Below, piece after piece: positions 1-64,000 of a stretch of 64,000 nt of DNA (position 1 is the stretch's first letter; each line of letters opens with the position of its first letter). The stretch lies in assembly GCF_900198195.1 (NCBI RefSeq), contig NZ_LT899436.1:2137001-2201000 (forward strand), in the 5' to 3' direction. The DNA comes from Tenacibaculum jejuense. GTDB lineage: Bacteria; Bacteroidota; Bacteroidia; Flavobacteriales; Flavobacteriaceae. A program made the position numbers and the translations under genes. The notes beneath the pieces were generated by a model that had not been told where the DNA came from, did no database searches, and saw only the letters and a program-made list of their open reading frames with translations.

Positions 1-313
1 AACCTTCATTGAAAACCCATTCTTCTCCTTCTTCTTCAATAATTTTAGCATTAATAAATACTTTATTGAATGATTCTAAAACTTTTTTCTCTTCATCAGG
101 TAAACCATCGTCTTCAGCAAAAGGAGAAGCATCTATAAGAAATAGACGTATATCTTTCCCAATTTGTGGGGCAGCTAAACCAACTCCAGAAGCATTATAC
201 ATAGTTTCTTTCATATTGCTAATCAATTCAGAAAGATTAGGATAGTCTTTATCAATGTCTTTCCCAACTTTTCTTAATACAGGGTCTCCGTAAGCAACTA
301 TCGGTAGTATCAT
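1..313 (-). CDS. def: Peptide deformylase (partial, 3' end beyond window)
   Basis: Removes the N-formyl group from nascent proteins in the cytoplasm. Reading the minus strand from the ATG at 313-311 gives 104 residues starting [17 protein letters not shown], followed by the family's motif [12 protein letters not shown], and the strand that follows it ([10 protein letters not shown]). The metal-binding EGCLS and HExxD motifs lie beyond the left edge, so catalytic competence cannot be checked. It is preceded on the same strand by ruvX, an order common in Flavobacteriaceae. The identification rests on motif I and the typical N-terminus and is secure. Confidence 0.93.
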
Positions 314-371
314 ATACTATGGTAATTTTTTTAATGCAAGCAAAAGTACAAATAAGCTTGTTTACTTAAAA

Positions 372-803
372 TTATTTGTTGTATAAATATGATTGAAGAA
401 TAATTGTAGCGCTTATTTCATCTACTAAACCTTTATTTCTTCGTTGTTTCTTTTTTAGTCCACTATCAATCATTGTTTGAAAAGCCATTTTAGATGTAAA
501 ACGTTCATCAACCCTTTCTACTGGTATTGATGGGATTTCCTTTTTAAGTTTATTTAAGAAAGAAATGATAAGATGTTCACTTTCACTATCTGTATTATTC
601 ATTTGTTTAGGTTTCCCTATTACAAACTGAGAAACATGTTCTTTTGTTGTGTAGTCTTTTAAAAAATCTATTAAAGATTCTGTTGGAACAGTTGTTAAAC
701 CAGAAGCTATAATTTGAAGTTCATCTGTTATAGCTATACCTGTTCTTTTTAATCCATAATCGATTGCTAGTATTCTTGCCAAGTTAACTTTAATTTTTAG
801 CAA
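372..803 (-). CDS. ruvX: Putative pre-16S rRNA nuclease / Holliday junction resolvase family YqgF
   Basis: RNase H-fold nuclease of the YqgF/RuvX family, which in bacteria takes part in 16S rRNA 5' processing. The first catalytic aspartate is in LAIDYG, followed by the strand KRTGIAITD, and the VERVDERFTS motif and the C-terminal DEISATIILQSYL helix are present, giving full family length. The ATG at 803 adds seven residues to the usual flavobacterial N-terminus (ARILAIDYG); a TTG at 782-780 sits exactly where the conserved start is expected, so the true start may be that TTG. It lies 58 bp upstream of def and is probably co-transcribed with it. Confidence 0.92.
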   Translation of the reverse strand: MLKIKVNLARILAIDYGLKRTGIAITDELQIIASGLTTVPTESLIDFLKDYTTKEHVSQFVIGKPKQMNNTDSESEHLIISFLNKLKKEIPSIPVERVDERFTSKMAFQTMIDSGLKKKQRRNKGLVDEISATIILQSYLYNK

Positions 804-878
804 AAATAGTCATTTTTAACAATGATTTATTTTCTGTTTAAAAAATGTGTTTTACTATAAAATCTTTCTTGGTACACT

Positions 879-886
879 TATATTTG
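879..886 (+). promoter_or_regulatory. Bacteroidota -7 element upstream of dapD
   Basis: TATATTTG is an exact match to the TAnnTTTG -7 consensus of Bacteroidota housekeeping promoters, 25 bp before the dapD ATG at 912. A clear TTTG -33 box is not seen at the right distance; only T-rich sequence lies there. Confidence 0.5.
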
Positions 887-911
887 TACAAAATATATAT
901 AACCAATAAAG

Positions 912-1727
912 ATGACAGAAATTCGTTCGATTATAGAAAACGCATGGGATAATAGAGAATTGTTGAAAAATGAAGAAACTACAGCAGCTATTAGAAAAGT
1001 TGTAGATTTATTAGATGCAGGTGAACTTCGTGTTGCAGAACCAACTGAAGATGGTTGGCAAGTAAACGAATGGGTGAAAAAGGCAGTAGTTTTATATTTC
1101 CCAATTCAAAAAATGGAAACTTTAGAAGCAGGTATTTTTGAATATCATGACAAAATTCCATTAAAAAGAAACTATCAAGAGAAAGGAATTCGTGTAGTAC
1201 CAAATGCTGTTGCTCGTCATGGAGCTTACATCTCTTCTGGTACTATTTTAATGCCAAGTTACGTGAATATTGGAGCTTATGTAGATGAAGGAACAATGGT
1301 CGATACTTGGGCAACTGTTGGTTCTTGTGCACAAATTGGTAAAAATGTACACTTATCGGGTGGTGTTGGTATTGGTGGAGTTTTAGAACCATTACAAGCT
1401 GCACCTGTTATTATAGAAGATAACGCATTTATTGGATCTCGTTGTATCGTTGTAGAAGGTGTAAGAGTTGAAAGAGAAGCTGTTTTAGGAGCTAATGTAG
1501 TTTTAACTGCTTCAACAAAAATTATTGATGTAACTGGAGATGAACCAATTGAAATGAAAGGAAGAGTTCCTGCTCGTTCAGTAGTTATTCCTGGTAGTTA
1601 TACAAAGAAATTTGCAGCAGGAGAATATAATGTACCTTGCGCTTTAATTATTGGAAAGCGTAAAGAAAGTACCAATAAGAAAACATCATTAAATGACGCA
1701 TTAAGAGAGTATGATGTAGCTGTTTAA
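912..1727 (+). CDS. dapD: 2,3,4,5-tetrahydropyridine-2,6-dicarboxylate N-succinyltransferase
   Basis: Catalyses the succinyl-CoA-dependent step of the diaminopimelate/lysine pathway, feeding peptidoglycan synthesis. The 271 residues are full length. An alpha-helical N-terminal domain (about 1-100) is followed by a left-handed beta-helix of hexapeptide repeats (about 105-225) with the conserved segments MPSYVNIGAYVDEGTMVDTW and GGVLEPLQAAPVIIED, then a short C-terminal domain. It is a single-gene unit: its own -7 promoter element lies upstream and a strong hairpin terminator starts 28 bp after the stop codon. Confidence 0.97.
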   Translation: MTEIRSIIENAWDNRELLKNEETTAAIRKVVDLLDAGELRVAEPTEDGWQVNEWVKKAVVLYFPIQKMETLEAGIFEYHDKIPLKRNYQEKGIRVVPNAVARHGAYISSGTILMPSYVNIGAYVDEGTMVDTWATVGSCAQIGKNVHLSGGVGIGGVLEPLQAAPVIIEDNAFIGSRCIVVEGVRVEREAVLGANVVLTASTKIIDVTGDEPIEMKGRVPARSVVIPGSYTKKFAAGEYNVPCALIIGKRKESTNKKTSLNDALREYDVAV

Positions 1728-1754
1728 TAACTAAAAAACTTTTTTTAATTTTAA

Positions 1755-1787
1755 GATCAAATATAATCCTATATTTGATCTTTTTTT
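1755..1787 (+). terminator. Rho-independent terminator after dapD
   Basis: A perfect 11-bp inverted repeat (1755-1765 with 1770-1780) with the 4-base loop ATCC is followed by seven T. It separates dapD from the glycosyltransferase cluster, whose first ATG is only six bases past the T-tract. Confidence 0.9.
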
Positions 1788-1792
1788 ATTTA

Positions 1793-2542
1793 ATGAATAA
1801 GATAGTAGTATATACTGGAGCTTTTGGAGACGACTTTGGCTTTATACCTCAGAAAGAAATAGAAGGAGTTGATTTTTTTTGCTTTACTGATAATGTAGAA
1901 AAAGTAAAATTTCCATGGAAACCTATCGAGTTGATTTCGGATCAAAAAAATGGAGTATTACGAAATAGACATCCGAAGTTATTACCTCACTTATATTTTC
2001 AAGATTACGATATCAGTATTTATATAGATAGTAACTACCTAATAATAGGTGATATTAAGGAGTTACTAAATAGTCTGGGAGAAGATTTTAAAATGGGAAT
2101 ATTTGATCATAATCAATGTGAAGACAAGAGAGATTGTGTTTATGATGAATATGAAGCTATTCTAGAATTAGGAAAAGAGACTGGTGTTTACAAAGATCAA
2201 CCAGAGGTGATGAAGAAACAAATTGATTTTTTTAGAAGTGAGTCTTATCCTGAAAATAACGGATTAATCTTTGCTGCAGTATTAATTCGAAAACACAATG
2301 ATCCACAGGTAATAAAAGTAATGGAAGACTGGTGGGGGTTTGTATCTACAAAGAGCAAAAGAGATCAATTAAGTTTTAATTATGTAGCTTGGAAGAATAA
2401 TTTCGTGCCAACAATTATCAATGGAGACTTAAGAAGAGGAAATCCTTATTTTTATTTCCTTTGCATGGCAAGAAAAAATTATATTCCAAAATTAATTAAA
2501 TATAAAATCAAACGTTTTTTCGGAATTAAAAAACATCCATAG
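1793..2542 (+). CDS. DUF616-like glycosyltransferase
   Basis: Probable glycosyltransferase of surface polysaccharide or LPS assembly. The N-terminus (MNKIVVYTGAFGDDF), the segment VDFFCFTDN and an IYIDSNYLI motif resembling the DxD nucleotide-sugar site match the DUF616/TOD1-type family. The C-terminal part has a large insertion before SFNYVAWKNN and ends in a basic tail. The ATG at 1793 is preferred over a TTG at 1775, which falls inside the terminator stem. The stop overlaps the next start by one base, so it is the first gene of a tight operon. The acceptor and donor sugars cannot be read from sequence. Confidence 0.75.
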   Translation: MNKIVVYTGAFGDDFGFIPQKEIEGVDFFCFTDNVEKVKFPWKPIELISDQKNGVLRNRHPKLLPHLYFQDYDISIYIDSNYLIIGDIKELLNSLGEDFKMGIFDHNQCEDKRDCVYDEYEAILELGKETGVYKDQPEVMKKQIDFFRSESYPENNGLIFAAVLIRKHNDPQVIKVMEDWWGFVSTKSKRDQLSFNYVAWKNNFVPTIINGDLRRGNPYFYFLCMARKNYIPKLIKYKIKRFFGIKKHP

Positions 2543-3342
2543 TGATCAAATTATCAATAATAATATCATATTACAAAGCGATTGAAAATCTAAAGTTGAT
2601 TTTAGAAGCTTTAAATTATCAAAGTTCAAACGAGTTTGAAGCTATCATTTCTGAAGATGATAACAATGAAGCTACTATTAACTTTTTAAATAAAGAACGA
2701 AACACATATAACTTTCAAATTCTTCATGTTAATCAGCAAAAAGATGACGGTTTTCGAAAAAATGTAATGTTAAATAAATCAATAAAGATTTCAAATTCTG
2801 AAACATTAGTTTTTATTGATGGAGACTGTATACCTCATAAACACTTCGTGAAATCCTATATTAATAATATTCAAGAAGGAGTAATGTTGAAGGGAAGAAG
2901 AGTAATGTTAGGTGAAAAAATATCTGAAAAAATAACCACTAATAAAACTATAAAACCTTTAAACACATTATCTATTTTACTATCTGATTCTGATAATAAA
3001 AAAGAAGGATTATACCTTAAAAATAAAAGTTTAACTCTTTCAATGAAAGATAAAGGTTTGTTAGGTTGTAACTGGGGAATTCAGAAAAAACATTTAATAG
3101 AAATAAATGGTTTTGATGAAGATTATATTCGTGCTGCAGTTGGTGAAGATAGTGATATAGAATGGCGATTGAAACGTATAGGTATAGGTAGTAAGTCCAT
3201 GAAAAATAAAGCTATAGTTTATCATATACATCACGAAAGAGGATATTCTGAAGAAGGTGTAGAGAAAAATATGGCGTTAATGAAGGATAAAATGGATAAA
3301 GATCTTTATATCTGTCTAAACGGACTTGAAAAGCGATCGTAA
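2542..3342 (+). CDS. Glycosyltransferase family 2, galactosyltransferase-like C-terminus
   Basis: GT-A fold transferase acting at the cytoplasmic face of the membrane. The N-terminal half has the family 2 pattern (LSIIISYYKAIENL, EDDNN, then the DxD-type VFIDGDC near residue 93). The C-terminal half has the GCNWGIQKKHLIEINGFDE and GEDSDIEWRLKR segments typical of the galactosyltransferase-like/chondroitin-polymerase group, in which ED is the likely catalytic pair. It starts with GTG overlapping the upstream TAG by one base and ends flush against the next ATG, so translational coupling is likely. The sugar specificity is unknown. Confidence 0.85.
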   Translation: MIKLSIIISYYKAIENLKLILEALNYQSSNEFEAIISEDDNNEATINFLNKERNTYNFQILHVNQQKDDGFRKNVMLNKSIKISNSETLVFIDGDCIPHKHFVKSYINNIQEGVMLKGRRVMLGEKISEKITTNKTIKPLNTLSILLSDSDNKKEGLYLKNKSLTLSMKDKGLLGCNWGIQKKHLIEINGFDEDYIRAAVGEDSDIEWRLKRIGIGSKSMKNKAIVYHIHHERGYSEEGVEKNMALMKDKMDKDLYICLNGLEKRS

Positions 3343-4452
3343 ATGAGAATAGGTTTTGATGCCAAGAGAGCATTTCATAATACTACAGGTTTAGGGAATT
3401 ATAGTAGAGACTTAATTCGTATTCTGTCAGAATATTTTTCAGGGGAAGAGTATTACTTGTACAATACAAAGCCCAAAAAAGTTGATCGGTTAGATATGAC
3501 TAAGTTTACTGAACGACTTCCTGAAGGTAAATTTTGGAAAAAATTTTCATCCATATGGAGGCAAGGAGCAATAGTAAATCAGATCAAAAAAGATAACATA
3601 GATTTATATCATGGTTTATCTGGAGAAATCCCAAGAAACTTAAAGAGTAAAGGCATAAAATCTGTTGTTACTATTCATGATTTAATTTTTGTTCGTTATC
3701 CTAAATTATATTCTTTTTTTGATAGAAAAATTCATTTCAATAAATTTAAATATGCAGCTCATAATGCAGATAGAGTTATAGCTATAAGCGAACAAACAAA
3801 AAAAGATATAGTTTCTTTTTTAAAAGTAGATTCATCTAAAATAGATGTTATTTATCAAGGCTGCCACGCAGTTTTTAAACAGCAAGTATCACAAGAACAA
3901 ATAAAACAGGTAAAGGAAAAATACAATTTACCAGATCAATTTATTTTTAATGTAGGAACTATTGAAGAACGTAAAAACTTACTAAGTATAGTAAAAGCCA
4001 TTAAAGACATAGATATTGTTTTGGTTGTTGCAGGAAGAAAAACCAATTATTTTGATACGGTTCAAGAGTACATTGTTGAGCACAAGTTAGAAAACAAAAT
4101 TTTATTTTTAGGTGGTGTAGATCTTCAAGAATTAGCTACAATATATCAAATAGCAAAAATCTTTATTTATCCAAGTATTTTTGAAGGATTTGGTATTCCA
4201 ATTATAGAAGCTTTATATTCTAAAACACCAGTAATTACAAGTAAAGGTGGAGTTTTTCCTGAAGCAGGTGGACCAAATTCAATTTATGTTGAGCCCTATA
4301 ATATTAATGAATTGCAACAAGAAATTAATACTTTGTTAAATAATGATGAAAAACGAAAAGAAATAGCAGAAAAAGGCTATACTTTTGTTCAAAAGTTTAA
4401 TGATGAAGCTATTGCTAATTCTATAATGAATCTTTACAAACAAATCGTTTAA
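3343..4452 (+). CDS. Glycosyltransferase family 4 (mannosyltransferase-like)
   Basis: GT-B fold retaining transferase, 369 residues. The N-terminus MRIGFDAKRAFHNTTGLGNYSR is the glycine-rich acceptor-domain loop seen in GT4 mannosyltransferases. The C-terminal nucleotide-sugar domain carries FNVGTIEERKN, the sub-domain YPSIFEGFG and the E-x7-E motif EGFGIPIIEAL. It follows the preceding gene without a gap and is followed one base later by another GT4, so the two probably add consecutive sugars to the same glycan. Confidence 0.88.
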   Translation: MRIGFDAKRAFHNTTGLGNYSRDLIRILSEYFSGEEYYLYNTKPKKVDRLDMTKFTERLPEGKFWKKFSSIWRQGAIVNQIKKDNIDLYHGLSGEIPRNLKSKGIKSVVTIHDLIFVRYPKLYSFFDRKIHFNKFKYAAHNADRVIAISEQTKKDIVSFLKVDSSKIDVIYQGCHAVFKQQVSQEQIKQVKEKYNLPDQFIFNVGTIEERKNLLSIVKAIKDIDIVLVVAGRKTNYFDTVQEYIVEHKLENKILFLGGVDLQELATIYQIAKIFIYPSIFEGFGIPIIEALYSKTPVITSKGGVFPEAGGPNSIYVEPYNINELQQEINTLLNNDEKRKEIAEKGYTFVQKFNDEAIANSIMNLYKQIV

Positions 4453-4453
4453 T

Positions 4454-5539
4454 ATGAAGAATGTATGTTTTTTTATAAGTGTGAAATTTTGGGGTGGAGG
4501 AACTAAATTACATTTAGAGTACGCTTTAGAATTCAAGAAAAAAGGATATAATGTCTTTTTAGCAGGAGATAAAGACGGATTAATAATAGAAGAAGCTAAG
4601 AAGCACGATTTAGATGTGTTCTATATTTCTGGTGGAAATAGAGCTTTTTTAAATCCTATGAAACTTAATAAGTTTGTTAATTTTTATAAAAAGAATGCTA
4701 TTGATACTGTAATATTTTCTAATTCAGAAGATGTTAAATTGGCAGGGATATCAGCAAAAATAGCTAAAGTTAAAAATGTTGTTTATTTAAGAGGTTTAGC
4801 AAAAAATATAAAGAATAGTTTTTCAAACCGTTTTCTTTTTTCCAAAGTTTTAACGCACATTGTTGCTAACTCAGAAGAAACTAAAAAAACTATTTTAAAG
4901 AATTTACATGAGTTTTTGAATGAAAATAAGGTTAGAGTTATTTACCATGGAATTGATGTGAATGATGTAAATTATGATAGAAAACTCAAAGAAATTGTTC
5001 CAGAACAAGGAAAGATAATTTTAGGAAACGCAGGTAGAATAACAGAGCAAAAAGGTCATGATAAATTAATTGAGATTGCAAAAATCTTAAAAGAAAATAA
5101 ACTAGACTTTACATTATATCTTGCAGGAGTAGGAGAGATGGAAGATGAAATCAGAACTCTCATAACTCAATATGGATTAGAAAAAGAGGTTATTATGTTA
5201 GGTTTTGTTAATGATATGGAAGCATTTATGAATAGTATAGATGTCTTTTTATTAACTTCACTATGGGAAGGTTTTGGATATGTAATTGTTGAAGCAATGA
5301 TAAAATCTAAACCAGTAGTTGCGTTCAATATGACGAGCAATCCAGAAATAATAAGTCAAAATCAAACAGGTTATTTGGTTGACTATCCTAATATATCTAC
5401 TTTTGCAGAAAAAGTAAAACTCTTATCAGAAGATGATTTACTTAGGAGAAACATGGGAGAATCTGCTAAGCAGAGCATTATTAATCGATTTAATTTAGAA
5501 GAAAGAATTACTGAATTTGAACAGTATCTTTTAGAATAG
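4454..5539 (+). CDS. Glycosyltransferase family 4
   Basis: GT-B fold transferase of 361 residues. The N-terminal part has the FWGGGTKLHLEYALEF loop; the C-terminal domain has LGNAGRITEQKGHDKLIE, VIMLGFVNDMEAFM and the E-x7-E motif EGFGYVIVEAM that contacts the donor nucleotide sugar. It is the fourth gene of the glycan operon, one base after the previous stop. The linkage formed is not predictable from sequence alone. Confidence 0.88.
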   Translation: MKNVCFFISVKFWGGGTKLHLEYALEFKKKGYNVFLAGDKDGLIIEEAKKHDLDVFYISGGNRAFLNPMKLNKFVNFYKKNAIDTVIFSNSEDVKLAGISAKIAKVKNVVYLRGLAKNIKNSFSNRFLFSKVLTHIVANSEETKKTILKNLHEFLNENKVRVIYHGIDVNDVNYDRKLKEIVPEQGKIILGNAGRITEQKGHDKLIEIAKILKENKLDFTLYLAGVGEMEDEIRTLITQYGLEKEVIMLGFVNDMEAFMNSIDVFLLTSLWEGFGYVIVEAMIKSKPVVAFNMTSNPEIISQNQTGYLVDYPNISTFAEKVKLLSEDDLLRRNMGESAKQSIINRFNLEERITEFEQYLLE

Positions 5540-5568
5540 ATCATCAAAATTTTCAACCTTATAAACCA

Positions 5569-6225
5569 ATGGATAAAATTTTTATTGTACTAGGCGCTAT
5601 AGTCGTTACATATGTATTAGTAAAATTATTAAAACGAAAAACTTTACATCCACATATTCCATTTAAATATAATTTTGGTAAAAGAAGAGATACTTTTGCA
5701 AAAGTATTAGAATTATTACACGAGAATAATGCAAAAGTTCTTTTAGAAACAGGAACTTCTAGAAATGGTTTGAAAAACACAAAAGGAGATGGTGCCGCTA
5801 CTATCGTTTTTGGTTTATGGGCAAAGAAAAATTCAGCTAAATTATATTCAGTAGATATCGACCCTATTTCAGTTCAAGAATCTGAAAAAGAAGTTAAAAA
5901 TCAAAATTTAAGTGAATATGTAAATGTAGTTTTAAGTGATTCTGTTACTTACTTAAAGGATTTTGAACAAAATATTGATTTTTTATATTTAGATAGTTAC
6001 GATTATTCTGAAAAAGATGAAGATATACAAAAGAAAAGTCAAGAACATCATTTAAATGAATTTAAAGCAATAGAAAATAAATTACATGACAAAACTGTAG
6101 TTCTTATAGATGATTGCAAACTTAAAGGAGGAGGAAAAGGAAGATTGGTTATCGACTATATGCTTAAAAACAATTGGAAAATATTAATGGATAAATATCA
6201 AGTGTTATTAGTAAAGTCTAATTAG
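5569..6225 (+). CDS. Membrane-anchored class I SAM-dependent methyltransferase-like protein
   Basis: Protein of 218 residues with an N-terminal hydrophobic anchor (about residues 4-20) and a Rossmann-fold methyltransferase-like domain. The glycine motif is the degenerate LLETGTSRNG (about 58-68), motif II is LYSVDIDP, and DFLYLDSYDYSE and VVLIDDCKLKGGGKG follow. This resembles Methyltransf_24-type enzymes. It is the last gene of the glycan operon (29 bp after the GT4 stop) and may modify a sugar or lipid-linked intermediate at the inner membrane. The substrate is inferred from context only. Confidence 0.7.
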   Translation: MDKIFIVLGAIVVTYVLVKLLKRKTLHPHIPFKYNFGKRRDTFAKVLELLHENNAKVLLETGTSRNGLKNTKGDGAATIVFGLWAKKNSAKLYSVDIDPISVQESEKEVKNQNLSEYVNVVLSDSVTYLKDFEQNIDFLYLDSYDYSEKDEDIQKKSQEHHLNEFKAIENKLHDKTVVLIDDCKLKGGGKGRLVIDYMLKNNWKILMDKYQVLLVKSN

Positions 6226-6253
6226 TACTTTAATATTTATTAAAAATAATATA

Positions 6254-6290
6254 AAAGTGGATTGATAATTAATTTATTAATTCACTTTTT
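6254..6290. terminator. Bidirectional hairpin between convergent glycan genes
   Basis: A 10-bp stem with one G-T pair (6254-6263 with 6279-6288) is followed by T-rich sequence on the plus strand. It lies between the methyltransferase and the convergent glycosyltransferase, overlapping the latter's stop codon. Confidence 0.6.
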
Positions 6291-7043
6291 CATTTTTTTT
6301 CTTTCCATTAATTTTAAATATTTAAGAACACTATATTCTGCGATATAAGTACTCCAAACATAGCCTTCATAACCGTTAAACATATTGCCTCTTATTACAT
6401 ATTCTTTAAAGAAAGTAAAGGGATATTTAAAAACTAAGAAAAGTAAGTTTACTCGTTTATTTTTTTTGAAGTACTCTTCTGAAACTAAAGATGCATACCT
6501 ATTTTTTTTTAAGTTTATTTGCTCAACTGAAGTAGCAGTATAATGATAGAAGAAATTTTTAAATCGACCTTTTGAACCATTATACTCAACTGTTTCATGT
6601 ACTTTTTTATTAGAAAATTCAGCATGATTTTTATTAAATAGTCTTAGTACAGGAGTATTTTTCAAGTATCCATATTCAAATACTTTTCCTAAATACACAT
6701 GTTTTCTATTTAAAAAGTAAGCTTTATGAGGAACAGTATCCTGATTAAATTCTAACTTTATCTCATCAATTAAATCATTTGTCAATACTTCATCAGCATC
6801 AATAGATAATACCCAATCGTAAGTACACTTACTTACCAAGTATCGTTTTTGTTCACCATAACCATTAAACTTTTTTTGAAATACTTTTGCTCCAAAAGAT
6901 TCACATATTTCTAATGTTGCATCACTACTGTATGAATCAATAACTACAATTTCATCACACCAGACTAATTTTTCTAATGTACGAGCTATATTTTCCTCTT
7001 CATTAAAAGTAATAAGTGCAGCACTAATTTTATGTTTATGCAT
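6282..7043 (-). CDS. Glycosyltransferase family 2, WaaE/KdtX-like
   Basis: Likely LPS-core glycosyltransferase. The opening ISAALITFNEEENIARTLE, the segment VVIDSYSSDATLEIC and the DxD motif in WVLSIDADEVLT match the WaaE/KdtX group, which adds glucose or heptose residues to the inner core. The C-terminal half has the family's aromatic-rich region around FFYHYTATSVEQI. It is convergent with the glycan operon and divergent from tsaC. The family call is firm; the WaaE-like role is by similarity. Confidence 0.85.
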   Translation of the reverse strand: MHKHKISAALITFNEEENIARTLEKLVWCDEIVVIDSYSSDATLEICESFGAKVFQKKFNGYGEQKRYLVSKCTYDWVLSIDADEVLTNDLIDEIKLEFNQDTVPHKAYFLNRKHVYLGKVFEYGYLKNTPVLRLFNKNHAEFSNKKVHETVEYNGSKGRFKNFFYHYTATSVEQINLKKNRYASLVSEEYFKKNKRVNLLFLVFKYPFTFFKEYVIRGNMFNGYEGYVWSTYIAEYSVLKYLKLMERKKMKK

Positions 7044-7172
7044 TCATATAGTTTTACTATAACAAACATAATGTAAATTAGCGGTTTTAAGTAATATAAT
7101 TTCTGTATCGTCAGATATAATTTACGAAAGGATTTTTTTAAGAAATAAACCTTCATTTTTTTGAATGAGATT

Positions 7173-7724
7173 ATGATAATAAAAGAAGTTGTAAACGAGT
7201 TAATTAAAGGTAAAACCATATTATATCCAACAGATACAGTATGGGGACTAGGATGTGATGCTACAAATGTTGAAGCAGTACAAGAGATTTATAAAATTAA
7301 AAATAGAGAAGAAAGTAAAAGTTTAATTGTTTTGGTAAGTTCTTTTGAAATGTTAGAACAATATGTTACAGTACCTCATGTTGCCAAAGAAATACTTGAA
7401 AAAGCAGTAAAACCAACAACAATAATTTACCAAAACCCAAAAGGTATAGCTAAGAATATCATTAATAAAGAAGATAACACACTTGCTATTCGTATAGCTC
7501 AAGATGAATTTTGTAAAGAGTTGATAGATACATTTGCTAAGCCAATAGTATCTACATCAGCAAATGTTAGTGGAAATCCTACTCCTAAATCTTTTTCTGA
7601 AATAGAACAGTCTATTTTGGATGATGTTGATTATATAGTAAATTTGCATCAAAATAAAGTATCAGAAAAATCGTCAACGATACTAAAATTAGAAGGAGAA
7701 AAAGTAATAGTGATACGAGAATAG
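7173..7724 (+). CDS. tsaC: L-threonylcarbamoyladenylate synthase
   Basis: Makes threonylcarbamoyl-AMP for the t6A37 modification of ANN-decoding tRNAs. The YrdC/Sua5 fold is shown by the N-terminal [21 protein letters not shown], by [17 protein letters not shown] and by the nucleotide-binding [15 protein letters not shown]. Its length of about 183 residues is that of the single-domain TsaC/YwlC form, without the Sua5 C-terminal domain. The ATG at 7173 fits homologues better than an in-frame TTG at 7161. cca follows five bases later. Its partner TsaE is also in this window (45383-45790). Confidence 0.94.
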
Positions 7725-7729
7725 AGTTT

Positions 7730-9160
7730 ATGCAGGATCAATTTTTTAAAGAAGCACTTACACATAAAGTATTTGAATATATAACCGAGGCTACAGATCA
7801 ACTTGGCTTAGATAGTTATGTCATTGGAGGTTTTGTCCGTGATTTTATTTTAAAACGCGGAAATGCTAAAGATATAGATGTTGTAACTATAGGTAGTGGT
7901 ATAGAGTTAGCACAAAAAGTTGCTAGTTTATTGCCAAACAAACCTAAGGTTCAAGTCTTTAAAACCTACGGAACGGCTATGTTACGTTATAATGACATAG
8001 AAGTTGAATTTGTAGGAGCAAGAAAAGAGTCTTACACAGAGGAGAGTAGAAATCCAGAAGTTTCTGTGGGAACACTCCAAGACGACCAAGACAGGCGAGA
8101 TTTTACAATTAATGCTTTAGCGTTAAGCCTAAATGCAAAATCTTTTGGAAAATTGCTTGATCCTTTCGATGGTATCGGTGATTTAGAACGAAAAATTATT
8201 AAAACTCCTCTAGATCCAGATATTACGTATTCAGATGATCCTTTACGTATGATGCGAGCTATTCGTTTTGCAACACAATTAAACTTTACTATAGAAAAGG
8301 CTTCTTTAGATGCAATTAAAAGTAATGTAGAACGAATTAAAATCATTACTAAAGAAAGAATTGTAGATGAGATTAATAAAATAATGGCTTCGCCTAAGCC
8401 TTCAATAGGCTTTTTACTTTTAGAAAAAACAGGTTTATTAAATAAAATTTTACCTGAATTAATTGCTTTAAAAGGAGTTGAGGAAGTTGAAGGTCAGACT
8501 CATAAAGATAATTTTTATCACACTTTAGAAGTAGTTGATAATATTTCTGAAAATACAAACGATGTATGGTTGCGTTGGGCTGCTTTATTACATGATATAG
8601 GTAAAGCTCCAACAAAGAAGTTTGATAAAAGAAACGGCTGGACATTCCATTCTCATGAGTTTGTGGGGTCTAAAATGGTTTATAAATTATTCAAGCGTTT
8701 AAAAATGCCATTGAATAATAAAATGAAGTTTGTACAAAAAATGGTGTTACTGAGTTCTAGACCAATTGTATTGGCTTCTGAAGTAACAGATTCTGCTGTT
8801 CGTAGATTAATTTTTGATGCAGGTGATGATATCGATAGTTTAATGACATTATGTGAAGCTGATATCACGACTAAAAATCCTAAAAAATTCAGACGTTATC
8901 ATAAAAACTTTGAAATTGTTCGTCTTAAAATAAAAGAAGTTGAAGAACGAGATAGAGTTCGTAATTTTCAACCTCCAATTACAGGAGAAGAAATAATGAA
9001 AACTTTCAATTTAAAACCTTGTAGAGAAATAGGACAAATAAAAGAAGCAATAAAAGAAGCGATTTTAGAAGGAGAAATACCAAATGAATATGAAGCTTCG
9101 TATAACTTTATGTTGAAAAAAGCGAAAGCCATAGGTTTAACAGCACAAACAGAAATTTAG
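7730..9160 (+). CDS. cca: CCA tRNA nucleotidyltransferase / poly(A) polymerase family, HD domain
   Basis: Adds or repairs the 3' CCA of tRNA. The N-terminal polymerase-beta fold carries GGFVRD and the catalytic pair in DIDVVTIG (about residues 32-52), then the [10 protein letters not shown] motif and the [15 protein letters not shown] helix. A C-terminal HD phosphohydrolase domain has HDIGK (about 287) with upstream H. At 476 residues it has the length of the Bacteroidota HD-containing form. It is in an operon with tsaC upstream and a glycosyltransferase three bases downstream. Confidence 0.92.
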
Positions 9161-9162
9161 TA

Positions 9163-10206
9163 ATGAGAATAGTACAAGTAATCGACCAGTTAGGGTTAGG
9201 AGGAGCTGAAAGAGTTTGTGTAAATTTAACCAACTTACTATTTAGAAATGGAAATGAAGTGAAGCTTATCGTATTAAACGATAAAGGAGCTTTATTTGAT
9301 TTAATTGATGAAGGTGTAGATATGGTTCGTTTAAATAAAAACAAAGGAAAATTTAAAGCTTACAGACAATTTAAAAAGCATATTAAGAAAGATGATATTA
9401 TTCATATTCATATGCGAAATCCATATCGTTTTGTAAGAAAAGCTTTTTTATTTTTAGGAGGGAATCAACCTGTTATTTTACATGACCACTTTGGTAAAAT
9501 TGTTGTGAATCAGACAGTACCAAAGTTGTATAAATCACTTTTTAAACCTCATTTTTTTATAGGTTGTTCAGAATTACTTACAGAATGGGCTGTTAATAAA
9601 GTAAAACTAAAAAAAGATCGTGTTTTTTTAGTAAATAATTTTGTGCTTCATTATGAGACAAATTATAAAAATCATACACCTAAAGGATTGGTATTAGTTG
9701 GAAGTTTAAAAAAGGTTAAAAACCATAGCCTAGCTATGGATATAGCAAAAACTTTAGATAAAGACCTAACAATATATTGTCCGAGTTTAGAAGGAGGAGA
9801 AAAAGATTATTACGAATCTTTAGTAGCTCATATGGAGAAAATAAATTATAAAGATCGTATTCATTTTGTTACAGGTTGTAATAATGTTCAAACAGAATTA
9901 AAACAATATGAAATGGCTTTATTAACTTCTACTTCTGAAGGAGATCCTTTGGCTCTTGTAGAATATATGGCACAAGGATTACCATTTTTATGCTCAGATA
10001 TGGGAGAAGCTGTTAAGGTTGTGAAAAAACACTATCCAGAAATGGTTCAGGGAGATTTTGATGTCAATAATTGGGTCTCAAATTACCATAAAGTAAAAGA
10101 GATCCAATCTGAACAAATTGAATCTCTTTATAACGAACATTTTTCTTCTGATTTATATCTTGAAAAATATTTATCTATTTATAAGAAGTTTTTAGCATCA
10201 GTCTAA
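9163..10206 (+). CDS. Glycosyltransferase family 4
   Basis: GT-B fold transferase of 347 residues. The N-terminal MRIVQVIDQLGLGGAERVCVN is the typical acceptor-domain start with the GGAE loop; the C-terminal domain has LVGSLKKVKNHSLAMD and the E-x7-E region EGDPLALVEYM. It is co-directional with cca (two-base gap) although functionally unrelated, which suggests the surface-glycan cluster extends across tsaC-cca. Its 3' end overlaps the convergent ABC transporter gene by nine bases. Confidence 0.87.
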   Translation: MRIVQVIDQLGLGGAERVCVNLTNLLFRNGNEVKLIVLNDKGALFDLIDEGVDMVRLNKNKGKFKAYRQFKKHIKKDDIIHIHMRNPYRFVRKAFLFLGGNQPVILHDHFGKIVVNQTVPKLYKSLFKPHFFIGCSELLTEWAVNKVKLKKDRVFLVNNFVLHYETNYKNHTPKGLVLVGSLKKVKNHSLAMDIAKTLDKDLTIYCPSLEGGEKDYYESLVAHMEKINYKDRIHFVTGCNNVQTELKQYEMALLTSTSEGDPLALVEYMAQGLPFLCSDMGEAVKVVKKHYPEMVQGDFDVNNWVSNYHKVKEIQSEQIESLYNEHFSSDLYLEKYLSIYKKFLASV

Positions 10207-12036
10207 AGATTGTAATTCTACAAGTTTTGCATATTCACCTTTAGCTGCTAAAAGCTCTTCGTGTTTACCTTGCTCTACGATTCTACCTTCTCGCATTACA
10301 ACAATTAAATCTGCTTTTTGAATAGTAGATAATCTATGTGCGATTACTACAGAAGTTCTATTTTGCATCATATTTTCTAATGCAGATTGAACTATTTTTT
10401 CAGATTCGGTATCTAAAGCAGAAGTAGCTTCATCTAAAATCATAATTGGTGGATTTTTAAGCACAGCTCTAGCTATAGATAAACGCTGTTTTTGTCCACC
10501 AGAGAAGTTACTAGCACTATCTGCAATGTTAGTTTCAAATCCTTTCGAAGAATTTTCAATAAATTCTAGAGCATTAGCAACTTTTGTAGCAGCAATAATT
10601 TCTTCTTCAGTTGCATTCGGATTACCAACTTTTAAATTGTTTTCAATAGAATCATTAAATAATAAGGCGTCTTGAGTAACGATTCCTATTAAAGAACGTA
10701 ACGATTCTTTAGAAATGTCTTTTATATTATCATTATCAACAAATACTTCACCTTTATTTACGTCATAAAAACGCATTAAAAGATTAGCAATTGTAGACTT
10801 TCCACTACCAGACTGACCAACTAAAGCCACCATTTTTCCTTTAGGAATTTCTAAACTAAAATCTTTTAAAACATAATTATCTTGATATTTAAAAGAAATA
10901 TTTTTAAAACTAATTCCAGTCGTAAATGATTCTTTTTTGATAGGAGTTTCTATATCTAAAATCGGATTTACTTCATCTAAAACATCATAAATACGCTTTG
11001 CAGAAGCATCACCTTTTCTAATATTGGTAAAGATTCCGGCAATTGCTTTAGTAGGTTGTAAAATAGAGTAGAACATTACAATATAAGTGATAAATGACTC
11101 TGAATCAAATCCATTTGGTGACACTTCAGTGTTTGTTAATACAATTTTACCTCCATAGAGTAGAATAGCTAATACTGTTAACACACCTAAAAATTCACTT
11201 AATGGAGAAGCTAATTTTTGGCGATGAGTAACCTGTACATTTAAGTTTTCTTGCTTTTTTGTTGAACTTGAAAATTTTCTAAAAAAACGATTTTCAGCAG
11301 TAAAACCTTTAACTACTTTCAAACCAGCTATGGTTTCTTCCAATAAAGAAAGATAATTTCCACTTTCTTGCTGTGATTGTAAAGCTTTAGATTTTAATTT
11401 TTTTGTGGTCCAAGAAATTATTAAGCCAGATAATGGTAGGGTAATAAATACAAATAAAGTCAATTTATAACTCATTGAAAACATCACAATAAGTATAATG
11501 ACTATAGTCAATGGTTCCCTTACAATTCCCCCAAAAGAAGAAATAAAAGAGCCTTCTACAACTTGAATATCAGAAGTCATTCGTGACATTAAGTCACCTT
11601 TTTTTTGTTCTGTAAAATATCCAATAGGCAATGAGGTAATCTTTTTATATAAAGTATCTCGCATATCTTTTACAGTACCGTTTGATAGATATGCCATTTG
11701 ATATGATCCCAAGAAATAAAAAAGATTTTTAAAGAAGAATAATATTAATACACCTATAGCTATTACAAATAGAGTATTTACAGTTCCTTCTCGTTCTATA
11801 TACTGGGCAATTTCATAGTAGAAATTGTTTTTAATGTATTGAAAAATTTTTGTTAACCCTTCGTAAACAGGTTTTTCTACTTTTTTATCAGGACTAAATA
11901 ATATTGATAATACCGGTAAAAAAGATATTACGGTTAAAATATTAAATAAAGCATACAATACATTAAATGTGGTTGCGTATATAAATCTGTATTTATATGG
12001 CTTTACAAAAGATAAAATACGTTTAAAGTAGTTCAT
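10198..12036 (-). CDS. MsbA-like ABC exporter (fused permease and ATPase)
   Basis: Half-transporter that works as a homodimer in the inner membrane, probably flipping a lipid-linked sugar or lipid A core. An N-terminal type IV ABC exporter domain of six helices (residues about 15-340) is followed by an ATPase domain with Walker A GQSGSGKST (407-415), signature FSGGQKQR and Walker B IMILDEATSALD, and the H-loop IAHRLST. A lipid or glycolipid substrate is inferred from the family and from the surrounding glycosyltransferases. It overlaps the phosphomutase stop by one base and is co-transcribed with it. Confidence 0.88.
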   Translation of the reverse strand: MNYFKRILSFVKPYKYRFIYATTFNVLYALFNILTVISFLPVLSILFSPDKKVEKPVYEGLTKIFQYIKNNFYYEIAQYIEREGTVNTLFVIAIGVLILFFFKNLFYFLGSYQMAYLSNGTVKDMRDTLYKKITSLPIGYFTEQKKGDLMSRMTSDIQVVEGSFISSFGGIVREPLTIVIILIVMFSMSYKLTLFVFITLPLSGLIISWTTKKLKSKALQSQQESGNYLSLLEETIAGLKVVKGFTAENRFFRKFSSSTKKQENLNVQVTHRQKLASPLSEFLGVLTVLAILLYGGKIVLTNTEVSPNGFDSESFITYIVMFYSILQPTKAIAGIFTNIRKGDASAKRIYDVLDEVNPILDIETPIKKESFTTGISFKNISFKYQDNYVLKDFSLEIPKGKMVALVGQSGSGKSTIANLLMRFYDVNKGEVFVDNDNIKDISKESLRSLIGIVTQDALLFNDSIENNLKVGNPNATEEEIIAATKVANALEFIENSSKGFETNIADSASNFSGGQKQRLSIARAVLKNPPIMILDEATSALDTESEKIVQSALENMMQNRTSVVIAHRLSTIQKADLIVVMREGRIVEQGKHEELLAAKGEYAKLVELQSLD

Positions 12037-13745
12037 TAAACTCCTAACTGTTTTATAATTCGTTGGAGTTTTTCATCCAACTGTTTTCCAACTACATCTG
12101 CATTTTCAACTGTATCTAAAGAACCTTTTGTGCCGATGTAAAATTTAATTTTTGGTTCTGTACCACTAGGTCTACAAGCTACTTTAGTTCCATTTTCTGT
12201 TTCGTAAATTAATACGTTAGATTTCGGAATATCAATCGTAGTTTCTTCTCCTGTGATGATATTTTTTCGGATTGAAGTTTTATAATCATTTACAAATGTT
12301 ACTTTTTCACCATCTATTTCAGAAAGTGGATTGTTACGTAAATCGATTAACATTTGCTTAATTTCTTCAGCTCCTTGCATTCCTTTTTTAACTAGCGAAA
12401 CTAGTTTTTCTTTAAAGAAACCGTGTTTTACATATATTTTCAGTAATTCATTGTAGAAAGAACTATTTTCAGATTTTGCTTGAGCAGCAATTTCACAAGC
12501 TAATAGGGTAGAAGTTACAGCATCTTTGTCTCGAACAAAATCACCAACCATAAATCCGAAACTTTCTTCTCCACCACCAATAAAGTCTAATTCAGGATGA
12601 TCTTTAATCATTTTAGCAATCCATTTAAATCCTGTTAAACCAACTTTAGTTTCTACGCCGTAACTTTCAGCAATAACATTAACTAAATTGGTAGATACAA
12701 TGGTAGAACCGATAAATTGTTTTCCATTTAATAAACCTTTTTCTTTCCATTGGTTTATTAAAAAGTCGGTCATGACACTCATGGTTTGGTTACCATTTAA
12801 TAATTTCATGTTACCATCAGTATCACGAACAGCAATTCCTAAACGATCACAATCTGGATCTGTACCAATTACAATATCTGCATTTGTTTGATTAGCATAA
12901 TCAATAGCCATTGCTAAAGCTTCAGGTTCTTCTGGATTCGGAGATTCAACAGTAGGGAAGTCTCCATTAGGTTCGGCTTGTTCTTCAATAACATGAAGTT
13001 GAGTGTATCCAGCTCTTTTTAAGATTTCAGGAACCAGTTTTATTGATGTTCCATGTAATGATGTGAAAACAATTTTTAAGTTTTCTCTTCCTTTTACATC
13101 AAATGTTCCACTTTTTAATGAAGCATTCCAAAAAGCTTCATCAACTTCAGTTCCAATAAAGGATATTAGTTCTTCTTTTTTATTGAAGTTGATATCGTTA
13201 AATTCTAAATTATTTACTCCTGCTATAATTTCTGCGTCTTGAGGAGGAACTATTTGCCCACCATCAGTCCAATACACTTTGTAACCATTATATTCAGGTG
13301 GATTATGTGAAGCTGTTAAGACAATACCTGCATGGCAGTTTAAATGATTTACAGCAAAAGATAATTCTGGAGTAGGACGTAAGTCTTCAAAAACAAACGT
13401 TCTAATATTATTCGCAGAAAGTACATCTGCAACTAACTGCGCAAACTTTTTACTGTTATGTCTACAATCGTATGCAATTGCTACTTTAATTTCTTCACTT
13501 GTATACACTTTGTTTAAGTAATTACTTAAACCTTGCGTAGCTTTTCCTAAAGTATATTTGTTAATTCGATTTGTACCAGCACCCATAACACCTCGCATTC
13601 CTCCGGTACCAAATTCTGTGTTTTTATAAAATCTATCTGTAAGATCTTCTGTATTGTTATTTATTAATTCAGAAATTTCATTTCTTGTTTCTTCGTCGAA
13701 AGTATCAGTTAACCAAAGTTTGGCTTTACTTAAAATATCATTCAT
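12036..13745 (-). CDS. Phospho-sugar mutase (phosphoglucomutase/phosphomannomutase)
   Basis: Interconverts hexose 1- and 6-phosphates, supplying sugar nucleotides for the nearby glycosyltransferases. Alpha-D-phosphohexomutase superfamily in four domains: the catalytic phosphoserine lies in TASHNPPEYNGYK (S146), the Mg site in GTDPDCDRLGIA, the sugar-binding loop in GGGEESFGF and the phosphate-binding loop in CRPSGTEPKIKFY. Its 569 residues match the long PGM2/PgcA-like subgroup. Glucose versus mannose preference cannot be told from sequence. Confidence 0.93.
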   Translation of the reverse strand: MNDILSKAKLWLTDTFDEETRNEISELINNNTEDLTDRFYKNTEFGTGGMRGVMGAGTNRINKYTLGKATQGLSNYLNKVYTSEEIKVAIAYDCRHNSKKFAQLVADVLSANNIRTFVFEDLRPTPELSFAVNHLNCHAGIVLTASHNPPEYNGYKVYWTDGGQIVPPQDAEIIAGVNNLEFNDINFNKKEELISFIGTEVDEAFWNASLKSGTFDVKGRENLKIVFTSLHGTSIKLVPEILKRAGYTQLHVIEEQAEPNGDFPTVESPNPEEPEALAMAIDYANQTNADIVIGTDPDCDRLGIAVRDTDGNMKLLNGNQTMSVMTDFLINQWKEKGLLNGKQFIGSTIVSTNLVNVIAESYGVETKVGLTGFKWIAKMIKDHPELDFIGGGEESFGFMVGDFVRDKDAVTSTLLACEIAAQAKSENSSFYNELLKIYVKHGFFKEKLVSLVKKGMQGAEEIKQMLIDLRNNPLSEIDGEKVTFVNDYKTSIRKNIITGEETTIDIPKSNVLIYETENGTKVACRPSGTEPKIKFYIGTKGSLDTVENADVVGKQLDEKLQRIIKQLGV

Positions 13746-13765
13746 AGTTAATTAAAAAAGAGGTG

Positions 13766-14722
13766 TTATAAATTTATTTTTTCTTTGATTTTATAATGCT
13801 TCTGAAGTGGATTGCTTTTAATTATCAATTCTCCTAAAAAACCAGATAAAAATAATAGAGTTCCTAATACCATAGATGTTAACGCAATGTAGAACCAAGG
13901 ATTATCAGTAACTAATATTGTTTTGATTTTAGCGTATACACGATAAAGCTTAATGAGACCTATATAAAAAGCAGTTGTAAATCCAAATAAGAACATTAAA
14001 GAACCCCATAAACCAAAAAAATGCATGGGTCTCTTACCAAATTTAGATAAAAAAGAAATGGTAATCAAATCTAGAAGACCGTTAATAAAACGATCTACTC
14101 CAAATTTAGTCACACCATATTTTCTTGCCTGATGTTTTACTACTTTTTCTCCAATTTTTGAATATCCTTCATTTTTTGCCAATATAGGAATGTAACGGTG
14201 CATTTCACCACTAACTTTAATAGCTTTCACTACTTCATTTTTGTAAGCTTTTAATCCACAATTAAAATCATTTAATTGTAAGCCTGAAGTTTTTCGAGCT
14301 GCCCAATTGTATAGTTTCGAAGGAATATTCTTAGTTAAAACATTATCATAGCGTTTCTTTTTCCATCCAGAAATTAAGTCGAAATTTTCTTTAATGATTA
14401 GATTATATAATTCAGGAATTTCATCTGGATTATCTTGTAAATCTGCATCCATTGTAATGACAACATCTCCTTTAGCTTCACTAAAACCAGCATCTAAAGC
14501 TTGAGACTTTCCATAATTGCGTTGAAAACGTATCGCTTTAACTTCTTTGCTTTTTTCAACTAAATCTTGAATTACTTTCCATGAAGTATCTGTGCTACCG
14601 TCGTCAATAAAAATTACTTCATATAAAAAGTGATTGGATTGCATAACTTTTGCAATCCAATCATATAGTTCTTGTAAAGATTCTTCTTCGTTTAAAAGTG
14701 GTATTACTACCGATATATCCAT
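13766..14722 (-). CDS. Polyprenyl-phosphate glycosyltransferase (GT2, DPM1/ArnC-like)
   Basis: Transfers a sugar onto undecaprenyl phosphate at the inner membrane. The GT2 domain shows MDISVVIPLLNEEESL, FIDDGSTDTSW and the metal-binding MDADLQDNPDE, followed by SGWKKKRYDN and the LNDFNCGLKAYK segment. Two C-terminal membrane helices (about 232-258 and 273-300) are typical of the ArnC/GtrB/DPM1 type. It lies 20 bp upstream of the phosphomutase and is probably in one operon with it and the ABC exporter. Confidence 0.9.
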   Translation of the reverse strand: MDISVVIPLLNEEESLQELYDWIAKVMQSNHFLYEVIFIDDGSTDTSWKVIQDLVEKSKEVKAIRFQRNYGKSQALDAGFSEAKGDVVITMDADLQDNPDEIPELYNLIIKENFDLISGWKKKRYDNVLTKNIPSKLYNWAARKTSGLQLNDFNCGLKAYKNEVVKAIKVSGEMHRYIPILAKNEGYSKIGEKVVKHQARKYGVTKFGVDRFINGLLDLITISFLSKFGKRPMHFFGLWGSLMFLFGFTTAFYIGLIKLYRVYAKIKTILVTDNPWFYIALTSMVLGTLLFLSGFLGELIIKSNPLQKHYKIKEKINL

Positions 14723-14774
14723 GAATATATTTTATTACCAGTTTTCAAGGGTAAAGTTACAATATTATTATTGC

Positions 14775-15296
14775 TTAAAAAGTGTCTTCCTCTCTTTTTT
14801 GCATAACAGCTCCAGCTATAGCAGAGATAATAAAACCAATAATTGCAGAACCAATTAAACTAAAAGCAGCTGTAATTCCAGGTGAAGAGAATTTTTTTGC
14901 CATTTCTTGACTAGCTTCAATTTGTTCTTCAGAATATCCTTGATCTACTAAACTTTGCATTTGAATTTCAGCCATTTGCTCCATGTAAGTAGGTTCTATA
15001 AAGCTTACAAATATATATTGATAAATAACACTTATTAGAGCTGAAAAAATAGCAATACCAACACCTACTTTAACTGCTTGACCAAAAGATAAAAAGCCAT
15101 TATTACTAGTTTTAAACTTTTTTATTCCAAGTACAATAATCACTATTAAAAGTACTATTGCTATAACAGATAAAGACCAATGTGGTTTTAAATGATTACC
15201 TGTAGCATACATTATTAATCCTTGGAATACACTGATTATACCTAATATTCCACCATAATTAAGAATTATATTTTTACTACTTGCTTGATTTTCCAT
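14775..15296 (-). CDS. DUF4199 family membrane protein
   Basis: Protein of 173 residues with four predicted membrane helices (about 14-30, 40-58, 75-95, 135-165) and a charged loop containing QSLVDQGYSEEQIEASQEM before the last helix, the arrangement of the Bacteroidota DUF4199 family. Its function is unknown. It sits directly upstream of the GT2 polyprenyl-phosphate gene, a pairing that recurs in flavobacteria and suggests a role linked to that membrane pathway. Confidence 0.82.
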   Translation of the reverse strand: MENQASSKNIILNYGGILGIISVFQGLIMYATGNHLKPHWSLSVIAIVLLIVIIVLGIKKFKTSNNGFLSFGQAVKVGVGIAIFSALISVIYQYIFVSFIEPTYMEQMAEIQMQSLVDQGYSEEQIEASQEMAKKFSSPGITAAFSLIGSAIIGFIISAIAGAVMQKREEDTF

Positions 15297-15400
15297 GTTT
15301 GTGAATGATTTGATTAGTTATTAATTTATAAAAATACTTAAAACATTTTATTAGTATTCAATGTTTTAAAAATGTTACAAAAAAAGATGTAATTTTTTTG

Positions 15401-15430
15401 TTTGTGATTCAAAAAAACATTGTAAATTTG
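15401..15430 (+). promoter_or_regulatory. Bacteroidota promoter of the SRP RNA gene
   Basis: TTTG (15401-15404) and TAAATTTG (15423-15430) are separated by 18 bp, an exact fit to the -33/-7 consensus. The predicted transcription start, about six bases downstream, coincides with the 5' end of the SRP RNA helix. Confidence 0.85.
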
Positions 15431-15435
15431 CAGCC

Positions 15436-15529
15436 GGCAAGTTCTACACAACCAGCTCCCTTTGAATCCCCCAGGGCGGGAACGCAGCAAGGGTAATAGG
15501 TCGTAGCGGTGTGATGTAGGTAGCTTGCC
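15436..15529 (+). ncRNA. ffs: Signal recognition particle RNA, bacterial small type (4.5S)
   Basis: RNA scaffold of the SRP that binds Ffh and targets membrane proteins. The ends GGCAAG and CTTGCC pair to close the long hairpin. The apical domain has the conserved symmetric and asymmetric loops (the segment AGGGCGGGAACGCAGCAAGG holds the GGAA-type tetraloop region and the ACGCAGCAAGGG side), flanked by AGCTCCC and the matching downstream strand. The length of about 94 nt is typical. The RNA ends straight into an 8-T tract, which with the terminal stem forms the terminator. It has its own promoter and is convergent with xerD. Confidence 0.95.
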
Positions 15530-15540
15530 TTTTTTTATTT
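15524..15540 (+). terminator. Terminator T-tract of the SRP RNA
   Basis: The closing helix of the SRP RNA (ends GCTTGCC) is followed immediately by an uninterrupted run of T to 15536, so the RNA's own stem is used for intrinsic termination. Confidence 0.75.
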
Positions 15541-16439
15541 CATCTATTTCTAGGATGATATTTTTCCACTACTTTTTGTAAATGACTTCTATCTAAATGC
15601 ACGTAAATTTCTGTTGTAGTTATACTTTCGTGTCCTAATAATTGTTGTATTGCTCTCAAATCAACACCTTCTTTCAACAAATATGTTGCAAACGAATGGC
15701 GAAGTGTATGTGGACCTATATTTTTATTTAGGTTACTTTTCGCAGCTAAATCTTTTAAGACAATAAAAATCATTTGCCTTGTTAATTTTTTTCCTCTTCT
15801 ATTTAAAAAGAGTGTATCTTCATCATCTTTTGTAGGTGTAATGTGATTTCTTGTATGCTCTATGTAAAAATTAATGAATTTGATTGTAATCGAATGAATA
15901 GGAACAAAACGATATTTATTTCCTTTACCTAGAACTTGTATATATCCTTCTTCAAAAAATAAATCTGATAATTTTAAGTTTATTACTTCACTAACACGCA
16001 AACCGCAACCATATATAGTTTCGATAATAGCTCTGTTTCGTTCACCCTGAGGATGGCTTAAATCTATGTGAGAAATTAACTTGGTAACTTCATCATCTGT
16101 TAGCACATCAGGTAATGTTCTAGATAATTTTGGAGATTCAATTAAATCTAAAGGATTATCTTCTCTATATCCTTCAAAAATTAAATAATCAAAAAAACTA
16201 CGAAGTCCAGAAATAATTCTAGCCTGAGTTTTCGGATTTACAACTTTAGCAATTTCGTATATAAATTGTTGAATATCGTTTTTTTCAATAGTAATAGGAG
16301 TTCTAGTTATTTTAAATTCAATATTATAGTTATATAACTTATGAATATCTCTCACATAATTTTCAATTGAATTTTTTGAAAGTCCTCTTTCAATTTGAAG
16401 AAATGTCTTGTAATCTTTAATCTTTTTTAACCAATCCAC
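15540..16439 (-). CDS. xerD: Tyrosine recombinase XerD
   Basis: Resolves chromosome dimers at dif with XerC and FtsK. An N-terminal SAM-like DNA-binding domain (about 1-100) precedes the catalytic domain, which contains the full set: R in YGCGLRVSEVINLKL, K in LGKGNKYRFVPI, HTLRHSFATYLL, LGHESITTTEIY with the nucleophilic tyrosine. Its 299 residues are full length. It is adjacent to aroQ in many flavobacteria; here four beta-barrel genes lie between them. The location beside a small RNA gene is by itself not evidence of mobility. Confidence 0.93.
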   Translation of the reverse strand: MDWLKKIKDYKTFLQIERGLSKNSIENYVRDIHKLYNYNIEFKITRTPITIEKNDIQQFIYEIAKVVNPKTQARIISGLRSFFDYLIFEGYREDNPLDLIESPKLSRTLPDVLTDDEVTKLISHIDLSHPQGERNRAIIETIYGCGLRVSEVINLKLSDLFFEEGYIQVLGKGNKYRFVPIHSITIKFINFYIEHTRNHITPTKDDEDTLFLNRRGKKLTRQMIFIVLKDLAAKSNLNKNIGPHTLRHSFATYLLKEGVDLRAIQQLLGHESITTTEIYVHLDRSHLQKVVEKYHPRNR

Positions 16440-16485
16440 TTAAATATACTTTTTAGAAAAAACTTTTTTATTTAGAAAATAGTCA

Positions 16486-16493
16486 TACATTTG
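16486..16493 (+). promoter_or_regulatory. -7 element for the beta-barrel gene array
   Basis: TACATTTG matches TAnnTTTG exactly, 40 bp before the first barrel gene's ATG and in the xerD-divergent intergenic region. The -33 position is only T-rich. Confidence 0.55.
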
Positions 16494-16532
16494 TCTCTGC
16501 AAACATATAATTATATCTAAAAATTTAAAATT

Positions 16533-17018
16533 ATGAAAAAATTACTTTTAACAATTGCTGTGATTGCTTTCGGATTTGTAGCTAAAGCACAAGATGGACA
16601 GTTCAACGTAGGTGGTTACATCGGTTTACCAATAGGTGATGCTGGAGATGCTTATTCTTTTTCTTACGGAGCTGAAGTAAACTATTTATTTGAATTATCT
16701 GAGGAGTTTCAATTAGGTCCTTCATTATCTTATCAACAATATTTAGGTGATACTGTTGCTGGTTTTGAAATTCCTAGTGTTGCTTTTTTACCTATCGCTG
16801 CTGCTGCAAGATATAGTATTTCAGAAAAGTTTTCTGTAGGTGCTGATTTAGGTTTTGCTCTTGGTATAGACGAAGGTAATGACGGAGGTTTTTACTACAG
16901 ACCAATGGTAGGTTATCAAGTATTTGATAAAGTTACTTTACAACTTTCTTACTCAGGAATTAGCGTAGAAGGAGCAACTGTTTCTAACATCGGTTTAGGA
17001 GCTGTATACTCATTCTAA
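16533..17018 (+). CDS. Outer-membrane beta-barrel protein, array copy 1
   Basis: Protein of 161 residues with a Sec signal peptide (residues 1-19, cleavage after AKA, mature start QDGQFN). The rest is alternating amphipathic strands ending in aromatic residue F (GLGAVYSF), the signature of an outer-membrane barrel of about eight strands, like the OmpA/PorT-type 'outer membrane beta-barrel' families. The signal region is almost identical in DNA to that of copy 2. No function can be assigned; an abundant small porin or structural barrel is the simplest guess. Confidence 0.8.
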   Translation: MKKLLLTIAVIAFGFVAKAQDGQFNVGGYIGLPIGDAGDAYSFSYGAEVNYLFELSEEFQLGPSLSYQQYLGDTVAGFEIPSVAFLPIAAAARYSISEKFSVGADLGFALGIDEGNDGGFYYRPMVGYQVFDKVTLQLSYSGISVEGATVSNIGLGAVYSF

Positions 17019-17053
17019 TCAAATTAAATTAAATAACTTTATATAAAATACTT

Positions 17054-17545
17054 ATGAAAAAATTACTTTTAACAATTGCTGTAATTGCTTTCGGATTTGT
17101 AGCTAAAGCACAAGATGGTCAGTTTAACGCTGGAGTTAACTTAGGTTTACCAATTGGTGACGCTAGTGATGCAACTTCATTTGCTATAGGTGCTGAAGTT
17201 AACTATTTATTTTCTTTATCTGATGAATTTCAAGTAGGTCCATCTATTGGATTTTCTCACTACTTTGGAAAAGATTTAGGAGGAGGATTTGAAGTTTCAG
17301 ACTTCTCTTTTATTCCTATCGCTGCTGCTGCAAGATATAGCGTTTCTGAGCAGTTCGTATTAGGTGCTGACTTAGGTTATGGTATCGGAGTTAGTCCTGA
17401 AGGTAACGACGGTGGTTTTTACTACAGACCTTTAGTAGGTTATAACGTAAGTGAAAACATTATGATTCAAGCTACTTACTCAGGAGTTAGTACTAACGGA
17501 GTTACTTTTGCTAACATCGGTTTAGGAGTAATGTTCGGTTTATAA
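17054..17545 (+). CDS. Outer-membrane beta-barrel protein, array copy 2
   Basis: Paralogue of the preceding gene, 163 residues, 35 bp downstream. The first 25 residues are identical except where the mature parts begin to diverge, and the first 76 bases differ at only three positions, while the barrel strands have diverged. The conserved strands FIPIAAAARYS and GNDGGFYYRP recur in copies 1, 2 and, more loosely, 4. A strong terminator follows, so copies 1-2 form one unit. Its function is unknown. Confidence 0.8.
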   Translation: MKKLLLTIAVIAFGFVAKAQDGQFNAGVNLGLPIGDASDATSFAIGAEVNYLFSLSDEFQVGPSIGFSHYFGKDLGGGFEVSDFSFIPIAAAARYSVSEQFVLGADLGYGIGVSPEGNDGGFYYRPLVGYNVSENIMIQATYSGVSTNGVTFANIGLGVMFGL

Positions 17546-17570
17546 GATTATAACTAATTACAATATAAAA

Positions 17571-17600
17571 AAAGAGGATAGAAGTTTCTATCCTCTTTTT
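17571..17600 (+). terminator. Rho-independent terminator after barrel copy 2
   Basis: A 12-bp perfect stem (17571-17582 with 17587-17598) with a 4-base loop leads into a T-tract. It is flanked by A-rich sequence on the other side, so it could act in both directions. Confidence 0.85.
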
Positions 17601-17619
17601 GTTTTTTATAAATTTAGTA

Positions 17620-18150
17620 ATGATGAAAAAAGTTTTAATAATAGTTTTAACGTTAGTTAGTTATTTGAATGGATATGCACAAAATGATTATGAGTATGGA
17701 ATATTAGGAGGTTTTAATAATAGAAATGAACGTGTAGTTGCTAACGGTATAAGTGCTTCAGCAGGAGAAGGAGGAGTGTTTATAGGTTTATTTATAGACA
17801 TGAAAATATCGGAAGCGATAAGTATTCAACCAGAAATTCAATATGTAGCAACTTTTATAGAAAACAATACAAGCAATTCAATAGTAATACCAATTGTAGG
17901 AAAATACCATTTTTCCGATAAATTCTCTATTCATGTTGGACCTGTTTTAGATATAATTTTAGATGGTACACCTCTTAACGAATTTGGTCTAGGTATAGCT
18001 ATAGGTGCTGGATATGATATTACTGACGATTTGTTCATTACATCTAGATATTCTTTAGGATTAACCAACAGATTAAATACAGATTTTGCTACAAGTGGAT
18101 TTTCAACTCAAATAGATTTTTTTCAAGTCGGTCTTGGTTATAGATTTTAA
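17620..18150 (+). CDS. Outer-membrane beta-barrel protein, array copy 3 (divergent)
   Basis: Secreted barrel-like protein of about 176 residues with signal peptide MMKKVLIIVLTLVSYLNGYAQ and strands such as IQPEIQYVA, YHFSDKFSIHVGP and QVGLGYRF at the C-terminus. It shares fold and position with its neighbours but little residue identity, so it is either an older duplicate or an independent recruit. Two adjacent ATGs (17620, 17623) both fit; an upstream TTG lies inside the terminator and is rejected. Its function is unknown. Confidence 0.75.
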   Translation: MMKKVLIIVLTLVSYLNGYAQNDYEYGILGGFNNRNERVVANGISASAGEGGVFIGLFIDMKISEAISIQPEIQYVATFIENNTSNSIVIPIVGKYHFSDKFSIHVGPVLDIILDGTPLNEFGLGIAIGAGYDITDDLFITSRYSLGLTNRLNTDFATSGFSTQIDFFQVGLGYRF

Positions 18151-18203
18151 TAGTTTATAGGTTTTAACTTTTTATTTTATATTCGCATTAAATACAAGAA
18201 ATC

Positions 18204-18719
18204 ATGAAAAAAATAGTATTGATAATAATTATAGCATTTTCATTTAAGTCTTTTTCACAGAGTAATGAGTTAAATGTGGGAGTAAATGGAGGAATTACTG
18301 TAGGAAATTTAGAGTCTGTTTCTTCTGGAGCATTTGGAGTTGATGCTAACTATTTATTTGAACTTTTTAACGGATTCAGTGCTGGTCCATCATTAAATTT
18401 TGTCTATTTCTTGACAGATGAAGTAAATGGTTTTAAACCAGACGCTTTTATGTATTTACCAATTGGTGCTGCTGTTAGATTTCAATCTCTTACCGATAGA
18501 TTTTTTGTAGGAGCAGATTTTGGATTCGCCATCGGGATTTCTCCAGAAGGTGATAATGGAGGAATATTTTTTAAACCAATGGTTGGTTATGATATAACAG
18601 AAAGCATTAAAATAAATTTATTCTATTCTGGGATAAAGAAAAGACAACCTACTTATGGTTATGCTGGAATTGGGCTTATATTTGATGTCTTCGGAAGTTC
18701 TAATCAATATTCTTTTTAA
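18204..18719 (+). CDS. Outer-membrane beta-barrel protein, array copy 4
   Basis: Protein of 171 residues with a signal peptide ending FKSFSQ and strands matching copies 1 and 2 (NELNVGVNGG, DANYLFELF, FVGADFGFAIGISPEGDNGG). The C-terminus extends past the expected final strand (GYAGIGLIFDVFG) with a short tail, unlike copies 1-3, which end in F or L. It is nine bases upstream of aroQ and probably co-transcribed with it. No function is known. Confidence 0.77.
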   Translation: MKKIVLIIIIAFSFKSFSQSNELNVGVNGGITVGNLESVSSGAFGVDANYLFELFNGFSAGPSLNFVYFLTDEVNGFKPDAFMYLPIGAAVRFQSLTDRFFVGADFGFAIGISPEGDNGGIFFKPMVGYDITESIKINLFYSGIKKRQPTYGYAGIGLIFDVFGSSNQYSF

Positions 18720-18728
18720 TTTTAAGAA

Positions 18729-19142
18729 ATGAAATTAATTATTATAAATGGTCCTAATTTAAATCTTTTAGGAAAAAGAGAACCAACCATTTATGGAGAT
18801 AGTTCTTTTGAATCTTATTTCGAAAATTTGAAATCTAGTTTTTCTGAAGTTACTCTTTCTTATTTTCAATCTAATGTAGAAGGAGAAATCATAAATAAAC
18901 TTCATGAAGTAGGTTTTGAATATGATGGGATAATTTTAAATGCGGCAGCTTACACTCATACTTCTGTAGCTATAGGAGATGCAATCAAAGCAATAGAGAC
19001 TCCTGTAGTAGAAGTTCATATTTCTAATACACACGCTCGTGAAGAGTTTCGTCATAAGAGTTTTATAGCCAAAAATGCCAAAGGTGTAATTTTAGGTTTT
19101 GGATTAGATAGCTATAAGTTAGCCATACAAAGCTTCATATAA
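18729..19142 (+). CDS. aroQ: Type II 3-dehydroquinate dehydratase
   Basis: Third step of the shikimate pathway. The family landmarks are in order: IINGPNLNLLGKREPTIYG with the catalytic tyrosine, the QSNVEGEIINKLHE segment, ILNAAAYTHTSVAIGDA, and EVHISNTHAREEFRHKS with the catalytic histidine. At 137 residues it is slightly shorter than the usual 140-150. In most flavobacteria it is directly beside xerD. Confidence 0.95.
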   Translation: MKLIIINGPNLNLLGKREPTIYGDSSFESYFENLKSSFSEVTLSYFQSNVEGEIINKLHEVGFEYDGIILNAAAYTHTSVAIGDAIKAIETPVVEVHISNTHAREEFRHKSFIAKNAKGVILGFGLDSYKLAIQSFI

Positions 19143-19249
19143 TTTTACTTAAATTTAATATTTCTACATTAAGTTTAAAATAAATAAAAGATAAGTCTAA
19201 CAGTAACGTAAACTAGTTTTTTTCATTTAGTAAATCTAAATTTTAAAAA

Positions 19250-20401
19250 ATGAAAAAAACTTTTTTAGGCTTATTAATCATATTTTCATCCTTTTATAGC
19301 TGTAGTGATGATAATAATTCAGTAGTAGATACATCTACAACAATTAGTTCTATTCGATTTATTGGAGAACAAATAATCCCAGATAATTTCGAATTTAATG
19401 GAAATATAGTTGGTGGACTTTCAAGTATCGATTATGCTAACAACAAATTTTATCTAATAAGTGATGCTCCAAATGCGCCAATACGAGTATATTCAGCAGA
19501 TTTAAATTATACTGAAACTGAATTTACTTCAATAAATATTACTTCTGAAGTAGAATTATTAGACACTAATAATACATCTTTTATAAATCCAATAGATCCG
19601 GAAGCTTTGAGGATAGATACCGAATCTAGCAGTATGATCTGGTGTAGTGAAGGAAATATTAATAACGGTGAAAATCCTTTCATTAGAGAAGCTACTTTAA
19701 ATGGAGATTTTAAAAGAGACTTTACAATTCCTAGTATTTTTGAAGCGAAATCAACAGATACAGAAGGACCTAGGCATAACGGTGTTTTTGAAAGTATTTC
19801 TTTAAGTGTAGATAAAAAAGGGTATTGGGTTGGAATGGAGTTACCTTTAAAAGAAGATGGTGTTGAACCAATTTTTGCTATGGATACAGATTCTCCAGTT
19901 CGAATATCTTATATCAATAAAAGTACAGGGAAATTTGAAAAACAATTTGCTTATGAGCTTGATAAAGTTTCAAGAGAAATAATAGGTTCTGGTTTTAACT
20001 TTACCGTAAATGGATTAGTTGAACTTTTAGAATACGATACGAACAAGTTTTTAGCATTAGAAAGATCATTTACTACGGGAGCAGATGATGGAGGAAATAA
20101 TGTTAAAATTTATAAGGTAGATGCTTCTAATGCAACAGATGTTGCTAATTTTAAAGGCTTAAATGGAGCAAATTATGTAAAAGCTACAAAAACATTATTG
20201 TTTGATTTTGAGTCTATAAGAAATCAATTATCTAGTATTCCAGGAGGGAATAGTGCAAAAGTAGTTGATAATATTGAGGGAATTACTTTCGGACCACGTT
20301 TAGCTAACGGAAATTTATCTTTAGTACTTGTCGCAGATAACAACTTTAGTGCATTCGGAAAACAATTAAATCAGTTTGTTGTTTTTGAAGTTTTACCTTA
20401 A
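19250..20401 (+). CDS. Lipoprotein with esterase-like phytase-family beta-propeller
   Basis: The lipobox is FSSFYSCSDD (Cys about residue 18), so the protein is probably exported and lipidated. The remainder matches the 'esterase-like activity of phytase' (Phytase-like) fold: LSSIDYANNKFYLISDAPNAPIRVY, DPEALRIDTES, GPRHNGVFESISLSVD, VDNIEGITFGP and LVLVADNNF are the recurrent blade motifs. In other organisms such genes occur in phosphate scavenging, but no phosphate genes lie here. A phosphoester hydrolase role is a family-level inference; the activity is unproven. Confidence 0.8.
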   Translation: MKKTFLGLLIIFSSFYSCSDDNNSVVDTSTTISSIRFIGEQIIPDNFEFNGNIVGGLSSIDYANNKFYLISDAPNAPIRVYSADLNYTETEFTSINITSEVELLDTNNTSFINPIDPEALRIDTESSSMIWCSEGNINNGENPFIREATLNGDFKRDFTIPSIFEAKSTDTEGPRHNGVFESISLSVDKKGYWVGMELPLKEDGVEPIFAMDTDSPVRISYINKSTGKFEKQFAYELDKVSREIIGSGFNFTVNGLVELLEYDTNKFLALERSFTTGADDGGNNVKIYKVDASNATDVANFKGLNGANYVKATKTLLFDFESIRNQLSSIPGGNSAKVVDNIEGITFGPRLANGNLSLVLVADNNFSAFGKQLNQFVVFEVLP

Positions 20402-20422
20402 CATTAGATTAAAATAGAATTC

Positions 20423-20460
20423 AATAAGGCTTGCTATTATCAGTTAAGCCTTATTTTTTT
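20423..20460. terminator. Hairpin terminator between convergent phytase-like and lnb genes
   Basis: A 10-bp stem (20423-20432 with 20446-20455) with a 13-base loop is followed by a T run. It overlaps the last codons of the minus-strand gene, whose stop is at 20444. Confidence 0.7.
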
Positions 20461-21622
20461 GAAATTTTATTAAGAATATATAACGTGCGACTAATAATAA
20501 AATTAACGGATACAATGGATAAGTAAATTTTTGAACACCAAAAAGATGAGATAATGGAATTAAAGCTAAAAAAACTAATAAAATAGTCAAATACTTATTT
20601 ATCCATGGTTTAATTTCATCTTTAGTTATAAAAAAAGCTATGATTAAATTTGGAGCAAACGCCCAAAGAAAATTAAAATTATTTGGAGCTGTTGAATGAT
20701 TTGTAAAAAACCATAAAAACACAATTAAAACACCTACAAGTCCAGTAATGAATAAAACTAAAAAATCTAATATTTTGGATCTCTTTCCTCTTTTTATATC
20801 ATTATAACTGATGAAAAGAATGATAAAAAATAATACTGTAAAAACAAGGAAAGGACTTATACTATCAGCCTTTGATTTTTTTGTTTTAAAATCTAAAAGC
20901 GTTTTAGTATCTCTAATTAAAGTGGTGTTTTCGCCTTTTTTTACAATAGTTGATTTTTCAAAAATTGAAAATAGATATTCAGGAAGATACATATAACCTT
21001 CTACATCAGCAATTTTATCTAATTTACTTCCTAAAGCTATATTAATCCCAAAACTTCCCCAAGTATTTGGATTTATTTTTTCATTCATTAAATCTCTTAA
21101 AGATCTTTTTTGCTCTAAAATAGAGGTGTCAAAAGTAAGGTTATCTTTTAAAATGTCTTTCAGAATATCTTTTGGTCTTGTTGCACAGTTATCAAAAAAA
21201 GGATCATAAAAATAACTTGCATTTTCTGGTTTAGCGTTTGTTTCTAAAAATTTGAAGTATGCATTTTTCTGTTCTTGCGTTAAATTCAAAACCTGTTGTT
21301 TTACCCAACGTTTGTCTTTATTAGCAGATTTTAAAGAATAATGAAAAGGATATCTTTGTAATTTATACTTCATATACCCTCGAACAAAATTCACATAAAA
21401 ATCTGGTCCATTAAAATCAAAAATTCCGTAATTATACAAAAGATCTATATTTAACATAGGATCTTTAACTCTTACAGCCGTATGACCAAATTTCTCATAC
21501 AAATGATCACCTGGTCCAGAAGTAATAATACTAATTTCAGCATAAGCAGAAAGTTGTGCTATTTGAGAATAACTGAAAAAAATAGAAAATAAAAAACTTA
21601 AAGCAAGTAGTTTTTTCATCAT
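20444..21622 (-). CDS. lnb: Lnb-type lipoprotein N-acyltransferase (DUF4105)
   Basis: Bacteroidota enzyme of the DUF4105 (Lnb N-terminal) family; the Bacteroides member was recently shown to N-acylate lipoproteins, replacing Lnt. A signal peptide (1-20, ending YSQ) is followed by a periplasmic cysteine-peptidase-like domain with a His in GDHLYEKFGHTAVRV (H47) and a Cys in FFDNCATRP (C146), the likely catalytic pair. The C-terminal third has about five membrane helices (from residue 258), with the conserved WFFTNHSTAPNNFNFLW segment between helices. It is three bases downstream of the PorV-like gene. The function is transferred from the family and not visible directly. Confidence 0.77.
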   Translation of the reverse strand: MMKKLLALSFLFSIFFSYSQIAQLSAYAEISIITSGPGDHLYEKFGHTAVRVKDPMLNIDLLYNYGIFDFNGPDFYVNFVRGYMKYKLQRYPFHYSLKSANKDKRWVKQQVLNLTQEQKNAYFKFLETNAKPENASYFYDPFFDNCATRPKDILKDILKDNLTFDTSILEQKRSLRDLMNEKINPNTWGSFGINIALGSKLDKIADVEGYMYLPEYLFSIFEKSTIVKKGENTTLIRDTKTLLDFKTKKSKADSISPFLVFTVLFFIILFISYNDIKRGKRSKILDFLVLFITGLVGVLIVFLWFFTNHSTAPNNFNFLWAFAPNLIIAFFITKDEIKPWINKYLTILLVFLALIPLSHLFGVQKFTYPLYPLILLLVARYIFLIKFQKNKA

Positions 21623-21625
21623 GAT

Positions 21626-22690
21626 TTATCGGTAAAAACTGTAGTCGAATTTAATAGAAAAAATATTAGAAAACAATGCATTTCCAACACTTCCAATATT
21701 CGTTAGGGCATAATCTACTTGAATCCCTTTATATTTAAATCCTAAACCAAAATTTGGTTGTACTGCAAGTGATTTATCTCCATTAAATTCTGTGGTATTT
21801 TGAAAATTACCAGCACCTAAACGTAGATATACAAGTTGATCATAATCGAGCTGAAAACCAAAAGCAGGGTCGATACTTAAAAATGAAGTTGAAATAATAT
21901 CATTTGTTTCTGCAAACCTCATATTTAAATCTACTTCTGCCAGTAAATTAAAATAGCGACCAATTTTAAAATCTCTGGCTACACCAACTTGAAGTTTTGG
22001 CTTGGTAATTTCAGTAGATTCTGGTAATTCTTGATTTTGACCAGGTACTGCGTTTCTAATTTTTGCAAATTCATCTTCATCAATAGCCCAAGTATTAAAT
22101 GTAGTTGTAATATCGCGTGCCATAGCTCCAAATCTCCAACCATTTTTTTCAAATTGAATTCCTAAATCGAAACCAAATCCCCAAGAAGTAGCAAAATCAC
22201 CAATAATTCTTCTTACAATTTTTGCATTTCCTCCAATAGAAAAACCATCTAATAACATTTTTCTACCATAACTAATATTCAAAGCATAATCGGCAGCAGA
22301 GAAGAGGCTGACTCTATTAAAATCGATGTTACCATCGCTATCAATTAACTCTGTTGTGTTTAAAATATCATCAACTCCAAATCGAATTAAAGATAAACCA
22401 ACTGCACTTTGTTTGTCGATTGGCATAGCAAAACCAGCATAATTATATGTTGCAATTCCAGCAAAATATGAAGCATGCATTAAAGTTCCCTGATAATCTT
22501 CAACGTTAACTAAACCTGCAGGATTCCAATATGTAGCATTTACATCATTAGTAGTGGCAACAACAGCTTTACTCATTCCCAATGCAGCTGCATCTACACC
22601 AATATTTAAAAATTCATTAGAGAAATTTCTAAATTGAGCTTGTGCCAATGTAGAAATTAAAAGAAAAATGTAAACTAATTTTGTTTTCAA
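21626..22690 (-). CDS. PorV/PorQ family outer-membrane protein (FadL-type barrel)
   Basis: The signal peptide ends LAQAQF. The mature protein starts FLNIGVDAAALGMSKAVVAT and DVNATYWNPAGLVN, the hallmark of the PorV/PorQ family, and continues as a 14-strand barrel ending in KFDYSFYR. PorV itself shuttles type IX secretion cargo; this paralogue (called PorV2 in annotations) is of unproven role. It is co-transcribed with lnb, so the pair may serve outer-membrane lipoprotein or T9SS cargo handling; that link is inferred from position. Confidence 0.82.
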   Translation of the reverse strand: MKTKLVYIFLLISTLAQAQFRNFSNEFLNIGVDAAALGMSKAVVATTNDVNATYWNPAGLVNVEDYQGTLMHASYFAGIATYNYAGFAMPIDKQSAVGLSLIRFGVDDILNTTELIDSDGNIDFNRVSLFSAADYALNISYGRKMLLDGFSIGGNAKIVRRIIGDFATSWGFGFDLGIQFEKNGWRFGAMARDITTTFNTWAIDEDEFAKIRNAVPGQNQELPESTEITKPKLQVGVARDFKIGRYFNLLAEVDLNMRFAETNDIISTSFLSIDPAFGFQLDYDQLVYLRLGAGNFQNTTEFNGDKSLAVQPNFGLGFKYKGIQVDYALTNIGSVGNALFSNIFSIKFDYSFYR

Positions 22691-22762
22691 ATGATCAATT
22701 TAATAAGAACAAATATCCAAATTCCTTAGTAAATAACAGTAGTTTTTTAGAGTTATTGTTTG

Positions 22763-23740
22763 TTAAGCGTAGATATTTAGCTCATTTTGAATAAAATTAA
22801 CAAATTGTTTTTCTATCCAATACGATTGATCGTTAAAAGATGAAACAAAACCTACATGACCACCATATTTAGGAGTTAATAAGAAGAAGTTTGAAGAATT
22901 TTCTGCCAACTCATAAGGATAACACTCTATAGATAAAAAAGAATCGTCTTTAGCGTTAATTAATAAAGTTTTATGCTCAATGTTTTTCAAGTAAGGCTTG
23001 CTACTTGCTTTTTCCCAATAATCTTCAGGGCTATCAAAACCAAAAACCGGAGCTGTATAAATTTCTTCAAAATCTCTAAAAGAAGAAGCTCTAGCAATTA
23101 ATCTTTTATCAGGATTAAATTCATCAAACTTTTGAGCTTTTAAATTAACTTTTGCTTTTAAAGTTCTTAAAAACTCTTGCATGTATAATTTGTTTTTTAA
23201 CTTACTTAATTCAGCCTGAGAACTCGTTAAATCGATTGGGACAGAAACAGCAATACCTCCTTTTACAACAGAAGGGATTTGATTTTCATATTCACCTAAG
23301 TATTTTAAAGTTAAGTTTCCTCCAAGACTAAAACCACTTAAAATGATATTTTGATAATCATAATTTTCCTCTACATATTTTAAAATAAAATGTACATCAT
23401 CTGTTTTACCAGCATGATAAGTTTTTAAAATATTATTGTCTTCACCGCTGCAGCTTCTCAAATTTATACACATAACGTCGTAACCTAAATTATGCAGGTA
23501 ATTTGCTGTAGATATCATATAACTTGATTGAGAACTACCTTCTAATCCATGAATTAAAACAATTAAAGAAAAAGAATTATTTGGGAGAAAATCTAAATCT
23601 ATAAAATCATTATCCCAGGTATTTACTCTAACTCTTTTGTAATCAGGTTTATCTTTAGCAGTAAAAAATTTGTAAATGGTGTTTACATGAGGATTCTTAA
23701 AAGGAAAACTAGTAGTAAGCTGATTTTTAAGTAAAGGCAT
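22763..23740 (-). CDS. YheT-like alpha/beta hydrolase
   Basis: Protein of 325 residues in the YheT/ABHD family. The oxyanion-hole segment IVLIHGLEGSSQSSYM is followed by the nucleophile elbow GFSLGGN (serine near residue 142), an acid in LLINAKDDSFLS and the catalytic His in GGHVGF. The triad is complete. It is probably a cytoplasmic esterase or lipase; the natural substrate of this family is not settled. It is monocistronic, divergent from pssA. Confidence 0.87.
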   Translation of the reverse strand: MPLLKNQLTTSFPFKNPHVNTIYKFFTAKDKPDYKRVRVNTWDNDFIDLDFLPNNSFSLIVLIHGLEGSSQSSYMISTANYLHNLGYDVMCINLRSCSGEDNNILKTYHAGKTDDVHFILKYVEENYDYQNIILSGFSLGGNLTLKYLGEYENQIPSVVKGGIAVSVPIDLTSSQAELSKLKNKLYMQEFLRTLKAKVNLKAQKFDEFNPDKRLIARASSFRDFEEIYTAPVFGFDSPEDYWEKASSKPYLKNIEHKTLLINAKDDSFLSIECYPYELAENSSNFFLLTPKYGGHVGFVSSFNDQSYWIEKQFVNFIQNELNIYA

Positions 23741-23818
23741 CTTTAAAACAATTTATTTTTTTGATTAAACAGTAAAAAAACAATCAATTTCATATTTTCG
23801 TAAAAATCATGAAAAAAT

Positions 23819-24583
23819 ATGAATATTAAAAAACACATTCCAAATATTATCACACTCGGCAATTTATTTTGTGGTACGGTAGCCGCAATTTTAGCTGTCC
23901 GAGGTTTTTTTTATGAAACAGCAATTTTTGTTGGAATTGGAATTGTTCTCGATTTCTTAGACGGTTTTGCTGCTAGATTGTTACAGGTTCAGGGAGAATT
24001 AGGGAAACAATTAGATAGTTTGGCAGATATGGTAACAAGTGGAGTAGTACCAGGAATAGTGATGTTACAGTTTATGGTTCATAGTGCTTATTACAGAGAA
24101 TTTGGATTTTCTTCTTGGGACTCTGCTTTAGATATCGGACTAGGGTTAGATAATTTACTTTCTGTAGAATTATTAGGGTTATTACTAACACTTTTTGCGG
24201 GTTATCGATTAGCTAAATTTAATATTGATACAAGACAAACAGATAGTTTTATAGGTTTACCTACACCAGCAATGAATTTATTTGTGGTTTCTTTACCAAT
24301 GATAGCTGGTTATACAAAATCAGAGTTTGTATTGAATATTATCCATAATCAGTTCTTTTTAATCGCGGTAACTCTAATTTTAAGTTTTTTAATGATTTCT
24401 GAACTTCCGTTATTTTCATTAAAATTTAAATCGGCTAAACTTAAAGATAATCTTTTAAAATATAGCTTTATACTAACTTCTGTTGTTCTGTTAATTTTAT
24501 TGAAGTTTTTAGCTATTCCACTCATCATTATACTCTATATTTTATTATCTGTATTCAATACTGTAGTAATGAAACAAAAATAA
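23819..24583 (+). CDS. pssA: CDP-diacylglycerol--serine O-phosphatidyltransferase
   Basis: Makes phosphatidylserine, the precursor of phosphatidylethanolamine. The CDP-alcohol phosphatidyltransferase motif D-G-x2-A-R-x8-G-x3-D-x3-D is intact as LDGFAARLL...GKQLDSLADM. There are about six to eight membrane helices across 254 residues, and the opening KKHIPNIITLGNLFCGT is the usual PssA N-terminus. It is monocistronic here, with a 120-bp gap before the next gene. Confidence 0.94.
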   Translation: MNIKKHIPNIITLGNLFCGTVAAILAVRGFFYETAIFVGIGIVLDFLDGFAARLLQVQGELGKQLDSLADMVTSGVVPGIVMLQFMVHSAYYREFGFSSWDSALDIGLGLDNLLSVELLGLLLTLFAGYRLAKFNIDTRQTDSFIGLPTPAMNLFVVSLPMIAGYTKSEFVLNIIHNQFFLIAVTLILSFLMISELPLFSLKFKSAKLKDNLLKYSFILTSVVLLILLKFLAIPLIIILYILLSVFNTVVMKQK

Positions 24584-24703
24584 TTTGTAAGAGCTAACGA
24601 ATATAAACTCATTACTGACACAAATAAAATTGAGATAACTTCTTTTCCTCTTTTTAATTATTTTCACTTGGCATTTTATTAATGTTGAAAAGCTTAACGA
24701 TTA

Positions 24704-25234
24704 ATGAGAGTATTTGAAAGAGATATGTCTGATAGTGAAGTTGAAAAAGTTTCTAAGGCTTATAGTAAAGAGTTGAACAGTGCTGTGTTTTGGAGTATTG
24801 TTTTTATTGCAGCGTTACTATTTTTTAATGCTCAAAATCCAGGTAAATCATTATATAAGTTAATTTTTAATATACCTGTGTTTCTGATGTTTTTAATGCA
24901 GTTGCGTAAAATTACAAATCTCTTATTTTTTGACGGATTCTATAAAGACTTAGAGCAAAAGAAAAAGATAATAGTTGCACTTACTGTTTCAAACAAGCAA
25001 GATGGATATGATACTTTTGATGGACCAAGTAGTAATCCAAGCATAAAATTTCAAAAGAATCCATATTTCAGAAGTATTGAGGTTTCAAATACTTCATATC
25101 AAAATATATCTATCCGTAATAAAGTTTATTTTGAGTTAAGTAAGCATGGTAAATGGATTGTAAATGTAAGATTAGGTACTAAGCAAATTGACTACAGAAA
25201 TATCAGAAAAAGTAATTTTAAAAACAAAAATTAA
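24704..25234 (+). CDS. Unrecognised two-helix membrane protein
   Basis: Protein of 176 residues that I do not recognise. It has an acidic-basic N-terminal segment, two membrane helices (about 28-45 and 50-67), then a soluble basic domain of about 100 residues that begins with a charged FYKDLEQKKKIIV strand and includes KQDGYDTFDGP. The helical hairpin with a cytoplasmic C-terminal domain is the only clear architecture. It is five bases upstream of a secreted protein gene and probably shares a transcript with it and with the large gene after that. Confidence 0.6.
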   Translation: MRVFERDMSDSEVEKVSKAYSKELNSAVFWSIVFIAALLFFNAQNPGKSLYKLIFNIPVFLMFLMQLRKITNLLFFDGFYKDLEQKKKIIVALTVSNKQDGYDTFDGPSSNPSIKFQKNPYFRSIEVSNTSYQNISIRNKVYFELSKHGKWIVNVRLGTKQIDYRNIRKSNFKNKN

Positions 25235-25239
25235 TAGCC

Positions 25240-25914
25240 ATGAAAAGATCTCAAATCCTAATTTTATTTCTTTTCCCATTATTTGTTTTTACACAGCAAA
25301 ATACAGCTTTGTTCAAGCTTACAAAGAACTCTTTTGATATTGATACATTACTACAGAAGGAGTTTGGAAAAAACAAGATGGAACAACTTAAAAAAATGTC
25401 ATTAACAAGTCCAGCTATTTTAAGTATAAATAACGTATTGAGAAGTGATTACAAACAAAAAAGCGCAAAATTGCTAGGATTATGTGAATGTTACTTTATT
25501 GATGGAAAACTAGAGGTTATTAATGCTGTAGGTTTTAAAACAGCTATAGTGAGTTCTATCAAAGTAAACCTTTCTGAAAAAACTTTTGAATCGAATTTAA
25601 ATTATAGAACAGACGGAATCGAAATGCATAAATTTAATCCTAGTGATGAGTTTATTAAGAACATTACGGTACCATTACAAACTTCAGAATTAGAATTTAC
25701 AACAGATTCAAAATTTGAACATTTAGGTATCGTAAAAGGAAAATTGAAAGGGAAGACTGTTTTATTTTATGAGCAAGACAGCAGTCAAAAAGGCTATAGT
25801 GCTGTTCAGAATGAAATTATTTCAATTTTTGAATGCCAATTTAAAGATTACAATAAGTTAATCAAAGAAATGGAACAGAAACAAAAGTTGTTAGAAAAAC
25901 AACATAAGAATTAA
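25240..25914 (+). CDS. Unrecognised secreted protein
   Basis: Protein of 224 residues with a signal peptide (1-19, ending FVFTQQ) and no lipobox. The mature part is mixed alpha/beta, with a CECYFIDGKLEV segment and a C-terminal charged helix (KDYNKLIKEMEQKQK) likely to form a coiled coil. No family is recognised. It lies between a membrane protein (five-base gap) and a large secreted repeat protein (28-base gap), so all three may act together in the envelope. Confidence 0.6.
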   Translation: MKRSQILILFLFPLFVFTQQNTALFKLTKNSFDIDTLLQKEFGKNKMEQLKKMSLTSPAILSINNVLRSDYKQKSAKLLGLCECYFIDGKLEVINAVGFKTAIVSSIKVNLSEKTFESNLNYRTDGIEMHKFNPSDEFIKNITVPLQTSELEFTTDSKFEHLGIVKGKLKGKTVLFYEQDSSQKGYSAVQNEIISIFECQFKDYNKLIKEMEQKQKLLEKQHKN

Positions 25915-25942
25915 ATACATTTAAAGTATAAAATTGACGAAA

Positions 25943-28324
25943 ATGAAAAACATAAAATTATTTTTTTTATCATTTATTGTGTTGATTTATAATGTTTTTT
26001 CTCAAGAAAAAGACACATTATATTTTAATGCTAAATGGGAAAAAACGACCAAAAAAGATCATAAGTTTTACAGACCCTTACCGTTAAAGAAAGTTGATAG
26101 TCTTTCTTTTATTCAAGATTTTTACAGAAATGGTAATCTACAAATGCAAGGTTATGTATACACTAATCAACAAAATAAATACGTTGGAGATATATTTTGG
26201 TATACAAAAGAAGGCTACGATGCCTCTAATTCACAATACATAAACTCCACAAATCAGCCACTTACTTATTACCACAATAATGGAAAAGTTTGGAAAATTA
26301 ATACGTATAAAAATGCTGTTAAGCACGGTAAAATAAAATTATATAATAATAGCGGGGTTGAAATTGGAAATGATCATTACAAAAATGGTTTGAAATTAAA
26401 TGATACTATTCATAGATTCTCTAGAATATATTATTCTACAAATGGAAATAAAAAAATAGCATTCAATGCAAATGTGAAACGTGTCTTTAAATCGGTAAAA
26501 GCTATGTATTGGATGAATACAGGAAAGCTAGCAACCATTACTAATTATGATAAACATAACCACATATCTGAAGAGAAAATTTACGAAGAGAATGGTGATT
26601 TGCTAAAAACCTATACCGAAGACGATTTTTTGAAGAATGATTTTATTAATGGAAATTATTATGAAGCAAAAACAAATAATGGATTTGTTGTTGCTATAGA
26701 TAGCAGTGAAACATACAGCTATAGAAATCAAATCGTAAAAATTAACGATATCAATTTAATTCATATTGAAGATCAGAATGTAGACTTTTACAAGAAAGCA
26801 GGCTCAAATGTTTATCAGAGTTTTTATTATGATATTTTGTATGACGATTATAATAATAAGACTGTTACAGCTTTTACAACAGATGGTTTTAGTACTAGGA
26901 AATATGTGTATGATAAAATTTTTGATAAAGATGATACTGTTATTACTATCAATCAAGTTAAGGAACAATCTGTTGAAGAATTGTTTCAATCGTTAAGAAA
27001 TGTAGCTTGGGGAAGTAATTACATAGAAAAAAAGCGATATGCTAATGACAGTATTAAACATAAGACGAGTTTTAAATACTTTACAAATCAAATTTTTGCC
27101 TATGTAGATGAAGCTTTCGATACGAATAAACATGGTGGTTTTGGTTCCTTTTACACAGAAAAAGATGATGATAAAAAAAAGTGGCGTGTAGATGATCAAG
27201 AATTTTTCTCGACATATGTTTTTCTTTTAAATGAAAATAAGCCCATATTAGTATTAACGAAAGAAGATGATGTCGTTTACTGTATCATACCAACAAACAA
27301 TGATAAGTTCGTAGTGAATTTTAAAGACAATAATGATAGTGTAATAAAAAAAATGAACTACGTTGATTTTAATAATTATACTCTAGAAATGCTCATGCGT
27401 TATCAAAATGCAAAAGAGTTTTATAATGTAAAAAAGAACAAACAAAAACAGTTTTTAACAAATACTTTTAATGAAATAATTTTAGAAAAAGGATATGATA
27501 GTATTCAATTAGCACAACAATACATTATAGCTAAAGACAATAATAAAATTGATGTTTATAACTTACAATTAAAAAAATTACCATTAAAAAACATTAGACA
27601 GGTTTATAATGATAGAGGGAATTTACAAGTATTAACAAGTAATGAAGTATACTATGTTGATGTTTTAGGAAATAAAACAAATAGAAATTCAATATCGTAT
27701 TCTTTTTGTGGTACTGTTAGTTCAACAGATTTTTCAATTATGAAACATGATTCCAAAGCTTCTGTAAATGCAATTAAGATTCATTATGGAGGAATGGGAA
27801 GAGGATATAGTTATAATGAAATATTAGAAATTGATAATTTAGATACTTCATATGATTTGAAATTTTTAAATAATACAAAACAAGACGGATATGATGGAAA
27901 TAGTGGTTTTGTAGATGGTTACGTGAATCGAACAAATATGCTAGTTGTATCAAAAAACAAAAAATTTGGATTGTATACTTTTACTACTGAAAACGTAAAG
28001 TTTAAAAGAAGAAAAAATAAAAATAAAAAGAAAACTGTAGATGAAAATGGAATTGAACTTCCAGAAATTATTGATATAAATGCTCCTGAATATGGAAAAA
28101 CACAAGCAAAAGAGTTACTACCAGTCATGTATGATAGCATAACGTTACGAGAACCTTTAATTATCGTTGAAAAAGATAATTCTTATGGTATTTTTTCTTC
28201 CGAAATGTCTTTACAATATAAAATCTTAGGAAAAGTATATAATAACTTTATGTCCTATGAAAAGTTGAATGGTGAGAAAGGATGGATTGATGTAAGAACA
28301 TTACAAGAGTTCCCTAATTTGTAA
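25943..28324 (+). CDS. Large secreted protein with MORN/YwqK-like and WG-like repeats
   Basis: Secreted protein of 793 residues (signal peptide ending NVFSQ). Residues about 55-230 hold repeats of the YwqK/MORN type, such as FYRNGNLQMQGYVY, YYHNNGKVWKINTYKN and HGKIKLYNNSGVEIG, which form beta-hairpin ladders. The last 130 residues look like degenerate WG repeats (KKFGLYTF, PVMYDSITL, NSYGIFSSE, GEKGWID). The middle 400 residues are unassigned. The ATG at 25943 gives a proper signal peptide, so an in-frame TTG nine bases earlier is not needed. It may bind envelope material or a partner; the function is unknown. Confidence 0.65.
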   Translation: MKNIKLFFLSFIVLIYNVFSQEKDTLYFNAKWEKTTKKDHKFYRPLPLKKVDSLSFIQDFYRNGNLQMQGYVYTNQQNKYVGDIFWYTKEGYDASNSQYINSTNQPLTYYHNNGKVWKINTYKNAVKHGKIKLYNNSGVEIGNDHYKNGLKLNDTIHRFSRIYYSTNGNKKIAFNANVKRVFKSVKAMYWMNTGKLATITNYDKHNHISEEKIYEENGDLLKTYTEDDFLKNDFINGNYYEAKTNNGFVVAIDSSETYSYRNQIVKINDINLIHIEDQNVDFYKKAGSNVYQSFYYDILYDDYNNKTVTAFTTDGFSTRKYVYDKIFDKDDTVITINQVKEQSVEELFQSLRNVAWGSNYIEKKRYANDSIKHKTSFKYFTNQIFAYVDEAFDTNKHGGFGSFYTEKDDDKKKWRVDDQEFFSTYVFLLNENKPILVLTKEDDVVYCIIPTNNDKFVVNFKDNNDSVIKKMNYVDFNNYTLEMLMRYQNAKEFYNVKKNKQKQFLTNTFNEIILEKGYDSIQLAQQYIIAKDNNKIDVYNLQLKKLPLKNIRQVYNDRGNLQVLTSNEVYYVDVLGNKTNRNSISYSFCGTVSSTDFSIMKHDSKASVNAIKIHYGGMGRGYSYNEILEIDNLDTSYDLKFLNNTKQDGYDGNSGFVDGYVNRTNMLVVSKNKKFGLYTFTTENVKFKRRKNKNKKKTVDENGIELPEIIDINAPEYGKTQAKELLPVMYDSITLREPLIIVEKDNSYGIFSSEMSLQYKILGKVYNNFMSYEKLNGEKGWIDVRTLQEFPNL

Positions 28325-28343
28325 AACAAAGAGTAAATTGAAA

Positions 28344-28388
28344 AGGTCTAAAATAGTAAATTTAGATACTATTTTAGACCTAATTTTA
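28344..28388. terminator. Bidirectional terminator, 15-bp perfect stem
   Basis: A 15-bp perfect inverted repeat (28344-28358 with 28367-28381) with an 8-base loop and T-rich flanks lies between the large repeat-protein gene and the convergent oxidoreductase gene. Confidence 0.8.
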
Positions 28389-28389
28389 T

Positions 28390-28902
28390 TTAAAAAGTGG
28401 CTAAATAAGCTTTAGTATTTTCCTCTAAAACAGCTTCATCAGGATTAAACATAGCACCGTATAACCTGTGTAAATTAGTAAATTCAGCACCGCAAAATCT
28501 AAAAGTAAGAATAACATCATTTAAAAGATCTTCTAAAGGAATACCATTAGGAGCTTTATAATGTTCTTCACTACCGCCAGTTGAAATAGCTAATCCGATT
28601 TTTTTACCTTTAATTTTATCTCCACCTTCACCAAAGGCCCAACCGTAAGTAAATACTTCATCAATGTATTTCTTTAATGCATATGGTGTACTAAACCAAT
28701 GTAAAGGAAATTGAAATATAATTTCATCAAATTTTTCTATCAATGACTGTTCATTAGCTACATTAAAGTTAAGTGATGGATAAACTTCATATATGGAATG
28801 AATGGTGTATGTGCTTGGATCATTTTTTAATTCATTGATCCATTTTTTGTTGACTTTCGAATCTTCAATATTAGGATGTGTAACAATAACTAATTTTTTC
28901 AT
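28390..28902 (-). CDS. NAD(P)H-dependent oxidoreductase (flavodoxin fold, KefF/MdaB-like)
   Basis: Flavin-dependent quinone or azo-type reductase. The fold is shown by LVIVTHPNIEDSKVNKKW, by the middle strand IIFQFPLHWFSTPYALKKYIDEVFTYGWAFG and by the flavin loop AISTGGSEEHY. Its 170 residues are typical. It is divergent from an HxlR-family regulator with operator-like repeats between the genes, which points to induction by electrophiles or oxidants as in the B. subtilis YodB/AzoR system. The substrate is not determinable. Confidence 0.88.
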   Translation of the reverse strand: MKKLVIVTHPNIEDSKVNKKWINELKNDPSTYTIHSIYEVYPSLNFNVANEQSLIEKFDEIIFQFPLHWFSTPYALKKYIDEVFTYGWAFGEGGDKIKGKKIGLAISTGGSEEHYKAPNGIPLEDLLNDVILTFRFCGAEFTNLHRLYGAMFNPDEAVLEENTKAYLATF

Positions 28903-28935
28903 TTTGTCTGTAATTAAATGTATTATGAATTAAAA

Positions 28936-29001
28936 TTACTATTTTTGGTATATAAAGTATAGTAAGTAATTGTTAAATATTACTATACAAAAGTATAGTT
29001 A
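28936..29001. promoter_or_regulatory. HxlR operator: four half-sites in two inverted pairs
   Basis: TTACTAT (28936-28942) with ATAGTAA (28959-28965), and TTACTATAC (28980-28988) with GTATAGTTA (28993-29001), form two inverted repeats; GTATAGTAA and TTACTATAC are exact reverse complements. A TAnnTTTG -7 element (28940-28947) overlaps the first half-site, so a bound repressor would block it. TACT half-sites are known for the HxlR member YodB. Confidence 0.7.
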
Positions 29002-29007
29002 ATTAAA

Positions 29008-29367
29008 ATGAAATTTGTAACAACATATCCCAAAGTTAAAAAGTGCCAGGCTAGTTATGTTTTAGCCGTAAATGATACATTAAATGTACTCAATGGTAAA
29101 TGGAAACTACCTATTATAGCTTCGTTGTTATATGGTAGAAAGCGTTTTAAAGATATACAAGCAAATATTGACAAGATTACTCCAAGAATGTTGTCAAAAG
29201 AGTTAAAAGATCTTGAAATGAATGGAATTGTGTTAAGAATTGTTCAAGATAGTCGTCCTGTTTTAATAGAATATGAGTTAACAGAATCAGGAAAAACCAT
29301 AACAAAAGTGTTAGATAGTATGGTAGAGTGGGGATTAAAACACAGAGAACTAACTATTGGCTCGTAA
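29008..29367 (+). CDS. HxlR family transcriptional regulator
   Basis: Winged-helix regulator of 119 residues. It has C13 in the N-terminal arm (KKCQASYVLAV), the position used for thiol sensing in HxlR/YodB/HypR proteins, then the conserved LNVLNGKWKLPIIASLLYGRKRFKDI recognition region, KITPRMLSKELKDLE and the beta-wing YELTESGK. It lies opposite the NAD(P)H oxidoreductase and very probably controls it and itself through the repeats between them. Its 3' end overlaps the convergent small membrane protein gene by 18 bases. Confidence 0.9.
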   Translation: MKFVTTYPKVKKCQASYVLAVNDTLNVLNGKWKLPIIASLLYGRKRFKDIQANIDKITPRMLSKELKDLEMNGIVLRIVQDSRPVLIEYELTESGKTITKVLDSMVEWGLKHRELTIGS

Positions 29368-29841
29368 TTTTAATTTATATATTAAAGAAATTATAATATT
29401 AATAAAAGGAATTACAACTAATAGTGTTAAAAGAAGTAAAAAAGTTAGGATTAAAGTAACATTATAATCCTTGTAATTTCCATTCCAAAGATCATCTTTA
29501 GTTAGATTAGAATTATGATCTTGGTATAATACATAAGATATAAAAATCAATAGGATTATACTTGATATTATTTTTAAGATTAATCCTTTTTTAAATAGTT
29601 TTCCTTTGAACAAATCAATCAGATAATAGATTAAAAAGTTAAATAAATATAATACAAAAAATAAGAAAAAGATATGGTTGTAGGTAATCACTAAATAAGT
29701 ATCATGAATGTTAATATCCATTACCAGATCTCTTAGATTTTTACCATTCTCAAGATCAAAATAACCACTAAAAATTAATGAAATTATTAAAGAGATTACT
29801 CCTAGAAGAATAAAAAAATAATATGGTTTTGAACGAAACAT
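29350..29841 (-). CDS. Small membrane protein with a COX1-like HDTY motif
   Basis: Protein of 163 residues with four membrane helices (about 6-26, 54-76, 88-106, 129-155). Between helices 1 and 2 it has NIHDTYLVITYNH (residues 44-56), which resembles the HDTYYVVAHFH segment of cytochrome oxidase subunit I, keeping the first and last histidine but with Tyr at the haem a3 ligand position. The rest shows no oxidase similarity. It starts at the base after the lptB stop, so it is the last gene of the kdsD-tatC-CMD-lptB run. Its function is unknown. Confidence 0.6.
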   Translation of the reverse strand: MFRSKPYYFFILLGVISLIISLIFSGYFDLENGKNLRDLVMDINIHDTYLVITYNHIFFLFFVLYLFNFLIYYLIDLFKGKLFKKGLILKIISSIILLIFISYVLYQDHNSNLTKDDLWNGNYKDYNVTLILTFLLLLTLLVVIPFINIIISLIYKLKLRANS

Positions 29842-30576
29842 TTAAAATTTCTTCTTTTTAAGCTCAAAATCTTTACCTAAATATACTTTTCTAACCATTT
29901 CATCAGCAGCTAACTCTTCAGGAATACCTTCTTTCAAAATACCACCTTGATACATTAAATAAGATCGATCTGTAATTGCTAAAGTAGCCTGAACATCGTG
30001 ATCTGTAATTAAAATACCTATATTTTTGTTTTTAAGTTTGGCTACAATTCCTTGAATATCTTCTACAGCAATAGGGTCTACACCAGCAAAAGGTTCATCT
30101 AACAAAATAAACTTGGGATCAGAAGCTAAACAACGTGCAATTTCGGTACGTCTTCTTTCTCCACCAGACAATAAATCACCTCTGTTTTTACGAACATGAC
30201 CTAAACTAAACTCATCGATTAATTCTTCTAATCTTTGTTTGCGTTCTTCTTTGGTACGATCTGTAAATTCTAAAACGGATAGAATATTGTCTTCAACAGA
30301 TAGCTTTCTAAAAACAGAAGCTTCTTGTGCTAAATATCCTATCCCTTTTTGAGCACGTTTGTACATAGCATCTTCAGTAATTCTTTCATCATCAAGGTAA
30401 ATATTTCCGCCATTCGGCTTAATCATACCAACAATCATGTAGAAAGAAGTAGTTTTACCAGCTCCATTTGGTCCCAATAAACCTATAATTTCTCCTTGTT
30501 GTACTTCTAAAGAAATTCCTTTTACAACTTTACGACTACCGTAGATTTTCTGTATGTTATCTGCTCTTAAAATCAT
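29842..30576 (-). CDS. lptB: LPS export ABC transporter ATP-binding protein
   Basis: ATPase of the LptB2FGC complex, which extracts LPS from the inner membrane. Walker A is [13 protein letters not shown], the signature is [17 protein letters not shown], Walker B is [16 protein letters not shown] and the H-loop is LITDHDV. The ATG at 30576 gives the standard MILRADNI start; a TTG five codons upstream is unlikely to be used. It is downstream of kdsD and tatC, a recurrent flavobacterial order that puts Kdo synthesis and LPS transport together. Confidence 0.95.
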
Positions 30577-30640
30577 ATAATAAAAGTACAATGTTACTAT
30601 TTAATGAAAGCACATTGTATTAATTGATTGTTAAATTGAA

Positions 30641-30994
30641 TTAATTTGGAGTTTCCTCTTCTAGAGCTTCCCAAAATTCTACAGCTCTTCTTAAATGAGG
30701 AATTACAATGGTTCCACCAACTAAAGTAGCAATAGACATAGTTTCCATCATTTCTTCTTTAGTAACTCCGCTTTTGTATGCAGTATCTAAATGATAAGCT
30801 ATGCAATCATCACAACGTAAAACAGCAGAAGCTACTAATCCTAATAACTCTTTGGTTTTTACAGATAAATGACCTTCAGCATAAGCGTTAGTATCTAAAT
30901 TAAAGATTCTTTTGATTACTTTATTATCACTTGATAGTATCTTTTCGTTCATTTTTGAGCGATACTCATTGAACTCTTGGACTTTTTTCGACAT
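30641..30994 (-). CDS. Carboxymuconolactone decarboxylase family protein (AhpD-like)
   Basis: Protein of 117 residues with the CMD fold. The CxxC-H motif is seen in VLRCDDCIAYHLDTAYKSGVTKEE, the site used for thiol-disulphide or peroxidase-type chemistry in AhpD-like members, followed by ETMSIATLVGGTIVIPHLRRA. It overlaps tatC by 29 bases, which suggests tight coupling. The partner of the redox site is unknown; aromatic degradation is not implied. Confidence 0.85.
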   Translation of the reverse strand: MSKKVQEFNEYRSKMNEKILSSDNKVIKRIFNLDTNAYAEGHLSVKTKELLGLVASAVLRCDDCIAYHLDTAYKSGVTKEEMMETMSIATLVGGTIVIPHLRRAVEFWEALEEETPN

Positions 30995-31793
30995 TTTTTT
31001 GTTGTTTTTTAATTACATATTTAGAAATGTAAATTCCGACTTGATATAAAAACATGATGGGCACAGCTACAATAATCTGACTTGCAACATCTGGAGGTGT
31101 TATTATTGCTGATAATATTAGTACAACAACCAATGCATGTTTTCTGTATTTTCTTAAAAATTCTGGAGTAACTAGACCTATTTTTGTTAGGAAGTAAATA
31201 ATAATTGGAAGCTCAAAAAATATGGCAACTCCAATTAACGTATTCGTAATTAAACTAATATACGCGCCTAATTTAAAGCTTTTTACAATCGCATCACCAA
31301 TAGAAAAATTGTAAAAGAAATACACAGACATTGGTAAGATGACATAATAACTAAAAAGAATTCCTGAAAAGAATAGGGAAGAAGCAGAAAAAATAAATCC
31401 TTTTGATCTTTTACGTTCACTTTCTAGTAAACCTGGCGCTATAAATCGCCATATTTCCCATAAAACGTAAGGAAAAGCTATAATAATTCCTAAAATTAAA
31501 GAAGACCAAATTGCTGTCATTAACTCTTCAGTAGGATTTAAAACCTGTAATTCTTTAGAAAATTCAATATTACAAAAGCTACTATCTATTCCTATTAAAG
31601 TAAATGCTTTGCAGAAAAATTGATAGGTTACAAAATCAGGTTTTAAATGCGCTAATAAAACCTCATCAAAAATTACTTTTATAAATGCAAAAGCTAAAAT
31701 TGCTACAGAAAATATAGCAACTATACTTCGTATGATATGCCATCTTAATTCTTCAAGATGATCTAAAAACGACATTTCTTTTTCCTGTGCCAT
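30966..31793 (-). CDS. tatC: Sec-independent protein translocase TatC
   Basis: Twin-arginine signal-recognising subunit of the Tat translocase. Six membrane helices span about 20-260. The conserved features are SFLDHLEELRWHIIRSI at the N-terminus, LVFW-type FPYVLWEIWRFIAPGLLESE after helix 2 and FELPIIIYFLTKIGLVTPEFLRKYRKHA. A loop insertion (about residues 45-80, with two Cys) is common in Bacteroidota. It overlaps the kdsD stop by one base. TatA is not in this window. Confidence 0.93.
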   Translation of the reverse strand: MAQEKEMSFLDHLEELRWHIIRSIVAIFSVAILAFAFIKVIFDEVLLAHLKPDFVTYQFFCKAFTLIGIDSSFCNIEFSKELQVLNPTEELMTAIWSSLILGIIIAFPYVLWEIWRFIAPGLLESERKRSKGFIFSASSLFFSGILFSYYVILPMSVYFFYNFSIGDAIVKSFKLGAYISLITNTLIGVAIFFELPIIIYFLTKIGLVTPEFLRKYRKHALVVVLILSAIITPPDVASQIIVAVPIMFLYQVGIYISKYVIKKQQKNVEKSPRVQ

Positions 31794-32764
31794 TAGAAAA
31801 TTCCCTCTTTTAAAATATCATGTAAATGAACAACTCCTGCATATTCATCATCATCATTTACTACTAATATTTGTGTAATATTATTGTTCTCTAAAGTGTC
31901 TAAAGCATCAATTGCCATAGCATCAATATGAATGGTTTTAGGTTGCTTACTCATAATATCAACAGCAGTTAAATCATCTATTTTAGTAGTTTTATTTAAC
32001 ATTCTTCTAATATCACCATCAGTAATAATACCTTCTATTTTATTCTCAGTATTGATTACAGCAGTAACTCCTAGTCTTTTTTCAGATATTTCTACAATAA
32101 CTTTAGAAACTTTGTCATTAGGAGTAACTTTTGGTAGTTCGTTATTTACAACCAAATCTGAAACTCTTAAATATAAACGTTTACCTAAAGCTCCACCTGG
32201 ATGATATTTAGCAAAATCTTTGTTACTAAAACCTCTTAAATCAAGCAAACAAACAGCTAAAGCATCACCTAAAACAAGTTGAGCTGTTGTACTATTTGTT
32301 GGAGCTAAATTATTCGGGTCAGCTTCTCTTTCTACATAAGAATTTAAAACATAATCTGCATTTTTACCTAAAAAAGAATCCGCATTACCTGTTATGGCAA
32401 TAATTTTATTGTTCGAATTTCTTATCAGAGGAACCAAAACTTTTATTTCTGGAGTATTACCACTTTTTGAAATACAAATCACCACATCTTCCGTTTGAAT
32501 ATTTCCTAAATCACCGTGAATTGCATCTGCAGCGTGCATAAATACTGCTGGTGTTCCTGTAGAATTTAGTGTGGCAACTATCTTATTTGCAATATTTGCA
32601 CTTTTTCCAATTCCAGTAATAATTACTCTTCCTTTAGAATTTAATATGAAGTTAACTGCATTAGCAAAGGAATTGTCCAAAAAATTAGTTAAATTAGCTA
32701 TACTATTGCTTTGAAGTTCAATAGATTCTTTAGCTTTAGCTAGTATTAAGTCTGTATTTTTCAA
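31793..32764 (-). CDS. kdsD: Arabinose-5-phosphate isomerase (KpsF/GutQ family)
   Basis: Converts ribulose 5-phosphate to arabinose 5-phosphate, the first step to Kdo for LPS. The SIS domain (about 30-165) carries GRVIITGIGKSANIANKIVATLNSTGTPAVFMHAADAIHGDLG and ICISKSGNTPE; a tandem CBS pair (about 205-320) follows the conserved HPGGALGKRLYLRV. Its length of 323 residues is standard. It is the first gene of the operon, divergent from recQ. Confidence 0.93.
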   Translation of the reverse strand: MKNTDLILAKAKESIELQSNSIANLTNFLDNSFANAVNFILNSKGRVIITGIGKSANIANKIVATLNSTGTPAVFMHAADAIHGDLGNIQTEDVVICISKSGNTPEIKVLVPLIRNSNNKIIAITGNADSFLGKNADYVLNSYVEREADPNNLAPTNSTTAQLVLGDALAVCLLDLRGFSNKDFAKYHPGGALGKRLYLRVSDLVVNNELPKVTPNDKVSKVIVEISEKRLGVTAVINTENKIEGIITDGDIRRMLNKTTKIDDLTAVDIMSKQPKTIHIDAMAIDALDTLENNNITQILVVNDDDEYAGVVHLHDILKEGIF

Positions 32765-32860
32765 GTAAAACAGGTTTAATTTAGAGTGTAAAAATAGGAA
32801 TATTTTAGCTAGAAAAACTTTCCTTTTAAAAGAAACTTTAAAGAACTTTAAGTAATTATT

Positions 32861-32890
32861 TTTGTGTATTAGTTTGAATTTTTAATTTTG
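32861..32890 (+). promoter_or_regulatory. Bacteroidota promoter of recQ
   Basis: TTTG (32861-32864), an 18-bp spacer and TAATTTTG (32883-32890) match the -33/-7 consensus; the recQ ATG follows 17 bases later. Confidence 0.8.
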
Positions 32891-32906
32891 GCTTTCTGGG
32901 AACATT

Positions 32907-35096
32907 ATGAAAATGAATTTATACGATGCTTTAAAAAAGTTTTTTGGATTCAATCAATTCAAGGGACTTCAAGAAGATGTGGTAAAGAGCATACTGAACG
33001 ACCAAAATACGTTTGTAATTATGCCAACAGGTGGTGGAAAATCACTTTGTTACCAATTACCAGCCTTAATGAAAGAAGGTACTGCAATAGTGGTTTCGCC
33101 ACTAATTGCCTTAATGAAGAATCAAGTTGATGCTATTCGTGGAATCTCCGAAACTCACGGTATAGCACATGTATTGAACTCTTCGTTGAACAAATCTGAA
33201 GTCAATCAGGTGAAACAAGATATTATAAACGGAGTTACAAAACTTTTGTATGTAGCACCCGAATCTTTGATTAAAGAAGAATATGTAGATTTCTTAAAAT
33301 CACAGAAAATATCTTTTGTAGCTATTGATGAGGCTCACTGTATTTCTGAATGGGGTCATGATTTTAGACCCGAATACAGAAATCTTAGAGCTATTATTAA
33401 ACAGATAGACAACGTTCCTGTTATTGGTCTTACTGCAACAGCAACTGAAAAGGTACAAGAAGATATCTTAAAAACTTTAGGAATGACAGATGCTAACATT
33501 TATAAAGCATCCTTCAATAGAGCTAATTTATTTTATGAAGTTCGTCCTAAGACAAAAGATATTGAAAAGGATATCATTCGTTTTGTAAAACAGAAAGAAG
33601 GACAATCTGGTATTGTATATTGTTTAAGTAGAAAAAAAGTAGAAGAGATTGCTCAAGTTTTACAAGTAAATGGTATCAATGCTTTACCTTATCATGCAGG
33701 TTTTGATGCAAAAACCAGAGCAAAACATCAAGATATGTTCTTAATGGAAGATTGTGATGTAGTTGTTGCTACAATTGCATTTGGTATGGGAATAGACAAG
33801 CCAGATGTTCGTTTTGTAATTCACCATGATATTCCAAAAAGTTTAGAAAGTTATTACCAAGAAACAGGTAGAGCAGGAAGAGATGGAGGAGAAGGTCACT
33901 GTTTAACATTCTATTCTTATAAAGATATAGAAAAGTTAGAGAAGTTTATGGCGAATAAACCTGTTGCAGAGCAAGAGGTTGGTCATGCGTTGTTACAAGA
34001 AGTTGTTGGTTATGCAGAAACTTCAATGAATAGACGTAAATACTTGTTACATTATTTCGGGGAAGAGTTTGACGAAGTAAATGGTGAAGGTGCTGACATG
34101 GATGATAATATGAGAAATCCTAAAAAGAAGCATGAAGCACAAGAACAAGTTGGTACCGTTTTAAAAGTAGTGAAGAATACCAATGAAATGTATAAGGCTA
34201 AAGAAGTCGTAAATACAATTACAGGAAAAGAAAATGCCTTATTAAAATCTCATAAGACTACAGAGCAACCATTTTTTGGAATAGGTAAAGAGAAAGATGG
34301 TAATTATTGGATGGCTTTAATCCGACAAATGTTAGTTGCTGATCTTATTAAAAAGGAAATTGAGCAATATGGTGTTGTAAAGCTAACTAAAGCAGGAAAA
34401 GCATATTTAGAAAATCCATCTTCATTTATGATGACAGAAGATCATGTTTATCATAATACAGATGACGGATCTATTATTACAAATACCAAATCGAGTACTG
34501 TTGGATTAGACGACAAGCTTATTAGTATGCTTAAAGATTTAAGAAAACAAGTAGGTAAGAAACTAGGAGTTCCTCCTTTTGCTGTTTTCCAAGATCCTTC
34601 TATAAATGATATGGCTTTAAAATATCCTATAACTTTAGAAGAACTATCTACAGTTCATGGAGTAGGAGAAGGTAAAGCAAAAAAATATGGTAAAGATTTT
34701 ATCGAACTAATAGGTCAATACGTCACTGACAATGATATTACGAGACCAGACGATTTAGTGGTAAAAAGTACAGGTGTAAATTCTGGTTTAAAGCTTTATA
34801 TAATTCAAAATACCGATCGTAAATTACCTTTAGAGGATATTGCAAAATCGAAAGGTCTGGAAATGAATGAGCTGATTAAAGAAATGGAAGCCATTGTATT
34901 TTCTGGAACTAAATTGAATATTGATTATGCAATTGAAGATTTACTAGATGAAGATCAGCAAGAAGAAATACATGAGTATTTTATGGAAGCTGAAACAGAT
35001 AAAATTCAAGATGCTTTAGATGAGTTTGATGGCGATTTTGACGATGAAGAATTACGTTTAATGAGAATAAAGTTTACTAGTGATGTAGCAAACTAA
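32907..35096 (+). CDS. recQ: ATP-dependent DNA helicase RecQ, zinc-site-less variant
   Basis: Superfamily 2 3'-5' helicase for recombination repair. Motif I is MPTGGGKSLCYQ (39-50), motif II IDEAHCISEWGHDFRPEYR (140-158), and motif VI is ETGRAGRDG (319-327). An RQC winged helix follows and an HRDC domain lies at about 535-605, then a C-terminal acidic extension to 729. In the zinc-binding subdomain the usual four cysteines are absent: residues 371-405 read SMNRRKYLLHYFGEEFDE and GEGADMDDN where CRR and CGNCDIC are expected. Such variants occur in Bacteroidota, so this is probably lineage-wide and functional. Confidence 0.95.
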   Translation: MKMNLYDALKKFFGFNQFKGLQEDVVKSILNDQNTFVIMPTGGGKSLCYQLPALMKEGTAIVVSPLIALMKNQVDAIRGISETHGIAHVLNSSLNKSEVNQVKQDIINGVTKLLYVAPESLIKEEYVDFLKSQKISFVAIDEAHCISEWGHDFRPEYRNLRAIIKQIDNVPVIGLTATATEKVQEDILKTLGMTDANIYKASFNRANLFYEVRPKTKDIEKDIIRFVKQKEGQSGIVYCLSRKKVEEIAQVLQVNGINALPYHAGFDAKTRAKHQDMFLMEDCDVVVATIAFGMGIDKPDVRFVIHHDIPKSLESYYQETGRAGRDGGEGHCLTFYSYKDIEKLEKFMANKPVAEQEVGHALLQEVVGYAETSMNRRKYLLHYFGEEFDEVNGEGADMDDNMRNPKKKHEAQEQVGTVLKVVKNTNEMYKAKEVVNTITGKENALLKSHKTTEQPFFGIGKEKDGNYWMALIRQMLVADLIKKEIEQYGVVKLTKAGKAYLENPSSFMMTEDHVYHNTDDGSIITNTKSSTVGLDDKLISMLKDLRKQVGKKLGVPPFAVFQDPSINDMALKYPITLEELSTVHGVGEGKAKKYGKDFIELIGQYVTDNDITRPDDLVVKSTGVNSGLKLYIIQNTDRKLPLEDIAKSKGLEMNELIKEMEAIVFSGTKLNIDYAIEDLLDEDQQEEIHEYFMEAETDKIQDALDEFDGDFDDEELRLMRIKFTSDVAN

Positions 35097-35111
35097 AATT
35101 TCATAAGTTTA

Positions 35112-35702
35112 ATGAACGAAAGAGTTACAGCATATATTTTAACTTCAGAAAAATGGACGCAAGAATTAAATCTTTTGCGTTCTTTTTTATTAGAATTAAA
35201 TCTAGAAGAAACTATCAAATGGAGAGCACCAGCGTATTTGTACAAAGGAAAAAATATTATTGGTATTGCTAGGTTTAAAAATTATTTCGGACTATGGTTT
35301 CATCAAGGAGTTTTTATTGATGACATACATAAAGTTTTAATGAATGCTCAAGAAGGAAAAACGAAAGCTATGCGACAATGGCGCTTTACTTCCGTAGAAG
35401 AATTAGATAAGGTGAAAATCGTAGATTATGCTTTACAAGCTATGAAGAATGTAGATCAAGGCAATGAACTTAAAGTAAAGAGAAATACAAAGCCTTTAGA
35501 GATTCCAGAGTTATTAGTGAATGAATTAAATAAGAGCGAAGATTTAATGACTAATTTTAAACGTTTTTCATTAAGTAAGCAAAGAGAGTTTACAGAATAC
35601 ATAAGTTCTGCTAAAAGAGAATCTACACAACTAAGTAGATTACAAAAAATAATTCCTATGATTATGAAAAACATAGGATTAAATGATAAATATAGAAAGT
35701 AA
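35112..35702 (+). CDS. YdeI/OmdA-like protein with DUF1801 N-terminus
   Basis: Protein of 196 residues. The N-terminal half has the DUF1801 pattern (EETIKWRAPAYLYKGKNIIGIARFKNYFGLWFHQG), and the C-terminal half has the bacteriocin-protection YdeI/OmdA pattern (FKRFSLSKQREFTEYISSAKRESTQLSRLQKI). It is 15 bases after recQ and probably co-transcribed. In enterobacteria YdeI links to antimicrobial peptide resistance, but in this phylum the role is undetermined, so the name is only a family label. Confidence 0.82.
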   Translation: MNERVTAYILTSEKWTQELNLLRSFLLELNLEETIKWRAPAYLYKGKNIIGIARFKNYFGLWFHQGVFIDDIHKVLMNAQEGKTKAMRQWRFTSVEELDKVKIVDYALQAMKNVDQGNELKVKRNTKPLEIPELLVNELNKSEDLMTNFKRFSLSKQREFTEYISSAKRESTQLSRLQKIIPMIMKNIGLNDKYRK

Positions 35703-35704
35703 AA

Positions 35705-36064
35705 TTATTTTAGAATTACTTTATCAATAGTTGCAGTACTATCGCAACGTATGACATATAAATCTAATTTTTCACTAGTTACATAATATTCAGCACAAGG
35801 TTTCAAACGAGCTTTACTTTTACCAAAATCAACATCTCCTGTTTTTAAAACTGTAGAAACTTGGGCAGTATCTATATTATTTAATTGCATTACAGATTTA
35901 GCACTATCTGAAAACAACCTTTTTTTAATTCTGATACTCTTTAAAGTTCTTGCATCCATTCCATAATCAAAGGAAACTTTTTTGTTTTTCCAAAAGAAAG
36001 AAACAGCTAAAGTACCCAAAGCCACGCCGACTAAATAAAAACCTATTCTTTTAAGTAATTGCAT
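35705..36064 (-). CDS. DUF4258 domain-containing protein
   Basis: Protein of 119 residues with an N-terminal membrane anchor (about 7-25) and a small alpha/beta domain containing SAKSVMQLNNIDTAQVSTVL and KSARLKPCAEYYV, as in the flavobacterial DUF4258 family. No catalytic residues are evident. It is convergent with the YdeI-like gene, with only a two-base gap, and its upstream 220 bases hold no other gene. Its function is unknown. Confidence 0.75.
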   Translation of the reverse strand: MQLLKRIGFYLVGVALGTLAVSFFWKNKKVSFDYGMDARTLKSIRIKKRLFSDSAKSVMQLNNIDTAQVSTVLKTGDVDFGKSKARLKPCAEYYVTSEKLDLYVIRCDSTATIDKVILK

Positions 36065-36285
36065 TATTAAAATTTACAGGTCAAAAATATTAATATATCA
36101 GGAGACGAAATAATTTTTTTGAACATATATTAAAAATTATTTTAAGGGTTTAAATTCAATAGAATCAAAATGTTAAGTGTAATGTTAGTTGTTTTTTTTC
36201 ATTATTACAAGTGTTAATTTGAAAATTTTAGGTAGGGTAAATATTTTAATAGCTGTTTTAAATCCAAATTAAAACCACATAAATA

Positions 36286-37272
36286 ATGAAATTAATGTCT
36301 ATTAGTTTAAAAACAATCGCTCTACTATTAACATCTTTAATTGTACTTACTTCATGTAATGATGAGGATACAACTCCTATCGATGGAAATCAAAATCAAG
36401 CAGTATTTAATGAACTTATAGGAACTTGGTTAATACAAAAAAGTAGTATTAATGGAGTAGAAGTGAGTGCTGAATCATTTAATTGCTTAAAAACATCTGT
36501 AATCAAGTTTACAGATATGGATTATGAGTTAAATTATAATAAAAAAGGAACAGGATCTTTTTCTGCAGGCTGTGCTGTTACACAACAATTTTCAGGAACA
36601 TATGAAGTGAATAAAGAAGGTGTTGTAGATTTAAATTCAAACAGAGGTTTAACTGCTGAGTTAAAAGAAGGAAAACTTATAGTTACGACTGTAGAAGGAA
36701 ATACAAAACAAGAAGATATTTTTATTAATGAAAAAGATATAGTTACTTCTGTATTAGATACAGATGTTGCTGCTGGAGGAAATCCAACACCAGGAACATC
36801 TGTAGAAACTGAAGAGTTCAAAAAATTAAAAGAAAAATTACAAGGAAAGTGGGCATTAAATTCTTTCGAAATCAATGGAGAGTCTATTACATTAAGTTCA
36901 TGTAGATCAGAATCTTTAATTGAGTTTAAAGAGAATAATAATGAGATTTTTATTCTTCAGAAAAAAGCAACTTTTACTCAAGGAGATTTAAATAAATATG
37001 GAATTGGTATTGGTGGTTCTGGCATACAAACTATAAAAGTTACGAAGGCTACTACTAATGGGGATAACAAAGATAAAGTAACTATTGATAGTAATGCTTC
37101 TTGTAAGTTTGTTAAGGAAAGTACAAGAATATTTGAGCATGTCTCAGACAATACTTTAAAAGTTAAGATGAGAAATATACAATTCAAATTAATTGATGCT
37201 TCTACAATAGAATTAACTTTTAAAAACACTTCTACTAATACAGAAGGGAAACAGATTTACAAGAAAATGTAA
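36286..37272 (+). CDS. Lipoprotein with two lipocalin-like domains
   Basis: Lipobox IVLTSCNDED with Cys near residue 24. Two similar beta-sandwich units follow: the first starts NELIGTWLIQKSSINGVEV and the second EKLQGKWALNSFEINGESI, each followed by a Cys-containing strand (FNCLKTSVIKF, SSCRSESLIEF), as in the Bacteroidota lipocalin-like families. It is therefore an internal tandem duplication of about 140 residues. It probably lies in the outer membrane and may bind a small ligand. The window's right-end lipoprotein ends in domains of similar type. Confidence 0.72.
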   Translation: MKLMSISLKTIALLLTSLIVLTSCNDEDTTPIDGNQNQAVFNELIGTWLIQKSSINGVEVSAESFNCLKTSVIKFTDMDYELNYNKKGTGSFSAGCAVTQQFSGTYEVNKEGVVDLNSNRGLTAELKEGKLIVTTVEGNTKQEDIFINEKDIVTSVLDTDVAAGGNPTPGTSVETEEFKKLKEKLQGKWALNSFEINGESITLSSCRSESLIEFKENNNEIFILQKKATFTQGDLNKYGIGIGGSGIQTIKVTKATTNGDNKDKVTIDSNASCKFVKESTRIFEHVSDNTLKVKMRNIQFKLIDASTIELTFKNTSTNTEGKQIYKKM

Positions 37273-37291
37273 TCTTTTTTAGTTGATAAGA

Positions 37292-37324
37292 AGAAGAAAC
37301 CTTAAATATTTTAAGGTTTCTTCT
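37292..37324. terminator. Hairpin between convergent genes
   Basis: A 14-bp perfect inverted repeat (37292-37305 with 37311-37324) with a 5-base loop lies between the lipocalin-like lipoprotein and the convergent barrel gene. The T-tract is weak on both sides, so termination is probable but not certain. Confidence 0.6.
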
Positions 37325-37369
37325 AAATTACTAAAACATAAGTTTCAGTAATTCCCCCAACTTAATATT

Positions 37370-38083
37370 TTATAAAGGGATAAAGGCTTGAATTTTATAA
37401 AATTCATCAGCATTTAAATTGTCATTAGAAATATTTGGTCCGAATGCAAAACGAAACCAAACTCCATTATTAAGTGTTGCTTTTACATAGCCACCTAAGA
37501 ACTGATATAAAGTTTTTGTATCTCCACTATCAACTCTAGTTTGTCCTAAATGCTCATAAAATCCTCCAAAAGAAAAAGAGTCACTCACTTTAAAACCAGG
37601 AATTACCCAGTTTAACATTAAATCTTGTGAGCTTCCTTCACCGCGTAAACTCATATAATACGCGTGATAGGTTTCAAATTCGAATCTTCCTGAATTATAT
37701 ACCGCAAAGAGACTAGGAATTAAACTTTCTGCAATTTTAGTTCCAGCGGTTTGAGATAATAACTTTCCATGTCCGAAACCTAAACTAGGATTTACAAACA
37801 GTTTACCATCTTTAGAAGTAAAACCTAAACCAACACCAGTTTCTAGAAATAAATCTTTTCCTTGATTTCCAAAAGAAGGATTTACCCAAAAAACACTATA
37901 AAAAGTTAATTTCGTTTTGGGTTTAAGTTCATATGAACCTAAGAATACATTATTGAATCCGGCTCCACTATTGTGAATAGGCATAATAGCAAAAGAAGTT
38001 TTCGATTTTTTTTCTTCTTCTTGAGCAAAAATGGAAGCGATTGATAAACAAAAAATTGTGATAAAAATGATTGATTTTTTCAT
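37370..38083 (-). CDS. Secreted barrel-like protein of the adenylation/reductase cluster
   Basis: Protein of 237 residues with a signal peptide ending ASIFAQ. The mature part consists of amphipathic strands (NVFLGSYELKPKTKLTFYSVFWVNPSF, FLETGVGLGFTS, FRFAFGPN) and ends in FIPL, consistent with an outer-membrane barrel. It is the last gene of a minus-strand run with enoyl-CoA hydratase, membrane reductase and adenylation genes, with a 19-bp gap to the hydratase. I do not recognise a named family with certainty; a transport or sensing role for the cluster's product is a guess. Confidence 0.65.
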   Translation of the reverse strand: MKKSIIFITIFCLSIASIFAQEEEKKSKTSFAIMPIHNSGAGFNNVFLGSYELKPKTKLTFYSVFWVNPSFGNQGKDLFLETGVGLGFTSKDGKLFVNPSLGFGHGKLLSQTAGTKIAESLIPSLFAVYNSGRFEFETYHAYYMSLRGEGSSQDLMLNWVIPGFKVSDSFSFGGFYEHLGQTRVDSGDTKTLYQFLGGYVKATLNNGVWFRFAFGPNISNDNLNADEFYKIQAFIPL

Positions 38084-38102
38084 GATAAATTGAGGTTAAA
38101 TA

Positions 38103-38861
38103 TTAATTAAAATTTGGAGTTCTTTTTTCTAAAAAGGCGCTCATGCCTTCAGTTTGATTTTGAGTATGAAATAAAGAATGAAACAGCTTTCTTTCGAATA
38201 CAATTCCGTCTTTTAAACTACTCTCTAAAGCTTGATTTGTAGCTTCTTTTGCAGCTTTTAATGCTGTTTTAGAATATGAAGCAATTAAGTGTGCTTTTTT
38301 AATAATTTGCTTTGTAAAATTCTCTTTAGGCAGAACTTGAGTAATAAGTCCGATTTTCTCTGCTTCCTCGGCGTTAATTGTCTTTCCGGTTAAAATGATT
38401 TCCATGGCTTTAGATTTTCCAACAAGTTTTGTTAATCGTTGAGTTCCACCAATACCTGGAATAACCCCTAGTTTGATTTCAGGCTGACCAAATTGTGCAT
38501 TTTCAGAAGCATAAATAATATCACACATCATGGCAAGTTCACATCCGCCACCAAAGGCATAACCATTTACCGCAGCGATTATAGGAGTTTTAATGCGTGA
38601 AAAAATTTCCCAATACCCAAAATAATCTTCATTAAACATTGCTGTGAAATCTTTTTCAGCCATTTCTTTAATGTCAGCTCCGGCACAAAAAGCTTTTTTA
38701 TTTCCTGTGATTATGATACAGCCAATTTCTGGGGATTTATCATACTCTAATAATCCAGAAATTAGTTCATGCATAAGTTCTGAATTCAGTGCATTAAGTG
38801 CCTTAGGACGGTTTAATTTGGCAATAACGATCCTATCTATTTTTTCAAATAGTACATTCAT
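38103..38861 (-). CDS. Enoyl-CoA hydratase/isomerase family protein
   Basis: Crotonase-fold enzyme of 252 residues. The oxyanion loop is FCAGADIKEMAEKDF, then AAVNGYAFGGGCELAMMCDIIYASENAQFGQPEIKLGVIPGIGGTQRL, which has both conserved glutamates of true enoyl-CoA hydratases (CEL, PEI), and a C-terminal helix with FHTQNQTEGMSAFLEKR. It is closest to short-chain enoyl-CoA hydratase (PaaF/Ech type). Its position beside an adenylation gene suggests it may work on the same acyl substrate, but it could also be ordinary beta-oxidation. Confidence 0.9.
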   Translation of the reverse strand: MNVLFEKIDRIVIAKLNRPKALNALNSELMHELISGLLEYDKSPEIGCIIITGNKKAFCAGADIKEMAEKDFTAMFNEDYFGYWEIFSRIKTPIIAAVNGYAFGGGCELAMMCDIIYASENAQFGQPEIKLGVIPGIGGTQRLTKLVGKSKAMEIILTGKTINAEEAEKIGLITQVLPKENFTKQIIKKAHLIASYSKTALKAAKEATNQALESSLKDGIVFERKLFHSLFHTQNQTEGMSAFLEKRTPNFN

Positions 38862-38882
38862 AAGTAATAAGTTTTGTGATTG

Positions 38883-40196
38883 TTAAGAGTCCCAAATAGC
38901 TCCGTAAGCTGGAATTCCTCGGTATTCCATATTATGAACTACTTTTTGCGTTAAACTCTGATTAGAAATACAGATTACAGCTTCAGCATTAAAATCTTTA
39001 TAAGCCTTATAAGCAAGTTTTACCAAATCAGGTTTTCCATGTTCATCTGTATTCCAAATAATAGCATTAGGTTGTACATTTTTAATCTCATTTACTAATG
39101 CTTCTCCGTATGTTTTTTCAGGAGATCGAGTAGACCAAATTAAAACGGAAGGAGTTTCATTAAGTAATAAATGTGGTAAACACGGACCAATACCGCTTCC
39201 TGTGGCAACCCAAATTACTTTTTTAAATAATTTATCTACATTTCCAACACCTGCTGTAGGAATTCCTTTCACCCAAATTTTATTAGGCTTTTCGGAAATA
39301 AATTTCCCAGTCCAATCTCCAGCTCTAGAAATAGTTAAACGAAAACCAGTTTTATCGGGAGCAGGAACATTTGCAAATGAATGCCATTCTAGTAGCGGAT
39401 TTCTGCTCAATGCTGTAGATGAACCAGCAAAAGGTGTAACTCCGTAATCGAAACTAGTTAAGGCAACGTGATTAGAAGGACTATCGATATTGATATCTAC
39501 TTTTTTCAATCGTAACCACGGAATTATTACACTTGCGGTTAGAACAATTAAAATCCAAAAATCTAATTTATTCCACAAAGGAATTGAAGGAGATTCTAGT
39601 CGTACAAATAATAACATTTGAACCCAGAATAATATTAAAACTGACCAACCACCAATTCTGTGAGTAATTTCGAACTGATTGTGATATTTGGCTCTCATTT
39701 TTGGCAAAGCCATAATTACAATAGTAACTAATAATACCAAGATGAGTGTGGTAATAATTACTATAGGATTATTGATTTGATATACATTGTTAGATAAACT
39801 CTTATAAATTCCCCAAACAAACACAAAGTACCATAAAGTTCCCATAGTTGCACTAGAGCTGTGTAAACCGCCAAAATGATATACTTTGGCACAGATTCTT
39901 CGAATAAATAAAGGCCAATGTTTTGGAACACTCGTTGCTATGGTGAATAAAAGATTTATTACATATTGTTGTCGAATTAATATTGCAAGTGTAAAATTGA
40001 AAAGAATTACTCTAGAAATCTTATAAATTGCTATGCTTTCTGGATTAAACCAATTCCATGAAGTTAATCCTTTGTAAAAAACGATACCGTTTATTAACGT
40101 GATTAAAATAAATAATCTTTTGTAGGGAATAAGCAAAGGATGTTTTCCTAATCGATATAGAAAACTCTTTTTAGGTGGTAAAATTATCGTATTCAT
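38883..40196 (-). CDS. Membrane protein with six-helix domain and ferredoxin-reductase-like C-terminus (TmpL-like)
   Basis: Protein of 437 residues. Six or seven membrane helices (about 27-235) hold two conserved His pairs, YHFGGLHSSSATMG (H107, H112) and YHNQFEITHRIGGW (H172, H179), similar to the haem-ligating pattern of ferric reductase/NOX proteins. The C-terminal 190 residues resemble a ferredoxin-NADP reductase module: SRNPLLEWHSF (flavin region), GDWTGKF, ATGSGIGPCLPHL (nucleotide loop, 331-343) and the terminal YGAIWDS. This order matches the C-terminal two thirds of fungal TmpL. It starts six bases after the adenylation gene stop. The electron donor and acceptor are unknown. Confidence 0.75.
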   Translation of the reverse strand: MNTIILPPKKSFLYRLGKHPLLIPYKRLFILITLINGIVFYKGLTSWNWFNPESIAIYKISRVILFNFTLAILIRQQYVINLLFTIATSVPKHWPLFIRRICAKVYHFGGLHSSSATMGTLWYFVFVWGIYKSLSNNVYQINNPIVIITTLILVLLVTIVIMALPKMRAKYHNQFEITHRIGGWSVLILFWVQMLLFVRLESPSIPLWNKLDFWILIVLTASVIIPWLRLKKVDINIDSPSNHVALTSFDYGVTPFAGSSTALSRNPLLEWHSFANVPAPDKTGFRLTISRAGDWTGKFISEKPNKIWVKGIPTAGVGNVDKLFKKVIWVATGSGIGPCLPHLLLNETPSVLIWSTRSPEKTYGEALVNEIKNVQPNAIIWNTDEHGKPDLVKLAYKAYKDFNAEAVICISNQSLTQKVVHNMEYRGIPAYGAIWDS

Positions 40197-40202
40197 GATG
40201 TC

Positions 40203-41834
40203 TTATTTTAAGTAGGAAGTTCTAATTTTACGTTTGTCTATTTTACCTCTAGAAGTCTTCGGAAGTTCATCTAAAAACTTAAACTCACTTGGTACGTAAT
40301 AATATGGCAAATCTCTTTCTATGGCTTCAATTATATGGTTCAAAAGAGTTTCTGTTGCTCTTTGATCAATCAAACTAATAAAAGAAACCAAATGGTTTTT
40401 ATGTTTTAAAGTAACTGCTCGTTTCACTTCATTAAAGTTTTCGATGATTTTAGTTATAGCATCAAGTTCTACACGAAATCCTTTAATTTTCACCTGATCG
40501 TCAATTCTTCCATAATGAATTAATTCTCCATTTTCATCCCATCTCCCTAAATCACCAGTATTAAACATTATATTTTCTCCTTTCAAAAAAATGTCCTTTG
40601 CGTATCTAGTTTTATTTAGTTCATCGTTATTGATGTATCCTTTAGTAACACAATCGCCACCAGCCCACATTACGCCAACATCACCAACTTTAACTGGTTT
40701 TTTGTCATTATCTAATATATAAACAGTATTGTTTGGTGTTGGTTTTCCAATAGAAAGCTCATAACTGTTTGGAACGCATTTTTTCATGGTATTTACAATC
40801 GTAGTTTCTGTTGGTCCGCAACAATTGTAAAAATCACATTTCTTAGACCAAGTATTAGCTAAAATTACAGGACAAGGTTCTCCAGCTACTGCTACAGCTT
40901 TAATTTCATGACATTGTTCTGCATCTATAGAAGTAAGAATAGTAGGAGTGGCAATAATAACATTAGCTTGTTTTGCGGTTTCTTCAATATCTTTTCCACG
41001 GATAAGTAAAGTTCCCCCATTTCCTAAACAACCTAAAACTTCCCAAGCAGCCATATCAAAAGAAATATTTAAAATCTGTGCAACTTTTATTCCGGGAGAA
41101 ATACCAAGGTTACCTGGAGTATTATATAAGATATTACATAGGTTTTTGTGTGTTACTTCTACACCATTTGGAGTTCCAGTTGTTCCAGAAGTAAATAAAA
41201 TGAAGCAAGAATTGTTTGCATTATCATTCACATGATTAATTAATCGAATATTTCCATACAGATTTTTATAGATTTCTTTTTCTAATTCTATATCTATTTG
41301 AATTAGATCATCACTTTTGATAAAATCTAATTTTTCAGAATAATCCGATTGTGTTAAAATGATTTTAATATTACTAAGTTCAGTAATTTCACTAAGCATG
41401 TTTTTAGGAACTATTCTAGGATCTTGAGGAACATATACAGCTCTTAACTTTAAGACAGCTATAATTCCAATTAGCATTTCTAAAGAACGATGTGTGTATA
41501 AACCTACTTTATCACCTCTTTTTATTCCTTTTTGTTTTAAGATTAAAGCAAGTATTGTGGCTTCATCATCAAGTTGTTTGTATGTGATACTTAAATTTTG
41601 AAAAATTGCAGCAGTATTTTCAGGTGTTTTTGATGCCCAATATTCAAAAGCATGAATAACATTTTTGTATGGTGTTTCGGTTTTTGGAGCAATTCCATAC
41701 TCAACAAATAAGTTTTGATCTTCGGATGATAGGTGTTTAATTTCTTCTAAATTAATCTGTTCTTGTCGTAGATTGATTTCCTCTTTTAAAGCCAAAGAGA
41801 AGTTGTCATCATCATTGATAATTGATTTTTTCAT
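40203..41834 (-). CDS. Stand-alone NRPS-type adenylation protein
   Basis: ANL-family adenylating enzyme of 543 residues. Core motifs: A3 FTSGTTGTPNGV (214-225, with Asn where Lys is usual), A4 FDMAAWEV (259-266), A5 NCCGPTETT (337-345), A7 NTGDLGRW, A8 GRIDDQVKIKGFRVE (442-456) and the catalytic A10 lysine in SRGKIDK (K531). D260 occupies the position that binds the alpha-amino group in amino-acid-activating domains, so an amino acid substrate is likely. There is no carrier-protein or condensation domain. The N-terminal 55 residues are an extension. It is first in the run with the membrane reductase. Confidence 0.88.
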   Translation of the reverse strand: MKKSIINDDDNFSLALKEEINLRQEQINLEEIKHLSSEDQNLFVEYGIAPKTETPYKNVIHAFEYWASKTPENTAAIFQNLSITYKQLDDEATILALILKQKGIKRGDKVGLYTHRSLEMLIGIIAVLKLRAVYVPQDPRIVPKNMLSEITELSNIKIILTQSDYSEKLDFIKSDDLIQIDIELEKEIYKNLYGNIRLINHVNDNANNSCFILFTSGTTGTPNGVEVTHKNLCNILYNTPGNLGISPGIKVAQILNISFDMAAWEVLGCLGNGGTLLIRGKDIEETAKQANVIIATPTILTSIDAEQCHEIKAVAVAGEPCPVILANTWSKKCDFYNCCGPTETTIVNTMKKCVPNSYELSIGKPTPNNTVYILDNDKKPVKVGDVGVMWAGGDCVTKGYINNDELNKTRYAKDIFLKGENIMFNTGDLGRWDENGELIHYGRIDDQVKIKGFRVELDAITKIIENFNEVKRAVTLKHKNHLVSFISLIDQRATETLLNHIIEAIERDLPYYYVPSEFKFLDELPKTSRGKIDKRKIRTSYLK

Positions 41835-41860
41835 GATCTATTTTAATAAAGGTTAATACT

Positions 41861-41887
41861 AAAATTGAAGAACTGCAGTTCAATTTT
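41861..41887. promoter_or_regulatory. Palindrome in the adenylation/two-component intergenic region
   Basis: The 27 bases are a perfect 24-bp palindrome (half-site AAAATTGAACTG) interrupted by a 3-base duplication of GAA; the central 12 bases (GAACTGCAGTTC) are themselves palindromic. It sits 27 bp from the adenylation gene start and may be an operator or a leader hairpin of that gene. Confidence 0.55.
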
Positions 41888-41909
41888 ACAAGGACAAATA
41901 ACTTTTTAA

Positions 41910-41937
41910 AGTATCACAGAAGTATCACAGAAGTATA
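41910..41937. promoter_or_regulatory. 11-bp tandem direct repeats, probable response-regulator site
   Basis: AGTATCACAGA occurs twice in immediate tandem (41910-41920, 41921-41931), followed by a half copy AGTATA (41932-41937). Tandem sites spaced by one helical turn are the usual binding target of OmpR-family dimers, and an OmpR-family regulator starts 61 bp away. Confidence 0.7.
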
Positions 41938-41998
41938 AAATATATGTAACATTTTAATTTTTTTATATTAGCGCAACCCCGAATAAATCTACTCTTAA

Positions 41999-42724
41999 AT
42001 GAAAAAAATATTAATTATAGATGATGATAAGTCAGTTTTAAATCTTCTGAAAATTAACATCTTAAATAATGGTTATACAGCAGAATTAGCTGAAGATGGA
42101 CGCCAAGGACTAGACTTGGCAATGACTAATAATTATGATCTAATTCTTTTAGATATCACTTTACCTAAATTAGATGGAATAGAAGTTTGTAAAAGAATTC
42201 GCCAGAAAAAAGAAGTTCCAATTATCATGCTAACAGGCAAAACTGATGAATTGGATAAGGTTTTAAGTCTTGAATTTGGAGCAGATGATTATGTAACCAA
42301 ACCATTCGGAATTCGAGAATTAATGGCAAGAATTAAAGCTGTATTAAGAAGGTACGAATACAATTTTAATATAGATATACATAAAACTTTAGTTTTTGAT
42401 GATTTATCTATCAATATACCTAAGCGAATAGTCTACAAGAAAGAATCTAAAATTAATCTTTCTCCTAAAGAATTTGATTTGTTGACTTTATTTGTAAACA
42501 ATCCAGGAAAAATTTATAGCAGATCAACTCTTTTACAACTTGTATGGGGGTACAATTTTAAAGGATATACGCATACTGTAAATTCACATATAAATAGATT
42601 AAGGAGTAAAGTAGAATATGATATGACCAATCCTAAATATATTCTTACAGAATGGGGGATTGGTTATAAGTTTAATGATTCATTAACATCCTATTTAGAT
42701 GAGCAAATTCCAATCATTGTCTAA
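41999..42724 (+). CDS. OmpR-family response regulator
   Basis: Receiver domain (1-120) with the acidic pocket IIDDDKS, phospho-acceptor D52 in LILLDITLPKLDG, T in MLTGK and K in YVTKPFG; then a winged-helix DNA-binding domain (about 130-232) with LSPKEFDLLTLFVNNPGKIYSR and the recognition region HTVNSHINRLRSKVE. It overlaps the start of the histidine kinase by 26 bases. It is divergent from the adenylation/reductase genes and next to tandem direct repeats, so autoregulation and control of that cluster are likely. Confidence 0.93.
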   Translation: MKKILIIDDDKSVLNLLKINILNNGYTAELAEDGRQGLDLAMTNNYDLILLDITLPKLDGIEVCKRIRQKKEVPIIMLTGKTDELDKVLSLEFGADDYVTKPFGIRELMARIKAVLRRYEYNFNIDIHKTLVFDDLSINIPKRIVYKKESKINLSPKEFDLLTLFVNNPGKIYSRSTLLQLVWGYNFKGYTHTVNSHINRLRSKVEYDMTNPKYILTEWGIGYKFNDSLTSYLDEQIPIIV

Positions 42725-44201
42725 TAAGTTTGTTATAAAGCTAAGTTTCTCTTTTTTACTTACAATTTTAGTTATAGGTGTAATTTATATATCTATTACT
42801 TTTTTTTTGTTAGATAAATTTTACAGTCAGACCACACAACGATTAAATGCTGATATAGCCAATCATTTAATAGACGAAAAATTTAAAAATTCATCACCAT
42901 TTTTAGAAAATGGTAGTGTAAATATTCAATTGTTTGATGATGTAATGCATGATATGATGGCTGTTAATAGAGCTATTGAAGTGTATTTATTAGATGAAAA
43001 TGGATTTGTATTGCATTCTGTTGTTCTTGATCATGCTAATGCTACAGAAGAAATAAAACAAGTTGATTTAAGGCCGATTCATAAGTTTATAAATAATAAA
43101 GAAGAGTATATTTTAGGAGATGATCCTAAGAATATATTAGAAAAGAAAATTTTCTCAGCAGCGTCATTTGAAAGTTATGGAAAAGAAGGTTACATATACA
43201 TATTATTAGCTAGTCATGATTTTGAGCAAGTGTGTAGCAGTTTGTTTAAGTCTTATTTTTCAAAACTTACAACAAATACAATAATCATAACTACGCTGTT
43301 ATCGTTAATTATTGGCTGGTTGAGCGTTTTTTTAATATCGAAAAGTTTACTTGTAATTATACATCATGTTAACAAATTTAAAAATGGTGATTTTAAAAGT
43401 AGAATACCTAATGCATCTGCATCTAGTTTGTCTATTTTAGCTACTACCTTTAATACAATGGCAGATACCATTTCAGAAAACATAGAAGAGATTAAATCTG
43501 TAAATGACTTTAAAAAAGAACTTATAGCAAATATATCTCACGATTTAAGAACTCCTATGACAGTAATTCGAGGCTATGCTGAAACACTAACAGAAAAAGA
43601 GATTGTTATATCAGATGACAATAAAGAAGAGTTTTTAAAAATTATAGAAAAAAGTACACTTACCTTATCAAACCTAGTAGATCAATTGTATGAATATTCA
43701 AATTTAGATGCTAAACAATTAAAGCTTAATAAGACTGTTTTCAGTTTGAATAAATTAATTCATGACATTATTCGTAGTTATTGTGTTATAGCTATGAGAA
43801 AAAAAATAAAAGTCGAAAGGGCTTATAGTTTAAACGAGGATTTTTTGGTGTATGCTGATAAGGTTTTAATCCATAGAGTTATACAGAATATTTTTGATAA
43901 TGCACTGAAGTTCACTCCTAAGAAAGGAATAATCATTTTTTCATTGAATGTAATCAATAGAAATACAATAATTAGTATTAAAGATTCTGGACCTGGAATC
44001 AATCAAGATAATCAAAATTTTATTTTTGATCGATGGTACACTGCTGAAACAGATCAAAACAATGGACTAGGTTTAGGTTTAGCTATTGTGAAAAAAATAA
44101 TTGAATTACACGAAGCTAACATTTATATGTATTCAGATGAAAAAAATAAAGGATGTGAATTTAAATTCACATTACCAAATGTTACAGGATTAGTAAATTA
44201 A
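42699..44201 (+). CDS. Sensor histidine kinase
   Basis: Protein of 500 residues. A first membrane helix (about 14-37), a periplasmic sensor region of some 150 residues with no recognised fold, a second helix (about 193-215), a HAMP domain (216-268), the H-box NISHDLRTPMTVIRGYAE (phospho-acceptor H281), the N-box IFDNALKF and G-boxes DSGPGI and GLGLGLAIVKKI. It is translationally coupled to the response regulator by a 26-base overlap. Its 3' end overlaps the convergent ald gene by 20 bases. The signal sensed is unknown. Confidence 0.93.
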   Translation: MSKFQSLSNKFVIKLSFSFLLTILVIGVIYISITFFLLDKFYSQTTQRLNADIANHLIDEKFKNSSPFLENGSVNIQLFDDVMHDMMAVNRAIEVYLLDENGFVLHSVVLDHANATEEIKQVDLRPIHKFINNKEEYILGDDPKNILEKKIFSAASFESYGKEGYIYILLASHDFEQVCSSLFKSYFSKLTTNTIIITTLLSLIIGWLSVFLISKSLLVIIHHVNKFKNGDFKSRIPNASASSLSILATTFNTMADTISENIEEIKSVNDFKKELIANISHDLRTPMTVIRGYAETLTEKEIVISDDNKEEFLKIIEKSTLTLSNLVDQLYEYSNLDAKQLKLNKTVFSLNKLIHDIIRSYCVIAMRKKIKVERAYSLNEDFLVYADKVLIHRVIQNIFDNALKFTPKKGIIIFSLNVINRNTIISIKDSGPGINQDNQNFIFDRWYTAETDQNNGLGLGLAIVKKIIELHEANIYMYSDEKNKGCEFKFTLPNVTGLVN

Positions 44202-45378
44202 TATCTCTAAAAGGAATATCAAACCAATCACCAACGGTTTTATTAGTTAAAATTCCATGATAGAAATACATACCATTTCGTAAGCTTTTATCGAATCTAG
44301 CAGCATTTTCAAAACCACCTTCTTCTGCAATATTCAATAGGTAAGGGGTTAAAATATTACTAATAGAAACTGAAGCTGTTCTAGCATATCGAGAAGGGAT
44401 ATTAGGAACACAATAATGAATAACATCATGTGCTCTAAATATGGGTTTACTGTGTGTAGTTATTCTAGAAGTTTCAAAACAACCACCTCGATCAATACAA
44501 ACATCAACAATAACAGCACCAATCTTCATTTGTTCAATCATGGTTTCTGTAACTATAATAGGAGATCTATCAATACCTCTAATTGCTCCAATAGCAACAT
44601 CACAACGCATTAAAGCTTTTAATAAAGACTTTGGTTGTACTGTAGAAGTATATATGGGACCTGGAACAGCCTCTTGTAAACGTCTTAGTTTGGTAATTGA
44701 ATTATCAAAAACCTTAATACGTGCACCTAAACCTATGGCAGCTTTAGCAGCTGATTTTCCTACAGTGCCGGCTCCTAAAATAACAACATCAGTAGGAGGA
44801 ACCCCGCTAATATTTCCTAAAAGTAAACCGTTTCCTCCATTCGCAGAAGACATAAGTTCTGCAGCTATGTGCATAGAAGATATTCCTGCAATTTCACTTA
44901 GTGATTTTAACACAGGGTATACACCATCTTCATCTTTTATATAATCGTAAGCAATAGCAGTAATTCGTTTTTTGGCTAAAGCTTCAAAGTATTTTTTATT
45001 TTGTGTTTTTAATTGTAATGCTGAAATTAAAAATGCTTGAGGATTCATTAATTTGATTTCCTCTAACGTAGGCGGTTCAACTTTAACCACTAAATTACAG
45101 CCAAAAACTTCTTTTATATCATAAGAAATTTTTGCACCAGCTTCAGAGTATTCTCTATCAGAATAATTAGCTCCTTCGCCAGCATTATTTTCAACAACAA
45201 CTCTATGTCCGTGTGCTACTAAAGCAGCAACAGCATCTGGCGTTAAACTAATTCTTTTTTCTTCTAAATGTGTTTCTTTAGGTAACCCTATAAACAATTC
45301 ACCTTTTTGCTTTTTAATTTCAAGCATTTCAGGTTGGGGAAGTAGTTGTTCTTTAGTAAAAGGTGTGATAGAACTCAT
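44182..45378 (-). CDS. ald: Alanine dehydrogenase
   Basis: Interconverts L-alanine and pyruvate plus ammonia with NAD. The N-terminal substrate domain has GLPKETHLEEKRISLTPDAVAAL and the catalytic-lysine region LVVKVEPP; the NAD domain has DVVILGAGTVGKSAAKAAIGLGA; the C-terminal part has HYCVPNIPSRYARTASVSISNILTPYLL, which is typical of the AlaDH branch and not of transhydrogenase. Its 398 residues are a little longer than the usual 370 because of the N-terminal extension. It is four bases downstream of tsaE, as in other flavobacteria. Confidence 0.92.
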   Translation of the reverse strand: MSSITPFTKEQLLPQPEMLEIKKQKGELFIGLPKETHLEEKRISLTPDAVAALVAHGHRVVVENNAGEGANYSDREYSEAGAKISYDIKEVFGCNLVVKVEPPTLEEIKLMNPQAFLISALQLKTQNKKYFEALAKKRITAIAYDYIKDEDGVYPVLKSLSEIAGISSMHIAAELMSSANGGNGLLLGNISGVPPTDVVILGAGTVGKSAAKAAIGLGARIKVFDNSITKLRRLQEAVPGPIYTSTVQPKSLLKALMRCDVAIGAIRGIDRSPIIVTETMIEQMKIGAVIVDVCIDRGGCFETSRITTHSKPIFRAHDVIHYCVPNIPSRYARTASVSISNILTPYLLNIAEEGGFENAARFDKSLRNGMYFYHGILTNKTVGDWFDIPFRDINLLIL

Positions 45379-45382
45379 TAAT

Positions 45383-45790
45383 TTAGTTAAGTTGAATATT
45401 TCTTAGATTATCTTGGGTCAATGTGATATTTACATCACTAGCATTTAAAGGTAATAAATTTTTGATATTATTTGGCCATTCAATCAAACACCAATGTCCA
45501 GAATCAAAATATTCTTCAATACCAATATCTAAAGCTTCTTCTTCGTCATTTATTCTATAAAAATCAAAATGATAAATAATTTCATCGGTTGCTGTATGAT
45601 ACTCATTTACCAGAGAAAAAGTAGGCGAACTGATAATATCGTTACTGCCTAAAACTCTACAAACTTCTTTGATGAGCGTAGTTTTTCCTACACCCATTTC
45701 GCCATTAAAGAGTAAAATTTTATGTTTAGAATTGCTAATTAATTCTTTAGCAATAACTTCAATTTCTTCTAATGAATAATTTTTATTCAT
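45383..45790 (-). CDS. tsaE: tRNA threonylcarbamoyladenosine biosynthesis protein TsaE
   Basis: ATPase of the TsaBDE complex for t6A synthesis. Walker A is NGEMGVGKTTLIKEVC, then ISSPTFSLVNEYHT and the acidic IYHFDFYRINDEEEALDIGIEEYF, and WCLIEWPNNI at the end. Its 135 residues are full length. It lies between porX (three-base gap) and ald (four-base gap), so the three are one operon. TsaC, the first enzyme of the pathway, is at 7173-7724. Confidence 0.95.
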   Translation of the reverse strand: MNKNYSLEEIEVIAKELISNSKHKILLFNGEMGVGKTTLIKEVCRVLGSNDIISSPTFSLVNEYHTATDEIIYHFDFYRINDEEEALDIGIEEYFDSGHWCLIEWPNNIKNLLPLNASDVNITLTQDNLRNIQLN

Positions 45791-45793
45791 AAA

Positions 45794-47341
45794 CTATTTA
45801 GAATTATATACAGCGCAAGGTATAATAATTTCTTCTAATGAAATACCTCCATGTTGATATGTATTTCGATAATATTTCACAAAGTGATTAAAGTTATTAG
45901 GGTACGCAAAAAATAAATCTTCTTTTGTAAAAATAAAAGGACTATTTATAGATATACTTGGTAGAAAAATATCTTTTGGATTCTTTACTTCGTAAACATC
46001 TTTATTTTCATAACTTAAACTTCGACCTGTTTTATATCTTAAGTTCGAACTAATGTTTTTATCACCAACTACTTTTGTGGGTGTATTACAATTAATAGTT
46101 CCGTGATCGGTAGTAATAATTAATTTTTGTCCTAGTTCTTTAGCCTTCTGAATTATTGATAAAAGAGGAGAGTTTTTAAACCAACTCACAGTTAAAGATC
46201 TATAGGCTTTATCATCACCAACCAATTCTTTTATTACTTCCATTTCGGTTTTAGCATGAGAAAGCATATCAACAAAATTATACACAACTACAGTAAGATC
46301 ATTTTGCTTGGTTCCATTATAATTTTCTTCTAATTCTTTCCCATTTTTAAGCGATGTTATCTTGTAGTACTCATGCTTGATATTAAGATTTAATCGTTTA
46401 ATCTGCTCAGTTAAAAATTCATTTTCAAACAGATTTTTTCCACCTTCATCGGTATCGTTTTTCCAATAGTTAGGATGTCTTTTTTCCATTTCAGAAGGCA
46501 TTAATCCAGAGAAAATGGCATTACGTGCATATTGTGTAGCTGTGGGAAGTATACTAAAGTAAGAATGCTCTGTTTCTTTTCTGTAGAAATTATTAATGTA
46601 AGGCTCTAATACTCTAAACTGATCATACCTTAAATTATCTATTACGACAACAAGTAGTCCTTGATCTTTACTTAAATTAGGAACAATAAGATCCTTAAAA
46701 AGTGTATGTGACATTGTTGGTTTGTCATCTCCAGTTAACCAATCTTCGTAATTCTTTTTAATAAATTTAAAGAAATGAGTATTTGCTTCTGATTTTTGAC
46801 TTTCTAAGATTTCTAAAAGATTAGAGTCATCTATGTTTTCTAGTTCTAACTCCCAGTGAATTAGTCTTTTGTATAGGTCAATCCACTCTTGGTATGAATT
46901 TACCATAGATAAATCCATAGATATTTTTCTAAACTCTTGCTGATAATTTAAAGTTGTTTTCTCCGTAACCAATCTAGAATGATCTAAATTCTTTTTTAAA
47001 CTCAATAATATTTGGTTCGGATTAACAGGTTTTATTAAGTAATCAGCTATTTTAGAACCTATAGCTTCTTCCATTATATATTCTTCCTCACTCTTTGTGA
47101 TCATTACTACAGGAAGATTAGCTCTCTTTTGTTTAATTAGATTCAACGCGTCTAAACCAGAAATTCCTGGCATGTTTTCATCTAAAAAAACAATATCAAA
47201 ATTCATATCATCAACTAAATCAACAGCATCAGTTCCATTCGTACACGTAGTAACTTTATAATTCTTTTTCTCTAAGAACAATATATGAGGTTTTAATAAA
47301 TCTATTTCGTCATCTACCCAAAGGATATCAATATTTCTCAT
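45794..47341 (-). CDS. porX: PorX, type IX secretion response regulator with PglZ domain
   Basis: Regulator of the type IX secretion system and gliding, partner of PorY and SigP in Porphyromonas. The receiver domain (1-120) has LWVDDEIDL, the phospho-acceptor D54 in IVFLDENMPG, and TK in MITKSEEEY with KP in LIKPVNPNQ. The C-terminal PglZ domain of the alkaline-phosphatase superfamily (about 205-515) has LVVVIDNLRYDQF with the nucleophile region and IITTDHGTINCNTP with metal-binding D-H. The crystal structure of the family showed a zinc phosphodiesterase. It is the first gene of the porX-tsaE-ald operon. Confidence 0.94.
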   Translation of the reverse strand: MRNIDILWVDDEIDLLKPHILFLEKKNYKVTTCTNGTDAVDLVDDMNFDIVFLDENMPGISGLDALNLIKQKRANLPVVMITKSEEEYIMEEAIGSKIADYLIKPVNPNQILLSLKKNLDHSRLVTEKTTLNYQQEFRKISMDLSMVNSYQEWIDLYKRLIHWELELENIDDSNLLEILESQKSEANTHFFKFIKKNYEDWLTGDDKPTMSHTLFKDLIVPNLSKDQGLLVVVIDNLRYDQFRVLEPYINNFYRKETEHSYFSILPTATQYARNAIFSGLMPSEMEKRHPNYWKNDTDEGGKNLFENEFLTEQIKRLNLNIKHEYYKITSLKNGKELEENYNGTKQNDLTVVVYNFVDMLSHAKTEMEVIKELVGDDKAYRSLTVSWFKNSPLLSIIQKAKELGQKLIITTDHGTINCNTPTKVVGDKNISSNLRYKTGRSLSYENKDVYEVKNPKDIFLPSISINSPFIFTKEDLFFAYPNNFNHFVKYYRNTYQHGGISLEEIIIPCAVYNSK

Positions 47342-47506
47342 AAGAATAATTTATTATCAAAGAACGATCAAATTAAATCTTTAGTGCCGCATAAAAAAAT
47401 AAAAAACTCTTAAAATTTTAGATATTCGTGTTTTTGTTGTTTGTAAATAAGCATTGTTTATATTTACATACTTTTATTCAACACACTAAAAAGAAAACAC
47501 AACATA

Positions 47507-48745
47507 TTGAGTAAGTCTAAAACGAACAAACTAAAAATACTTAATGATCCTATTTACGGATTAGTTTCTATCCCCAATTCGTTAATTTTTGATATTATCG
47601 AACATAGATATTTTCAAAGATTGAGGCGAATTACTCAAATGGGACTTACAAATTTAGTTTACCCAGGAGCCAATCATACACGATTTCATCATGCGATAGG
47701 ATGTATGCACTTAATGCAAAAAGCAATTCAAGCGTTAAGATCTAAGAATATTGAAATCTCTGAAGCAGAAGCTACTGCTTTAAGTATCGCGATTTTATTA
47801 CATGATATAGGTCATGGTGCATTTTCTCATGCACTAGAATATAGTATAGTTAATAAAATAACTCATGAAGAAATTTCGTTACTTTTCATGAAAGCCTTAA
47901 ATAAAGAGTTCAAAGGAAAATTAGATTTAGCCATAGCAATTTTTGAAGGTAAATATGAAAGAAAGTTTTTTCATCAGTTAATATCTAGTCAATTAGATAT
48001 AGATCGATTAGATTATTTACAACGAGATAGCTTTTACACTGGAGTTGCAGAAGGAAATATTTCTTCAGATCGATTGATAGCTATGATGAATGTAAAAAAT
48101 GATGAGCTAGTTATCGAAGAAAAAGGAATTTATTCCGTAGAAAAGTTTTTAATAGCTAGAAGGTTAATGTATTGGCAAGTTTACCTGCATAAAACATCAT
48201 TATCGGCTGAAACATTATTAGTTAAGATTTTACAAAGAGCTAAAACATTAACTAAAGAAGGAAAAGATTTACCAGCAAACAGTGCTTTAGATTATTTTTT
48301 AAAAAGACCAATACATAAAGATAATTTTGATATTGAAACTTTAGAAATGTTTGCTAAACTTGACGATTATGATGTATTGTCAGCAATAAAAGAATGGTGT
48401 GATAATGAAGATTTCGTGCTTTCTAAACTAGCTCAAATGTTAGTCAATAGAAAATTACTGAAATTAGACTTACAGAGTAAACCTTTTACAGAAAAATATA
48501 AAAATAAAGTCCAAGCTAAAGTAAAGAAGAAGTTAGGAGATCGTGAAGGAGATTTATCATGTTTTGTTTTTGAAGATACAGTTTCAAATCAAGCTTACAA
48601 TAAAACTATTCCGATTAAAATACTAACAAAAAAAGGAAAACTAAAGGATATAGCTAAAGCTTCCGATAATTTAAATATAGAAACACTAGCAGTCCCTGTG
48701 GTTAAATACTTTTATTGTTATCCAAAGAATTTTGCTTTGATCTAG
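47507..48745 (+). CDS. HD-domain phosphohydrolase (dGTPase/SAMHD1-like)
   Basis: Protein of 412 residues. The metal-binding set is HHAIGCMHLMQ, HDIGHGAFSHALE and DIDRLDYLQRDSF, in the order of the SAMHD1-like family. The start is a TTG at 47507; no ATG lies upstream in frame and the next internal Met is inside conserved sequence. Bacteroidota often use such starts with AT-rich leaders and no Shine-Dalgarno. It is directly upstream of lpxD, a fixed arrangement in flavobacteria. Nucleotide hydrolase activity is predicted but untested for this branch. Confidence 0.87.
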   Translation: MSKSKTNKLKILNDPIYGLVSIPNSLIFDIIEHRYFQRLRRITQMGLTNLVYPGANHTRFHHAIGCMHLMQKAIQALRSKNIEISEAEATALSIAILLHDIGHGAFSHALEYSIVNKITHEEISLLFMKALNKEFKGKLDLAIAIFEGKYERKFFHQLISSQLDIDRLDYLQRDSFYTGVAEGNISSDRLIAMMNVKNDELVIEEKGIYSVEKFLIARRLMYWQVYLHKTSLSAETLLVKILQRAKTLTKEGKDLPANSALDYFLKRPIHKDNFDIETLEMFAKLDDYDVLSAIKEWCDNEDFVLSKLAQMLVNRKLLKLDLQSKPFTEKYKNKVQAKVKKKLGDREGDLSCFVFEDTVSNQAYNKTIPIKILTKKGKLKDIAKASDNLNIETLAVPVVKYFYCYPKNFALI

Positions 48746-48776
48746 AACAACAGATTAAAACTAAACAAAAAATAAT

Positions 48777-48784
48777 TACTTTTG
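48777..48784 (+). promoter_or_regulatory. -7 element immediately upstream of lpxD
   Basis: TACTTTTG matches TAnnTTTG and ends six bases before the lpxD ATG, so a transcript from it would be leaderless or almost so. The -33 box is poor. Confidence 0.4.
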
Positions 48785-48790
48785 CACCTA

Positions 48791-49831
48791 ATGGAGTTTA
48801 CAGCAAAACAAATCGCAGATATTTTACAAGGTGAGATTGAAGGAAATACGGAGGATACAGTATTTAAACTTGCGAAGATTGAAGAGGCAGAAAAAGGTTC
48901 TTTAACCTTTTTAGCCAATCCTAAATATGAACCATATATATACACTACATCAGCTTCAATAGCTATTGTAAGTAAAGATTTTATAGCAGAAAAGGAGATT
49001 ACATCTACTCTTATTAGAGTAAGTGATCCATACAAGTCGTTTTCAACACTATTAGAATATTACAATCAAGTAAAAAATAATAAAGTAGGTAGAGAAACTC
49101 CTATACATGTTTCTAGCTCTGCATTTGTAGGAAGCAATGAATATATTGGTGCTTTTGTTTATATAGGAGATAATGTTCAGATTGGTAACAATGTAAAAAT
49201 CTATCCAAATAGTTACATCGGAGACAATGTAAAAATAGGTGATGATTCTACGATATTTTCTGGAGTGAAAATTTACTCTGAAACTGTTATTGGAAAAGGA
49301 TGTAAAATTCATTCAGGAACTGTTGTTGGTTCAGATGGTTTCGGGTTTACGCCAGATGAAAATGGTATATACAAAGCAGTTCCACAAACAGGAAATGTCA
49401 TTATTGAAGATTATGTAGACATAGGAGCTAATTCAACTATTGATAGAGCTACTCTAGGATCTACAATTATAAAATCAGGAGTGAAACTAGATAATCAAAT
49501 ACAAGTTGCTCACAACGTAGAAATAGGTAAAAATACTGTAATTGCTTCTCAATCTGGTGTTGCAGGTTCTACAAAAATTGGAGAAAATTGTATGATTGGT
49601 GGTCAAGTAGGGATTGTAGGACATATTACTATCGGTAATAATGTTAAAATCCAGGCACAATCTGGTATAGGAAGAAATTTAAAAGATGGAGATGTAGTAC
49701 AAGGATCCCCTGCGATAGGGTATTCGGACTTTAATAAGTCATATGTTTATTTTAAAAATTTACCAAAAATAGTATCAACTGTAAATAAACTAGAAAAAGA
49801 GTACAAGGCTCAACAAAACCAAAATGAGTAA
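48791..49831 (+). CDS. lpxD: UDP-3-O-acylglucosamine N-acyltransferase
   Basis: Third step of lipid A synthesis: adds the 2-N hydroxyacyl chain. An N-terminal uridine-binding domain (about 1-95, with GSLTFLANPKYEPYIYT) precedes a left-handed beta-helix of hexapeptides; the catalytic His is in IQVAHNVEIG and the acyl pantetheine region in ASQSGVAGSTKIGE. Its length of about 346 residues is standard. The ATG at 48791 is chosen over a TTG three codons earlier. It overlaps lpxC-fabZ by eight bases. Confidence 0.95.
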   Translation: MEFTAKQIADILQGEIEGNTEDTVFKLAKIEEAEKGSLTFLANPKYEPYIYTTSASIAIVSKDFIAEKEITSTLIRVSDPYKSFSTLLEYYNQVKNNKVGRETPIHVSSSAFVGSNEYIGAFVYIGDNVQIGNNVKIYPNSYIGDNVKIGDDSTIFSGVKIYSETVIGKGCKIHSGTVVGSDGFGFTPDENGIYKAVPQTGNVIIEDYVDIGANSTIDRATLGSTIIKSGVKLDNQIQVAHNVEIGKNTVIASQSGVAGSTKIGENCMIGGQVGIVGHITIGNNVKIQAQSGIGRNLKDGDVVQGSPAIGYSDFNKSYVYFKNLPKIVSTVNKLEKEYKAQQNQNE

Positions 49832-51215
49832 ACAACAAAGAACTATAGAAAATGAAGTTACTTTATCTGGTGTAGGATTACACACAGGAAACGAAGTAAC
49901 TATGACCTTTAAACCGGCGCCAGTTAACCATGGTTTCGCATTCAAAAGAGTAGATTTAGAAGGTCAACCTATAATTGAAGCTAAAGCAGAATATGTAACA
50001 AATACTCAGCGTGGTACAAACATGGAAAAAAATGGAGTACAAATACATACTTCAGAACATGTACTTGCTGCCGCTGTAGGACTAGATATTGATAACCTTT
50101 TAATCGAAATAAATGCCTCTGAACCACCAATTATGGATGGATCATCTAAGTATTTTATTGAAGCATTAGAAAAGGCAGGAGTTGTAGAACAAGATGCAGC
50201 CATAGATGAATATGTTGTTAAGGATATTATTTCTTACAAAGATGAAGCTACTGGAAGTGAAATTATTCTTATGCCTTCTAATGAATATCAAATTACAACA
50301 ATGGTAGATTTTGGTACTAAAGTTTTAGGAACACAAAATGCTACTTTAGATCATATCCAAGATTTTAAAGAAGAAATTTCTTCGGCGAGAACATTTAGTT
50401 TCCTACATGAAATCGAAATGTTATTAGAACATAACTTAATTAAAGGAGGTGATCTTAATAATGCAATTGTTTATGTTGATAAGGAACTTTCTGAAAGTAC
50501 TACAGAAAAACTTAAGCACGCATTTAAAAAAGATGATATTAAGATCAAACCTAACGGGATTTTAGATAATTTAGAATTACGTTGGGCAAATGAAGCAGCA
50601 AGACATAAATTATTAGATGTTATAGGTGATTTAGCTCTTGTAGGAACTAGAATTAGAGGTAAAGTTATAGCTAACAAACCTGGGCATTTAGTAAATACAA
50701 CTTTTGCGAAAAAATTAGCAAAGATTATAAAGAAGGAAAAAAGAAATAATGTTCCTACTTACGATCTAAATCAACCACCTTTAATGGATATTCATCAAAT
50801 TATGGATATCCTTCCGCACAGACCTCCATTTTTATTAGTTGATAGAATACTTGAGCTTTCAGATAAGCATGTAGTAGGGATGAAAAATGTAACGATGAAT
50901 GAAGATTTCTTCGTAGGACATTTTCCTGGTGCTCCTGTTATGCCTGGTGTTTTGCAAGTAGAAGCAATGGCGCAAGCAGGTGGAGTTTTGGTATTAAGTA
51001 CTGTTCCTGATCCTGAAAATTATCTTACTTATTTTATGAAAATAGATAAGGTTAAATTTAAGCAAAAAGTATTACCAGGAGATACTTTAATATTTAAAAG
51101 TGAATTAATTACGCCAATTCGTAGGGGTATTGCTCATATGCAAGCTTATGCTTATGCAAACGGAAAACTAGTAGCAGAAGCAGAATTAATGGCACAAATA
51201 TCTAAAGCAAAATAA
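49824..51215 (+). CDS. lpxC/fabZ: Bifunctional LpxC deacetylase / FabZ dehydratase
   Basis: Fusion typical of Bacteroidota, 463 residues. The LpxC part (1-about 310) has LSGVGLHTGNEVTM, the zinc ligand in VQIHTSEHVLAA, and the second zinc motif ANEAARHKLLDVIGDLAL (H-x3-D). The FabZ part (about 318-463) has MDILPHRPPFLLVDRI and the catalytic HFPGAPVMPGVLQVEAMAQAGG. It therefore couples the committed step of lipid A synthesis with the dehydratase that competes for the same hydroxyacyl-ACP. It lies between lpxD and lpxA with one-base spacing. Confidence 0.96.
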   Translation: MSKQQRTIENEVTLSGVGLHTGNEVTMTFKPAPVNHGFAFKRVDLEGQPIIEAKAEYVTNTQRGTNMEKNGVQIHTSEHVLAAAVGLDIDNLLIEINASEPPIMDGSSKYFIEALEKAGVVEQDAAIDEYVVKDIISYKDEATGSEIILMPSNEYQITTMVDFGTKVLGTQNATLDHIQDFKEEISSARTFSFLHEIEMLLEHNLIKGGDLNNAIVYVDKELSESTTEKLKHAFKKDDIKIKPNGILDNLELRWANEAARHKLLDVIGDLALVGTRIRGKVIANKPGHLVNTTFAKKLAKIIKKEKRNNVPTYDLNQPPLMDIHQIMDILPHRPPFLLVDRILELSDKHVVGMKNVTMNEDFFVGHFPGAPVMPGVLQVEAMAQAGGVLVLSTVPDPENYLTYFMKIDKVKFKQKVLPGDTLIFKSELITPIRRGIAHMQAYAYANGKLVAEAELMAQISKAK

Positions 51216-51216
51216 T

Positions 51217-52002
51217 ATGAATCAACCATTAGCTTACGTTCATCCCCAAGCTAAAATAGCAAGAAATGTAGTTATAGAACCTTTTACGACCATACACGCA
51301 AATGTAGAAATTGGTTCAGGTACATGGATTGGTTCAAACGTAACAATAATGGAAGGTGCACGTATTGGAAAAAATTGTAGAATTTTTCCTGGCGCTGTAG
51401 TTTCCGCAATTCCTCAAGATTTAAAATTTAATGATGAGGAAACCGTAGTTATTATTGGAGACAATGTGACTATTAGAGAATGTGTAACGATAAATAGAGG
51501 TACGTCAGACAGACATAAAACTGTTATTGGAGACAATTGTTTAATTATGGCTTATTGTCATATTGCACACGATTGTATTGTTGGAGATAATTGTATTTTC
51601 TCTAATAATTCTACATTAGCAGGTCATGTAACTATAGGAGATAATGTAGTGCTAGCTGGTATGGTTGCAGTACATCAATTTGCTTCTGTTGGTAATCATG
51701 CTTTTGTTACTGGAGGTTCTTTAGTACGTAAAGATGTCCCACCGTATGTAAAAGCAGCTCGTGAGCCTTTATCTTATGTAGGTATAAACTCAATAGGTTT
51801 ACGAAGAAGAGGCTACACAACTGAAAAAATACGAGAGATTCAAGATATTTATAGAATTCTATTTCAAAAAAATTATAACAATTCTCAAGCGATAGAAATC
51901 ATAGAAGCAGAAATGCAGGCTACCTCAGAAAGAGATGAAATTATACAATTTATAAAAGATTCTCATAGAGGTATTATGAAAGGATATTACAAAACAAATT
52001 AA
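51217..52002 (+). CDS. lpxA: UDP-N-acetylglucosamine acyltransferase
   Basis: First step of lipid A synthesis: 3-O acylation of UDP-GlcNAc. Hexapeptide beta-helix (about 1-185) with the catalytic histidine in MAYCHIAHDCIVG and the chain-length ruler in AGHVTIGDNVVLAGMVAVHQFASVG, then the C-terminal helical domain GLRRRGYTTEKIREIQDIYRILF. Its 261 residues are full length. It follows lpxC-fabZ after one base. Confidence 0.96.
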   Translation: MNQPLAYVHPQAKIARNVVIEPFTTIHANVEIGSGTWIGSNVTIMEGARIGKNCRIFPGAVVSAIPQDLKFNDEETVVIIGDNVTIRECVTINRGTSDRHKTVIGDNCLIMAYCHIAHDCIVGDNCIFSNNSTLAGHVTIGDNVVLAGMVAVHQFASVGNHAFVTGGSLVRKDVPPYVKAAREPLSYVGINSIGLRRRGYTTEKIREIQDIYRILFQKNYNNSQAIEIIEAEMQATSERDEIIQFIKDSHRGIMKGYYKTN

Positions 52003-52012
52003 TAAAAATATA

Positions 52013-52579
52013 ATGGCAACAACTTCAGATATTAAAAAAGGATTATGTATTAAATATAACCATGATATATTTAAAATTATTGAATTTTTACATGTAAAGC
52101 CAGGTAAAGGCCCTGCTTTTGTAAGAACTAAACTAAAAAGTGTAACTTCAGGAAAAGTAATAGATAATACTTTCTCTGCTGGACATAAAATAGAAGATGT
52201 TCGTGTTGAAACTCATAAATTTCAATATTTATACGCAGAAGGTGATGATTTACATTTCATGAATACTGAAGATTATAACCAAATTACTTTACAAAGAAAA
52301 GTAGTAGATGGTTCTGAGTTCATGAAAGAAGGAGAAGTAGTTACTATTTTAATTAATACAGAAGATAGTATGCCTTTATCTGTTGAAATGCCTTCACATG
52401 TAATATTAGAAGTAACACACACTGAGCCTGGAGTAAAAGGAAATACTGCTACAAATGCAACTAAACCTGCTACTGTAGAAACAGGTGCTCGAGTAAATGT
52501 ACCTCTATTTATCAATGAAGGTGACAAAATAAAAATTGATACAGAAAAAGGAGCGTATTCAGAAAGAATAAAAGAATAA
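52013..52579 (+). CDS. efp: Elongation factor P
   Basis: Rescues ribosomes stalled on proline stretches. Three beta-barrel domains: the KOW-like domain with the modifiable lysine in HVKPGKGPAFVRTKLK, the middle domain with the LQYLYAEGDDLHFMNTEDY-type segment, and the OB C-terminal domain ending in GDKIKIDTEKGAYSERIKE. Its 188 residues are standard. It is 10 bases after lpxA and is followed by a strong terminator. Confidence 0.96.
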   Translation: MATTSDIKKGLCIKYNHDIFKIIEFLHVKPGKGPAFVRTKLKSVTSGKVIDNTFSAGHKIEDVRVETHKFQYLYAEGDDLHFMNTEDYNQITLQRKVVDGSEFMKEGEVVTILINTEDSMPLSVEMPSHVILEVTHTEPGVKGNTATNATKPATVETGARVNVPLFINEGDKIKIDTEKGAYSERIKE

Positions 52580-52590
52580 TAAATATTTAT

Positions 52591-52615
52591 CCCGCTTTTG
52601 TAGCGGGATTTTTTT
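52591..52615 (+). terminator. Rho-independent terminator after efp
   Basis: CCCGCT (52591-52596) pairs with AGCGGG (52602-52607) over a 5-base loop, followed by a run of seven T. It is GC-rich for this genome. The start codon of the next gene lies only three bases past the T-tract. Confidence 0.88.
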
Positions 52616-52618
52616 CAT

Positions 52619-53539
52619 ATGAAATTTAATACTGTACAAACTTTAGAGCAAATAGCTTCATTATTAAATATTCCTTTTGTTGGCGATGCTAATTTTGAAG
52701 TTACTGGATTAAATGAAATTCATGTTGTTCAGCAGGGTGAAATTGTATTTGTAGATCATCCAAAGTATTATGATAAAGCTTTAACTTCTGCAGCTACTAC
52801 TATTTTAATTAACAAAAAAGTTGAATGTCCAGAAGGTAAATCACTACTTATTTCAGATGATCCTTTCAGAGATTTTAATAAACTTACAAAACATTTTAAT
52901 CCTTTTATAGCCTCAAAACAAAGTATTTCAGACTCAGCTATTATTGGTGAAGGGACGGTAATACAACCTAATGTTTTTATAGGTGAAGGTGTTGTTATTG
53001 GAAAAAACTGTATTATACATGCAAATGTTACGATTAACAATAATTGTATTATTGGAGATAATGTAAATATTTACTCGAATACAGTATTAGGTAGTAATGC
53101 TTTTTACTATAAAAAAAGACCAGAAGGTTTTGATCCATTAGTTTCTGGAGGTAGAGTAGTAATCAAAGATAATGTAGATTTAGGAGCTTCTTGTACAATT
53201 GATAGAGGGGTTACTGGAGATACAACAATAGGAGAAGGAACCAAAATCGATAACCAAGTACATGTAGGCCACGATACTGTAATAGGAGAGAAGTGTTTGA
53301 TTGCTGCTCAAACTGGTATAGCAGGTTGTACCGTAATTGGTGATAAAGTAACAATTTGGGGACAAGTAGGTGTTGTAAGTGGATTACATATTGAAAAAGG
53401 AACAGTTTTAATGGCGCAAACAGGAGTAATGAAATCCTTAAAAAAAGGAGTTTATTTCGGAACTCCACAACGAGAATATCGCCAAACTATGCGAGAAATA
53501 ATACATTTAAAAAATGAAGTTAATAAAGCAAAAAAGTAA
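52619..53539 (+). CDS. LpxD-like N-acyltransferase (second copy)
   Basis: Paralogue of lpxD, 306 residues. It keeps the N-terminal uridine-binding domain ([19 protein letters not shown]), the hexapeptide helix, the catalytic-type His in [11 protein letters not shown] and [14 protein letters not shown]. It lacks the C-terminal tail of the other copy. It may provide a different acyl length or amino-sugar substrate, or act on a surface sugar instead of lipid A. It starts just after the efp terminator, so it is likely expressed by read-through or from a promoter within efp. Such second copies are common in flavobacteria. Confidence 0.85.
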
Positions 53540-53550
53540 CGAAAATTTAA

Positions 53551-53581
53551 TTGGTTATCCTCAATTAAAAAACTATTTTTG
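53551..53581 (+). promoter_or_regulatory. Promoter of sucD
   Basis: TTGG (53551-53554), a 19-bp spacer and TATTTTTG (53574-53581) match the Bacteroidota -33/-7 consensus. The sucD ATG is at 53609. Confidence 0.7.
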
Positions 53582-53608
53582 CTAGACTTAAAAATTAAAA
53601 ATAAACCA

Positions 53609-54484
53609 ATGAGCGTTTTAGTAAATAAAGATTCAAAGATTATAGTACAAGGTTTCACAGGAAGTGAAGGTACTTTTCATGCTGGTCAAATGATCGACTA
53701 CGGAACTAATATTGTTGGAGGTGTAACTCCTGGTAAAGGAGGACAAGAGCACTTAGGTAAGCCTGTTTTTAATACTGTTGATGAAGCAGTAACTAAAGCT
53801 GGTGCAGATACTTCAATTATTTTTGTACCGCCAGCATTTGCAGCTGATGCAATTATGGAATCTGCTGAAGCAGGAATTAAAGTAATCATTTGTATCACTG
53901 AAGGTATTCCTACAGCTGATATGGTAAAGGTTAAAGCTTATATTGATGGATTAGAAGATTGTACTTTAGTTGGACCTAACTGTCCAGGTGTAATCACTCC
54001 AGATGAAGCTAAAGTTGGTATCATGCCAGGGTTTATTTTCAAAAAAGGTAAAGTAGGTATCGTTTCTAAATCAGGAACGTTAACTTATGAAGCTGCAGAC
54101 CAAGTTGTAAAGCAAGGTTACGGAATTACTACTGCTATTGGTATTGGTGGAGATCCAATTATTGGAACTACTACTAAAGAAGCTGTAGAATTATTAATGA
54201 ATGATGATGAAACTGAAGCAATCGTAATGATTGGTGAGATCGGTGGACAATTAGAAGCTGAAGCTGCTCGTTGGATTAAAGCTGATGGTAATAGAAAACC
54301 AGTTGTAGGATTTATTGCTGGACAAACAGCTCCTGCTGGTAGAACAATGGGACACGCTGGTGCTATCGTAGGTGGTGCTGATGATACTGCTCAAGCAAAA
54401 ATGAAAATCTTAGCTGAAAATGGAGTACACGTTGTGGAATCTCCTGCTAAAATTGGAGAAATGGTGGCTAAAGTTTTAGCTTAA
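53609..54484 (+). CDS. sucD: Succinate--CoA ligase, ADP/GDP-forming, alpha subunit
   Basis: TCA-cycle enzyme subunit. The CoA-binding Rossmann domain has [14 protein letters not shown], then [24 protein letters not shown] and [14 protein letters not shown]; the catalytic phosphohistidine lies in [11 protein letters not shown]. The ATG at 53609 gives the standard 291-residue protein. The beta subunit gene sucC is not in this window, so the two subunits are unlinked here, as in other flavobacteria. It has its own promoter and terminator. Confidence 0.96.
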
Positions 54485-54518
54485 TCCGTTAAAATATTCT
54501 TAAAGAAATAACGTTATT

Positions 54519-54553
54519 AATCCGAATACTATATTTTAGTATTCGGATTTTTT
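54519..54553 (+). terminator. Rho-independent terminator after sucD
   Basis: A 13-bp perfect stem (54519-54531 with 54537-54549) with the 5-base loop TATTT runs into a T-tract. Confidence 0.9.
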
Positions 54554-54624
54554 AATTTATGTGCTATAAACAAAGAAAAAAAATAAAGAAAATGAAAGAA
54601 AGAGTATTTGCTAAATATTGTTTA

Positions 54625-54660
54625 TTAACACACAATAACACTAGATAACAAAAAATAACA
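54625..54660. repeat. Four 10-bp-phased TTAACA/ATAACA repeats
   Basis: TTAACA (54625-54630) and ATAACA (54635-54640, 54645-54650, 54655-54660) repeat with an exact 10-base period, one DNA turn, in the leader of the M16 peptidase gene. No gene lies in 54485-54722. It could be a regulator site or an intrinsically bent A-rich tract. Confidence 0.5.
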
Positions 54661-54722
54661 TTCTAATTTTATTCTACAAATTATTTTGTTACCATATAAT
54701 TTAATCTAATAAACAATAAGCA

Positions 54723-57704
54723 ATGAAAAAAATGAATAAACTCTTCATTGCTTCGATAGTAGCCGTTCTTTTTATTGGCTGTAAGGAAACATCTAATGAT
54801 TCCTCAAAAACTAACGAAGTAAAAGTTGAAAATCAGAAAGACAACAATGGGTTTAACTATGTAAGTTATACTAATGACCCTACCGGTTTAAGATTATATA
54901 CACTTGATAATGGTTTAAAAGTGTATTTAGCTCAGAACTTTAAAGAACCTAAAATTCAAACTTTTATACCTGTAAGAGCTGGTTCAGTCTATGATCCTTC
55001 AGATAATACTGGTTTGGCTCACTATTTAGAACATATGCTATTTAAAGGAACAAGTAAAATAGGTTCTGTAGATTTTGATAAAGAAAAAGTAGAGCTTCAA
55101 AAAATTTCAGATTTATACGAAAAGCATAAAGCTGAAAAAGATCCAAAGAAGAAATTAGAAATTTATAAAGAAATAGATAAAGTTTCTCATGAAGCTTCAA
55201 AGCTAGCTATTGCTAATGAATATGATAATATGATAAGTGGTTTGGGAGCCGAAGGAACAAATGCTTGGACATGGCATGAGGAAACGGTTTACACTAACAA
55301 AATTCCAGCTAATGAACTAGATAAATGGTTGAAGGTAGAAAGTGAACGTTTTAGTGAATTAGTTTTACGTCTTTTTCATACGGAATTAGAAGCTGTTTAT
55401 GAAGAATATAACATATCTCAAGATAGTGACTTTAGAAGGTCTAGCTTTACTTTAATGGATGCTTTATTTCCTAATCATCCTTACGGGCAGCAACCTACGA
55501 TTGGAGTTTCAGATCATCTAAAGAATCCTTCTATGGAAGCAATTCATGCTTACTTTAATAAGTATTATGTGCCTAATAATATGGCTGTTATTTTAGTTGG
55601 AGATTTACAGTTTGAAGAAACGATTCAAAAAGTTAATGCCGCTTTTGGAGGTATGAAATCTAAAGAAGTTACCTATCCTGAACGACCACAAGAAATAGCA
55701 ATTGAAAAACCTATAATAAAAGAGGTAACAGGACCAGAAACAGCCAGAACTAACATCGCTTTTAGAAGTAAAGGAATTGGTTCTAAAGATGAAAAATATT
55801 TAACTGTAATAGATTATATATTAAGTAATAGTACAGCTGGTTTAATAGATTTAAATTTAAATCAAAAACAAAAAGTTCAAAGTGCGGGTTGTTACACTGA
55901 ATTTATGAATGACTATGGTCTACATCAATTTTATGTTACACCAAAGAATAATCAAACTTTAGAAGAAGCTACAGAACTAGTTTTAGGAGAAATAGAAAGA
56001 ATTAAAAAGGGAGAATTCGAAGATTGGATTATTGATGCAGTAGTAAAAAACTTTGAATTAAATCAAGTTCGTCAAAACTTAGATGCTTCTTCGGTTGCTT
56101 ACCAATATGTTTCAGCTTTTGTTCATTTTCAAGATTGGGGTGATAAAGTTAGATTCTTAAACGAATTAAAGCAGATTAAAAAAGAAGATTTAGTTGCTTT
56201 TGCAAACGACTTTTATAAAGAAAATTATGTAATTGTTCATAAGAGACAAGGTAAAGTAGATAATTTAGTTAAAGTTCCTAAACCAAAAATTACTCCCAAT
56301 AAATTAAATAGAGAAAAAGTATCAGATTTTGTTACATCAGTAAATACTATGAAATCTGAAGATTTATCTCCAAAATATATAGATTACAAAAGCGAAATTC
56401 AAAAGAGTAAAATTTCTAATGGTTTAGAAATAGAATACATCAAAAATACTGATAATGATCTAGCTGAATTAGATATCATTTTTGATATGGGTAAAGATCA
56501 CAATAAAAAATTACCAATTGCAGTTGGTTATTTAGAGTATTTAGGAACTGAGAAATATTCTCCTGAAGATCTTAAAAAAGAGTTTTATAAGCTAGGAATT
56601 AACTATGGAGTTAGTGCAGGAGCAGAGCGTTCTTACGTTTATTTATCTGGTCTAAGAGAAAATTTAGATAAAGGTTTAGCTTTATTAGAAGATTTATGGA
56701 ATAATGCAAAAGCAGATAAAGAAACGTATAAAAAATATATAGATAAACTAGCGAAACAACGTAATGATAATAAGTTGAGTAAAGGACAAATTATGTGGAG
56801 TGGTTTATGGAATTATGGCCAATATGGAGAAAATTCTCGTTTGAGAGACATATATACTATAGAAGAATTAAATAGTTTTAATCCTGAAGAGTTAGTTTCA
56901 TTAGTTAAAGAATTAAAGAATTATAAGCATAGAGTTTTTTATTATGGTAAAGATTTAAATCAAGCAAAATCCGCTTTAGAAAATAACCATTCAATTGTAG
57001 AAAAGTTAAAAGATTATCCAGAAAAAAAATCATACGAATATGCTAAAACTGGAGATAATGTGTATTTCGTAAACTATGATATGGTACAAGCAGAAATGTT
57101 ATTTTTAGCAAAAGGAGAGGAGTTCGATCCACAGAAAATGGCTGTTTCTACACTTTTTAATACTTATTTTGGTAGTGGATTATCATCTATAGTATTTCAA
57201 GAAATAAGAGAATCTAAATCACTGGCATATTCAGCTTTTTCTTCTTATAGTAATGCTTCAGAAAAAGGAAAGCCTAATTATGTTTATGCTTACATCGGAA
57301 CTCAAGCAAATAAATTACCAGATGCTGTTGATGCTATGATGAATTTAATGAATAATATGCCTGAAGCTGAAAAACAATTTAATGCTGCTAAAAATGCTGC
57401 TTTAAAAAAGATTGCTGCTCAGAGAATTAACGATACCAGAATTTTCTGGACATATGAGTCATTAAAAAAGAGAGGATTTACAAATGATAATAGAGAAGAA
57501 GTTTATAATGCTATCAAGAATTTAACTATGAAAGATCTTAAAGACTTTTTTGATAATAATATTAAAGGACAAGATTATAATATTATGGTTTTAGCCAACA
57601 AAAAGGATATTGATTTTAAATCGTTGTCAAAATTAGGTAAAGTAAAAGAATTAGATGTTGATCATTTATTTAATTATGAAAAGGCTAAAAAGGTAAAACT
57701 TTAA
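54723..57704 (+). CDS. M16 family zinc metallopeptidase, lipoprotein
   Basis: Protein of 993 residues. Lipobox VLFIGCKE (Cys20), so it is anchored in the envelope. The first M16 unit has the inverted zinc motif H100-x2-E-H in GLAHYLEHMLFKG, with the third ligand glutamate in ELEAVYEEYNIS after a helical insertion (about 118-160) not seen in short members. A second, inactive-type M16 unit follows (from about 560). The four-domain single-chain form matches pitrilysin/insulysin-like peptidases. It probably degrades peptides in the periplasm or at the surface. Confidence 0.92.
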   Translation: MKKMNKLFIASIVAVLFIGCKETSNDSSKTNEVKVENQKDNNGFNYVSYTNDPTGLRLYTLDNGLKVYLAQNFKEPKIQTFIPVRAGSVYDPSDNTGLAHYLEHMLFKGTSKIGSVDFDKEKVELQKISDLYEKHKAEKDPKKKLEIYKEIDKVSHEASKLAIANEYDNMISGLGAEGTNAWTWHEETVYTNKIPANELDKWLKVESERFSELVLRLFHTELEAVYEEYNISQDSDFRRSSFTLMDALFPNHPYGQQPTIGVSDHLKNPSMEAIHAYFNKYYVPNNMAVILVGDLQFEETIQKVNAAFGGMKSKEVTYPERPQEIAIEKPIIKEVTGPETARTNIAFRSKGIGSKDEKYLTVIDYILSNSTAGLIDLNLNQKQKVQSAGCYTEFMNDYGLHQFYVTPKNNQTLEEATELVLGEIERIKKGEFEDWIIDAVVKNFELNQVRQNLDASSVAYQYVSAFVHFQDWGDKVRFLNELKQIKKEDLVAFANDFYKENYVIVHKRQGKVDNLVKVPKPKITPNKLNREKVSDFVTSVNTMKSEDLSPKYIDYKSEIQKSKISNGLEIEYIKNTDNDLAELDIIFDMGKDHNKKLPIAVGYLEYLGTEKYSPEDLKKEFYKLGINYGVSAGAERSYVYLSGLRENLDKGLALLEDLWNNAKADKETYKKYIDKLAKQRNDNKLSKGQIMWSGLWNYGQYGENSRLRDIYTIEELNSFNPEELVSLVKELKNYKHRVFYYGKDLNQAKSALENNHSIVEKLKDYPEKKSYEYAKTGDNVYFVNYDMVQAEMLFLAKGEEFDPQKMAVSTLFNTYFGSGLSSIVFQEIRESKSLAYSAFSSYSNASEKGKPNYVYAYIGTQANKLPDAVDAMMNLMNNMPEAEKQFNAAKNAALKKIAAQRINDTRIFWTYESLKKRGFTNDNREEVYNAIKNLTMKDLKDFFDNNIKGQDYNIMVLANKKDIDFKSLSKLGKVKELDVDHLFNYEKAKKVKL

Positions 57705-57735
57705 AAATCAGTAATTAAAATATTAATTAAATATC

Positions 57736-57763
57736 AAGGCACTCTTTATTGAGTGCTTTTTTT
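57736..57763 (+). terminator. Rho-independent terminator after the M16 peptidase
   Basis: GCACTC (57739-57744) pairs with GAGTGC (57751-57756), extended by three further pairs with the T-tract 57757-57763. Confidence 0.82.
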
Positions 57764-57783
57764 ATTCGTATGACTAAATCATT

Positions 57784-57791
57784 TATATTTG
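57784..57791 (+). promoter_or_regulatory. -7 element upstream of fabG
   Basis: TATATTTG is an exact TAnnTTTG match 20 bp before the fabG ATG and just after the M16 terminator; no good -33 box is visible. Confidence 0.5.
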
Positions 57792-57811
57792 ATGCTTTAA
57801 AATTCGACCAA

Positions 57812-58558
57812 ATGAAACTTTTAGAAAATAAAACAGCAATAGTTACTGGTGCTACCAGAGGAATTGGTAGAGGAATAGCTTTAGAATTTGCTAAACAAGG
57901 AGCAAATGTTGCTTTCACATTTAATTCTTCTGTAGATGCTGCAACATCATTAGAAAATGAATTAAAAGAATTAGGCGTAAATGCTAAAGGATATCAATCT
58001 AATGCAGCAGAATTTGATGCAGCACAAGAGTTAGCAAAAAATGTATTAGAAGAGTTTGGTAGTATCGATGTGTTAGTAAATAATGCTGGTATTACAAAAG
58101 ATAATTTATTAATGCGTATTTCTGAAGATGATTTTGATAAAGTTATTGAAGTAAATCTAAAATCTGTATTCAATTTAACGAAAGCAGTAATTCGCCCTAT
58201 GATGAAACAAAGAAAAGGTTCTATCATTAATATGAGTTCTGTAGTTGGATTAAAAGGAAATGCAGGACAAGCAAATTATGCTGCTTCTAAAGCCGGTATT
58301 TTAGGTTTTTCAAAATCTGTAGCTTTGGAGTTAGGTTCAAGAAATATTCGTAGCAACGTTGTAGCTCCTGGGTTTATAGAAACTGAAATGACTGCAAAGT
58401 TAGATGAAAAAGTAGTTGAAGGTTGGAGAAATGAAATTCCATTAAAAAGAGGTGGTTCTCCAAAAGATATTGCTGATGCTTGTGTATTTTTAGCTTCTGA
58501 TATGAGTGCTTATATTACAGGTCAGACTTTATCGGTAGATGGAGGAATGCTTACTTAG
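57812..58558 (+). CDS. fabG: 3-oxoacyl-[acyl-carrier-protein] reductase
   Basis: NADPH-dependent reductase of fatty-acid elongation, SDR family. The cofactor loop is TGATRGIGRG, then NNAGIT and the catalytic S-Y-K set in NMSSVVGLKGNAGQANYAASKAG; the C-terminus ends TGQTLSVDGGMLT. The ATG at 57812 gives 248 residues, the normal length; upstream in-frame codons pass through the terminator and promoter element and are rejected. It is monocistronic. Confidence 0.95.
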   Translation: MKLLENKTAIVTGATRGIGRGIALEFAKQGANVAFTFNSSVDAATSLENELKELGVNAKGYQSNAAEFDAAQELAKNVLEEFGSIDVLVNNAGITKDNLLMRISEDDFDKVIEVNLKSVFNLTKAVIRPMMKQRKGSIINMSSVVGLKGNAGQANYAASKAGILGFSKSVALELGSRNIRSNVVAPGFIETEMTAKLDEKVVEGWRNEIPLKRGGSPKDIADACVFLASDMSAYITGQTLSVDGGMLT

Positions 58559-58581
58559 AAAGTAAAAAACTAATCATAAAT

Positions 58582-58618
58582 AAAAAGCTGTCAATTTAAT
58601 TTTTGACAGTTTTTTTTA
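58582..58618. terminator. Bidirectional terminator between fabG and the TonB receptor
   Basis: CTGTCAA (58588-58594) pairs with TTGACAG (58603-58609) over an 8-base loop, extended by A-T pairs and flanked by A and T runs on the two sides. It serves both convergent genes. Confidence 0.82.
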
Positions 58619-58620
58619 TT

Positions 58621-60906
58621 TTAAAACTGTATTCTAAAACTAAAATTAGGAGTAAAACCAAGAGAAACATTATCTATTTTAGATATTGTACCATCATCGA
58701 CATCATAATACGTGTTTAATATATTTTGTTTATCTAAAATATTCCAGACAGAAACACCTGCCGTAGCTTTCGATTTTCCTATTTTAAAATTATAATTTAA
58801 AGATGCATCTAAACGTAGATAACTATTTAATCTACTACTATTTGGAGGGTCATAATTAATACTGTTCCCTGTAGAACTAACACCATTAGGAGTTGTAAAT
58901 GGTCTTCCAGAATGCCAATTAAATCCTAAAGCAAAATCAAAATTTTTATATGTGTAAGTTCCATCTAAGCTAACTACATTACGTATATCTACATTATTAG
59001 GAAAACTTTTGGCATTATTTAAATTCTCAAAGATATAATCGTTTTTTGTATAACTATAACTCAACCAGGTTTTCACATTTTTAAACTTTTTATGAATCAA
59101 TAAGTCTATTCCTTTTACTTCATAATCACCAATGTCATTAATCAATTGAAATTGATTTTGAAAACCTTGACTTCTACTACTAATATTATTTACTTTTTTG
59201 TAGTAAGTCTCAGTACTTATCAACCAATTATCCTTTTCAAAAAATACTCCTATACCATACTGTTGACTGGTAATTATAGGTGTGCTTTCATTAGCTAAAA
59301 CCCATCTTCTTTTCTCAATTCCTAAGAAATCATTTTGTAAATCAATAATTTGAGATGTTCCTTGACTTTTAAAATCAGTAGTAAATTCAAATTTAAAGTT
59401 TTCATGAAACTTATAATTTAAAGCAAGTCTTGGCTCAAAAGAAAAGCGTTTAAATTTTTCGAAATAATTAATTCGTAAACCTCCTTTTATGTAAAAGTTA
59501 TCTGAGGAATAATTTAATTGGCTATATATAGAATGTGTAATGAGTACTTGTTTAATGAATCTTCTGAAAAAAGGATCATCAACTTTTTCTAAGTTACTTA
59601 TAGCAATCTGAGAAAAATGATATCCATTAGACCATGTTGTATTTGGGGAAATAATTAACTCAGTATCGAACTTATATCCATTATCTTGAATTTCATTTTC
59701 TTGAGTTAAACTTTGCTGATTCACAATATTAGCATTAATAGAAAATAAATTATAAGAAGTAAAAAATGCTTGTGCTGTAAACTTAAAGCGATCACTCCAA
59801 TTACCAATGTATGTTATACCAGAACTTATATTACTTTGATTTAATTCACTCATTAATTCTTCATCTCTATCAGGATTCGTAAGAGTTTCATTGTATGTTA
59901 AATCATTTTCTATGTTTAAAAGCACAAATCTTAATTGGTGCTTATCTTCAATATCCCATATTAATTTTCCATAAAAGTCATGAAATTTGAAGTTTTCATC
60001 TTTTATTATAGTACTATTGTTATCTGAAATAGATTGTAAATCAGAATTTTGAAAAGCTCTTTTAAAGTACTGATCAAAAGTTGGAGTATTTAAAAAATCA
60101 GTAGTAGATCTTCTTGCTGCTATTTGTAATTCAATATTTTTCTTTAAGGGAATTGTACTTAATATATCTAAGTTTAATAAATTCATTCCTAAACCTAATT
60201 CAAATTTATTTGTAATTTGATTAGGCAATTTCATATCAATAATACTAGAAATACTTTCACCATATTTAGCGCTACTACCTGACTTTGATAATGTAATATT
60301 GTATTTTAAATGTGGATTAAAAGCTGAGATTAATCCAAAAAAATGACCAGATTGATACATTCTTATTCCATCAAAAAGGATTAAATTTTGATCGTGAGTT
60401 CCTCCTCGAATATTGAGATTAGATATAGATTCATCTACACTAACTACTCCAGGTAAGGCATTAATTGCTTGTAAAACGTCTGGCTCTATTAAACCTGGTA
60501 AAACCCCTAATTTATTGGTTTTTAAACTAATAGATCCATCATTGTTCTTTGATATACCAGAAGTTAAATATCCTTGTACAGAAATCTCATCTAAGTTCTC
60601 AAACAAGATATTTTCAGAATTTTTGTTTTTTATTATAATAAATCTTTCATTCAGTATTTTAAACTCAAGATTAGTTTTCTCTTCTAAATAACTAATAGTT
60701 TGTTCTAAGGTCTTAGGAAATTTTAAAGTTTTTAAAGAAATATCTTGAATAGTTTTATCAGCATAAGAAAAACTAATATTGAATTTTTTCTCTAGACTTT
60801 TTAAAATTTTCGCAAGTGGAGTTACATTTTCATTTTGTGCAAAAGAAATGAATATGTTTACATTAAAAATAAATAAAACAAAAAAAAACTTATTGAGGAT
60901 TTTCAC
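58621..60906 (-). CDS. TonB-dependent receptor with N-terminal STN signalling domain
   Basis: Outer-membrane receptor of 761 residues. A signal peptide (ending FISFAQ) is followed by a secretin/TonB STN domain (about 30-95) that contacts the FecR anti-sigma, a plug domain (ALPGVVSVDESISNLNIRGG, LFDGIRMYQ) and a 22-strand barrel ending in SFRIQF. It lacks the carboxypeptidase-like domain common in SusC proteins. The start overlaps the fecR-type gene by 17 bases. A trans-envelope signalling role as in the FecA system is inferred; the ligand is unknown and no SusD is present. Confidence 0.92.
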   Translation of the reverse strand: MKILNKFFFVLFIFNVNIFISFAQNENVTPLAKILKSLEKKFNISFSYADKTIQDISLKTLKFPKTLEQTISYLEEKTNLEFKILNERFIIIKNKNSENILFENLDEISVQGYLTSGISKNNDGSISLKTNKLGVLPGLIEPDVLQAINALPGVVSVDESISNLNIRGGTHDQNLILFDGIRMYQSGHFFGLISAFNPHLKYNITLSKSGSSAKYGESISSIIDMKLPNQITNKFELGLGMNLLNLDILSTIPLKKNIELQIAARRSTTDFLNTPTFDQYFKRAFQNSDLQSISDNNSTIIKDENFKFHDFYGKLIWDIEDKHQLRFVLLNIENDLTYNETLTNPDRDEELMSELNQSNISSGITYIGNWSDRFKFTAQAFFTSYNLFSINANIVNQQSLTQENEIQDNGYKFDTELIISPNTTWSNGYHFSQIAISNLEKVDDPFFRRFIKQVLITHSIYSQLNYSSDNFYIKGGLRINYFEKFKRFSFEPRLALNYKFHENFKFEFTTDFKSQGTSQIIDLQNDFLGIEKRRWVLANESTPIITSQQYGIGVFFEKDNWLISTETYYKKVNNISSRSQGFQNQFQLINDIGDYEVKGIDLLIHKKFKNVKTWLSYSYTKNDYIFENLNNAKSFPNNVDIRNVVSLDGTYTYKNFDFALGFNWHSGRPFTTPNGVSSTGNSINYDPPNSSRLNSYLRLDASLNYNFKIGKSKATAGVSVWNILDKQNILNTYYDVDDGTISKIDNVSLGFTPNFSFRIQF

Positions 60907-61786
60907 TTTTCAAAATAATTTCATCTCCTCGTATTGAGTAACTTAAATCTAAAGGTAAAGTTATTGAATTTAAAGCTAAATTTAGGTCTTTGTGATTAAA
61001 TTTACCAGTAAATAATTGTTGAGTATTGATATTATTTATTTTGAAATTGACATTATATTGTCTTTCGAATTCTTTTATAACTTCTATGAAAGGTTCACTT
61101 GAAAATTCACTTTCATTTTTCATCCAAGATGGTAGAGTTTGCTTAGTATTTTGTTTATTAAGTAAACCCGATTTGAAAGAGTCACCAGGAGATAATTTTG
61201 CTGATGTTCCATTAAAGTCCACACTTACAGATCCTTCATAACAAATTACTTGAAAAGTATTGTTTCTTACTTTTACATTAAACTCAGTTCCAAGAACAGA
61301 AATAATACCTTGATCTGTAATTACTTTGAAAGTTGATCCTTTAGCTACCTTAAAAAAAGCTTCGCCTTTCAGTTTTACTTCTCTATTATTTTTCCAACTT
61401 TTTCTGTTGAAATCTATAGAACTAACAGCGTTTAATTCAACAACTGATGCATCAGGTAAAGTAGTGGTGGTTTTATCAGCATATCCAGTACTAATTGTGG
61501 TGTTATTTTCGTTAAATAAAAAATAATAAGTACCAAAAGCTACTACAAAAATTGCTGCTATTTTAGTAAATACATTAATAAAATTAAACTTTTTGGTTTT
61601 TTTATCACTTGTAATTACAGATTGTAAAACCTTATTTTGATCAATATCTTCTGTAGACTTAAATTGTTTAAGACTATTAGAAATTCTAATCAATTCATCA
61701 TAATCTTCAAGAGCTTTAAAATTTTCAAACTCCTCAGGGGTAAGACTATGATCTAACCATTTTTTTATTAAGTCAGTTTTTTCCAT
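60890..61786 (-). CDS. FecR-family anti-sigma factor
   Basis: Protein of 298 residues. An N-terminal cytoplasmic anti-sigma region (IKKWLDHSLTPEEFENF), one membrane helix (about 70-88) and the periplasmic FecR domain with LPDASVVELNAVSSIDF, VKLKGEAFFKVAKG, VLGTEFNVKV and VCYEGSVSV-type strands, then a C-terminal STN-like segment (QQLFTGKFNHKDLNLALNSI). It sits between the sigma gene and the receptor in the standard sigma-FecR-TonB order. Confidence 0.93.
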   Translation of the reverse strand: MEKTDLIKKWLDHSLTPEEFENFKALEDYDELIRISNSLKQFKSTEDIDQNKVLQSVITSDKKTKKFNFINVFTKIAAIFVVAFGTYYFLFNENNTTISTGYADKTTTTLPDASVVELNAVSSIDFNRKSWKNNREVKLKGEAFFKVAKGSTFKVITDQGIISVLGTEFNVKVRNNTFQVICYEGSVSVDFNGTSAKLSPGDSFKSGLLNKQNTKQTLPSWMKNESEFSSEPFIEVIKEFERQYNVNFKINNINTQQLFTGKFNHKDLNLALNSITLPLDLSYSIRGDEIILKSENPQ

Positions 61787-61840
61787 ATGTTATCTACACT
61801 AGTATAACAAGTAGGAAGTAAAAATTCCTACCCATAAAAA

Positions 61841-62356
61841 TTATAAACCTTCTATATCTTGTCGTAATTTTTTCAATGCTCCATATATTCTTTTTTCAAC
61901 AGCTTTAACTGATATATCTAGAATTGCAGCTATTTCTTTAAATCTTTTTCCTTCAACTCTATTCAGTAAGAATGCAACTCGTTGTGCTTCAGTTAGATTA
62001 CTAATGGCTCTTTGGATTTTATCCATATATTGTTTTTCTTCTAAAACAAATTCAGGTGATTCATTTGTGCTGCTTCTTTGTGGAGTTTCTGCATATTTTA
62101 ATTTCACTTTTTCATGACTTACTTGATTTAGCATTAAATTATTTGCTGTTGTGAATAAAAAACTTTTGGCTTTATCAGGAGTAATTCTTCCACAATTTTG
62201 CCACACTTTCAAAAAAGCTTCTTGAACTTTATCCTCAGGATTCAATTTATCACCAAACTTGTAATACAAAAAGTTATATAGGTCTTTGTAATGCTTATTA
62301 AAAAACGAAGAAAAAAGATTATCGTTACAAATATTTTTATGTAGCTTTTTTTCCAT
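61841..62356 (-). CDS. ECF RNA polymerase sigma factor (FecI-like)
   Basis: Sigma-70 region 2 (about 18-85, YNFLYYKFGDKLNPEDKVQEAFLKVWQN and KAKSFLFTTANNLMLN) and region 4 (about 110-165, NLTEAQRVAFLLNRVEGKRFKEIAAILDISVKAVEKRIYGALKKL), 171 residues. It is the first gene of the operon, 54 bp upstream of the anti-sigma gene, and divergent from the acidic lipoprotein. Autoregulation is expected but no recognisable ECF promoter motif was identified. Confidence 0.94.
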   Translation of the reverse strand: MEKKLHKNICNDNLFSSFFNKHYKDLYNFLYYKFGDKLNPEDKVQEAFLKVWQNCGRITPDKAKSFLFTTANNLMLNQVSHEKVKLKYAETPQRSSTNESPEFVLEEKQYMDKIQRAISNLTEAQRVAFLLNRVEGKRFKEIAAILDISVKAVEKRIYGALKKLRQDIEGL

Positions 62357-62520
62357 TAAAGTTTAATCACAATTTTTCTGAAATTAAAAAAAACGTTTAC
62401 GAAGGTAGGATTTTTTTTTAGTATGTTGTTATATATTTGAGCAAACAAAAGTTACAAGATTGATTTTTAATAGTTAACTGCTCTTTGTATAATTTTTTAG
62501 TAAAATAAACTTTTACTTTT

Positions 62521-62554
62521 TTTGTTGAAATATTAGTCTGTAATTTTAAGTTTG
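62521..62554 (+). promoter_or_regulatory. Promoter of the acidic lipoprotein gene
   Basis: TTTG (62521-62524), a 22-bp spacer and TAAGTTTG (62547-62554) match the housekeeping consensus; an overlapping TTG at 62525-62527 gives 19 bp. The ATG is 44 bases further on. A second TAnnTTTG (62432-62439) lies upstream without a -33 box. Confidence 0.6.
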
Positions 62555-62598
62555 CTTTTTTTAAAATGGATTTACGTACTTGTACATTAATATACTAC

Positions 62599-64000
62599 AT
62601 GAATATAACATATAATCGTTTTTTAACTTTTTTTCTTTTTGGATTCTTTATGATAATTATGATGTCATCTTGTCAAAAAGAAGTGATTGAAATTTCAAGT
62701 GCGCAAGACAACGAAACTACAAAACTAACTGTAAATTCTACATTAACAACTTTAATAACAGATACAGTATCTAATGATGGTTCTATTGATAATATTATTG
62801 ATAAAGCTAATTGTTTAGAAATTAAATTACCTGTATTTGTTGTAGTTAATGGAACTGGAGTAGAGATCAATTCCATAGAAGATTATCAAGTAATTGAAGA
62901 AATATTTGATCGTTTTAATGATGATATTGATAAAATTGATATAGAATATCCTATACGAGTAGTTACCAACGAATTTGCTGAAATACTGATAGATAATGAG
63001 AATGAGTTCAAGGAATTAGTGAACTCTTGTAAAGGCGAAAATGAAAAAGATGATGACATAGAATGTATCGATTTTATGTATCCAATTTCCATTTCAGTTT
63101 TTAATACAGATTTTGATATTGTTGATACCAAGACAATTAATAATGATGAGAATCTTTTTTCTTTTCTTAAAAATTTAAATGCATCTACAATTGCAAGTAT
63201 TAAATTTCCAATTCGTTTGGTGAAAGCAGATGGAACTATAATTTCTGTAAATAACAATCAGGAGTTAGAAAATGCTATAATTCAGGCAGCTGACAGCTGT
63301 GATGAAGATGATGACTTTAACTTTAATGACGATGATCCTGATTATTGTAATGTTGATTTTGTACAGCAAAGTTTAGAGAGATGTATGTGGAAAATAACAA
63401 CATTTTCCAACAATGCGTCTTTTGAAAACTATAGTTTTAGATTTAGTGATGATTCTACTTTTACAATCAACCAAAATGGAACTATAGAAGGGTTTGGAGA
63501 TTGGTCTGTAGAAACTTCAAATAATAAAAATATTCTGAGATTATCATCTACAATAAATGATTTTAATGGTGACTGGGAAATTTTAGAATGTGGTGATAAG
63601 TTTTTAGATATAACCAAAGATGGTAGTATTTTGAAAATTGAAAAAAATTGTCCAGATTTTAGTGTTGAGGAAGTTAAAGAAACTTTGCTAGGATGTAAAT
63701 GGGGAATAAGTGATTTTATTAATAATGGTGAAAATTTATCAGATCAGTATATAGATTATAAGTTTGATTTTAATAATGATGAAACTTTTGAAATATCTGA
63801 CGGAAGTAATACATTCCCTGGCTCTTGGACAGTAGAGAGAAATGAATTTGGTAATGTAATTATAAATATTGCATCAGTATTTACAGATGTAGTAGATGAA
63901 TACTTTGTAGCTAGTATAAACAATAGTAATATTTTAATACAAAGTAATTCAGGTAAAACTATTAAATTAAAGAAAGATTGTAGTACAGGAGTTGGTGATA
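62599..64000 (+). CDS. Acidic repeat lipoprotein (partial, 3' end beyond window)
   Basis: The open frame runs from the ATG at 62599 through the right edge (467 codons visible). Lipobox MIIMMSSCQ with Cys25. Residues 71-144 and 155-234 are two diverged copies of a unit that starts C-(L/I)-(E/D), has YPI or FPI twice, an N-x-(N/D)-E/Q-(E/L) strand end and a closing Cys. An Asp-rich linker (DEDDDFNFNDDDPD, 235-248) follows, then two lipocalin-like units starting LERCMWKITTFS and LLGCKWGISDF. It is divergent from the ECF sigma operon. The function is unknown; surface or calcium binding is a guess. Confidence 0.75.
   Translation, partial: MNITYNRFLTFFLFGFFMIIMMSSCQKEVIEISSAQDNETTKLTVNSTLTTLITDTVSNDGSIDNIIDKANCLEIKLPVFVVVNGTGVEINSIEDYQVIEEIFDRFNDDIDKIDIEYPIRVVTNEFAEILIDNENEFKELVNSCKGENEKDDDIECIDFMYPISISVFNTDFDIVDTKTINNDENLFSFLKNLNASTIASIKFPIRLVKADGTIISVNNNQELENAIIQAADSCDEDDDFNFNDDDPDYCNVDFVQQSLERCMWKITTFSNNASFENYSFRFSDDSTFTINQNGTIEGFGDWSVETSNNKNILRLSSTINDFNGDWEILECGDKFLDITKDGSILKIEKNCPDFSVEEVKETLLGCKWGISDFINNGENLSDQYIDYKFDFNNDETFEISDGSNTFPGSWTVERNEFGNVIINIASVFTDVVDEYFVASINNSNILIQSNSGKTIKLKKDCSTGVGD

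Follow-up and report, generated by a model that had tools for sequence, protein, structure and literature searches.

A probable split bacterial form of fungal TmpL/TmpB, encoded in a three-gene cassette of Tenacibaculum jejuense

In a 64,000-nucleotide stretch of the Tenacibaculum jejuense genome (the window), we observe that the genes for an adenylation protein (A) and a membrane redox protein (M) are joined by a third gene for an enoyl-CoA hydratase (ECH), and there is little doubt in our view that A-M is homologous to the fungal TmpL/TmpB proteins and that the three genes form one cassette. Activation of an amino acid by A without a carrier is likely, and the exact redox-hydration chemistry is put forward only tentatively. 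The whole reading, a bacterial split form of TmpL/TmpB (NPS12) working as the cassette A-M-ECH with the chemistry proposed below, is one that we rate at somewhat better than even. The genes concerned are as follows.

37370-38083, minus strand: DUF6733 protein, 237 aa, with a signal-like N-terminal stretch by eye
38103-38861, minus strand: ECH, canonical short-chain enoyl-CoA hydratase (crotonase), 252 aa
38883-40196, minus strand: M, membrane flavoprotein with a NOX-like reductase module, 437 aa
40203-41834, minus strand: A, NRPS-type adenylation gene without carrier, 543 aa
41999-42724, plus strand: OmpR-type response regulator, divergent from A
42699-44201, plus strand: sensor histidine kinase, presumed periplasmic domain at residues about 35-190

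The coordinates of A and M agree with the first-pass annotation, which had described two adjacent genes six bases apart. Both share a reading frame and are parted by one TAA and two codons; since this frame is not constant in the genus (e.g., in L010 the M frame overlaps the end of A), the shared frame in the window is treated as chance, and the single in-frame stop was rejected as a read-through signal for the same reason. The genes themselves are not chance open reading frames, as both are long and conserved, with M having 3,599 relatives at E ≤ 0.001 among the 8,000 candidates scored.

With respect to distribution, the A-M pair is conserved across species, A being upstream of M or fused to it in all 80 bacterial loci inspected, which are the best of 258 hits from one pattern scan, a choice that favoured close relatives of window M and left 178 hits unseen. 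Fused bacterial forms, whose existence the earlier annotation had raised, account for 20 of these best 80 loci when fusion is defined as an open stop-to-stop frame (the high-GC loci L080 and L084 being assigned by the missing stop alone); they occur in Bacteroidota, Gammaproteobacteria and Actinomycetota, as A-M fusions also do in fungi, and window M reaches up to 62% identity to the M domains of the bacterial fusions. The fused or split state requires 9 changes on a tree with 50 scored rows, 10 of its 60 rows being unscored. An ECH gene follows M in 77 of the 80 loci (again the best of 258), A, M and ECH are contiguous in six additional actinomycete loci obtained by whole-genome sampling (L171-L176), and cassette loci with ECH beside M are found in five bacterial phyla. 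Sequence distances, available for 73 of the 80 loci, correlate at 0.89 for A-M, 0.71 for A-ECH and 0.66 for M-ECH, dropping to 0.57, 0.46 and 0.26 in distant pairs; correlated distances are expected of any operon moved as a unit. One locus (L055) has A-M and no ECH within 10 kb downstream, a Pantoea plasmid (L134) has M (46%) with no A or ECH in its 7-kb flanks, and two cyanobacterial plasmids (L135 and L136) have only a remote M (31-32%) with no A or ECH nearby. The cassette is patchy and probably mobile, and we found no description of a bacterial A-M-ECH cassette in the open-access literature.

ECH had been overlooked as a third member in the first reading of the A-M pair. The window protein carries both catalytic Glu motifs (GGGCE and FGQPE) and scores 305 bits against EchA8 and 276 bits against chain 1mj3, a mitochondrial enoyl-CoA hydratase; the usual substrates of such enzymes are CoA esters. 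While it has its family and both Glu motifs in common with the mitochondrial-type short-chain enoyl-CoA hydratase, cassette ECH differs in being an ortholog group separate from the other crotonases of the same genomes. Thus, the best ECH match is the cassette gene by coordinates in 9/9 genomes tested (54-67%, next best ≤49%), and 31 of 34 cassette ECH fall in one clade (SH-aLRT 98) of a quick tree that carries long-branch warnings, the other tree of this analysis being likewise a quick one; the remaining three are a second crotonase type occupying the same slot. Both motifs are matched by pattern in 75 of the 77 cassette ECH from the best 80 of 258 loci, the exceptions being L011, which ends at a contig edge, and L059, where the second pattern is unmatched. 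As no further ECH-like match at E ≤ 1e-10 occurs in the 1.52 Mb of these 80 loci, set against the 77 that have the gene after M, a chance neighbor was rejected. That ECH is a housekeeping hydratase, its place a relic of horizontal transfer, would fit its canonical sequence and the patchy, probably mobile cassette, but we regard this as very unlikely in view of its retention beside M across five phyla, the cassette-specific clade, the three loci that carry a different type of crotonase at this position, and the ECH/isomerase gene reported next to tmpB in Aspergilli (PMC4804170).

A matches AMP-binding (5.7e-62) and AMP-binding_C, with no thiolation or condensation domain among its matches. Among solved relatives, GrsA PheA gives the highest score for a single domain (250 bits); the LgrA total is higher, but it adds up two modules, and the stronger one reaches 201 bits. 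The proposal of an intact NRPS-type protein with an amino-acid-type D260 holds, given the core motifs FTSGTTGTPNGV, GPTET, NTGDLGRW, GRIDDQVKIKGFRVEL and RGKID and the presence of D260, W264 and the A10 Lys, K531. The pocket code reads DMWIAACIVK (positions 260, 261, 264, 294, 315, 317, 338, 346, 347 and 531) and is near-invariant across bacteria and in 30 of 39 fungal domains, rows long enough for this count coming from 69 of the 80 loci. Among 195 A domains, M261, W264, A317 and I346 are each conserved at ≥98% and I294 and A315 at 91%; clear deviants are three ascomycete domains (P0257, P0263 and P0271), and six further fungal domains differ slightly or through gaps.

A carrier to accept the adenylate, absent according to the first-pass annotation, was found neither in A nor in a distant system with which A could pair: the window's genome, to which this count applies, holds one PP-binding protein, of 78 aa, beside FabF. 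In 124 fused proteins the median length of the A-M linker is 20.5 aa, and none of the linkers contains a credible phosphopantetheine motif, the one pattern match lying in a low-complexity linker. The resemblance of A to GrsA PheA and NRPS A domains, together with the linkers of 60-146 aa in basidiomycete fused forms, which could in principle hold a small domain, would suit an ordinary stand-alone NRPS loader charging the carrier of a distant synthetase; with the sole carrier adjoining FabF and with linkers such as these, this role was rejected for A and appears highly improbable.

M is of the TmpA or TmpL-C-terminal type, with six helices predicted from hydropathy: its averaged profile shows six hydrophobic clusters within the first 230 residues and a marginal point at 336. 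The earlier picture of a membrane protein with paired histidines and a reductase-like module ending in YGAIWDS stands, as we find four near-invariant histidines, the nucleotide motif GSGIGP (ATGSGIGP) and that C-terminus. No Pfam or NCBIfam model matched window M apart from two implausible matches (E 0.16 and 0.38); its relatives carry the precomputed label PF26733, and Pfam scans of 20 M proteins gave weak matches only (NAD_binding_1 in 3, Ferric_reduct in 1, best E about 0.03). In an alignment retaining 343 of 349 rows, which is redundant since some locus proteins recur as P entries, the membrane half has near-invariant His only at 107, 112, 172 and 179, before helix 3 and before helix 5, with no second conserved pair further along either helix. 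His 19 is present in 197 and His 24 in 221 of the 343 rows, and H179 is missing from 17, three of which also lack H112, so that the H112/H179 pair is not essential everywhere.

M and NOX2, of the NOX/ferric reductase superfamily, are alike in their six helices and in the placing of His close to helices 3 and 5, and may also have in common the EWHxF and GDWT motifs of the flavin module (EWHSF is conserved in the M alignment), but the similarity amounts to E 0.014, reached by the M profile through EWHxF...GDWT, with the helix-5 TH stretch aligning at only 1.7 bits. In NOX, paired His on helices 3 and 5, spaced by 13-14 residues, bind two stacked haems, and electron passage across the membrane needs the second pair further along these helices. 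The four His of M, unlike those of NOX2, seem to lie in a single layer at the inner face, which makes more than one haem unlikely, and a full two-haem NOX was rejected on the His positions. M resembles NOX/ferric reductases, probably with one haem site only, a putative site that the weak alignment suggests. These features bear on the idea that M is a redox-homeostasis enzyme (NOX/ferric-reductase electron export or peroxide control) for which A and ECH merely supply or recycle a regulatory ligand. Its NOX motifs would agree with this, as would the control of intracellular reactive oxygen by TmpL in two fungi, where deletion strains are reported to show an enhanced oxidative burst (PMC2766074). 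However, M lacks the second conserved His pair for trans-membrane electron passage, conidia of the A. nidulans tmpB deletion are reported not to be sensitive to H2O2 or menadione (PMC4804170), and the intactness of the hydratase and the near-fixed pocket for an amino acid are left unexplained; we consider this idea unlikely.

A likeness to TmpL had been proposed from domain order, and no unrelated family gave the best alignment to M, which aligns instead with the M domains of bacterial A-M fusions and with fungal proteins, several of which are named nonribosomal peptide synthetase 12 (NPS12). Against 36 long forms, all named as fungi and matched at E ≤ 1e-62, M shows 35-45% identity over 91-99% of its length in 34. 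The link to TmpL (Alternaria brassicicola and Aspergillus fumigatus) and TmpB (A. nidulans) is drawn through the NPS12-named proteins, the architecture and published motifs, rather than the published TmpL/TmpB sequences: all share the order of A, six helices and FAD/NAD(P) module, the GSGIGP motif and the lack of T or C domains, and we count as likenesses the pocket residues D, W, C, G, I and K given for TmpB and the ECH/isomerase gene reported beside tmpB. In contrast, TmpL/TmpB are fungal single chains where the window has two bacterial ones, and by eye their published FAD motif RLHFD is not kept in bacterial M, whereas NOX-like EWHxF is (window M has ALTSFD where Marasmius NPS12, P0236, has RLYFD). 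TmpA of A. nidulans is similar to M as a stand-alone M-type membrane flavoprotein beside the gene of an adenylating enzyme, but this partner, AfeA, is coumarate-ligase-like rather than NRPS-type and the two genes lie in inverse orientation. Bacterial A enzymes grouped with NPS12 (PMC2823734) likewise lack a carrier and, likened by the description in the part available, probably belong to the same family as A; they are described there as standalone, with no adjacent membrane or ECH gene mentioned in that part.

The bacterial cassette further differs from TmpL/TmpB in being adjoined by a DUF6733 gene and a two-component system, both absent from the first reading of the pair. Of 36 Bacteroidota loci, 35 have a DUF6733 relative directly after ECH, and the remaining one (L011) is truncated at a contig end. 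Our guess of an outer-membrane barrel for this protein comes from a below-threshold PagL match (E 0.067), and the open-access literature yielded nothing on DUF6733. In Tenacibaculum, as in four other lineages, a response-regulator homologue adjoins the cassette, and the presumed periplasmic domain of the kinase is common to the cassette-side kinases of those four, giving five lineages in all with a shared sensor domain. Outside Bacteroidota, 44 loci with 4 kb of flank on each side were examined for a fourth conserved gene and yielded mainly regulators, along with a TorF-type porin near the cassette in two Pleioneaceae loci.

Taken as a pathway, the cassette is likely to activate a single specific amino acid and to alter it at the membrane, aided by the third enzyme; we infer that the adenylated amino acid is reduced or modified there. 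A would adenylate one hydrophobic amino acid and, rather than loading a carrier, pass the activated acid to CoA or straight to M. M would draw electrons from NAD(P)H and lead them via FAD to one haem, or to another metal site, at the inner membrane face, where it could change the activated acid, e.g., by introducing or removing a double bond, and ECH would catalyse hydration or dehydration at the alpha-beta double bond of the thioester. The resulting compound would exit the cell, in Bacteroidota perhaps via the DUF6733 protein, with the cassette under the control of the neighboring kinase. Alternatively, a membrane lipid or amine may receive the aminoacyl group from A, with M modifying the lipid-bound group and ECH serving a linked lipid step; this agrees with the lack of a peptidyl carrier in the window's genome and the fusion of a membrane protein to A in many species, but neither the three cassette proteins nor the DUF6733 protein show an acyltransferase domain, and we know of no crotonase acting on lipids, which makes it quite unlikely. 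Returning to the amino-acid pathway, an extension that we offer as speculative, and on balance improbable, is that A-M-ECH is an ancient pathway common to bacteria and fungi, whose product in both would be one small extracellular signal derived from an amino acid through activation without a carrier, desaturation at the membrane and hydration, with the adjacent histidine kinase as its receptor or feedback sensor in several bacteria.

The 2009 TmpL paper regards the family as restricted to filamentous fungi, whereas we observe a TmpL/TmpB-type machine in five bacterial phyla, both split and fused, accompanied by a third enzyme, which is reported next to it in Aspergilli too, and by a nearly fixed substrate pocket. 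In fungi, TmpL and TmpB are required for normal sporulation and TmpL for infection, and the published accounts, in the parts available, do not name their product. The question of the fungal protein becomes answerable in culturable bacteria, where one short gene set can be deleted and the missing compound sought; the bacterial cassette is a tractable system for learning what the fungal protein makes.

The first-pass annotation had read the adenylation protein (A, 543 aa) and the membrane flavoprotein (M, 437 aa, six helices by hydropathy) as a split form of TmpL, the fungal protein that carries both on one chain; TmpL and TmpB form the fungal NPS12 family. The finding is real and this reading is right, and its true extent is a three-enzyme cassette that also includes an enoyl-CoA hydratase (ECH). 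In the window the genes are arranged as follows:

41999-44201, divergent from A: response regulator and histidine kinase genes
40203-41834, minus strand: A, full-length adenylation protein (AMP-binding domain plus C-terminal domain)
38883-40196, minus strand: M, without a Pfam or NCBIfam model match at the limits used
38103-38861, minus strand: ECH, canonical enoyl-CoA hydratase
37370-38083, minus strand: DUF6733 gene, last of four consecutive genes

The gaps between A and M, M and ECH, and ECH and DUF6733 are 6, 21 and 19 bases. The host genome is a single contig of 4.6 Mb, and a protein search finds M of several Tenacibaculum records to be 98% identical to that of the window.

A single scan of 84,980 species genomes returned 258 loci (L numbers), the best 80 of which were analysed. 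The first-pass annotation had asked whether the two genes always co-occur and whether fused bacterial forms exist; in all 80 loci kept, A lies upstream of M on the same strand, with the two fused in 20 and at most 306 bases between their matches in the split loci. ECH directly follows M in 77 of the 80, while L050 and L061 reach a contig edge soon after M and L055 has no ECH in 10 kb downstream; no further ECH-like stretch was found in the 1.52 Mb of locus sequence at E ≤ 1e-10. The 80 loci belong to Bacteroidota, Pseudomonadota, Chloroflexota, a cyanobacterium and Actinomycetota. Of the eight actinomycete loci from the whole-genome sample around L078 (below), seven were taken with flanks and all show A-M-ECH (7/7), one of them, L170, appearing to be L072 again. 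L055 (4937-14429) is the only locus with ample downstream sequence yet without ECH; its M is followed by an apparent TonB-type receptor and cobalamin-pathway genes (by reading, unscanned).

The cassette is rare and patchy in whole-genome samples. Counting the window genome, M is found in 11/116 genomes of its genus, 4/299 of its family and 5/395 of its phylum, two of these five being weak non-orthologues. Counting the respective centre genomes, 8/296 in the class of Streptomyces locus L078 have an M part 51-56% identical to a related M (most remaining matches fall on the query's cyclic-nucleotide domain), and 1/369 in the class of L044 and 2/400 in the phylum of L039 match at E ≤ 1e-30. M relatives also occur on a Pantoea plasmid (L134 7001-8263, 46%) and on cyanobacterial plasmids (L135 and L136 7001-8218, 31-32%), with A and ECH absent from the fetched flanks.

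With respect to ECH, we observe that it belongs to the cassette: in 9/9 genomes from different groups, the top hit of the window ECH is, by coordinates, the cassette copy, and 31 of 34 cassette copies form one clade (support 98) in a quick tree with long-branch warnings that also included 22 paralogue rows, two of these identical. The other three (a Saprospiraceae, two actinomycetes) are of another crotonase type in the same slot, and GGGCE and FGQPE are retained in five ECH sequences, these three included. One published sentence (PMC4804170) reports an ECH/isomerase gene adjoining tmpB in Aspergilli, which would suggest a fungal-bacterial parallel.

M as query against 7216 candidates, in a length range set for fusions, gave 1344 protein matches (P numbers) at E ≤ 0.001. 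The top 43 among the 120 matches listed all combine AMP-binding and M domains in 949-1029 aa, with named owners including Aquimarina and Fulvivirgaceae; lower-ranked among those listed are a Pantoea entry and a Marasmius "nonribosomal peptide synthetase 12" (45%). A search for still longer chains gave 36 proteins, all named as fungi, with A-M, A-A-M, or A-M plus an alpha/beta hydrolase domain (Fusarium and relatives), of which some long chains may be merged gene models. That hydrolase domain, seen in P0262, P0265-P0270, P0272 and P0273, perhaps replaces the hydratase. Two tandem A domains precede M in P0243, P0245-P0247, P0261 and P0275, with identical pocket codes where readable. The fungal M sequences group together (SH-aLRT 90) in a quick tree of 60 rows, amid bacterial lineages of uncertain deep branching order.

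The TmpL family, as described in PMC2766074, has an AMP-binding domain, six helices and an FAD/NAD(P) module without T or C domain, and is stated to occur only in filamentous fungi. This matches A plus M save in two respects: the RLHFD motif of TmpL is, by eye, not retained in bacterial M, and TmpL is a single chain whereas the window has two. Stand-alone A domains of Hahella and Salinospora were earlier assigned to the ChNPS12/ETP clade (PMC2823734), so that the A domain already had a known bacterial branch; within the literature available to our search, we found no report that describes its membrane partner, A-M fusions in bacteria or the cassette.

The window A has the code DMWIAACIVK at ten pocket positions, which we take to map from GrsA numbering. 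Over the window A together with 69 locus rows and 125 protein rows, 195 domains in total, M261, W264, A317 and I346 are each conserved at ≥98% and I294 and A315 at 91%, with mainly S, C, A or G at 338 and V or I at 347. Of random column sets, 0.3% from the whole domain and 0.8% from the core only are on average at least as conserved as the eight informative columns. DMW[IV]AA[SC]IVK is matched by 30 of 39 fungal A domains; clear departures from it are seen in three ascomycete domains (P0257, P0263, P0271) and slight ones in P0260, P0262 and P0273, while a further three domains are gapped. Two of the clear deviants presumably belong to the order of Alternaria, so TmpL in that order may use a different substrate. 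The closest single-domain solved relative of the window A is GrsA PheA, also the template of others for a TmpB model (PMC4804170).

The cassette has its own regulators in several lineages. Four cassette-adjacent kinases, from Lewinella (L049, 49% identity), Endozoicomonas (L044, 29%), Gynuella (L046, 28%) and another gammaproteobacterium (L047, 28%), have a presumed periplasmic domain in common with that of the window, despite differing placements (upstream, downstream or reversed). The regulator-kinase pair stands beside the cassette in 13/13 Tenacibaculum loci, and a pair lies directly upstream in Micromonosporaceae L058, L063, L069 and L085, with similarity confined to the kinase core; other regulator matches are single and distant, and most of the 80 loci have none. 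In Aquimarina and its close relatives, twelve loci have a CRP-family-like regulator directly upstream (by reading, unscanned), and one M family bears a fused cyclic-nucleotide-binding domain. DUF6733 follows ECH in 35/36 Bacteroidota loci, and in two Pleioneaceae loci its slot is taken by a TorF-type putative porin. At 45794-47341 lies PorX (830 bits), the response regulator of type IX secretion; 13/13 Tenacibaculum loci have a homologue near the cassette, a synteny at genus level. M fused to the cyclic-nucleotide-binding domain PF00027, with no adenylation domain listed, is found in P0212-P0218, P0220-P0230, P0233-P0235, P0237, P0238 and P0240; the five such rows entered in the tree form one clade adjoining actinomycete M.

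In all 343 aligned M domains, R75, R99, R168, H172, E176, R180, W184 and W227 are invariant, while H107 differs in 1 row, H112 in 3 and H179 is missing in 17; H107, H112, H172 and H179, ahead of helix 3 and ahead of helix 5, are the sole near-invariant histidines of the membrane half (His 19 occurs in 197 rows, His 24 in 221). The M profile matches NOX2 weakly (E 0.014), with EWHxF and GDWT in common, and a second stretch (1.7 bits) aligns H179 to TH in NOX2 helix 5. NOX requires a second histidine pair 13-14 residues further on, whereas M has no such pair, and electrons would thus probably remain confined to the inner membrane face, where A could deliver its product. H179 is lost in P0161, P0164, P0165, P0172-P0174, P0186, P0188, P0193, P0194, P0197, P0200-P0202 and P0211 (15 of the 17 rows), and H112 additionally in P0193, P0194 and P0197. 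These variants without H179, some also without H112, represent a natural test of the cofactor-binding histidines.
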